Assembly (NCBI GenBank): GCA_900543035.1
Contig: UQPV01000040.1
Location: 1-26,089, forward strand
DNA from: an uncultured Solobacterium sp.
GTDB taxonomy: Bacteria > Bacillota_I > Bacilli_A > Erysipelotrichales > Erysipelotrichaceae
Length of the DNA stretch: 26,089 bases
Reading direction: 5' to 3'
Shown: piece after piece, positions 1 through 26,089 of the stretch
Layout of the letters: every line of letters begins with the position of its first letter
How positions within the stretch are numbered: the stretch's first letter is position 1
Translations under genes and position numbers: made by a program
The notes under the pieces: generated by a model
The model's input: only the letters and a program-made list of their open reading frames with translations
Told to the model about the DNA's origin: nothing
Databases searched by the model: none

Positions 1-819
1 TCTTCAGAACGGAATCGTTATCAGAACTGCATGACCGTTTCCAATATCGGCTTAGCTTCGGTTATCTCAGATCCTTTCGGAAAAACAGCTTCTAATATCA
101 TGAAAGAAGTCATGAAGTCCAACGTGATCGACGATGACAAGATCCTAAAGCTCGTTCATAGAAATTGCAAAAACAAAGATAAGATACTAGACTCTCTTCA
201 TGGTTATCACATCGAATCCGATCAACGATTCAAGATGGAGAAATCTTTGGATCATATGGAATATTTAGATCAGCTCATCGATTCATGCGAAGTGGAATTG
301 ATCAAACGTGCTTATCCTTTACGTAGATCCTTTCAGCATATCACGCAAATAAAAGGGATCAGCGCCTTATCTGCCATCCTCATCATCTCTGAGATAGGGA
401 TCGATATGTCTCAGTTTGAATCCGATAAACAACTTGTCAGCTGGGCCGGACTTTCTCCTGCCAACAACGAAAGTGCCGGCAAGAAAAAGTCGGTCCGTAT
501 CTCAAAAGCTGGACAGTATCTCAAACCATTACTTGTCCAATGTGCTTTATCAGCCATCAAAGATAAAGCTTCTTATTTTGGAAGAAAGTATTCCAATATC
601 AAGAAACGACGAGGTCATAAGAAAGCAATCATTGCGATCGCCCGCATGATGCTCGTTAGTATCTATCACATGATTCTTACAGGTGAAGAGTTTCAACCAA
701 CCGATCATGAATCTCTGATGAGTCCAAAATCAAACACAGACCAATCACTAACAGTTGAAAAAGCATTAAACTTTTTAAAACGATCTGGCATTGATATTTC
801 TTCTATTTTGGTCAACTGA
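1..819 (+). CDS. IS110-family transposase (DEDD recombinase), C-terminal part
   Basis: The reading frame is open from base 1 and reads through a typical pre-Transposase_20 sequence before the first ATG at 31, so the gene starts outside the window and this is its C-terminal ~272 codons. What remains contains the helical middle region and the Transposase_20 domain: a helix-hairpin-helix-like stretch (QIKGISALSAILIISEIG), then SWAGLSPANNESAGKKKSV and RISKAGQYLKPLLVQCA. The Ser in NESAG is at the position of the serine nucleophile in IS110 recombinases. The N-terminal RuvC-like DEDD half is not visible. The frame is intact to a TGA at 817-819, so nothing in view says it is broken. It is more AT-rich than the chromosome to its right, as expected of a mobile gene. 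Confidence 0.9.
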   Translation, partial: SSERNRYQNCMTVSNIGLASVISDPFGKTASNIMKEVMKSNVIDDDKILKLVHRNCKNKDKILDSLHGYHIESDQRFKMEKSLDHMEYLDQLIDSCEVELIKRAYPLRRSFQHITQIKGISALSAILIISEIGIDMSQFESDKQLVSWAGLSPANNESAGKKKSVRISKAGQYLKPLLVQCALSAIKDKASYFGRKYSNIKKRRGHKKAIIAIARMMLVSIYHMILTGEEFQPTDHESLMSPKSNTDQSLTVEKALNFLKRSGIDISSILVN

Positions 820-957
820 TAAAATTTTTTGATATTTTTTACTACTTGTTTTTAAGTCGGCCCTTTTTGCGCATTTTTATTCACACTTTTTATCTTCCAA
901 TTGAAGATCTCTGATGCTGATCCACGATCCCCCTAGGCTGCCATGGATAGATGGCAT
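1..957 (+). mobile_element. IS110-family insertion sequence, left part outside the window
   Basis: The element is recognised only by its transposase. Its left end lies outside the window, and no terminal repeats are expected because IS110 elements usually lack clear ones. The right boundary is uncertain: it must lie after the transposase stop at 819 and before the MerR promoter at 1006. The tail 820-957 is AT-rich and holds two short perfect inverted repeats, 892-897 with 903-908 and 939-944 with 951-956. IS110 elements carry a structured bridge RNA in a non-coding end; for the IS110 subgroup it is upstream of the transposase and for IS1111 types downstream, so this tail could be either a plain right end or an RNA-bearing end. 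The end coordinate given is an estimate. Confidence 0.5.
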
Positions 958-1005
958 GATCTGAACAAATATTACGCAAAATGAGATGAAGTCAATGAAA
1001 ACGTA

Positions 1006-1036
1006 TTGACCTGTACGCAGCGTACACGTTTATGCT
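1006..1036 (+). promoter_or_regulatory. MerR-type promoter and operator
   Basis: A -35 box TTGACC (1006-1011) and a -10 box TATGCT (1031-1036) are separated by 19 bp, the over-long spacer typical of promoters controlled by MerR proteins. The spacer contains a perfect 7-1-7 inverted repeat, TGTACGC-A-GCGTACA (1012-1026). The coding start of a MerR-family gene follows at 1058, so the simplest reading is autoregulation by DNA distortion. Boxes and dyad are seen directly; the binding protein is inferred from adjacency. Confidence 0.8.
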
Positions 1037-1057
1037 TTATGCAAGGAGGTGCTGGAT

Positions 1058-1933
1058 ATGCAGCTAAATGAAGTGATCAAGGAAGTGGGCATGACCAAAC
1101 GTGCCGTCAAGTATTATGAAGAAAAAGGATTGCTGTCCATAACGAAAGATAAAAACGGTTACCGTGATTACACTATTGAAGATGTGGAAGCCTTAAAAAA
1201 GATTTCCATATATCGCAAGCTCGGGATCAGTGTGAATGATATCAAAAAACTGTTAGAGGGAAATGATCAAGCTATTCTCATTCGTATCTATGAACAAAAA
1301 CTACAAGAAAAAGAATTACGTGAATCAGAGCTTGCGGCACTCAAGGATTTTATTGATGAAGGAAATGCGGATAAAGCAAATGAACTGCTTGATTATACGA
1401 GCATTGAACATGCTATTTCCGCTTTGCTTCCTGGAAAAGCGTGGTCCGAATACTTGATCGCTCACTTCAAGCCCTTCTTTGATGTAAGGATAAACACGCC
1501 CGAGCAAAAACAAGCTCTGCAAAATATATTGGCATATTGTGACGAAACAACGCTGCACGTTCCTTTTCTCATCAAACTAGGGATGAAACTTGCCAATGGA
1601 ATGGTTAAAGAGACAAGAACTGCAGAAGAAATGATTTCTTATTATCGTGATATGCGTGATGATGAGTATGAACGATTAAAAGCCAATGTATTAAAAGGCG
1701 CAAAATTAAAATCGGGCATCTTAAAATATCATCCATCCTATATGGCCCAAAGAAAAATGATGAAAGAATTCCAGAACAAGGGCTATAACGATATATTCAT
1801 TCCGAATTTAATGATTTTATCTCCTCAGTATGGTGAATACAAAAAAGCGCTAGATAGCGTTAATGACAGAATATGCCGTGAGCTGGGCTTACATTATGAT
1901 ACTAACTTCAACCTCGTCATCAGAAAGCAATGA
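1058..1933 (+). CDS. MerR-family transcriptional regulator
   Basis: This 291-residue protein begins with a MerR winged-helix DNA-binding domain (residues ~1-70: EVGMTKRAVKYYEEKGLL, GYRDYTIEDVEALKKISIYRKLGISVNDIKKLL), followed by a charged dimerisation helix (~75-110) and a ~180-residue C-terminal domain I cannot assign to a known ligand family. There is no cysteine cluster of the metal-sensing type, so a drug, peptide or metabolite sensor is more likely than a metal sensor. ATG 1058 is chosen because AAGGAGG (1043-1049) lies 8 bp ahead; the GTG at 1049 would overlap that site. The gene sits behind an IS110 element and no intact target gene follows, so it seems orphaned. Its codons are AT-rich compared with genes from 2.3 kb onward, suggesting transfer. 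Confidence 0.88.
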   Translation: MQLNEVIKEVGMTKRAVKYYEEKGLLSITKDKNGYRDYTIEDVEALKKISIYRKLGISVNDIKKLLEGNDQAILIRIYEQKLQEKELRESELAALKDFIDEGNADKANELLDYTSIEHAISALLPGKAWSEYLIAHFKPFFDVRINTPEQKQALQNILAYCDETTLHVPFLIKLGMKLANGMVKETRTAEEMISYYRDMRDDEYERLKANVLKGAKLKSGILKYHPSYMAQRKMMKEFQNKGYNDIFIPNLMILSPQYGEYKKALDSVNDRICRELGLHYDTNFNLVIRKQ

Positions 1934-2021
1934 TCATCGCGTATGTCAGGAAAAGTGTGTCAATTACTTGATCAGCTCCTTCACAAATGTGAATTCACAT
2001 CCGATCTCACCACTTCTAAAG

Positions 2022-2063
2022 GCCAAGGCTGAACACGCCTTGGCTCTTGATTTTTTCGTTTTT
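2022..2063 (+). terminator. Rho-independent terminator after the MerR gene
   Basis: A perfect 8-bp stem, GCCAAGGC (2022-2029) with GCCTTGGC (2037-2044), has a 7-nt loop and is followed by a T-rich tract (2051-2063). It lies about 90 bp after the MerR stop codon and would end that transcript. Confidence 0.8.
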
Positions 2064-2208
2064 CTTCTCATTTGTTCAGATATTTGTTGATCCGATCATG
2101 GGACTGCTCGTTGACCATCATTGGAAGAATAAAGATCAAGATAAGGCTGAGCCTTCGATGGTTTTCCCATCCCTGATCTTCCAGATCATCGCAGCTATAA
2201 TCGCTTAA
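2041..2208 (+). pseudogene. Possible C-terminal relic of a membrane protein
   Basis: One frame is open from 2020 to a TAA at 2206-2208. It encodes a hydrophobic stretch (LLIFSFFFSFVQIFV) and then DPIMGLLVDHHWKNKDQDK and a hydrophobic end (FPSLIFQIIAAIIA). There is no start codon with a ribosome binding site, and the first codons overlap the terminator T-tract. It could be the tail of a transporter once paired with the MerR gene, or chance. I cannot name a family. Confidence 0.2.
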
Positions 2209-2273
2209 AGCGATATGTGTCTAAAACAGCTGATTACGTTTCTCCTGGGGATGGATCCTCTCCCTTAATATGC

Positions 2274-2293
2274 AAAAGAGCCCTGAAGGCTCT
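2274..2293 (-). terminator. Terminator of the ypmB-dnaD-nth operon
   Basis: On the minus strand a 6-bp stem (AGAGCC 2277-2282 with GGCTCT 2288-2293, 5-nt loop) is followed by a short T run (2274-2277). It begins 3 bp after the nth stop codon. The T tract is short, so efficiency may be modest. Confidence 0.6.
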
Positions 2294-2295
2294 CC

Positions 2296-2940
2296 TCATG
2301 CATTCTTCGCTTCGATCTTCTGTCTGCGGCAGATCGAGGAAAACGGGCATATCCCGCATTTGGGGCTTCGCGCCGTACACAGGTAACGGCCGAAGAAGAT
2401 GAACAGATGATGCCCCTTGTTCCAGCGTTCCCTGGGCAGCTTGCGCTTCAGCTTCTCTTCCACCTTGCGCACATCATCCTGCGGCTTGGCTAATCCCAGC
2501 CGCTTGGAGACGCGCTCCACATGGGTGTCGACCGCAAAGCTGGGGATGTCGAAGCAGACGCTGCGGACGACATTGGCGGTCTTGCGCCCTACCCCGGCCA
2601 GCGACATCAGCTCTTTGTAGGTGCTGGGCACGACGCCGTCAAACTGTTCGCACAGCGAGGCGCTCAGCGCGCGCAGCGAGCGGGCCTTGCTGCGGTAAAG
2701 GCCGATGCTGCGGATGTAGCTGCCGATCTCTTCCTCATCGGCAGCAGCCATGTCCTGCGGCGTGGGAAAACGGGCGAACAGCGCCGGCGTGACCCGGTTG
2801 ACCGAAGCATCCGTCGTCTGCGCGCTGAGCACGACCGCAACGAGCAGTTCATAAGCGTTGCGGTGATTCAGCTCGCAATGCGCATCAGGAAACAGCTCCT
2901 CCATCTGATCGAGGATCTCCTCTGGTGTCATGTGGTTCAT
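2296..2940 (-). CDS. nth: Endonuclease III, DNA glycosylase/AP lyase
   Basis: This 214-residue enzyme removes oxidised pyrimidines and cuts the DNA backbone at the abasic site in base excision repair. The sequence shows the helix-hairpin-helix LMSLAGVGRKTANVV with the catalytic Lys, the Gly/Pro-Asp signature AVDTHVERVSKRLG with the catalytic Asp, and a C-terminal [4Fe-4S] loop with the C-x6-C-x2-C-x5-C spacing (CTARSPKCGICPFSSIC). The length is normal. The ATG overlaps the dnaD stop codon as ATGA, indicating translational coupling. The dnaD-nth pair is conserved in Bacilli and relatives. A terminator follows directly, so nth is the last gene of the operon. Confidence 0.97.
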   Translation of the reverse strand: MNHMTPEEILDQMEELFPDAHCELNHRNAYELLVAVVLSAQTTDASVNRVTPALFARFPTPQDMAAADEEEIGSYIRSIGLYRSKARSLRALSASLCEQFDGVVPSTYKELMSLAGVGRKTANVVRSVCFDIPSFAVDTHVERVSKRLGLAKPQDDVRKVEEKLKRKLPRERWNKGHHLFIFFGRYLCTARSPKCGICPFSSICRRQKIEAKNA

Positions 2941-3479
2941 CGTCTGCCCTCCTCATAATCGGCAGGCGTAAGCCCTTTGCGCTTCCACTCTGCCAGGATC
3001 CGCTCGATATAATCCAGGCTGCGCTTGTCATAGACCCCTGCCTCATACAGCGCATACAAGATCATCTGCTGGTCATAGACATCCATCCAGGAAGAGAGAC
3101 GCTGCATCTCGCTGGAGCTCAGCGGACGAGCGAACTCTGTCTCAAATTCATCAAAGAGAGAGAGGTTCTGGATGCTGGCGGCGATGTTCTCCTGTGAAGA
3201 AAACACGCCGCTGATGTCAAAGATCAGCTTGCCTTCGCGAAATTCGATCTTCAGATACCCTTTCGCGCTCAGCGCAGAAAACAGCTCATCCACCGCGTCG
3301 GCATCCTTGCCGATCTTCTGCGCGATCATCTCATGGGTGATGAGCTGCTGCTGCTCATTATAATAATCGATCAGCAGCAAGGCCAGCGTCTCTTCCGCGC
3401 TCATGTTCAGATGGTCCAGCTCCCCGAGAATCCATGTCCTGCGGTCCATATACGGCGCGTTCCACTTCAGCTCACTCAT
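2937..3479 (-). CDS. dnaD: DnaD-family primosome protein
   Basis: DnaD helps load the replicative helicase during chromosome initiation and restart in Firmicutes. The 180-residue product has an N-terminal winged-helix region (~1-90; MSAEETLALLLIDYYNEQQQLITHEMIAQKIG) and a C-terminal DnaB/DnaD domain (~110-175) ending in YIERILAEWKRKGLT, close to the family's YxxxILxxW signature. It is somewhat shorter than the Bacillus protein (~230 residues), lacking much of the C-terminal tail. It overlaps ypmB upstream by 8 bp and nth downstream by 4 bp, so the three are co-transcribed. A GGGAG sequence about 10 bp ahead of the ATG is the likely ribosome binding site. Confidence 0.92.
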   Translation of the reverse strand: MSELKWNAPYMDRRTWILGELDHLNMSAEETLALLLIDYYNEQQQLITHEMIAQKIGKDADAVDELFSALSAKGYLKIEFREGKLIFDISGVFSSQENIAASIQNLSLFDEFETEFARPLSSSEMQRLSSWMDVYDQQMILYALYEAGVYDKRSLDYIERILAEWKRKGLTPADYEEGRR

Positions 3480-3936
3480 CGCCGCTCAACTCCCTTTCAT
3501 CGACCAGTTCCAGCGTATCGTAATCCAGCAGCAGCGTCGTATCGCCGCGCTGCAGCACATAGACCGGACCTTCATAGCCATAGCCCAGCGTAACGCTTTC
3601 CGCGTCCATGCCCAGCGCCTGTGCGGCTGCACGGGCCGCATCGTCGTCTCTGGTGCCCTTGGCACGCGTGGTGATGACCTGGCCTTCCGTGTTGAACCAA
3701 TAATAATTCTGGCGGTCTTCGCCGCTGTATGTCACATAGCGGAACACATGCCGCTGCAGATTGCCGACTGCATCATGCTGGGAGATGATGGCTTCTTCCT
3801 CCTGCGCCAGCTTCACCTCATAGGCTCTGGCCGGGCCGCTGACGAAGAGCGCCCACATGGATGCGATCACCAGCAAAAGCATCACGGTGAGAAAGGCCGT
3901 GAACAAGATGCTGCGTCCGTTGATCTTCTGTTTCAT
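3472..3936 (-). CDS. YpmB-like membrane-anchored protein (DUF5590)
   Basis: The 154-residue product has a short basic N-terminus (MKQKINGRS), one transmembrane segment (~10-32) and an extracytoplasmic domain. That domain resembles the cystatin/PepSY-like fold of Bacillus YpmB, with HVFRYVTYSGEDRQNYYWFNTEGQVITTRAKG as the most family-like part. Function is unknown; the gene lies upstream of dnaD in Bacillus as well, which supports the assignment. ATG 3936 is chosen because AAGGAGG lies 7 bp ahead; an in-frame upstream start at 3984 has no such site and would put a polar extension before the membrane anchor. Its end overlaps the dnaD start by 8 bp. Confidence 0.78.
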   Translation of the reverse strand: MKQKINGRSILFTAFLTVMLLLVIASMWALFVSGPARAYEVKLAQEEEAIISQHDAVGNLQRHVFRYVTYSGEDRQNYYWFNTEGQVITTRAKGTRDDDAARAAAQALGMDAESVTLGYGYEGPVYVLQRGDTTLLLDYDTLELVDERELSGDE

Positions 3937-3964
3937 ACTCCAGCCTCCTTGCTTCTTGTTCCTT

Positions 3965-3970
3965 ATTATA
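3965..3970 (-). promoter_or_regulatory. -10 box for ypmB-dnaD-nth
   Basis: A perfect TATAAT on the minus strand (3970 to 3965) lies 28 bp ahead of the ypmB ATG and just after the mtnN terminator. No good -35 hexamer is visible at the right distance; the T-tract of the terminator occupies that place. Confidence 0.5.
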
Positions 3971-3985
3971 CATGATTTCCCCATG

Positions 3986-4026
3986 AAAAAAAAGTTAAGG
4001 GCTTCAATGCATCGCGCGAAGCCCTT
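3986..4026 (-). terminator. Terminator of the yqeG-mtnN operon
   Basis: A perfect 9-bp inverted repeat (3997-4005 with 4018-4026) overlaps the mtnN stop codon and is followed on the minus strand by eight T residues (3993 to 3986). This strong intrinsic terminator separates the two minus-strand operons. Confidence 0.88.
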
Positions 4027-4696
4027 TGATGAAGCTGCTGCACAGCGCCGCGCTGCGGCGGCTGGCCGCTTCCTTATATTCCTCGAATGTCATGGCATTT
4101 CCTGCCTTCACCGCCACATCAGACAGTGAGCGAAGCACGATGAACGGGATGCCGTAATGCGTGCACACCTGGGCCACGCTGCCGGCTTCCATCTCCGCGC
4201 AGATCGCTTTGGGAAAGCGGGCGAGCAGCGCTGCCGCTTCATCCGCCCCGCTGATGAAACGGTCTCCGCTGGCGACGACGCCGTGGTGCACCCGTAAGCT
4301 GAGCTGGCGAGCCGCTTCGCTCGCCGCACGCTGCAGACGCGCATCCGCCTCGAACCACAGGCCGATGCCATCCTCGCCGTCGATCGGGCTGGTGTCATAA
4401 TCATGCTGCACCACCGCCGTGCTGATGACAAGGTCGAGCACTTCTTCCGTATCCAGGATGCCGCCGGCCGTACCGATGTTGATGACGGCATCCACGCTGC
4501 CTAAGCGCTCCAGCGCGATCGTCAGCGTCATGGCGCAGCTGCCTTTCCCTACGCCGCTCTTCATGACGGTGCACGCCTCTCCTTCCAGCATGCCTTCATA
4601 CAGCCGCACGCCGGCGTGGCTGCAGACACGCACCTGCTCCATATGATCGACGATGGCCTTCACTTCTTCTTCCATCGCTGCGACGATCAGTTTCAT
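4004..4696 (-). CDS. mtnN: 5'-methylthioadenosine/S-adenosylhomocysteine nucleosidase
   Basis: This 230-residue enzyme hydrolyses MTA and SAH to adenine and the thio-sugar, clearing by-products of S-adenosylmethionine use. Seen motifs are MKLIVAAMEEEV with the catalytic Glu of the N-terminus (residue 11), the INIGTAGG phosphorylase-family strand, CAEMEAGSVAQV with the ribose-binding Met-Glu, and LRSLSDVA with the catalytic Asp. ATG 4696 is chosen because GGAG precedes it and because it overlaps the stop of the upstream methyltransferase as ATGA; a longer in-frame opening to 4813 runs into that gene without homology. Pairing with an SAM-dependent methyltransferase is sensible, since SAH is that enzyme's product. 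Confidence 0.95.
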   Translation of the reverse strand: MKLIVAAMEEEVKAIVDHMEQVRVCSHAGVRLYEGMLEGEACTVMKSGVGKGSCAMTLTIALERLGSVDAVINIGTAGGILDTEEVLDLVISTAVVQHDYDTSPIDGEDGIGLWFEADARLQRAASEAARQLSLRVHHGVVASGDRFISGADEAAALLARFPKAICAEMEAGSVAQVCTHYGIPFIVLRSLSDVAVKAGNAMTFEEYKEAASRRSAALCSSFIKGLRAMH

Positions 4697-5397
4697 GCTG
4701 TCTCCTTCCTGCAGATGTAAAACTGCTTTTCTCCTTCTGTGATCCCTTCCTGGGTAAAATCGGTGCAGACCTGCACCGCATAGCCGCATGCGCGCAGCTG
4801 TTCCATGATCCACGTTGGATCATACACGCGCTGGATATGCTGCTCCAGCGCCGGGCGCCCTTCTTCATCATAGAATGCGAAGGTCTGATAGATGCAGTCA
4901 TCCTCGCTTTCGATGGTCCACTGATATTCATGAGCGCCCACCCGGCCGGCTTCATTGTATTCTTCTTCAAATTCGCGCAGTCGGTCCACGCTGTGCATGT
5001 CCACGATGAACACGCCGCCTTCGTTGAGGTGCGCATAGGTTCGCTGAAAGAAAGCAATCACTTCTTCCTCCTCCAGCAGATAATTGAAGCTGTCGCAGAG
5101 GCAGAGGATGCCGTCATATGTTCCGCCCTGCAGCTGGCGCATGTCCATGATGCTCCATTCCACCAGCTCGGCGCCCGCCTTGGCCTTTGCCGCCTCGATC
5201 ATGGCCGGACTGATGTCGCTGGCATGCATATGGTAGCCCTTCTGCGCCAGCGCGATGGTGATCTCTCCGCTTCCACAAGCGACCTCCATCACTTCCTTGC
5301 CGCTCACATGGCGCTGGATCAGTTCGACCCAGGCTGCGGTCGCTTCTTCGTCCTTGACCAGCGCGTCATAATATGACGCGAGCACATCATAGATCAT
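4693..5397 (-). CDS. YqeM-like SAM-dependent methyltransferase
   Basis: A 234-residue class I methyltransferase. Motif I reads VMEVACGSGEITIALA (~36-51), followed by HASDISPAMIEAAKAK (acidic residue binding the SAM ribose) and GILCLCDSFNYLL. The substrate is unknown. In Bacillus the homologue yqeM follows rsfS (yqeL), the same order as here, which supports orthology over any specific chemistry. The start overlaps the rsfS end by 11 bp and the stop overlaps the mtnN start by 4 bp, so it is translated in a coupled series. The residues Y-x-x-L-A-x-Y-Y-D at the N-terminus are typical for this methyltransferase subgroup. Confidence 0.88.
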   Translation of the reverse strand: MIYDVLASYYDALVKDEEATAAWVELIQRHVSGKEVMEVACGSGEITIALAQKGYHMHASDISPAMIEAAKAKAGAELVEWSIMDMRQLQGGTYDGILCLCDSFNYLLEEEEVIAFFQRTYAHLNEGGVFIVDMHSVDRLREFEEEYNEAGRVGAHEYQWTIESEDDCIYQTFAFYDEEGRPALEQHIQRVYDPTWIMEQLRACGYAVQVCTDFTQEGITEGEKQFYICRKETA

Positions 5398-5725
5398 AGC
5401 GGCTTACCGGCAGGTCGGCATACAGCTTTTCCAGGCCGTATACATTTCGTTCCTGATGCTCAAAGATATGTACGATGATGTCTGAGGCATCGATCAGGAT
5501 CCAGCGGCTGTCCCGGCCGCCTTCGACATGATCGACTCGCATGCCATGCTCTGCCAGACGATCCTTCACATTGTCTGCCAGCGCAAAGACCTGACGCTGG
5601 TTGGAGGCGCTGGCGATGACCACTTCATCCACTGCGGGATTAAGGGAAGAAAACGCGAACACGAGGATATCCTCGCCTTTCTTTTCGCCGATCGCCTTCA
5701 GTATGATTTCCAGTTTTTCTTTCAT
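5387..5725 (-). CDS. rsfS: Ribosomal silencing factor RsfS
   Basis: RsfS binds ribosomal protein L14 on the 50S subunit and blocks 30S joining, silencing translation in starvation. The 112-residue product has the whole RsfS/YbeB/Iojap fold: EIILKAIGEKKGEDILVFAF, VVIASASNQRQVFALADNV, then EGGRDSRWILIDASDIIVHIFEHQERNVYGLEKLYAD. ATG 5725 is preferred: AAGGAGA lies ~10 bp ahead and it overlaps the stop of the nadD-yqeK gene as ATGA. A longer frame to 5806 only adds sequence inside the neighbour. Position after yqeK matches Bacillus yqeL. Confidence 0.95.
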   Translation of the reverse strand: MKEKLEIILKAIGEKKGEDILVFAFSSLNPAVDEVVIASASNQRQVFALADNVKDRLAEHGMRVDHVEGGRDSRWILIDASDIIVHIFEHQERNVYGLEKLYADLPVSRYDL

Positions 5726-6750
5726 TGCCCGTTTTTCTCCTTCTTCAGATATTCGCTCTGTTCTGCTTTTACGCGCATGAAGCCGCGGCGCAGGCTGCGC
5801 ATGCACAGCGCGATCTGCTCGCTGCTGTCATATCCGCGTCCCGGCTCCAGCTTGTCTGCGCAATAGGTGATCATCGCGTAAGGCTGTGTGCAGTCTCCTT
5901 TGACATGATGATAGATGGCGCAGCGCACGCGTTTGTCTTGGCAGCCGTACAGCCGGCTGGCAAACACGCTGCCCAGATAGCCGTGCCAGATGGCCGCCGG
6001 CTCATCCAGGTGCTGCGGAAACAGCTGGCGCATCCAGATCTCCATCTGCGCCTTCGGCATCTCCTTGCACAGATCATGCAGCATGCCGGATTCCCATGCC
6101 GCGCCTTCATCGAGATGATGCGCGTGCGCCAGCTGCGCGCTGAGCTGCGCCACCCGCACGCTGTGCGCATAGCGCCGCGATGACATATGTCCCTTCACGA
6201 AGCTCTCCAGATACAGGCGGTGCGCGCTGATGTAGCCCTTCACCGCCGGATGCAGATAACGCCAGCCGCTCCCCTCGCGGAGCTGCGTGGAGCTGATTGG
6301 AACGAGCCGCATCGGCCGATAGATCAGCGGATAAGGCGATCGGGGCACGCTTGTGTCTTCCCTGGAGAACACCACGATCTGCACCAGCTGAAGCAACTCG
6401 TCGATGTCTTTCCAGCGCGGCAGCTGCAGCGCCTGATCGCTGCCGATCAGCCAGAAGAACGTATCGTCAGGATAACGCGCGATCAGCGCGCGGGCGGTAT
6501 CGACCGTATAGGAGACGCCGGGGCGCTCCAGCTCCATCGTGCACACGCGGATCCTGCGGTAAGGCGCCGCGGCGCGCTTCAACATGGCGACGCGGTGCGC
6601 ATCCTCGCTCAGCGCACGGCTCTTGAGGGGCGTATCATGCGTCGGCATCAGCCACACCTCATCCATGCCCATCTTCAGCGCTTCCTTAGCGATCTGCAGA
6701 TGCCCGGCGTGCACCGGGTCAAAGCTTCCTCCCAGCACTGCGATCTTCAT
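5722..6750 (-). CDS. nadD: NadD-YqeK fusion: NaMN adenylyltransferase with HD phosphohydrolase
   Basis: A single 342-residue frame joins two proteins that are separate in Bacillus. Residues ~1-180 are NadD, which adenylates nicotinate mononucleotide in NAD synthesis: GGSFDPVHAGHL holds the nucleotidyltransferase HxGH-type motif, FFWLIGSDQALQLPRW follows, and ISSTQLRE closes the domain. Residues ~185-335 are a YqeK-type HD domain: AHSVRVAQ, MLHDLCKEMP (metal-binding His-Asp), IWHGYLGS, IYHHVKG and ADKLEPGR. YqeK proteins hydrolyse Ap4A-type dinucleotides. There is no stop or frameshift at the junction (FVKGHMSSRRYAHS). Such fusions are known from Mycoplasma-type and Erysipelotrichia genomes. 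It starts 1 bp after the yhbY stop and overlaps rsfS by 4 bp. Confidence 0.95.
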   Translation of the reverse strand: MKIAVLGGSFDPVHAGHLQIAKEALKMGMDEVWLMPTHDTPLKSRALSEDAHRVAMLKRAAAPYRRIRVCTMELERPGVSYTVDTARALIARYPDDTFFWLIGSDQALQLPRWKDIDELLQLVQIVVFSREDTSVPRSPYPLIYRPMRLVPISSTQLREGSGWRYLHPAVKGYISAHRLYLESFVKGHMSSRRYAHSVRVAQLSAQLAHAHHLDEGAAWESGMLHDLCKEMPKAQMEIWMRQLFPQHLDEPAAIWHGYLGSVFASRLYGCQDKRVRCAIYHHVKGDCTQPYAMITYCADKLEPGRGYDSSEQIALCMRSLRRGFMRVKAEQSEYLKKEKNGQ

Positions 6751-6751
6751 C

Positions 6752-7036
6752 TCAGAGCCCCATCAGATTCTTCTTGCTGCGCCGATACAGCACGAATGTC
6801 CTGCCGATGCTGTGCACCAGCTCGCTGTCCGTGGCCTGCGCCAGCATGGCAGCCGCCTCTGCCGTGCTCAGCGGCGCGGTCTTGAGCAGATTGAGCTTGA
6901 CCAGCTCATGCGCGCGCAGCGAATCATCAAGCGTCGCGATCAAGTTGTCGCTGATGCCGTCCTTCCCGATCTGAAACAATGAGCGGTACTGCTGCGCCTG
7001 CGCTCTCAATATCTTTTTATCTCGTGCATTCAACAT
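6752..7036 (-). CDS. yhbY: YhbY-family CRM-domain RNA-binding protein
   Basis: A 94-residue single-domain CRM protein that binds pre-50S ribosomal particles. The hallmark loop GKDGIS (~22-27; family GxxG-type), the helix LIATLDDSLRAHELVKLNLLK and the C-terminal strand IGRTFVLYRRS are all present, and the length is typical. It is tucked between the ribosome-assembly GTPase YqeH (1 bp gap) and nadD (1 bp gap), as yqeI is in Bacillus, except that aroE, which lies in this block in Bacillus, is missing here. The ribosome binding site is weak, so translation is probably coupled to yqeH. Confidence 0.95.
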   Translation of the reverse strand: MLNARDKKILRAQAQQYRSLFQIGKDGISDNLIATLDDSLRAHELVKLNLLKTAPLSTAEAAAMLAQATDSELVHSIGRTFVLYRRSKKNLMGL

Positions 7037-7037
7037 A

Positions 7038-8117
7038 TCATATCATCGCCTTTCTGAATGTGACGTTCACATCTTTGTTCACTCGTACGCTGACCTCGCT
7101 GATCCCAGGGCTGATGCAGAACCAGCCAAGGCCGTGGATGACCACGTCGATCTTCGTTTTGCGCACCGGGCAGCTGTAGGTGACCATCTGCTTTGGATCT
7201 CTGTCCAGGGTGGGGGAAAGCAATCCGCCCAGATGCTTCTGCCACAGCGCATCTGCATTCTCCAGCTTGCCCCTGTGCAGCTTCAGCCGGTCGCTGAAAT
7301 AGGCGACCACCGTCCCCTTTTCTGCACATCGCACATCGAGGCGGACCATGCCGCCCAGGGCATAGCTTTGATCCTCATGCAGCTGATACACCTGCGGGCG
7401 AAGCGGCCGAAACGGGATCACCTCGCGCAGCACGGCATCCGGCGCATGCGTGAGCAGGGAATCATGCCTGGTGATCCCCGGCGTATCATAAAGCGTGTAT
7501 TCCGGCATGGGCAGCGCCACGACATCGAGCGTCGTCCCCGGATGCGCCGAGGTCGTCAGATCAGCGTCATCGCACAGCGCGTTGAGCAGCGTGCTCTTGC
7601 CGGCATTGGCCATGCCCATGACGATCACATCGCGTCCATGGCGGTATTTCGCGATGGCGTTCTTCACTTCCTCTACGGAGTGATTGTCCGGATGATGCGG
7701 ATTGCGGGCCAGATCGCCGCACATGACGATGCCTTCCACCCGGATCTCTTCTTCCTTCAGCCTTTGCAGCACGAACATCGCCAGCTTCTCATCTGAAAGC
7801 GTCTGCGGGAGCAGATCGCGCTTGGTGGCAATCATCACGATATCGCGTCCGGGCAGATGCCGCGAAAGGCCCGGCAGCATGTTGGCCTCGAAATCGAAGA
7901 TGTCGACGACCCACAGGATGAGGGCGTCATATCGGGCGATGCGCTGCAGCACCTGCGCACCGTCGATCCCCTTCTGCATGGAGATCATCACATCGTCATA
8001 ATGCCGGATGCGGAAGCAGCGCTGGCAATAGTCCTTTTCCAGATTCGGCGTATACCCGATCGCTTCGCGGTCCTCATCCTGCAGCCTGACGCCGCATCCC
8101 TTACAATATTTTGTCAT
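7038..8117 (-). CDS. yqeH: YqeH, circularly permuted ribosome-biogenesis GTPase
   Basis: YqeH is needed for 30S subunit assembly. The 359-residue protein starts with a treble-clef zinc finger (CKGCG about residues 5-9, then YCQRCF), followed by a GTPase whose motifs run in permuted order: the G4 motif TKRD comes first, then the P-loop GMANAGKSTLLN, the TTLD switch and the G3 motif DTPG. A C-terminal RNA-binding region follows (GLGWFCISPGISEVSVRVN). Two ATGs stand side by side at 8120 and 8117; 8117 has the better distance (6 bp) to the G-rich AAGGGGGG site. An in-frame opening to 8153 lies inside yqeG without homology. It overlaps the yqeG end by 17 bp. Confidence 0.95.
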   Translation of the reverse strand: MTKYCKGCGVRLQDEDREAIGYTPNLEKDYCQRCFRIRHYDDVMISMQKGIDGAQVLQRIARYDALILWVVDIFDFEANMLPGLSRHLPGRDIVMIATKRDLLPQTLSDEKLAMFVLQRLKEEEIRVEGIVMCGDLARNPHHPDNHSVEEVKNAIAKYRHGRDVIVMGMANAGKSTLLNALCDDADLTTSAHPGTTLDVVALPMPEYTLYDTPGITRHDSLLTHAPDAVLREVIPFRPLRPQVYQLHEDQSYALGGMVRLDVRCAEKGTVVAYFSDRLKLHRGKLENADALWQKHLGGLLSPTLDRDPKQMVTYSCPVRKTKIDVVIHGLGWFCISPGISEVSVRVNKDVNVTFRKAMI

Positions 8118-8631
8118 CATATTCCCCCCTTTTGATCTTTCCCTGGCGTTCAAGCACGCGGAACACCATCTGTTCGAACACGCGGTTGACCTTCGTGCAG
8201 TTCAGATCGCGGCTCACCAGCGGCTTGGTCAGGATCGTATAGAAATGCATCCGGTTGGCGCCCAGCATGTCCGTCAGCAGCTGATCGCCGAGCACGGCCA
8301 CCTGATGCGGCGCGTAATGCAGATCCCGCAGCATCTTGCGGTATGTCTGCTTCAGCGGCTTGCGGGCAAACGGATAGCACTTCGCGTCCACCGCGCCGGC
8401 AAACCGCTCCACGCGTTCCCGTTTATTGTTGGAGATGAAGACGACCTGGATGCCGGCATCCCTGACCCGGCGGACAAAGGCGATCGCCTGTGCATCGGGA
8501 AGGGGCTCATCATGCGCAGCCAGAGTATTGTCGATATCGCACACGAGCACGCGGATTCCATGCCGCTTGAGCCGCTCCAGATCCAGCGCGCGGTAGCTTT
8601 CCACATAATAATCAGGGGTAAACAGCTTCAT
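8101..8631 (-). CDS. yqeG: YqeG-family HAD phosphatase (subfamily IIIA)
   Basis: This 176-residue HAD hydrolase has motif I CDIDNTL (DxDxT nucleophile and acid), motif II FISNN, a Lys in RKPLKQTYRKM and motif IV LGDQLLTD. The family is related to phosphatidylglycerophosphate phosphatases such as yeast Gep4, so a role in PGP or a similar phosphate monoester is possible, but the substrate is not proven for bacterial YqeG. It is the first gene of the yqeG-yqeH-yhbY-nadD/yqeK-rsfS-yqeM-mtnN operon. A strong GAGGAGG lies 7 bp ahead of the ATG, and a promoter lies directly upstream. Confidence 0.93.
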   Translation of the reverse strand: MKLFTPDYYVESYRALDLERLKRHGIRVLVCDIDNTLAAHDEPLPDAQAIAFVRRVRDAGIQVVFISNNKRERVERFAGAVDAKCYPFARKPLKQTYRKMLRDLHYAPHQVAVLGDQLLTDMLGANRMHFYTILTKPLVSRDLNCTKVNRVFEQMVFRVLERQGKIKRGEYDDKIL

Positions 8632-8656
8632 GTCGCATCCTCCTCACATAGACGAC

Positions 8657-8686
8657 ATTATAACACAGAATACGCGCGGATGGAAA
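8657..8686 (-). promoter_or_regulatory. Promoter of the yqeG operon
   Basis: On the minus strand a perfect TATAAT (8662 to 8657) is preceded at 18 bp by TTTCCA (8686 to 8681), a partial match to TTGACA. The ATG of yqeG follows 25 bp after the -10 box. It sits just after the terminator of the upstream envelope operon. Confidence 0.65.
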
Positions 8687-8701
8687 AGCTTTTCACCGCA
8701 T

Positions 8702-8727
8702 AAAAAACCGGCCTGTTCAAGACCGGT
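8702..8727 (-). terminator. Terminator of the murF-deacetylase operon
   Basis: A 7-bp stem with one G-U pair (8707-8713 with 8721-8727) has a 7-nt loop and is followed on the minus strand by six T residues (8707 to 8702). It lies 7 bp after the deacetylase stop codon. Confidence 0.85.
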
Positions 8728-8734
8728 GCAAAGC

Positions 8735-10027
8735 TCATCCGATATGGTCGACCGTGTCAAAGCGATAGCCCAGCCGCTTCATCTCGCGGATGAAGTCGTC
8801 CAGCGCTTCCCAGTTGCCCTTGTTGCTGGGATGAAGCAGATAGATGGCGCCGTTGTGATAATGATCCATCATCGTCTTCAGCGCTTCTTCCTCGGAGACA
8901 TCGCTGCCATAATCATAATATGCATGGCTCCAGAAATAGGTGCGGTAGCCCAGGTCGCAGACCATCTTCATCGCCCGTTCGCTGCATCCTCCCCGCGGAA
9001 AGCGGAAGATCTTCGGCATCGGCTCCCCGACGACCTCCAGATAAGTCTTTTCCTCCTGGGTGAGCTCCTCTACGAATGCATCGACCTGCTGGGCATTGGC
9101 CAGGGTCGTCATGTCATAGTGATGCCAGCTGTGATTGCCGATGACATGGCCGTGCTTCACCAGATCGCGCACGAAGTCCGCTTCATCGCGGATATAGTTG
9201 CGCGTGAGGAAAAATGTCGCCTTGACCTCATATTCATTGAGCACATCCGCGATCTGTTTGATATACGTGATGTCGTTTCCGCCTTCATCGAAGGTGAGAT
9301 AGATCACTTTCTCATCCGGCCCGATATAATACGCGCCATATGTCTTCAGCCAGTCCGCGCTCTTTGCGGCCGTGTTGCGGGCATGTGCCTGCGATTTATC
9401 GAACCACCATTCAAACGATGTGTTATCGAACAGATCATGATTGTATTCGAGCTTCACGTTGAGCGGATTTTCCAGGATCTGCACGCTGCGGCTGAGGGAT
9501 GTCTCATTGCCGTGGCTGTCGCTGACCGTATAGATGATCTCATACGTCCCTGCCTGATTGAAATCGACGCGCGAATCCGTATGCACCCGATCGCTGATGT
9601 CGCCATCGCAGTTGTCATATGCGCTGTAGCCGGGCTCTTCATACTGATCGCCGATGAACAGCTTCAGCTGCGCATCGCCCTTCAGCCGCAGATCCGGCGC
9701 TTTGCCATCGATCACCTCGACCGTCCGCACGGCCCGCTTGTCGGCATTGTCCAGCGTATAGATGACCTGATATGTCCCCAGCCGGGACGTGTCCACCGTG
9801 CTCTCCATATGCAGATGATCGCTGTTGTCCATAAAGCGGTATACGCTCTTGGCACCTGGATCCTGATAGGTCTCGTTCATGTTGACCTGCAGATGATCGC
9901 CGCCCACCAGCTCGAGGGTCGGGATGAAGATGCCGCTGAAGAACAGAAAGTGCACCAGCAGCGCCGCGATGCCGGCTATGATGAGCGATACGATCGAATA
10001 GACCACGATACGGCAGCGTGTGCTCAT
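8735..10027 (-). CDS. Membrane-anchored polysaccharide deacetylase with two Ig-like domains
   Basis: A 430-residue surface enzyme likely to deacetylate peptidoglycan or another N-acetylated glycan. It has an N-terminal membrane anchor (~8-33), two DUF5011-type Ig-like repeats (~38-105, ~110-185; both with a Y-x-x-P-G start and GTYxxIYT end) and a NodB domain (~235-430). The NodB motifs are TFDEGG, GNHSWHH (H-x3-H metal ligands), FRFPRGG and AIYLLHPSN. Motif 1 reads Asp-Glu where most members have Asp-Asp; PdaA-type enzymes also vary there. The C-terminal domain is most like the PdaA branch. GAGGTG lies 4-5 bp ahead of the ATG. It is the last gene of the murF operon, in keeping with a cell-wall role. 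Confidence 0.9.
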   Translation of the reverse strand: MSTRCRIVVYSIVSLIIAGIAALLVHFLFFSGIFIPTLELVGGDHLQVNMNETYQDPGAKSVYRFMDNSDHLHMESTVDTSRLGTYQVIYTLDNADKRAVRTVEVIDGKAPDLRLKGDAQLKLFIGDQYEEPGYSAYDNCDGDISDRVHTDSRVDFNQAGTYEIIYTVSDSHGNETSLSRSVQILENPLNVKLEYNHDLFDNTSFEWWFDKSQAHARNTAAKSADWLKTYGAYYIGPDEKVIYLTFDEGGNDITYIKQIADVLNEYEVKATFFLTRNYIRDEADFVRDLVKHGHVIGNHSWHHYDMTTLANAQQVDAFVEELTQEEKTYLEVVGEPMPKIFRFPRGGCSERAMKMVCDLGYRTYFWSHAYYDYGSDVSEEEALKTMMDHYHNGAIYLLHPSNKGNWEALDDFIREMKRLGYRFDTVDHIG

Positions 10028-10043
10028 GATTCCACCTCAGTGA

Positions 10044-10058
10044 CAGGGTATGACCCTG
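10044..10058 (-). other. Intercistronic hairpin
   Basis: A 6-bp perfect inverted repeat, CAGGGT/ACCCTG with 3-nt spacing, lies between the FAD oxidoreductase and the deacetylase, 17 bp before the deacetylase ATG. There is no T-tract, so it is not an intrinsic terminator. It may tune mRNA stability or be chance. Confidence 0.35.
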
Positions 10059-10067
10059 CCTGAACAA

Positions 10068-11651
10068 TTATGCCTCAGCCGGAGCAAAACGCTGCATGAG
10101 CGACATGGCGCCGCGCACGCCGTCCACCGCGCTGGTGACGATGCCGCCGGCATAGCCTGCGCCCTCGCCCAGCGGCATGATGCCTTCGATGCTGGAGGTG
10201 AGCGTCTCGTCTCTGCACATGCGCAGCGGCGAGCTGCTGCGGCTTTCCACCGCGCTCAGGATCCCGCAGGTGGAAAAGCCCGGCAGCTGATGCTCGAAGT
10301 GTTGAAGCCCTTCTTCCAGCGCCGTGCTGATCGCGGCCGGAAAAAGATCGTGCAGATCACAGAGCGTCACGCCCCTGGCATAGCTCGGCACCACTTCGCC
10401 GATCTCAAGGGAAGGGCGGCGCGCCAGAAAGTCACGGACCTGCTGGGCCGGGGCGCGATAGGATGAACCGCCCATCACGAAGGCCCGATGCTCCAGCTCT
10501 TCCTGAAAGCGCATGCCGTCAAAGGGACCGCTGCCATAGTCGGCCGGCGTCACCTGGACGAGCAAGGCGCTGTTGGCATTAGCCTGATCGCGGGCATGCT
10601 CGCTCATGCCGTTGACGACCACGCCATGCGGCGCGCTGGCCGCGGGAACGACAAAGCCGCCCGGACACATGCAGAAGGTGTAGACGCCGCGTCCGCCTGA
10701 GGTGCGGCTGCTCATGCGGTAGCTGGCCGCGCCCAGCCGGGGATGGCCCGCATAACGGCCATACAGCGCCTGATCGATCATCTGCTGGGGATGCTCCACC
10801 CGCACGCCGACGGCAAATGCCTTGGCCTCCATCTGCATCCCGCAGGCATGCAGCGTGCGCATCGTATCCCGGGCACTGTGCCCGATGCAAAGCAGCGCCT
10901 GCTCGCAGGGCAGCTCTTCCCCGTTCACGATCAGCGCGCGCAAGGCGCCTGATGACAGAAGGAAATCCTCAGCCTGCGCATCAAAGCGCACCTCGCCGCC
11001 CAGGGCGATGATCTCGCTGCGGATCGCCTTGACGATGCCCGAGAGGATATCCGTGCCGATATGCGGATGCGCCTCATACAAGATCTGCTCTGGCGCGCCG
11101 AAGCGCACGAGCTCCTCCAGCACATGATGACAGCGGGGATCCTTGGAGCGGGTGGTCAGCTTGCCATCGGAAAATGTCCCTGCTCCCCCTTCCCCGAACT
11201 GCACGTTGCACTGGGGATCGAGCTGTCCGCCGGCCCAGAATTCCCGGACGCGGCGGGTGCGTGTCTCCACGCAAGAGCCGCGCTCCAGGATGATGGGACA
11301 ATAGCCGTTCTGCGCCAGCAGCAATCCGGCGAACATGCCGGAAGGGCCGAAGCCGATCACGACCGGGCGGTGCGTCAAACGCTCGCTGCCTTGCTCAGGC
11401 AGCGTGAAGGGCACAACTTCGGCCCTGGCGACATCGCGCAGACGGCGGCGCAGCAGTGCTGCTTCATGGCGCACCTCGCACTCCAGCGTATACGAGAACA
11501 TGATCGGATCCTTGCGGGCGTCGATGCTTTCCCGTACGATCGAAAAGCGGATCAGTTCATCCTTGCTGATCCGCAGTTTTTTACAAAGCTTTTCTTCCAG
11601 CTGATCCAGATCTTCATCGATGGTCAGCTTCACCTGTGATACTCTGAGCAT
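10068..11651 (-). CDS. FAD-dependent oxidoreductase of the COG2509 type
   Basis: A 527-residue flavoprotein. An N-terminal ~90-residue domain (VSQVKLTIDEDLDQLEEKLCKKL...) precedes the dinucleotide-binding fold VVIGFGPSGMFAGLLLAQNG with an acidic ILERG end. The family signature QFGEGGAGTFSDGKLTTR follows, and GEGAGYAGGIVTSAVDG closes the FAD site near the C-terminus. Domain order and length match uncharacterised bacterial FAD-dependent dehydrogenases; the substrate is unknown. An AGGAGG lies 4 bp ahead of the ATG, and the gene begins 8 bp after the acyltransferase stop, so it is in the wall operon. Nothing in its sequence ties it to wall synthesis, so it may be a passenger. Confidence 0.88.
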   Translation of the reverse strand: MLRVSQVKLTIDEDLDQLEEKLCKKLRISKDELIRFSIVRESIDARKDPIMFSYTLECEVRHEAALLRRRLRDVARAEVVPFTLPEQGSERLTHRPVVIGFGPSGMFAGLLLAQNGYCPIILERGSCVETRTRRVREFWAGGQLDPQCNVQFGEGGAGTFSDGKLTTRSKDPRCHHVLEELVRFGAPEQILYEAHPHIGTDILSGIVKAIRSEIIALGGEVRFDAQAEDFLLSSGALRALIVNGEELPCEQALLCIGHSARDTMRTLHACGMQMEAKAFAVGVRVEHPQQMIDQALYGRYAGHPRLGAASYRMSSRTSGGRGVYTFCMCPGGFVVPAASAPHGVVVNGMSEHARDQANANSALLVQVTPADYGSGPFDGMRFQEELEHRAFVMGGSSYRAPAQQVRDFLARRPSLEIGEVVPSYARGVTLCDLHDLFPAAISTALEEGLQHFEHQLPGFSTCGILSAVESRSSSPLRMCRDETLTSSIEGIMPLGEGAGYAGGIVTSAVDGVRGAMSLMQRFAPAEA

Positions 11652-11659
11652 ACGTCCTC

Positions 11660-12673
11660 CTAATACAGAACCTTCATCCAGGCAAAGCTCCTGGAAAGCA
11701 AGATGATCGCTGCGGCCAGCAGCTGGCTGGCAGCGAGCACGAGCAGATAGACGAGCAGATGATGTCCGCCCAGCAACGAGAGCAGCGGCATCGCAAACAG
11801 GATATGCGATACATAGATGAGCTGCGAGGACTGCCGCAGAAACTGATGCAGCGGGGCAGCCGGTCCGCGCACCTGCAGCAGCGCGCCCACCAGAAAATAG
11901 ACGAAGGGCACCATCATCACATACATGCTGGTCAGATCATGCATGTTGCCGCTGAGCCAGGCGATGCCCTCTTCCCCAAGCAGGAGCAGATAAGAGATGC
12001 CCATGCCCAGCGCATGCTCACGTTTGCTGCGCACTGGCGCACGCTGCAGCAGCGCCCCCAGCAAGATGAAGATCGGGCCGAAGAAGATGCCGTTGCGCGC
12101 CGTGGTGAACACGCTGAGGTATGCCGAGACGGCATTGCCCAATACCGGGATCTGGCAAAGGACATCGCCGTACACATTGACAGCGGATCCGGCGAGATAC
12201 AACAGCCCGCACACGATGAGGCTCTTCTTCATCCCGCAGTTCAGATAGAGCAGGTAGACGATGAGCGTCGCAAGCATCAGCGCCGGCAAGAACCACAGAT
12301 GATAATAGCTGCCGTTGAAGACGCAGTCAAACAGCCAGCGCAGGATCGATGCGCCATTGTGCAGCTGGATGGCGGTATACGGCAGATAGATGATCGTCCA
12401 GACCAGATACAGCGTGCCGATGCGCCGAAGAAAATGCTTCAATTGCGCAAGGTTGACCTCATCGCGCCAGCCGGCCTGCACATCGATGCGCCGGAAGAAC
12501 AAAAAGGCGCTGACGGTGAAGAAGAACGGCACGGCGATGCGGCAGACGGCCTGCAGGACGATCATGTTGAGATCGGCCGAGATGTCCGCCAGCGGAAATG
12601 TATGAATGTAAACCACCAGCAGGGCGCTGATGTATTTGGCGATGTCAATGGCGGTATAGCTCTTGCTTTTCAT
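11660..12673 (-). CDS. Acyltransferase-3 family membrane protein, VanT membrane-domain-like
   Basis: A 337-residue integral membrane protein with about ten hydrophobic segments. The N-terminus (AIDIAKYISALLVVYIHTFPL, with the His of acyltransferase-3 proteins, then CRIAVPFFFTVSAFLFF) closely resembles the N-terminal membrane domain of VanT serine racemases (from memory, no alignment run). In VanT this domain is fused to a racemase; here the racemase is the gene directly upstream, with its TGA only 2 bp before this ATG. ATG 12673 has GGAAGGG 6 bp ahead; the alternative ATG at 12679 overlaps the racemase stop but directly abuts that site. Roles could be serine uptake or delivery for D-Ser, as proposed for VanT, or O-acetylation of a glycan. 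Confidence 0.82.
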   Translation of the reverse strand: MKSKSYTAIDIAKYISALLVVYIHTFPLADISADLNMIVLQAVCRIAVPFFFTVSAFLFFRRIDVQAGWRDEVNLAQLKHFLRRIGTLYLVWTIIYLPYTAIQLHNGASILRWLFDCVFNGSYYHLWFLPALMLATLIVYLLYLNCGMKKSLIVCGLLYLAGSAVNVYGDVLCQIPVLGNAVSAYLSVFTTARNGIFFGPIFILLGALLQRAPVRSKREHALGMGISYLLLLGEEGIAWLSGNMHDLTSMYVMMVPFVYFLVGALLQVRGPAAPLHQFLRQSSQLIYVSHILFAMPLLSLLGGHHLLVYLLVLAASQLLAAAIILLSRSFAWMKVLY

Positions 12674-12675
12674 TG

Positions 12676-13839
12676 TCATCCCTTCCTGATATAGATCCGC
12701 GGCACCCGGGCGGTGATCCGCGTCAGTGTCTCATTGTTGATGGTATGCGCCGCGCGGCTCATGGCATCCACGCTCACGCGCTCGCTTCCCTGTGTTCCGA
12801 TGAGCGTAACGACGTCTCCCTCTTGGACATCCTCCACCTCGCTCACATCGATCATCAGCTGATCCATGCAGATGTTGCCGATGATCGGCACGCGCACGCC
12901 ATGAAGCAGCACCTCAAAGCCAGTGTTGGAGAGGATGCGGGGAATGCCGTCCGCATAGCCGATGGACACGCTGGCCACCTTCGTCTCGCGCTCAGCGCGG
13001 AAATGGCGGCCATAGCTTACGCTGACCCCCGGCGCGATCATCTTGACCATCGTCACGTTCGCATGCAGCGAGAGGATCGGATGAAAGTCCGGCGCGGTGT
13101 TGATCGGGATCTGATCATCGCTCGTCACGCCCATGTACAACAGTCCCGGGCGCACATAGTCATAGTGCAGATCGGGATAGTTGAGGATGCCATAGCTGTT
13201 TTGCAGATGGCGCACGCCACAGTCGAAGCCGGCGGCCTGAATGTCGCTGAGCACCCGGTCGAACAGCTCGATCTGATGCGCTGTGAACGCCAGGTCCTCT
13301 TCCGTGTGCGAGTCGCTCACACTGAAATGAGAGAAGATGCCGGTGACCTTCACGTGCTTCATCGCATACATCTTGAGGATCTCCTCGATATGATAGGCGT
13401 GATCCTGCACGATGACGCCGATGCGGCTCATGCCGGTATCGGCCTTGACATGCGCTTCGATCACGCAGCCCTGCGCCTTCGCGTAGGCTTCGAGCTTCTT
13501 GGCATAAGGAAGGTCGACGAGCGTCTGGATCAGATCACATTCATGCAGATAGTGAAAATGCGCAGGCGGCGTGTAGCCCAGGATCAGGATAGGGCTGTGA
13601 ATGCCGTGTTCGCGCAGGTGCACGCCCTCATCGACGCTGCTGACCGCGAAGAAATCGACGCCGCAGCGCTCCAGCTCCCGCGTGCATTCCACATCCCCAT
13701 GGCCATAGGCATCCGCCTTGACGATGCCCATGATCTTGCTGGATGCAGGGATGAGCTGACGGATCTGTTGGACATTGTGCTCGATCTGGGTCAGATCGAT
13801 CTGGGCCCAGGCGCGGCTCTTACTGTTCAGCACGGCCAT
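12676..13839 (-). CDS. alr: Alanine/serine racemase, VanT-like catalytic domain
   Basis: A 387-residue fold-III PLP racemase. The PLP Lys is in GIVKADAYGHG (Lys41) and the second base Tyr in GVSVSYGRHF (~residue 268). The central sequence HLQNSYGILNYPDLHYDYVRPGLLYMGV and the GNICMDQL motif read like VanT racemase domains. Near the C-terminus the motif is TINNE: Asn369 stands where alanine racemases have Tyr (Tyr354 in the Geobacillus enzyme, INYE), the change linked to serine racemisation. ATG 13839 is chosen over the in-frame start at 13881, which has no ribosome binding site; the start overlaps ddl by 20 bp. It supplies D-Ala and perhaps D-Ser to the ligase encoded just upstream. Confidence 0.93.
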   Translation of the reverse strand: MAVLNSKSRAWAQIDLTQIEHNVQQIRQLIPASSKIMGIVKADAYGHGDVECTRELERCGVDFFAVSSVDEGVHLREHGIHSPILILGYTPPAHFHYLHECDLIQTLVDLPYAKKLEAYAKAQGCVIEAHVKADTGMSRIGVIVQDHAYHIEEILKMYAMKHVKVTGIFSHFSVSDSHTEEDLAFTAHQIELFDRVLSDIQAAGFDCGVRHLQNSYGILNYPDLHYDYVRPGLLYMGVTSDDQIPINTAPDFHPILSLHANVTMVKMIAPGVSVSYGRHFRAERETKVASVSIGYADGIPRILSNTGFEVLLHGVRVPIIGNICMDQLMIDVSEVEDVQEGDVVTLIGTQGSERVSVDAMSRAAHTINNETLTRITARVPRIYIRKG

Positions 13840-14899
13840 CACCCCCAGCTTTGCGCTGCAGCGCAAGATCCACCAGATCATCGATCAATTGCGGAAAGGG
13901 GATGCCGATCTCCTTCATCATGGAAGGATAACGGGAGGTCGCGGTAAATCCAGGAATGGTGTTGAGCTCGTTGAAGATGATCGTGCGGGACGGTGTGACG
14001 AACATGTCCACGCGGGTCATGCCGCTGCAGTTCATGGCGCGGTAAGCTCTCTTCGCCATGTCGCGCGCGGCCTCGAACAGTTCCTCATCGATGCGCGCCG
14101 GGCAATAGATGGCCGCATCCTTCATCTCATATTTTCCTTCATAATCGAAGAAGCTGCCGGCGATCTCGATCTCATCGACGCTGCCCGCGATCACTTCCTC
14201 ATTGCCCATGACGGCGCAGCCGATCTCAAAGCCTTCGATGGCCTTCTCCAGGATGACCTTGCCTTTTCCATCGTGATAGAACGCGTCCGCAAGCGCCTGC
14301 GCAAACCCTTCTTCGCCTTCGATGCAATGGATGCCGTAACTGCTTCCGGCATTGCATGGCTTGATGAAGAACGGCAGGCCGAGCTGATCACGTGCGGCGG
14401 CGAACACTTCGGCAGGATCGCGGTGCTCCCAGGCATACACGCTCATATACGGCGCGCAGGGGATGCCGGCATGCTCGACGATGATATGCGTCATCTCTTT
14501 ATCCATGCAGATGGCGCTGCTCATGTGGTCGCAGCCCACATACGGGATATCGCTCAGCTCGAACAGCCCCTGAATGGTGCCGTCCTCTCCATTCTTCCCA
14601 TGCAGGACGGGAAAAATACAGTCCAGATGACGGATCTCATAAGATCCTTCGTGCAGGATGAGCAGTCCGTCGTGGGTCAGCGCGCAAGGGGTGCATTTCT
14701 CCTGCTGCCAGCGGTCATGCTCCAGGGCGTCGATGCTTCCCTCATACAGGAACCACTCGCCTTCCTTGGAGATCGCGATCATCGTGATCGCATAACGCTC
14801 TGTGCGGATCTGCCGCAGCAGGCTGGCCGCTGAGTGCAGAGATACCGCATATTCGCTTGATTTTCCGCCGAATACGACGCCAAGCGCTGTCTTATTCAT
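13820..14899 (-). CDS. ddl: D-alanine--D-alanine/D-serine ligase, VanG-like
   Basis: A 359-residue ATP-grasp ligase that joins D-Ala to a second D-amino acid for the wall stem peptide. Motifs: VVFGGKSSEYAVSL (~8-21), FPVLHGKNGEDGTIQG (~96-111), FFIKPCNAGSSYGI (~177-190), EGFEIGCAVMG, FFDYEGKY in the omega loop (250-257) and NELNTIPGF with metal ligands. The wording SSEYxVSLxSA, VGCDHMSSAICMDK and MNCSGMTRVDMF is very close to VanG D-Ala-D-Ser ligases as I remember them, though plain Ddl enzymes of related clostridia can look alike. ATG 14899 has AGGAAG 8 bp ahead and overlaps the murF end by 8 bp; an upstream in-frame start at 14944 lies in murF. It sits between murF and the racemase. Confidence 0.93.
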   Translation of the reverse strand: MNKTALGVVFGGKSSEYAVSLHSAASLLRQIRTERYAITMIAISKEGEWFLYEGSIDALEHDRWQQEKCTPCALTHDGLLILHEGSYEIRHLDCIFPVLHGKNGEDGTIQGLFELSDIPYVGCDHMSSAICMDKEMTHIIVEHAGIPCAPYMSVYAWEHRDPAEVFAAARDQLGLPFFIKPCNAGSSYGIHCIEGEEGFAQALADAFYHDGKGKVILEKAIEGFEIGCAVMGNEEVIAGSVDEIEIAGSFFDYEGKYEMKDAAIYCPARIDEELFEAARDMAKRAYRAMNCSGMTRVDMFVTPSRTIIFNELNTIPGFTATSRYPSMMKEIGIPFPQLIDDLVDLALQRKAGGDGRAEQ

Positions 14900-16295
14900 G
14901 TTCAACACTTCCTTTGTCCTTTTCCGTGAGACAGTCGACGACACTGTCCATATGCATGCCGCGCGATCCTTTGACCAGGATCATGCACGGCGCGTCAAGC
15001 TCGTTCATCAGCGATCGCTGCATCGCTTCCTTCGTCTCAAAATGGGTGACATCCTTCATGCCGGCGTTGATGGCGCCCTGTGCCGTAAAGCGGGACATCT
15101 CTCCCCATGTGCACAATCGGTCGATGCCGTATTCCGCCACGGCCTTGCCCACCGCATAATGCAGCATCGGGCCGGCTTCTCCCATGTCCAGCATGTCGGA
15201 CAGCGCGGCTACCCGGCGCGGCACATCGAAGTCATGCAGCGTCTTGAGCGCGGCCAGCGCGCTCTGCCGGTTCGATTTATAAGAATCATCCAGGATCCAT
15301 CCTTGTCTGACCGCGATCACGTCATTGCGCATCCCGGTCTTCTCGATGTGGGCGAGCCCTGCGAGGATCTCTTCCTCGCTGAGCCCAAGCGCCTTGGCGG
15401 CGTAGATGGCCGGCAGGGCGTTGAGCACCTGGTGCGCGCCATAGACGTTCATGTAGACTTCCGCCGCCATCAGGTTGGTGCAGAAGCGAAGCCCGTCCGC
15501 GCCCTGCTGGATCCTGCCGTAGCTGAACAGATCCTGTTCCCTGCTGCTGCCGAAGCTCTCCACCGTGACGCCTGCGGGCAGCTGTTCCGCAGCGAGGGCG
15601 GCGGACAGCACCGGCTGTTCCCCATTATACAGCAATACGCCGTTTTCCTTCAGTCCATGCACGATTTCCGCCTTGGCGCGGGCTATGTTTTCCAGCGAGC
15701 CGAGATTTTCCAGATGTGCTTCGCCCACATTGGTGATGATGGCGATATCCGGCTTCACCATGCGGGCGAGCAGGTCGATCTCGCCGCGGTTCTCCATGCC
15801 CATCTCCACCACGGCCACCTGATCCTCCTCTGACAGCTCCAGCAGCGTCAGCGGGACGCCGATCTCATTGTTGCGGTTGCCCTTGGTCTTGCCGGTCACA
15901 TAGCGGCGGGAGAGCATGCTGCTGAGGATGTCCTTGACGGATGTCTTGCCATTGCTGCCGGTGATGCCGATCACCACCAGATCGAGCGAATCGCGGTAGG
16001 CAGACGCCAGCTTCTGCAATGCCTGCAGCGTGTCGTCCACGCCGATCACCGGTATGCCATGGGGATGGTCAGGATGATCCTTCTGCCACAGCAAAGCGCC
16101 TGCGCCCTGCGCGATGGCCTGCGCGGCATAATCGTGCCCGTCGAAGCGTTCTCCGACAAGCGGAATGAAAAGAGAACCTCTTCCGCAGCTGCGCGAGTCC
16201 GTGCTCACGCCGCTGATCACGGCATCGAGGTCTCCTCCCTCTATCAGATCCGCATCCAGCATTTGAATGACGGAGTCAATGGTTCGCAAAATCAT
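14892..16295 (-). CDS. murF: UDP-MurNAc-tripeptide--D-alanyl-D-X ligase
   Basis: MurF adds the dipeptide made by Ddl to the UDP-MurNAc-tripeptide. The 467-residue protein shows the N-terminal Mur domain (GVSTDSRSCGRGSLFIPLVG), the P-loop GITGSNGKTSVKD, KGNRNNEIGVPLTLL, the Mg-binding VVEMGMENRGEI and NVGEAHLENLGS stretch, and the C-terminal domain (LVKGSRGMHMD). The conserved D-x-Y-N-A-N-P region reads DDSYKSNRQS, with Arg replacing Pro. ATG 16295 has GAGGTG 6 bp ahead; the in-frame GTG at 16304 forms part of that site. First gene of the murF-ddl-alr-acyltransferase-oxidoreductase-deacetylase operon. Confidence 0.95.
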   Translation of the reverse strand: MILRTIDSVIQMLDADLIEGGDLDAVISGVSTDSRSCGRGSLFIPLVGERFDGHDYAAQAIAQGAGALLWQKDHPDHPHGIPVIGVDDTLQALQKLASAYRDSLDLVVIGITGSNGKTSVKDILSSMLSRRYVTGKTKGNRNNEIGVPLTLLELSEEDQVAVVEMGMENRGEIDLLARMVKPDIAIITNVGEAHLENLGSLENIARAKAEIVHGLKENGVLLYNGEQPVLSAALAAEQLPAGVTVESFGSSREQDLFSYGRIQQGADGLRFCTNLMAAEVYMNVYGAHQVLNALPAIYAAKALGLSEEEILAGLAHIEKTGMRNDVIAVRQGWILDDSYKSNRQSALAALKTLHDFDVPRRVAALSDMLDMGEAGPMLHYAVGKAVAEYGIDRLCTWGEMSRFTAQGAINAGMKDVTHFETKEAMQRSLMNELDAPCMILVKGSRGMHMDSVVDCLTEKDKGSVEHE

Positions 16296-16340
16296 TTCAT
16301 TCACCTCATCGCGTCAGATCTCTTTCATCTGAGCCTATAT

Positions 16341-16349
16341 ATTATAGCA
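16341..16349 (-). promoter_or_regulatory. Extended -10 promoter of the murF operon
   Basis: The minus strand reads TGCTATAAT (16349 to 16341), a perfect TATAAT with a TGn extension. No good -35 hexamer is visible. The murF ATG lies 45 bp downstream, leaving a short leader with no riboswitch-sized structure. Confidence 0.6.
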
Positions 16350-16511
16350 TAGTTTCATTACTGCGGAATATTTTTGGCCGGAATTATGAAAACAATTCCG
16401 TCACTTTGTTTCAGTCCGACGCTTTTGCTTACATCGCCTTTCATTTCTCCCGATTTTACATTTGCCAGATACCATCTTACATAGATTTTACATTTTTCTG
16501 CGATTTTGTCG

Positions 16512-16540
16512 TTGTTTTTTACAATTATTTTAACTATAGT
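16512..16540 (+). promoter_or_regulatory. Promoter of the Na+/phosphate transporter with palindrome over the -10
   Basis: TTGTTT (16512-16517) and TATAGT (16535-16540) are spaced by 17 bp. A perfect 14-bp palindrome, TTAACTATAGTTAA (16530-16543), covers the -10 box, so a repressor could act there. The palindrome is seen; a bound factor is inferred. Confidence 0.6.
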
Positions 16541-16570
16541 TAATCTGACAAGCAAAAAGGGGTGTCTTTA

Positions 16571-18199
16571 ATGTCAACAACCAACTTCTTGAGTCTGCTG
16601 GGCGGTCTCGCCCTTTTCCTCTATGGAATGCAGATGATGAGTTCCGGTCTGGAGGCGGCTGCCGGCGACCGGATGAAGGAAATTCTTGAAAAACTCACCA
16701 GCAACCGCTTCCTCGGCGTGCTGGTCGGCGCAGCGATCACCGCGGTCATCCAGTCATCGAGCGCGACGACGGTCATGACCGTCGGCTTCGTCAATGCCGG
16801 CATGATGTCGCTGACGCAGGCCGTATGGATCATCATGGGCGCCAACATCGGAACGACCATCACCGGACAGCTGATCGCCCTGGATGTGGGCGCGATCGCG
16901 CCGCTCATCGCCTTCATCGGCGTGGTGCTGGTCGTCTTCATCAAGAAGCCGCAGCTTCAGCACATCGGCACGATCTTCGCCGGTCTGGGCGTATTGTTCA
17001 TCGGCATGGAGATGATGAGCTCGGCCATGCTTCCGCTGCGCGAAGAACCGGCGTTCATCCAGATCATGACATCGTTCTCCAACCCGCTGCTGGGCATCCT
17101 GGCCGGCGCCGTCTTCACGGCCGTCATCCAGTCATCCAGCGCGTCGGTCGGCATCCTGCAGGCCCTGGCGACCAGCGGGCTGATCGGGCTTGACGGCGCG
17201 GTCTATGTGCTGTTCGGCCAGAACATCGGCACTTGCATCACCGCCGTGCTCGCCAGCATCGGCACCGGGCGTGAGGCCAAGCAGACGACGATCATCCACC
17301 TGACATTCAACCTGATCGGTACGGCGATCTTCACGACCGTCTGCATCCTGACCGCCAACACATCGCTTTCCCTGACCGATCTGGTCTCTTCATGGACACC
17401 AGGCAATCCGGCAGCGCAGATCGCCAACATGCATACGCTGTTCAACGTCGTCACCACGCTGCTGCTGCTGCCGTTTGGCACCTACCTGGCTGCCTTCGCG
17501 CAGAAGGTGCTGCCGCTGAAGGATGAGCCGAAATCAGAAGTTCTGCAGTTCCTCAAGCCGCTCCCCTCTTACACCAAGGCCATCGGAAAATCTGCTATTT
17601 CACTGCAACAGGTGGACGAGGAGATCGCGCATATGATCGAGCTGGCGCAGCGCAATGTGGAGCAGGGCTTTGAACAGCTGCTGAAATATGACCGCAAGAT
17701 CGGCGAAGAGATCATCAAGCGCGAAGAGACCGTAGACACGCTCAACAAAGAGATCGCAGATTATATCACCAAGGCGATGAGCATGGAGATCAGCAATGAG
17801 ACCAGCGTTGCCTTAGGCGCCTATTATCACCAGATCATGGATATCGAACGCATCAGCGACTATGCGGTCAAGATGGAATATTATGGACGCGAGCATCTGC
17901 AGGGCCGTCTCAACGACGAAGAGAAGAGCACGATCCAGTCGATGCGCAGCATGTGCGAAGAGATGCTGGCTGCCCTGCGTGACCTGAACAATCAGGAAAC
18001 GCTGCGCAAGCAGAGCGAGGAAGTCAGCGTGAACCTGCGCCGCCGTCAGATGCAGCGCATGAAGGAAAAGAACATCTCCAGCGAGATCAGCATGATGTTC
18101 TCCCAGCTGCTCACCGATTTCGAGCGCATCAGCGGGCACGCCTTGAACATCGCGCAGGATTATGCGCTGATCGACCACGCCGTACAGAGCAATGCCTGA
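16571..18199 (+). CDS. Na+/phosphate cotransporter (NptA/Na-Pi family) with PhoU-like domain
   Basis: A 542-residue membrane protein. Residues ~1-310 contain two inverted Na/Pi repeats, each with the QSSSA signature: IQSSSATTVMTVGFVNAGMM and IQSSSASVGILQALATSGLI, followed by NIGT motifs (GANIGTTITGQ, GQNIGTCITAV). Residues ~340-540 are a soluble helical PhoU-like domain (MIELAQRNVEQGFEQLL, ADYITKAMSMEISNE, MDIERISDYAVKMEY). The protein likely imports phosphate with sodium and senses status through the PhoU part. ATG 16571 has AAAGGGG 8 bp ahead; the in-frame GTG at 16562 falls inside that site. It stands alone between divergent murF and convergent vanZ transcripts; ppx and ppk lie 2.6 kb further on. 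Confidence 0.93.
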   Translation: MSTTNFLSLLGGLALFLYGMQMMSSGLEAAAGDRMKEILEKLTSNRFLGVLVGAAITAVIQSSSATTVMTVGFVNAGMMSLTQAVWIIMGANIGTTITGQLIALDVGAIAPLIAFIGVVLVVFIKKPQLQHIGTIFAGLGVLFIGMEMMSSAMLPLREEPAFIQIMTSFSNPLLGILAGAVFTAVIQSSSASVGILQALATSGLIGLDGAVYVLFGQNIGTCITAVLASIGTGREAKQTTIIHLTFNLIGTAIFTTVCILTANTSLSLTDLVSSWTPGNPAAQIANMHTLFNVVTTLLLLPFGTYLAAFAQKVLPLKDEPKSEVLQFLKPLPSYTKAIGKSAISLQQVDEEIAHMIELAQRNVEQGFEQLLKYDRKIGEEIIKREETVDTLNKEIADYITKAMSMEISNETSVALGAYYHQIMDIERISDYAVKMEYYGREHLQGRLNDEEKSTIQSMRSMCEEMLAALRDLNNQETLRKQSEEVSVNLRRRQMQRMKEKNISSEISMMFSQLLTDFERISGHALNIAQDYALIDHAVQSNA

Positions 18200-18207
18200 T
18201 CGATCGA

Positions 18208-18231
18208 GAACACCTTCGGGTGTTCTTTTTT
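18208..18231 (+). terminator. Terminator of the phosphate transporter gene
   Basis: GAACACC (18208-18214), a UUCG tetraloop and GGTGTTC (18219-18225) are followed by TTTTTT (18226-18231). It starts 9 bp after the stop codon. Textbook form. Confidence 0.95.
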
Positions 18232-18284
18232 GTATCCGTTTACAAAGTGTTCGCTCTTTCACATATTTTCCCTTATTTTAAACA

Positions 18285-18397
18285 TTGTTTCGCTATAGAT
18301 ATTTCATATACTATAAGCGTGCAAGGAAGTATTCCTTGCGTGTATGAAATTCATTCCCCTAATGATATTCATACAATTTTCTATCCCCTTAATAATA
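18285..18397 (+). other. Structured AT-rich intergenic region, possible small RNA
   Basis: No gene is recognised. A long imperfect hairpin spans 18301-18350: outer arms 18301-18311 and 18340-18350 (one G-U pair), a 9-nt one-sided bulge, and a perfect inner stem GCAAGGAA (18321-18328) with TTCCTTGC (18332-18339). A further imperfect dyad pairs 18343-18354 with 18362-18373. TTGTTT (18285-18290) and TATACT (18306-18311) could be a weak plus-strand promoter (15-bp spacer). A transcript from it would end at the hairpin 18398-18435. Whether it is an RNA, an operator or a decayed repeat cannot be told from sequence alone. Confidence 0.35.
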
Positions 18398-18435
18398 GAG
18401 AAAAGGCCGGCTCCCCCCTTAGCCGGCCTTTTCTC
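18398..18435. terminator. Bidirectional terminator next to vanZ
   Basis: A perfect 15-bp inverted repeat (18398-18412 with 18421-18435, 8-nt loop) has a GC-rich core, GGCCGGCT, flanked by AAAA on one side and TTTT on the other. It overlaps the vanZ stop codon and can end minus-strand transcription of vanZ as well as any plus-strand transcript. Confidence 0.85.
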
Positions 18436-18874
18436 ATGCTCTTCGATCCCGCTTTCTCTTCCAGGCGATGATCCATAGGCAGAGCAGGATGCCGCACAAT
18501 GCGCCGAGGCTGTCCAGCGCGACATCGCTGAGCTGCGCGCTCCTGCCCATGACCATCATCTGATGCAGCTCATCGCTGCACGCATACAGCGCGCAGATGA
18601 TCCAGGCGGCTGCCGCCTTTGCCTTCCCCGCATGAAACAGCGCCATGTACACACAGATGCCCAGCAGCGCATAGATGGAAAAATGCGCGCCCTTGCGGAT
18701 GAGAAAGCTGAGCATATCCGCGTCGAGCCATGCCGCAAAGGGCAAAAGCAGATCGACGAATACGCCGCTCTTGGCATCCGAGGCACTGGCTGTATCCGAG
18801 GAGAAAAAGAAGATGAGCGCCATGATCGCCAGAGCAGCCATGCTCCAGCACATGCATGCTTTCTTCTGTCTCAT
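18434..18874 (-). CDS. VanZ-family membrane protein
   Basis: A 146-residue protein with four hydrophobic segments. Family marks are FFFSSDTA after the first segment, RKGAHFSIYALLG in the middle, and SDELHQMMVMGRSAQLSDVALDSLGALCG near the end. VanZ of Tn1546 gives low-level teicoplanin resistance by an unknown route; most chromosomal relatives have no proven function, so no resistance is claimed. ATG 18874 has AAGGAGG ~7 bp ahead; an in-frame start at 18904 lies inside the upstream gene. It begins 1 bp after the MocR-type regulator stop, so the two are co-transcribed. Confidence 0.88.
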   Translation of the reverse strand: MRQKKACMCWSMAALAIMALIFFFSSDTASASDAKSGVFVDLLLPFAAWLDADMLSFLIRKGAHFSIYALLGICVYMALFHAGKAKAAAAWIICALYACSDELHQMMVMGRSAQLSDVALDSLGALCGILLCLWIIAWKRKRDRRA

Positions 18875-18875
18875 T

Positions 18876-20159
18876 TCACGCCCTCCTTTCCTGCAGCGTC
18901 TCACTGAGATGGTGAAGCGCTTCTTCCAGATCTGCCGTCGCTGAAAATGACAGCGTGAGCGATGCGCCCTGCAGCGCGTCGACGGCTATGCCCTCCTGCA
19001 TCAGATCGTCAGTATTTAGCGTGCAGACATAGGGCAGCTGAAAATGATAGCGGATCGTCGATTCTTCCAGGCGCGTCAGCTCCCACCCCGCCTCTTGTGC
19101 AAATCGCATGAGCGTATCATGCCGGCGGCGGTACCGGCGCTTGAGCCGCGTGATCCGGCGGTGCAGATGACCGTCCGCGATGTAAGAAGCGAAGGCGATC
19201 TGTTCCAGCTTGGATGCGCCGGGACCATAGTCATCCCTCGCGCGGTAACGCGCAGCCAGCGCGCGGGGAAGGATCATGTAGCTGATGCGCAGCGCCGGCA
19301 GCAGGATGCGGGAAAACGAGCCCAGATAGACGCTGGACAGCTCCTCGCTGAAGCTGCCCATCGCGGTGGCGCCAGGGCGCAGGTAGGACAGCTCCCCATT
19401 GTGATCATCCTCAATCAGCAGGATGCCGCGTGCATGGATCTCGCGCATCAGTGCTTCCTGATGCGCGCGGGAAAATGAGCGGGCATCCAGAAGCGCAGGA
19501 GGATACAGGTAGATCACATCTGCATCCGGCAGCGAACGGCTGGACAAAGGCGCGCTGATGGGCCGCACCTTCATGCCGTAATCCTCAAATACGCGCTGTG
19601 CCTGCCGGTAGGCGCCCTGCTGCAGCGCGGCGCTTTGCCCATGCTCCAGCAGCCCGCACAGCTGATAGAGCAGCGATTGCACGCTTGCGCCGATCACGAC
19701 TTGTTCCCGGGATGCCCATATGCCGCGTTCGCTGGCATAGCGGGCCAAAGACGCGCGCAGCACGCTTTCCCCCTGAGCATCGCCATAGGAGCCGATATCC
19801 GCGTCATTCATCGCCTTCTTCAGATACTGTCGCCAGATGATCAGCTCGCTCTCTTCCGGAAGCACGGACTGAGAGCGCAGATCGTAGCGAAGCGCAGGCC
19901 GGGGATGCGCGGAAAAGCGCAGCAGTTCCTCATGCAGGCGGCGGTTTTGCTCGCTCATCGCGACATAATACCCTTTCTGGGCGCGCGCCGTGATGTATCC
20001 TTCCAGCTGCAGCTGGGCAAAGGCATGCTCGACGGTCGTCTTGGATAAGTGGAACTGCTCCACGCATGCGCGGATGCTGGGCAGCTTTTCTCCCTGGCGG
20101 CGTGTCCCATCCAGGATCTCGCTGCGGATACGCGCACAGATGATCTCATATTTCTTCAT
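18876..20159 (-). CDS. MocR-type GntR regulator with degenerate aminotransferase domain
   Basis: A 427-residue protein: an N-terminal GntR winged helix (~1-70; LPSIRACVEQFHLSKTTVEHAFAQLQLEGYI) is joined to a fold-I aminotransferase-like domain (~95-427). In MocR proteins such as GabR and PdxR this domain binds PLP through a Lys in FSK. Here the motif reads LGSFSRILLPALR, with Arg284 in place of that Lys. The preceding EDDYD-type motif reads EDDHN, with His253 for the PLP-contacting Tyr. The 31-residue distance between the two matches GabR (Tyr281, Lys312, from memory). It is divergent from an ECF S-component gene, typical of vitamin B6 regulators. A TATACT box and an AGGTGA site precede the ATG. 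Confidence 0.9.
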   Translation of the reverse strand: MKKYEIICARIRSEILDGTRRQGEKLPSIRACVEQFHLSKTTVEHAFAQLQLEGYITARAQKGYYVAMSEQNRRLHEELLRFSAHPRPALRYDLRSQSVLPEESELIIWRQYLKKAMNDADIGSYGDAQGESVLRASLARYASERGIWASREQVVIGASVQSLLYQLCGLLEHGQSAALQQGAYRQAQRVFEDYGMKVRPISAPLSSRSLPDADVIYLYPPALLDARSFSRAHQEALMREIHARGILLIEDDHNGELSYLRPGATAMGSFSEELSSVYLGSFSRILLPALRISYMILPRALAARYRARDDYGPGASKLEQIAFASYIADGHLHRRITRLKRRYRRRHDTLMRFAQEAGWELTRLEESTIRYHFQLPYVCTLNTDDLMQEGIAVDALQGASLTLSFSATADLEEALHHLSETLQERRA

Positions 20160-20271
20160 TGTCTCACCTCTCCCAGTATAACACAGCTGTCCCCTTTTTT
20201 TATTCTGTTTCTGTGCATTTTATTCGATACAGTCATCCGCTATAATGCACATATGAAAGCGAGGAGTGCAT
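20160..20271. promoter_or_regulatory. Divergent promoter region of the MocR regulator and ECF transporter gene
   Basis: On the plus strand a perfect TATAAT (20241-20246) lies 25 bp before the transporter ATG; a GAGGAG site is at 20261-20266. On the minus strand TATACT (20180 to 20175) serves the regulator. Both lack good -35 boxes, as expected for activated promoters. An 8-bp palindrome ACAGCTGT (20183-20190) and scattered CTGT/ACAG elements between them are candidate operator parts; MocR proteins usually bind direct repeats. Confidence 0.55.
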
Positions 20272-20766
20272 ATGAAAAACTATGGAACAAGAGAAATGGT
20301 GCTTGCGGCGCTGGGCATCGCATTGGTGTATATCACGACCATGTTCATCAAGCTGCCTAACTCGATCGGCGGATACCTGAACCTGGGAGATGGCTTCATC
20401 TTGTTGTTTGCTGGTTTCCTGCATCCGTTCACGGCCTTCTTGGTCGGCGGATTAGGCAGCGCGCTGGCTGATCTGACCGGCGGATACGGCACGTATGCCA
20501 TCGCCACCCTGATCATCAAGGGCATAGAGGGCGGCCTCATCGCCCTGCTCGTCCGCCGAAATGCACGGCTGCGTTTCCCGGCCTATATCATCGGCGCATT
20601 GATCATGATCGGCGGATATTATGTCACCGATTCCCTGCTCAACGCCTCCTGGATCGTCGGTCTGGGCGGCATCGTGGGCAACATCTTCCAGGCTGCGGCA
20701 GGCATCCTGATCGCCGCAGCGGCCACACCGCTGCTCAGAAAGCTGCTGAAGCAGCAAGAGAAATAA
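20272..20766 (+). CDS. ECF transporter S component (COG4720 type), probably a B6-vitamin or related uptake
   Basis: A 164-residue protein with about five to six hydrophobic segments. LGIALVYITTMFIKLPNSIGGYLNLGDGFILLFAGFLHP and VGGLGSALADLTGGYGTYAIATLIIKGIEGGLIALL are characteristic of the COG4720/ECF-ribofla_trS class of substrate-binding subunits. These need the shared EcfA-EcfA'-EcfT module, which is not in the window. Specificity cannot be read from the sequence; divergence from a MocR regulator suggests pyridoxine or the thiazole/HMP class. ATG 20272 has GAGGAG 5 bp ahead, and the in-frame GTG at 20266 overlaps that site. A strong terminator follows. Confidence 0.88.
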   Translation: MKNYGTREMVLAALGIALVYITTMFIKLPNSIGGYLNLGDGFILLFAGFLHPFTAFLVGGLGSALADLTGGYGTYAIATLIIKGIEGGLIALLVRRNARLRFPAYIIGALIMIGGYYVTDSLLNASWIVGLGGIVGNIFQAAAGILIAAAATPLLRKLLKQQEK

Positions 20767-20803
20767 AACATGCGATACGCTTTCGGCGTATCGCATGTTT
20801 TTT
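20765..20803. terminator. Bidirectional terminator between ECF S component and ppk
   Basis: A perfect 13-bp stem (20768-20780 with 20786-20798) with a 5-nt loop is followed by TTTTTT on the plus strand and, on the minus strand, by a TTTTATTT tract. It serves the convergent ECF and ppk transcripts. Confidence 0.93.
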
Positions 20804-20821
20804 CTGTTCTGCATATCGCGC

Positions 20822-22945
20822 TTATTTGCGGCCGTGGCGGCGGTGGCGAAACTGCATCAGCCACGTGTGGCGGTCCTGCTTCGGTGTTTCCTTCAGCTCC
20901 TGCGCATGCGCCTCTGCCTCTTTCATCAGCTCGACCTGCGCATCCAGCGGCGGCAGGCCATTGTCGATGATTTCATAACATCCGGATCTGTCCATATTTC
21001 TCGCCTTGACGTTATCGCGCCACATCAGCTCCATGTCATGCAAGATGCGCGCCTTCTGCTTCGGGTCATAGATCGGACAGCCGACCTCCACCCGCTTTTC
21101 CGTGTTGCGGGTCATCATGTCTGCGCTGGCGATGTATAAGCGGCAGTGCGGATCATAGCCGAAGCAATAGACACGGGCATGTTCCAGATAGCGGCCGACG
21201 ATGCTGTGCACTTCGATGTGCTCCGTTTGTCCCGGCACGCCTGGAAGCAGGCAGCAGATCCCGCGGATGATCAGGCGGACCTGCACGCCGGCCGCGCTGG
21301 CCTTCTGCAGCCGGTCGATGATGTCCCGGTCAGTCATGGAATTCATCTTCATGAAGATCCGGGCCGGCACATTCTCCGCTGCGCGGTCGATCTCCGCGTC
21401 GATCAGCTCAAGGATGCGCGCCTTGAGCGAATACGGAGAGACGAGCAATTCGCGGTAATTCCCCTGCAGATTGCCGATGGCCATGTTCTGGAAGAAATTG
21501 ACCGCATCCTGCCCGATGCTCTTCCGCGCGGTCATATAGCTGTAATCCGTATACTGCGCGCTCGTCTTCTCATTGTAGTTTCCGGTGCCGATCTGCGTAA
21601 AATACTGGACCTCATTCCCCACGGTACGGGTGATCAGGCAGAGCTTGGAGTGCACCTTGTAATTCTCGATGCCATACAGCACATTGCATCCGCTGTTCTC
21701 CAGCAGTTCGGCATACTCGATATTGTTCTGTTCGTCAAAACGCGCGCGCAGCTCCATGAGCACGGTCACATCTTTGCCATTGTCGGCGGCCTCCACCAGA
21801 TGGCGGATGATCTTGGAGTTGCGAGCCAGCCGGTACACCGTGATGCGGATCGATGTCACATCCGGATCGCGGGCCGCTTCCTTGAGCAGGCGCAGGAACG
21901 GATCGATCGATTCATACGGATAGAACAGCAGCGCATCCTGTTTCAGCAGCTGATCCATGATGGGCCGCTCCATGGAGAGATCGCGGGATGGCTGCGGCTG
22001 AAACGGCGGATACAGCAGAGCAGCCAGGCGATCCTTATGCTTGGACAGCGCAAAGACATAGGACAGATCCAGCGGCGTGCGGGAAACGAAGACCTGTTCT
22101 TCCTTCAGCTGCAGATGCTCGCACAGATAAGCGACGAACTTGCGGTCCGCCTCCCGATACACCTCCAGGCGGATCGGCGCGAGACGGCGGCGCTTTTTCA
22201 GGATCTTCTTCATCTGTTGGCGGTAATCCTCATCCTCATCATTCACGCCGGCATCCAGGTTGATGTCCGCGTTGCGCGTGACCGAAACGATCATGGTCAT
22301 CTGCACCTCATAGCCGGTGAACAGCTCTTTAACATAGGCGGCAACGATATCCTCCAGCAGGATGAGCCGCAGAGAGTCTTCCTTGGACACCGTAAAGGTG
22401 CGCGGCAGCGTATCCGGGATCGGAACGAGCCCGTAGAGCTCCTTCTTCTTCGCGGACAGCCGGATCATCACATACAGCTTCTTGTTGGCCATATGCGGGA
22501 AAGGATGATGAATATCGATGATCTGCGGCGAAAGGATCGGCAGCACCCGGTTCAGGAAATAAGCGCGCACCCGCTTTTCTTCCTCTCGGGAAAGATGGGA
22601 AAAGCGCACCCGGTGGATCAGCGGCTTGAGCTCATTGCGCACATTCTTATAGATGGAATCGCGGAGCAGATACAGCTTCTTCGTCTCCCGATAGATGGCT
22701 TGCAGCTGCTGCTGCGCGTTCATCCCGGATTTATTGTCGATGTGCTCTTCATCTAGGATGGACAGGTCATACAGGCTGCCGCAGCGGACCATGTAAAACT
22801 CGTCGAGGTTGCTGGTAAAGATCGAGATGAACTTCAGCCGCTCCAGCAGCGGCACATCGCGGTCAGCCGCTTCCTCCAGCACGCGTTCGTTGAATTTCAG
22901 CCAGGACAGCTCGCGGTTCTGCGTATATTCGTAGCTGTGTGTCAT
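20822..22945 (-). CDS. ppk: Polyphosphate kinase 1
   Basis: PPK1 makes inorganic polyphosphate from ATP reversibly. The 707-residue product has the whole four-domain layout: N domain (NRELSWLKFNERVLEEA, FISIFTSNLDEFYMVR), head domain (PILSPQIIDIHHPFPHMANKKLY), and two PLD-like C domains. Catalytic histidines are in YKVHSKLCLI and in SIVGRYLEHARVYCFG; TQIGTGNYNEKTSAQYTDYS is also conserved. ATG 22945 is chosen for the AAGGAGG site ~7 bp ahead; an in-frame start at 22966 overlaps the ppx end. The gene follows ppx by 17 bp in the same direction, so the synthesising and degrading enzymes are co-expressed. Confidence 0.97.
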   Translation of the reverse strand: MTHSYEYTQNRELSWLKFNERVLEEAADRDVPLLERLKFISIFTSNLDEFYMVRCGSLYDLSILDEEHIDNKSGMNAQQQLQAIYRETKKLYLLRDSIYKNVRNELKPLIHRVRFSHLSREEEKRVRAYFLNRVLPILSPQIIDIHHPFPHMANKKLYVMIRLSAKKKELYGLVPIPDTLPRTFTVSKEDSLRLILLEDIVAAYVKELFTGYEVQMTMIVSVTRNADINLDAGVNDEDEDYRQQMKKILKKRRRLAPIRLEVYREADRKFVAYLCEHLQLKEEQVFVSRTPLDLSYVFALSKHKDRLAALLYPPFQPQPSRDLSMERPIMDQLLKQDALLFYPYESIDPFLRLLKEAARDPDVTSIRITVYRLARNSKIIRHLVEAADNGKDVTVLMELRARFDEQNNIEYAELLENSGCNVLYGIENYKVHSKLCLITRTVGNEVQYFTQIGTGNYNEKTSAQYTDYSYMTARKSIGQDAVNFFQNMAIGNLQGNYRELLVSPYSLKARILELIDAEIDRAAENVPARIFMKMNSMTDRDIIDRLQKASAAGVQVRLIIRGICCLLPGVPGQTEHIEVHSIVGRYLEHARVYCFGYDPHCRLYIASADMMTRNTEKRVEVGCPIYDPKQKARILHDMELMWRDNVKARNMDRSGCYEIIDNGLPPLDAQVELMKEAEAHAQELKETPKQDRHTWLMQFRHRRHGRK

Positions 22946-22962
22946 GGATCTTCCTCCTTCTC

Positions 22963-23859
22963 TCACTGAGGCCGTACGCCTGTGATCTCCATCAGATAGC
23001 CTTCCCGGATGCCGTTGCGGCAGACCTTCAGCTGCTCACAGCCGAAATGCTGCATGACCCCTTTCAGGATGAGAAAGCCCGGGATCAGGGTATGGATGCG
23101 GTCAGGCTTGCACCGCAGGATCATGTGGGCGGCATCGCTGCCTGACAGCAGCTGCTGCTGGAGCTGTTCGAGCTGGGCAAGGCTGATCGCCTCTCCTTTC
23201 CGCTCCAGCGCGCCGCTGCGCAGAAGCAGCTTTTCCACGGCGCGCGCCGTTCCTCCGGCTGCCGCCAGCAGCTTTCCTTCAGGCTTGACCTCGCTGCTCA
23301 GCAAGGCTCCTTCCACATACAAACTGATTTCTTTGCGCTCCTGGGCCGTGGGGATGATGTCATGCACGAAGCGGTTATACAAGTTCAGCGAACCGATCGG
23401 CAGCGAACATGAGCTCTGTGCTTTTCCCTCCGCAAATCTCACCAGCTCTGTGCTGCCGCCGCCGATATCGATGAAAAGCCCGTCTTCCGCGGAAAGCTGG
23501 ATCGCAGCACCGCGAAAGCTGAGCCGTCCTTCCTCTTCTCCGCTGATCAGACAGATCTTCATTCCGGTCTTCTTTTTGACCTGCGTGATGACTTCTTCCG
23601 TATTGTCGATATTGCGCAGCGATGCGGTCGCAAACACGGAACATTGCTCGATCTGCAAATGTTCGAGCACTTTCTTGAATGATTCCAGCGTGCTGCAGAT
23701 CTCGCAGATCCCCTCACGGTTCAGCCGGCCGTCTTTCACATAAGAAACGATTCCGGCCGTGGCCTTTTTAGAAAACAGCAGGCGAAACTTACCGTTTCGC
23801 AGGCGATAGACATTCATGCGGATCGTATTCGATCCCAGATCAATGACAGCGTAAATCAT
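22963..23859 (-). CDS. ppx: Exopolyphosphatase/GppA-type phosphatase, short form
   Basis: A 298-residue ASKHA-fold phosphatase that removes phosphate from polyphosphate ends or from pppGpp. The motifs are AVIDLGSNTIRM (phosphate 1), ISGEEEGRLSFRGA (catalytic Glu region), IDIGGGSTELV (phosphate 2) and CRNGIREGYL. It is the short two-domain form without the C-terminal HD-like domain of E. coli Ppx. Substrate choice between polyphosphate and pppGpp cannot be read from sequence; co-transcription with ppk favours polyphosphate. An AGGGGAGA site lies 7 bp ahead of the ATG. Confidence 0.93.
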   Translation of the reverse strand: MIYAVIDLGSNTIRMNVYRLRNGKFRLLFSKKATAGIVSYVKDGRLNREGICEICSTLESFKKVLEHLQIEQCSVFATASLRNIDNTEEVITQVKKKTGMKICLISGEEEGRLSFRGAAIQLSAEDGLFIDIGGGSTELVRFAEGKAQSSCSLPIGSLNLYNRFVHDIIPTAQERKEISLYVEGALLSSEVKPEGKLLAAAGGTARAVEKLLLRSGALERKGEAISLAQLEQLQQQLLSGSDAAHMILRCKPDRIHTLIPGFLILKGVMQHFGCEQLKVCRNGIREGYLMEITGVRPQ

Positions 23860-23881
23860 AATACAGTCTCCCCTTTCGTTC

Positions 23882-23890
23882 AGAATAGCA
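23882..23890 (-). promoter_or_regulatory. Extended -10 promoter of ppx-ppk
   Basis: The minus strand reads TGCTATTCT (23890 to 23882), a TGn-extended -10 box 22 bp ahead of the ppx ATG. No clear -35 box is visible. No strong terminator separates it from the B6 kinase gene upstream. Confidence 0.45.
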
Positions 23891-23936
23891 TACCTCGCGC
23901 CATTCTTCCATCAGCATGATGTAAAATCATAGTAAA

Positions 23937-24764
23937 TTATCTGGCTGTAGGCATGAGCTCGCTGAGCAGCCCTTCAAAGCACAGGCCCCAGGCATGCGGG
24001 GCTTGTTCCTGCAAGGTCTTCCGCATGGCTGCTTCCACAAAGCGAGCGGCTCGCTCCACGCTCTGGTGCAGCGTTTCATGGCGCAGCAGGCTTCCGGCGA
24101 TCACCGCGGCAAAGACATCACCGCTGCCAGGACGGCCTTCACCGACTTTTTCGTTCCACACCTCATCTGCTTTTCCCTCCGCGTAGATGAAGCTGCAGCA
24201 GCGCCCGTCCAATTCAAGGCCGCTCACGACCACGTTTCTGGTTCCGGCAGCACATAGTTCCTCGCAGCAGGAAAGCAGAAAATCGCGTGATGGAAAAGCG
24301 TCCGGATAAGGTCTGCCGCACAACAAGCAAAGTTCCGTCAAATTAGGCAGCAGCACGCCTGCCTCGCTGGCCAATGAGCGCATCTGTGTGATGATCTCTT
24401 TGGTGATGGTCGGATAAGGACGGCCGCCGTCTCCCAGCACCGGATCGATGAGGACAAGAGCATCTTCCTTGAGCAGCTGCAGACATGAGCGGGCAATCTG
24501 TGCTTGCGTCGGGTTGCTGAGAAACCCGGTGCACAGCGCGTCAAAACGCAGTCCTTCTTTGCGATAGCTTTCCAAATAAGCCGGCAGCTGATCACTGAGG
24601 TCGATCATATGATAGTGCGGAAATTCCGTGTGCATGGAAAGCACGGCTGTCGGGATCGCTACGCCCTGATGCCCCATGGCGGAAAGGATCGGCAAGATGA
24701 CACTGATGGAACAGCGCCCGAATCCGCTCAGATCATTAAATATTGCCGCCTGTTTCTGTTCCAT
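23937..24764 (-). CDS. pdxK: Pyridoxal/pyridoxamine kinase
   Basis: A 275-residue ribokinase-fold kinase of the PdxY/PdxK type that phosphorylates B6 vitamers in salvage. Motifs: IFNDLSGFGRCSISVILPILSAMG (substrate-binding N-terminus), VLIDPVLGDGGRPY (family D-P-V-x-G-D), LLPNLTELCLLCG and the anion-hole/catalytic motif GRPGSGDVFAAVIAG containing the base Asp. The last motif has Gly-Ser-Gly-Asp where many have Gly-Thr-Gly-Asp, a mild change. Either pdxK or pdxY would suit as a name. A G-rich AAGGGGG site lies 7 bp ahead of the ATG. Its presence near a MocR/ECF pair fits a B6 salvage theme. Confidence 0.9.
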   Translation of the reverse strand: MEQKQAAIFNDLSGFGRCSISVILPILSAMGHQGVAIPTAVLSMHTEFPHYHMIDLSDQLPAYLESYRKEGLRFDALCTGFLSNPTQAQIARSCLQLLKEDALVLIDPVLGDGGRPYPTITKEIITQMRSLASEAGVLLPNLTELCLLCGRPYPDAFPSRDFLLSCCEELCAAGTRNVVVSGLELDGRCCSFIYAEGKADEVWNEKVGEGRPGSGDVFAAVIAGSLLRHETLHQSVERAARFVEAAMRKTLQEQAPHAWGLCFEGLLSELMPTAR

Positions 24765-24784
24765 TTGATTTCCCCCTTGCTAAA

Positions 24785-24815
24785 GAAAAAACTCACAGAC
24801 GAAGCAGCCTGTGAG
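24785..24815 (-). terminator. Terminator after tRNA-Ser
   Basis: On the minus strand CTCACAG/CTGTGAG arms (24809-24815 and 24792-24798, 10-nt loop) are followed by six T residues (24791 to 24786). It ends the tRNA transcript before the pdxK gene. Confidence 0.9.
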
Positions 24816-24827
24816 CATTGTGTTTTC

Positions 24828-24916
24828 TGGCGGAGAGTGTGGGATTCGAACCCACGTGCCCGTGAGGACTACTGCATTTCGAGTGCAGCTCGTTATGACC
24901 GCTTCGATAACTCTCC
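24828..24916 (-). tRNA. tRNA-Ser(CGA)
   Basis: The minus strand folds into a complete class II tRNA: acceptor stem GGAGAGT/ACTCTCC with G discriminator and encoded CCA (24830 to 24828), anticodon stem CTGCA/TGCAG with loop CTCGAAA, giving anticodon CGA for the serine codon UCG. A long variable arm and a T-arm GTGGG-TTCGAAT-CCCAC follow. The long variable arm agrees with serine identity. It is a single gene with its own promoter and terminator. Confidence 0.96.
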
Positions 24917-24960
24917 GTTCGCGCTTATCCGCAGCCACCTTTTGAAAGCATGACAATATA

Positions 24961-24989
24961 AGTTTACACCATTGCGGAACGAATATCAA
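24961..24989 (-). promoter_or_regulatory. Promoter of tRNA-Ser
   Basis: On the minus strand TTGATA (24989 to 24984) and TAAACT (24966 to 24961) are spaced by exactly 17 bp, about 45 bp before the tRNA 5' end. The -35 box is near-perfect and the -10 box is fair. Confidence 0.65.
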
Positions 24990-25009
24990 GCTTTCCTCAC
25001 ATTTTCGTC

Positions 25010-25870
25010 TCAAGAGACAAAGTCGAGCACGACGATCTCAGGCAGATTGTTAAATCGCGGCAAGATCTTTGGATTAGAGCTCAATCCTCTCGTAATGATC
25101 ATGTTCATGGCAGCAAAGGAGTGCAAGCCATCCTCATAGGGTGGAAAATAACCCTGGTCTCCCCCAAATACACCGCCAAGAAAAGGCAGCCGCACTTGTC
25201 CGCCATGATTGTGTCCGCATAAGACATAGTCGATCTGCCAAATTGCAGAGGCATCGGAAAAGACAAAGCTGTCCGGCCGATGCGACAGCATGATCTTCAG
25301 CCTCGATGTGTCGCAGAAATCACTGAGAAACGCATGATCCTGTGCATCCATCGTATCCGCTGTCGTCTTGGCGTCGGTCCGGGAAAACGCATAATCATAG
25401 AATCCGCCGATGCGCACCGCATTCCCCGCGATCTCGACATCCACATATTGTTCATCCAGCACGATCGCGCCGGCTTCTTCCAGCTGTGTGATCAGATCCG
25501 GATGTGCGGCCATATAAGCCAGCTCATGATTGCCCAGCGCATAGTAGACCGGAACTTTGGCAGACAGGCGCTCGATCTCAGAAAGCAGCCAGCTGATGTC
25601 ATCACTGTCCGCATTCAGCATATCTCCATCCATGAACACCACATCTGGTTCCAGTTCGAGGATGCGCTCGATCAATTCCTCATTATCATCACGAAAGATA
25701 TGATCATGCTGATCAGAGATCAGGACGGCCCGCATCGGCGTATTTACTTTTTCACTGCTCAAAGTAAAAGTCGTAAGACTGAGCACATGGTAAGAACACC
25801 AGATGCTGATCACACAAAGCAAGAGCAGCAGCAGAAGGATGATCGATATCATTTTTATCACTCTTTTCAA
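25010..25870 (-). CDS. Membrane-anchored metallophosphoesterase (YkuE-like)
   Basis: A 286-residue calcineurin-like phosphoesterase with an N-terminal membrane anchor (~7-30, IISIILLLLLLLCVISIW) and an extracytoplasmic or membrane-facing catalytic domain. The metal ligands lie in AVLISDQHDH (D-x-H), FMDGDMLNADSDD (GD), YYALGNHELAY (GNHE), MLSHRPDSF and VLCGHNHGGQVRLP (GHxH). The GHNHGGQ ending and length match YkuE-type proteins, some of which act on UDP-sugars or lipid phosphates; the substrate is unknown. The frame starts with TTG at 25870, with GGAG ~10 bp upstream; an ATG at 25852 is an alternative that would still keep the anchor. No partner gene shares its transcript. Confidence 0.88.
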   Translation of the reverse strand: MKRVIKMISIILLLLLLLCVISIWCSYHVLSLTTFTLSSEKVNTPMRAVLISDQHDHIFRDDNEELIERILELEPDVVFMDGDMLNADSDDISWLLSEIERLSAKVPVYYALGNHELAYMAAHPDLITQLEEAGAIVLDEQYVDVEIAGNAVRIGGFYDYAFSRTDAKTTADTMDAQDHAFLSDFCDTSRLKIMLSHRPDSFVFSDASAIWQIDYVLCGHNHGGQVRLPFLGGVFGGDQGYFPPYEDGLHSFAAMNMIITRGLSSNPKILPRFNNLPEIVVLDFVS

Positions 25871-26089
25871 GGTGCATCATCTCCAGCTTCTCATATGTAG
25901 TTATACTGTACCACGTTCATCTTGTTTTTTCCAAGAACGAGTTCATCTGCAGTATGTCCCATTCAGAAATTTTCATGCATACGGCATGAACTGTCAACAC
26001 TCTGTAACAAACTGCTGAAGTGAAAAAGTAAACGCAACTCTAATAAGGCAAAAAATGATCGTTGCACTTACTCATACAGAATCTGTGAT
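25871..26089. other. AT-rich right edge with inverted repeats, no gene seen
   Basis: No convincing coding region. On the minus strand TTGACA (25997 to 25992) is followed by a perfect 7-5-7 inverted repeat TTCATGC-N5-GCATGAA (25972-25990) and a poor -10 (GAAAAT), an operator-like layout ~100 bp before the phosphoesterase. A second weak candidate promoter, TTGGAA/TACAGT, lies at 25905-25934. Near the edge two 12-bp arms, 26027-26038 and 26061-26072, form an inverted repeat with 10 of 12 matches. Confidence 0.4.

Follow-up and report, generated by a model that had tools for sequence, protein, structure and literature searches.

Predicted D-Ala-D-Ser synthesis by the core cell-wall operon in a Merdibacter-like bacterium

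Results

A murF-led gene run shared across Erysipelotrichaceae

We analyzed a 26,089-nucleotide stretch of DNA from an uncultured Solobacterium sp. (contig UQPV01000040.1; hereafter, the window). Its minus strand carries one tight run of five genes in the order murF, ligase, racemase, acyltransferase-3 (AT3) membrane protein and FAD protein, with the following features.

14892–16304, minus strand: murF (UDP-MurNAc-tripeptide--D-alanyl-D-X ligase), first in the run; TIGR01143 at 395 bits, cut-off 288.6
13820–14899, minus strand: predicted VanG-like D-Ala--D-Ser-type ligase, 359 aa, probable ATG at 14899; from NCBIfam, PDB and tree
14147–14149, minus strand: codon of ligase Phe266 (numbered on the ORF from GTG 14944), Tyr in Ddl; from alignments and codon reading
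13931–13933, minus strand: codon of ligase Arg338 (same numbering, ORF from GTG 14944), Met in Ddl; from alignments and codon reading
12676–13839, minus strand: predicted VanT-like serine/alanine racemase, probable ATG at 13839; from NCBIfam, PDB and tree
12733–12735, minus strand: racemase Asn383 codon AAT (numbered on the ORF that starts at 13881), at the site of Tyr354 in G. stearothermophilus Alr; aligned against VanTG 4ecl and Alr 4lus from C. difficile
11660–12673, minus strand: predicted VanT-type AT3 membrane protein with TmAT fold, starting at ATG 12673 or ATG 12679; K-x10-H at residues 15–26 of the ORF from ATG 12679
10068–11651, minus strand: FAD-dependent protein, 8 bases past the AT3 stop; PF21688; conserved neighbour

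The murF gene overlaps the ligase gene, the ligase gene overlaps the racemase gene, and the AT3 gene either follows the racemase after 2 bp (from ATG 12673) or overlaps it by 4 bp (from ATG 12679). The GTG at 14944 is an alternative start of the ligase and gives a longer ORF. Pfam assigned Dala_Dala_lig_N/C, Ala_racemase_N/C and Acyl_transf_3 to the ligase, racemase and AT3 protein, which, with the minus-strand coordinates and the order conserved in related loci, confirms the first-pass annotation of ddl-, alr- and AT3-type genes in a tight run with the racemase ahead of the membrane gene.

We collected 57 loci, 43 of them of the Erysipelotrichaceae type (L001–L043); the other 14 are AT3 genes outside the murF–ligase–racemase–AT3 operon type. 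All four genes are present in 39 of the 43 loci, in the same order in 39/39, and the remaining four loci sit at contig ends. Of these 39, 35 have the FAD gene downstream of AT3, 28 of them within 200 bp. This gene order is not chance. Since the run opens with murF and continues into the FAD gene, it is a wall-synthesis operon rather than a free-standing resistance module. An acquired van cluster was rejected as a description of the locus, given the constant order of the complete loci and the absence of a transposase or regulator inside the run.

The ligase sides with Van enzymes

Among 36 NCBIfam models, the ligase best matched VanG (NF000091) at 438 bits, missing the curated cut-off of 495, and it also exceeded a Ddl subfamily model (375 bits; cut-off 262). 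Its best PDB match was VanG 4fu0 (328 bits), which together with VanTG 4ecl, both from Enterococcus faecalis, represents the nearest solved relatives of the window enzymes, with the same Phe, Arg and Asn. Identity was 45% to VanG; E. gallinarum Ddl, at 39%, is about as near as VanC, VanN and VanA, at 40%.

The motifs FFDYEGKY and TSRYP give the window ligase Phe and Arg at the two D-Ser-type sites, which have a known role in VanC2, with the Lys-Tyr loop kept as in VanG, VanC and VanN; the Ddl references instead have Tyr/Met (6/6). VanA and VanB are also Phe/Arg but lack the Lys-Tyr loop (GKY/EKY) of the window, VanG and VanC enzymes. The two sites alone therefore cannot separate D-Ser from D-Lac ligases, whereas the loop does. 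A D-Ala-D-Lac ligase, which would share its Phe/Arg pair with VanA/VanB, is thus highly improbable at this locus, where the loop is kept and the adjacent gene encodes a racemase of the serine type rather than a VanH dehydrogenase.

In a 44-row tree, 35/35 Phe/Arg ligases (family, VanG/C/N-type, VanA/B and Erysipelothrix-type) fell on one side of a branch supported at 100/99, with Ddl and the second ligases described below on the other. An AU test rejected a clade of the Erysipelotrichaceae ligases with five Gram-positive Ddl (p-AU 3.4e-5); the 44 rows of each AU-test tree, ligase and racemase, were picked by hand. The larger ligase trees have a Van-side branch that also takes in L087 and L088, both Tyr/Leu. 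The L039 and L006 ligases were removed from one ligase tree, the L085 ligase, which is in two pieces, was excluded without joining them, and another tree omits 24 loci, near-copies and some others. The best model, the best PDB match and the rejected Ddl grouping support the proposal of a VanG-like ligase over that of a strict Ddl.

The racemase carries the VanT asparagine

The racemase passed the cut-off of its best NCBIfam model, vanT-G-Cterm (467 bits; cut-off 460), as well as that of the general alr model (347 bits; cut-off 168), and its best PDB match was the VanTG racemase 4ecl (319 bits, 43% identity). Alignment places Asn383 at the Tyr354 position, with the same Asn in VanTG and E. gallinarum VanT, in line with a description of VanT as carrying Asn at this position of Alr (PMC3485190). 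Ordinary Alr rows have Tyr in 9 of 10, the tenth being cut off at that site. Model, nearest structure, tree position and Asn all agree with the suggestion of a VanT-like racemase; the L039 racemase was removed from the tree.

Placing either the family or the Erysipelothrix-type proteins as first branch was rejected by none of the AU tests, neither for the ligases beside Ddl (p-AU 0.46–0.47) nor for the racemases beside Alr (p-AU 0.06–0.37). The branching orders of family, Erysipelothrix-type and Van enzymes are statistically alike, and we make no claim as to the oldest Van-like lineage.

Paired residues and single-copy enzymes

Distinct operon ligases of the family numbered 49, of which 47 are Phe/Arg, one is Tyr/Arg and one, with Phe, is truncated at the second site; of 51 distinct racemases, 50 have Asn and one has Tyr. 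These are distinct counts, and motif row counts contain genomes reached twice. The single Tyr ligase and single Tyr racemase (codons TAT and TAT) belong to one locus, L024. In the racemase tree its protein sits inside a group of Asn-bearing relatives, so the two sites changed together. Among 92 loci holding a single ligase and a single racemase, 88 pair Phe with Asn; the set counts the window and van clusters, and a number of genomes enter it twice. Two further Tyr racemases, P0122 and P0218, join a family-type N-terminus to a different kind of C-terminus; they look like assembly chimeras and were not counted as exceptions.

Our survey covered 196 genomes of the order, 35 of them Erysipelotrichaceae. 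The operon ligase is the only ligase in 16/35 and the racemase the single racemase match in 31/35, so the proposed module is not a local one. Single-ligase members include Holdemanella biformis, Faecalitalea cylindroides and Floccifex porci. The 17 genomes behind named loci gave a similar view, with one Ala_racemase_C gene in 17/17 and one ligase above 100 bits in 12/17, and a D-amino-acid transaminase was over cut-off in only 1/35 family genomes. A sole racemase must supply D-Ala, and its Asn therefore cannot signal serine only. Where second racemases were read they have Tyr, in 3/3 family genomes and in 8/8 Erysipelothrix-type genomes, and the Asn enzyme is kept alongside. All eight Erysipelothrix-type genomes carry the same murF–ligase–racemase set.

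These data bear on whether the genes could encode normal housekeeping enzymes of D-Ala-D-Ala synthesis, related to VanG/VanT by descent but acting on alanine, with Phe, Arg and Asn inherited and tolerated. Adjacency to murF, frequent single-copy state, scores above the general Ddl and alr models and the D-Ala demand on a sole racemase are all as expected of such enzymes. Nonetheless, we consider them unlikely, as grouping with Ddl was rejected, the Asn racemase persists beside Tyr-type second racemases, the only family locus with a Tyr racemase also has a Tyr ligase, and D-Ser-ended precursors are described for C. innocuum (PMC8888209), which has this kind of ligase too.

A second, Ddl-like ligase is present in 19/35 family genomes, including both Merdibacter-type ones (G002, G174), the window's nearest relatives. 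In the five loci read (L058–L062, two of them Pfam-scanned), it lies beside a MurF-like ORF (5/5), has Leu at the specificity site and lacks the Arg site (5/5). Some D-Ala-D-Ala may thus also be made. A mixed wall, in which the operon supplies D-Ala-D-Ser and the second Mur-ligase-like/Ddl-like pair supplies D-Ala-D-Ala or another dipeptide, would leave the window organism with D-Ser endings only in part or only under certain conditions. The second gene pair speaks for it, the 16 genomes lacking a second ligase and the Leu at its specificity site speak against it, and we regard it as possible but on the doubtful side; it is compatible with D-Ala-D-Ser as the operon product.

The first-pass annotation had also described an operon lacking VanXY and VanRS, and this held. 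Neither VanXY nor VanX/VanY was found among the 26 window ORFs scanned, which likewise held no histidine kinase or response regulator, and VanXY (NF000380) was over cut-off in 0/35 family genomes (best 142 bits; cut-off 250).

The membrane protein as a separate VanT-type part

The AT3 protein best matched the membrane part of the NCBIfam model vanT-CELN (residues 10–326, 142 bits), well short of the cut-off of 900 set for the whole model. It is predicted to adopt the transmembrane-acyltransferase (TmAT) fold and carries the K/R-x10-H motif of that superfamily. A PDB sequence search with it gave no match, and Foldseek ranked HGSNAT first but at E 0.2, a clear result coming only from a second fold comparison. 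Compared with the TmAT superfamily (AT3, HGSNAT), it lies, with modest support (88/73), on the VanT membrane-part side of the AT3 tree and away from 13 other AT3 proteins, as the annotation had anticipated; a chance glycan O-acetyltransferase was set aside on this position. That VanT-side branch also holds the stand-alone AT3 genes L044–L052, several control branches are long, the root was set by us on two long AT3 proteins, and the family rows were thinned by hand to 22. L048, from E. gallinarum, was dropped as a VanT locus, since its AT3 gene stands alone.

The operons of Erysipelothrix-type and deep-branching members have no AT3 gene and keep the other signatures. Accordingly, the suggestion that AT3 is a necessary half of VanT was not borne out, and the protein is, as judged from sequence, dispensable. 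It would act as a transmembrane acyltransferase assisting the module, not as an obligatory racemase half.

In the window, the two VanT parts are adjacent genes, racemase first, and not a single membrane-first polypeptide. The predicted two-gene form is therefore real in its adjacency and inverse order but not new, as VanT-L and split membrane-then-racemase genes in vanG-type clusters of the order (L074–L078, L082, L084) show. What sets the window apart is no more than the inverse order and the position in a murF operon.

Discussion

D-Ala-D-Ser is usually seen as an added resistance state that opposes a resident D-Ala-D-Ala ligase. The vanG promoter is described as inducible and the system's regulators as vanURS (PMC4405338), and VanTG is described as a single protein (PMC6182600); the window instead has murF–ligase–racemase–AT3, with VanXY and regulator not seen. 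VanL resembles the window in having membrane and racemase parts as separate genes, with its membrane part first, and the VanL models score low on the window (vanT-L-mem 104 bits, cut-off 675; vanT-L-cat 265 bits, cut-off 750).

The vanC loci of E. gallinarum (L111, L064) combine a Phe/Arg ligase with an Asn racemase, as the window does, in a system described as intrinsic and of the D-Ser type (PMC12004154). The E. gallinarum genome behind L048 encodes an ordinary Ddl as well as an Alr of its own, and vanC in L111 is adjoined by VanXY and VanRS, neither of which was found among the window ORFs scanned. Judged from its best matches, the C. innocuum ligase (P0034; FFDY and SRYP) is of the window's kind (66% against the window ligase, 79% against L095), and resistance in that species (MIC 4–16 mg/L) presumably stems from two chromosomal genes giving a serine-ended precursor (PMC8888209). 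That system was described for one species, whereas the window-type enzymes form a core operon of Erysipelotrichaceae and are often the only ligase and racemase.

From the computed gene order, residue pattern, single-copy state, tree positions and predicted fold, we infer activities, precursor ending and resistance as follows. The racemase, with Asn for Tyr354, would convert L-Ser to D-Ser and, where it is the sole racemase, also L-Ala to D-Ala. The ligase, with Phe/Arg and the Lys-Tyr loop, would join D-Ala and D-Ser; MurF, encoded directly upstream, would attach the dipeptide to wall precursors; and the D-Ser-ended precursors would bind vancomycin poorly. Given the D-Ser-type residues that its ligase shares with VanG/VanC and its racemase with VanT, the core wall-precursor operon of this Merdibacter-like bacterium likely makes D-Ala-D-Ser as a normal product, and would thereby confer standing low-level vancomycin resistance. 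Where there is no D-Ala-D-Ala ligase to counter, a vancomycin sensor and VanXY would be unneeded. The earlier idea of D-Ser-ending precursors as the normal state thus gains support from residues and trees, with the change that the genes appear to be a lineage's core operon.

In Erysipelothrix rhusiopathiae, intrinsic vancomycin resistance (MIC 32 mg/L) is reported with its cause open, a vex23-vncRS locus being suggested and D-Ala-D-Ala inferred from the murF annotation (PMC9637936). The murF–ligase–racemase set is a possible mechanism. At abstract level, the openly licensed PMC papers surveyed state a D-Ala-D-Ser wall for neither Erysipelotrichaceae nor Erysipelothrix, C. innocuum excepted, which is not proof of absence. 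More broadly, and with slightly less than even weight, we propose that D-Ala-D-Ser may be the native and, for many members, sole wall ending of Erysipelotrichaceae and Erysipelothrix, with no D-Ala-D-Ala ligase left, that resistance may be their ground state, explaining E. rhusiopathiae, and that mobile vanG/vanT may descend from such a housekeeping operon.

The function of the AT3 part of VanT has so far not been considered (PMC12423673), and the family offers natural systems in which this part is its own gene, as well as a chromosomal relative of vanG/vanT. Read from the sequences, D-Ala-D-Ser would be built into the family's core wall operon, with no other ligase in 16 of the 35 genomes, and gut commensals of this kind would be expected to survive oral vancomycin.

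Operon layout and protein identity

In the window, murF is followed on the minus strand by genes for a ligase, a racemase, an acyltransferase-3-type (AT3) membrane protein and an FAD-dependent protein, successive genes overlapping or lying a few bases apart. The racemase and membrane genes, described as adjacent in the first-pass annotation, are indeed separated by 2 bp.

Genes of the window operon
16304-14892, minus strand: murF
14899 (ATG)-13820, minus strand: ligase
13839 (ATG)-12676, minus strand: racemase
12673 (ATG)-11660, minus strand: AT3 membrane protein
11651-10068, minus strand: FAD-dependent protein

A polysaccharide deacetylase with Ig-like domains (8735-10027, minus strand) comes after the FAD gene, a position conserved in Merdibacter, Longicatena and others. 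Outside the operon, a VanZ-like protein (18434-18904, minus strand; PF04892, 82 bits) is separated from murF by one gene, a Na/Pi cotransporter. An IS110/IS116-type transposase (1-819, plus strand; PF02371) is truncated by the window start.

The ligase had been called VanG-like, and the comparisons bear this out: VanG was its top model (438 bits, below the curated cut-off of 495) and closest PDB sequence (4fu0), with 45% identity to VanG, 40% to VanC, VanN and VanA, 39% to E. gallinarum Ddl and 37% to E. coli DdlA. The racemase, which was to be compared with VanT of E. gallinarum and VanTG, passed the vanT-G-Cterm model (467 bits; cut-off 460), had VanTG racemase 4ecl as its closest PDB sequence, and was 43% identical to VanTG and 39% to VanT-C, versus 35% to C. 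difficile Alr. The membrane protein best matched the N-terminal part of vanT-CELN (142 bits), and was 39% identical to the VanT of a Subdoligranulum vanG cluster; identity to VanT-C and to the VanT of the vanN cluster was 30-31%.

Specificity residues and phylogeny

Alignment with references placed Phe266 and Arg338 of the window ligase (numbered from GTG 14944) at two specificity sites that are also of importance in VanC2. These sites held Tyr and Met in 6/6 Ddl rows and Phe and Arg in 20/20 D-Ser-type van cluster rows; VanA and VanB likewise carry Phe/Arg, but without the Lys-Tyr loop. Asn383 of the racemase (numbered from 13881) aligned with Tyr354 of the G. stearothermophilus enzyme, a residue tied to substrate specificity and replaced by Asn in E. 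gallinarum VanT (PMC3245724, PMC3485190). Ordinary Alr had Tyr here in nine of ten rows, including C. difficile, the tenth being cut off at this point, and VanT-type cluster rows had Asn in 22/22. The operon loci gave 49 distinct ligases, of which 47 were Phe/Arg, one was Tyr/Arg and one lacked the second site, and 51 distinct racemases, all but one with Asn. For each enzyme the best 120 listed matches in a 5.8-billion-protein database were read: Phe stood in 119 ligases (one gap), and Asn in 117 racemases (one gap, two chimera-like with Tyr).

In a 44-row tree, all 35 Phe/Arg ligases together made up one side of a single branch, supported at 100/99, and the grouping with strict Ddl against which the first-pass annotation wanted the ligase checked was rejected: a clade of the family with five Gram-positive Ddl gave p-AU 3.4e-5. 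Adding DdlA to that clade (p 0.02) and uniting Erysipelothrix-type ligases with Ddl (p 0.016) were also rejected; the AU tests did not distinguish among alternative branching orders within the Van side. In larger ligase trees the matching branch (98/94 and 99/96) took in further unsorted rows, L086-L088 among them; two of these added rows are Tyr/Leu. The racemase tree, rooted by choice on Alr, had Alr on one side (100/99), with the family (100/99) and VanT (97/93) each forming one side of a branch.

Distribution and copy number

Scanning named genomes with the membrane-protein alignment yielded 57 loci, 43 of the operon type; 39 held all four genes, in the order murF-ligase-racemase-AT3 in 39/39, and four were truncated at contig ends. 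Genera with such loci include Merdibacter, Faecalicoccus, Holdemanella, Floccifex, Faecalitalea and Catenisphaera, as well as Allobaculum, Ileibacterium, Longicatena, Amedibacillus, Absicoccus and Breznakia. A family-type racemase was present in 35 of 196 genomes of the order (449-659 bits; next best 342). Racemase matches numbered one in 31 of these genomes and two in four; the second had Tyr in the three read, and the fourth genome, G107, returned the operon racemase alone on repeat search. Counting matches of at least 90 bits, the operon ligase was the sole ligase in 16/35 genomes, and an extra Ddl-like gene (95-180 bits) was found in 19/35. A partly overlapping set of 17 genomes behind named loci had one racemase gene in 17/17 and one ligase above 100 bits in 12/17.

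The module had been proposed to operate without VanXY, and VanXY exceeded its cut-off in none of the 35 family genomes (best 142 versus 250 bits; E. gallinarum, 316). A D-amino-acid transaminase passed in one, with another at 253 versus 277 bits. VanT-type enzymes are described as also supplying D-Ala; with a single racemase and the transaminase rare, the operon racemase would have to do so in most members. Because Merdibacter-type genomes carry a second ligase, the window organism may have a mixed wall.

From sequence, we predict a D-Ala-D-Ser wall operon. The proposed D-Ala-D-Ser module is thus retained as a prediction, not as a local module but as the core operon of a lineage, given the constant order (39/39) and sole ligase (16/35).

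Apparent MurF-ligase fusions, single open frames of 774-808 aa, were seen in Ileibacterium and Allobaculum (L005, 4430-6784; L006, 2445-4766; L014, 3821-6244), with Pfam domains of both proteins within one frame in L005 and L014. Separately, L058-L062 (Merdibacter, Longicatena, Amedibacillus and one other Erysipelotrichales genome) hold a further Ddl-like gene of 391-406 aa, whose specificity site has Leu, adjoining a MurF-like ORF (531-578 aa), which lacked the Mur_ligase N-terminal domain in the two scanned.

Departures from the residue pairing

L024, a Holdemanella MAG locus, had Tyr at both the racemase site and the ligase Phe site, encoded by TAT at both on the same contig, and its racemase was nested among Asn-type relatives. 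One lineage has thus altered both specificity sites jointly, a single case, as expected if ligase and racemase share a substrate. Outside the family, ligase Tyr with racemase Ser (L087), Tyr with Asp (L088) and Phe with Ile (L107) could mark other dipeptide endings.

VanT parts in other loci

The racemase and membrane genes are separate in the window, as claimed, but a two-gene VanT is not new as such: it is known for VanL (NCBIfam models) and occurs in vanG-type clusters of this order, where, unlike in the window, the membrane gene precedes the racemase. Among these clusters (L070-L078, L080, L082, L084, L085, L089), VanT was fused in four (L070-L073) and split, membrane gene first, in the rest. 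VanT-type AT3 genes without an adjoining window-like racemase or ligase were found in Paenibacillus, Vagococcus, Enterococcus and Streptococcus (L044, L045, L047, L048, L051, L052), with alr 6 kb away in L052. Subdoligranulum L110 (record filed as plasmid) and Gemmiger L053 combine a vanG-type ligase with a VanT-like AT3.

Erysipelothrix-type genomes

Eight further genomes of the order carried a murF-ligase-racemase set in which the ligase is Phe/Arg and the racemase has Asn; none of the eight had an AT3 gene beside the operon. Each had a single ligase but also another racemase, of the Tyr type. The genus primer site MO102 was exact in 5/8 of these and in 0/8 other genomes tested, and the E. 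rhusiopathiae primer ER1F matched one of 12 genomes tested, G088, in nine copies (primers from PMC12737714); G088 is identified as E. rhusiopathiae from primer sites only. Two MAGs titled Erysipelothrix rhusiopathiae (L027, L035) were placed differently from the primer-positive genomes, the L027 ligase and both racemases grouping with the family's Faecalitalea/Holdemanella members; the titles look wrong.

In PMC9637936, a vancomycin MIC of 32 mg/L is given for E. rhusiopathiae, resistance is called characteristic of the species, a vex23-vncRS locus is put forward and D-Ala-D-Ala is inferred from the murF annotation; the portion of its table covered here has one alr, whose locus tag does not adjoin that of murF, and lacks a ligase entry. 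The murF-ligase-racemase operon offers a candidate alternative answer for this resistance. Its ligase and racemase, both with D-Ser-type residues, would make D-Ala-D-Ser for the wall. What is new in the predicted module is its standing, as core, often single-copy and common to Erysipelothrix-type genomes, together with one natural double change (L024) that links ligase and racemase.
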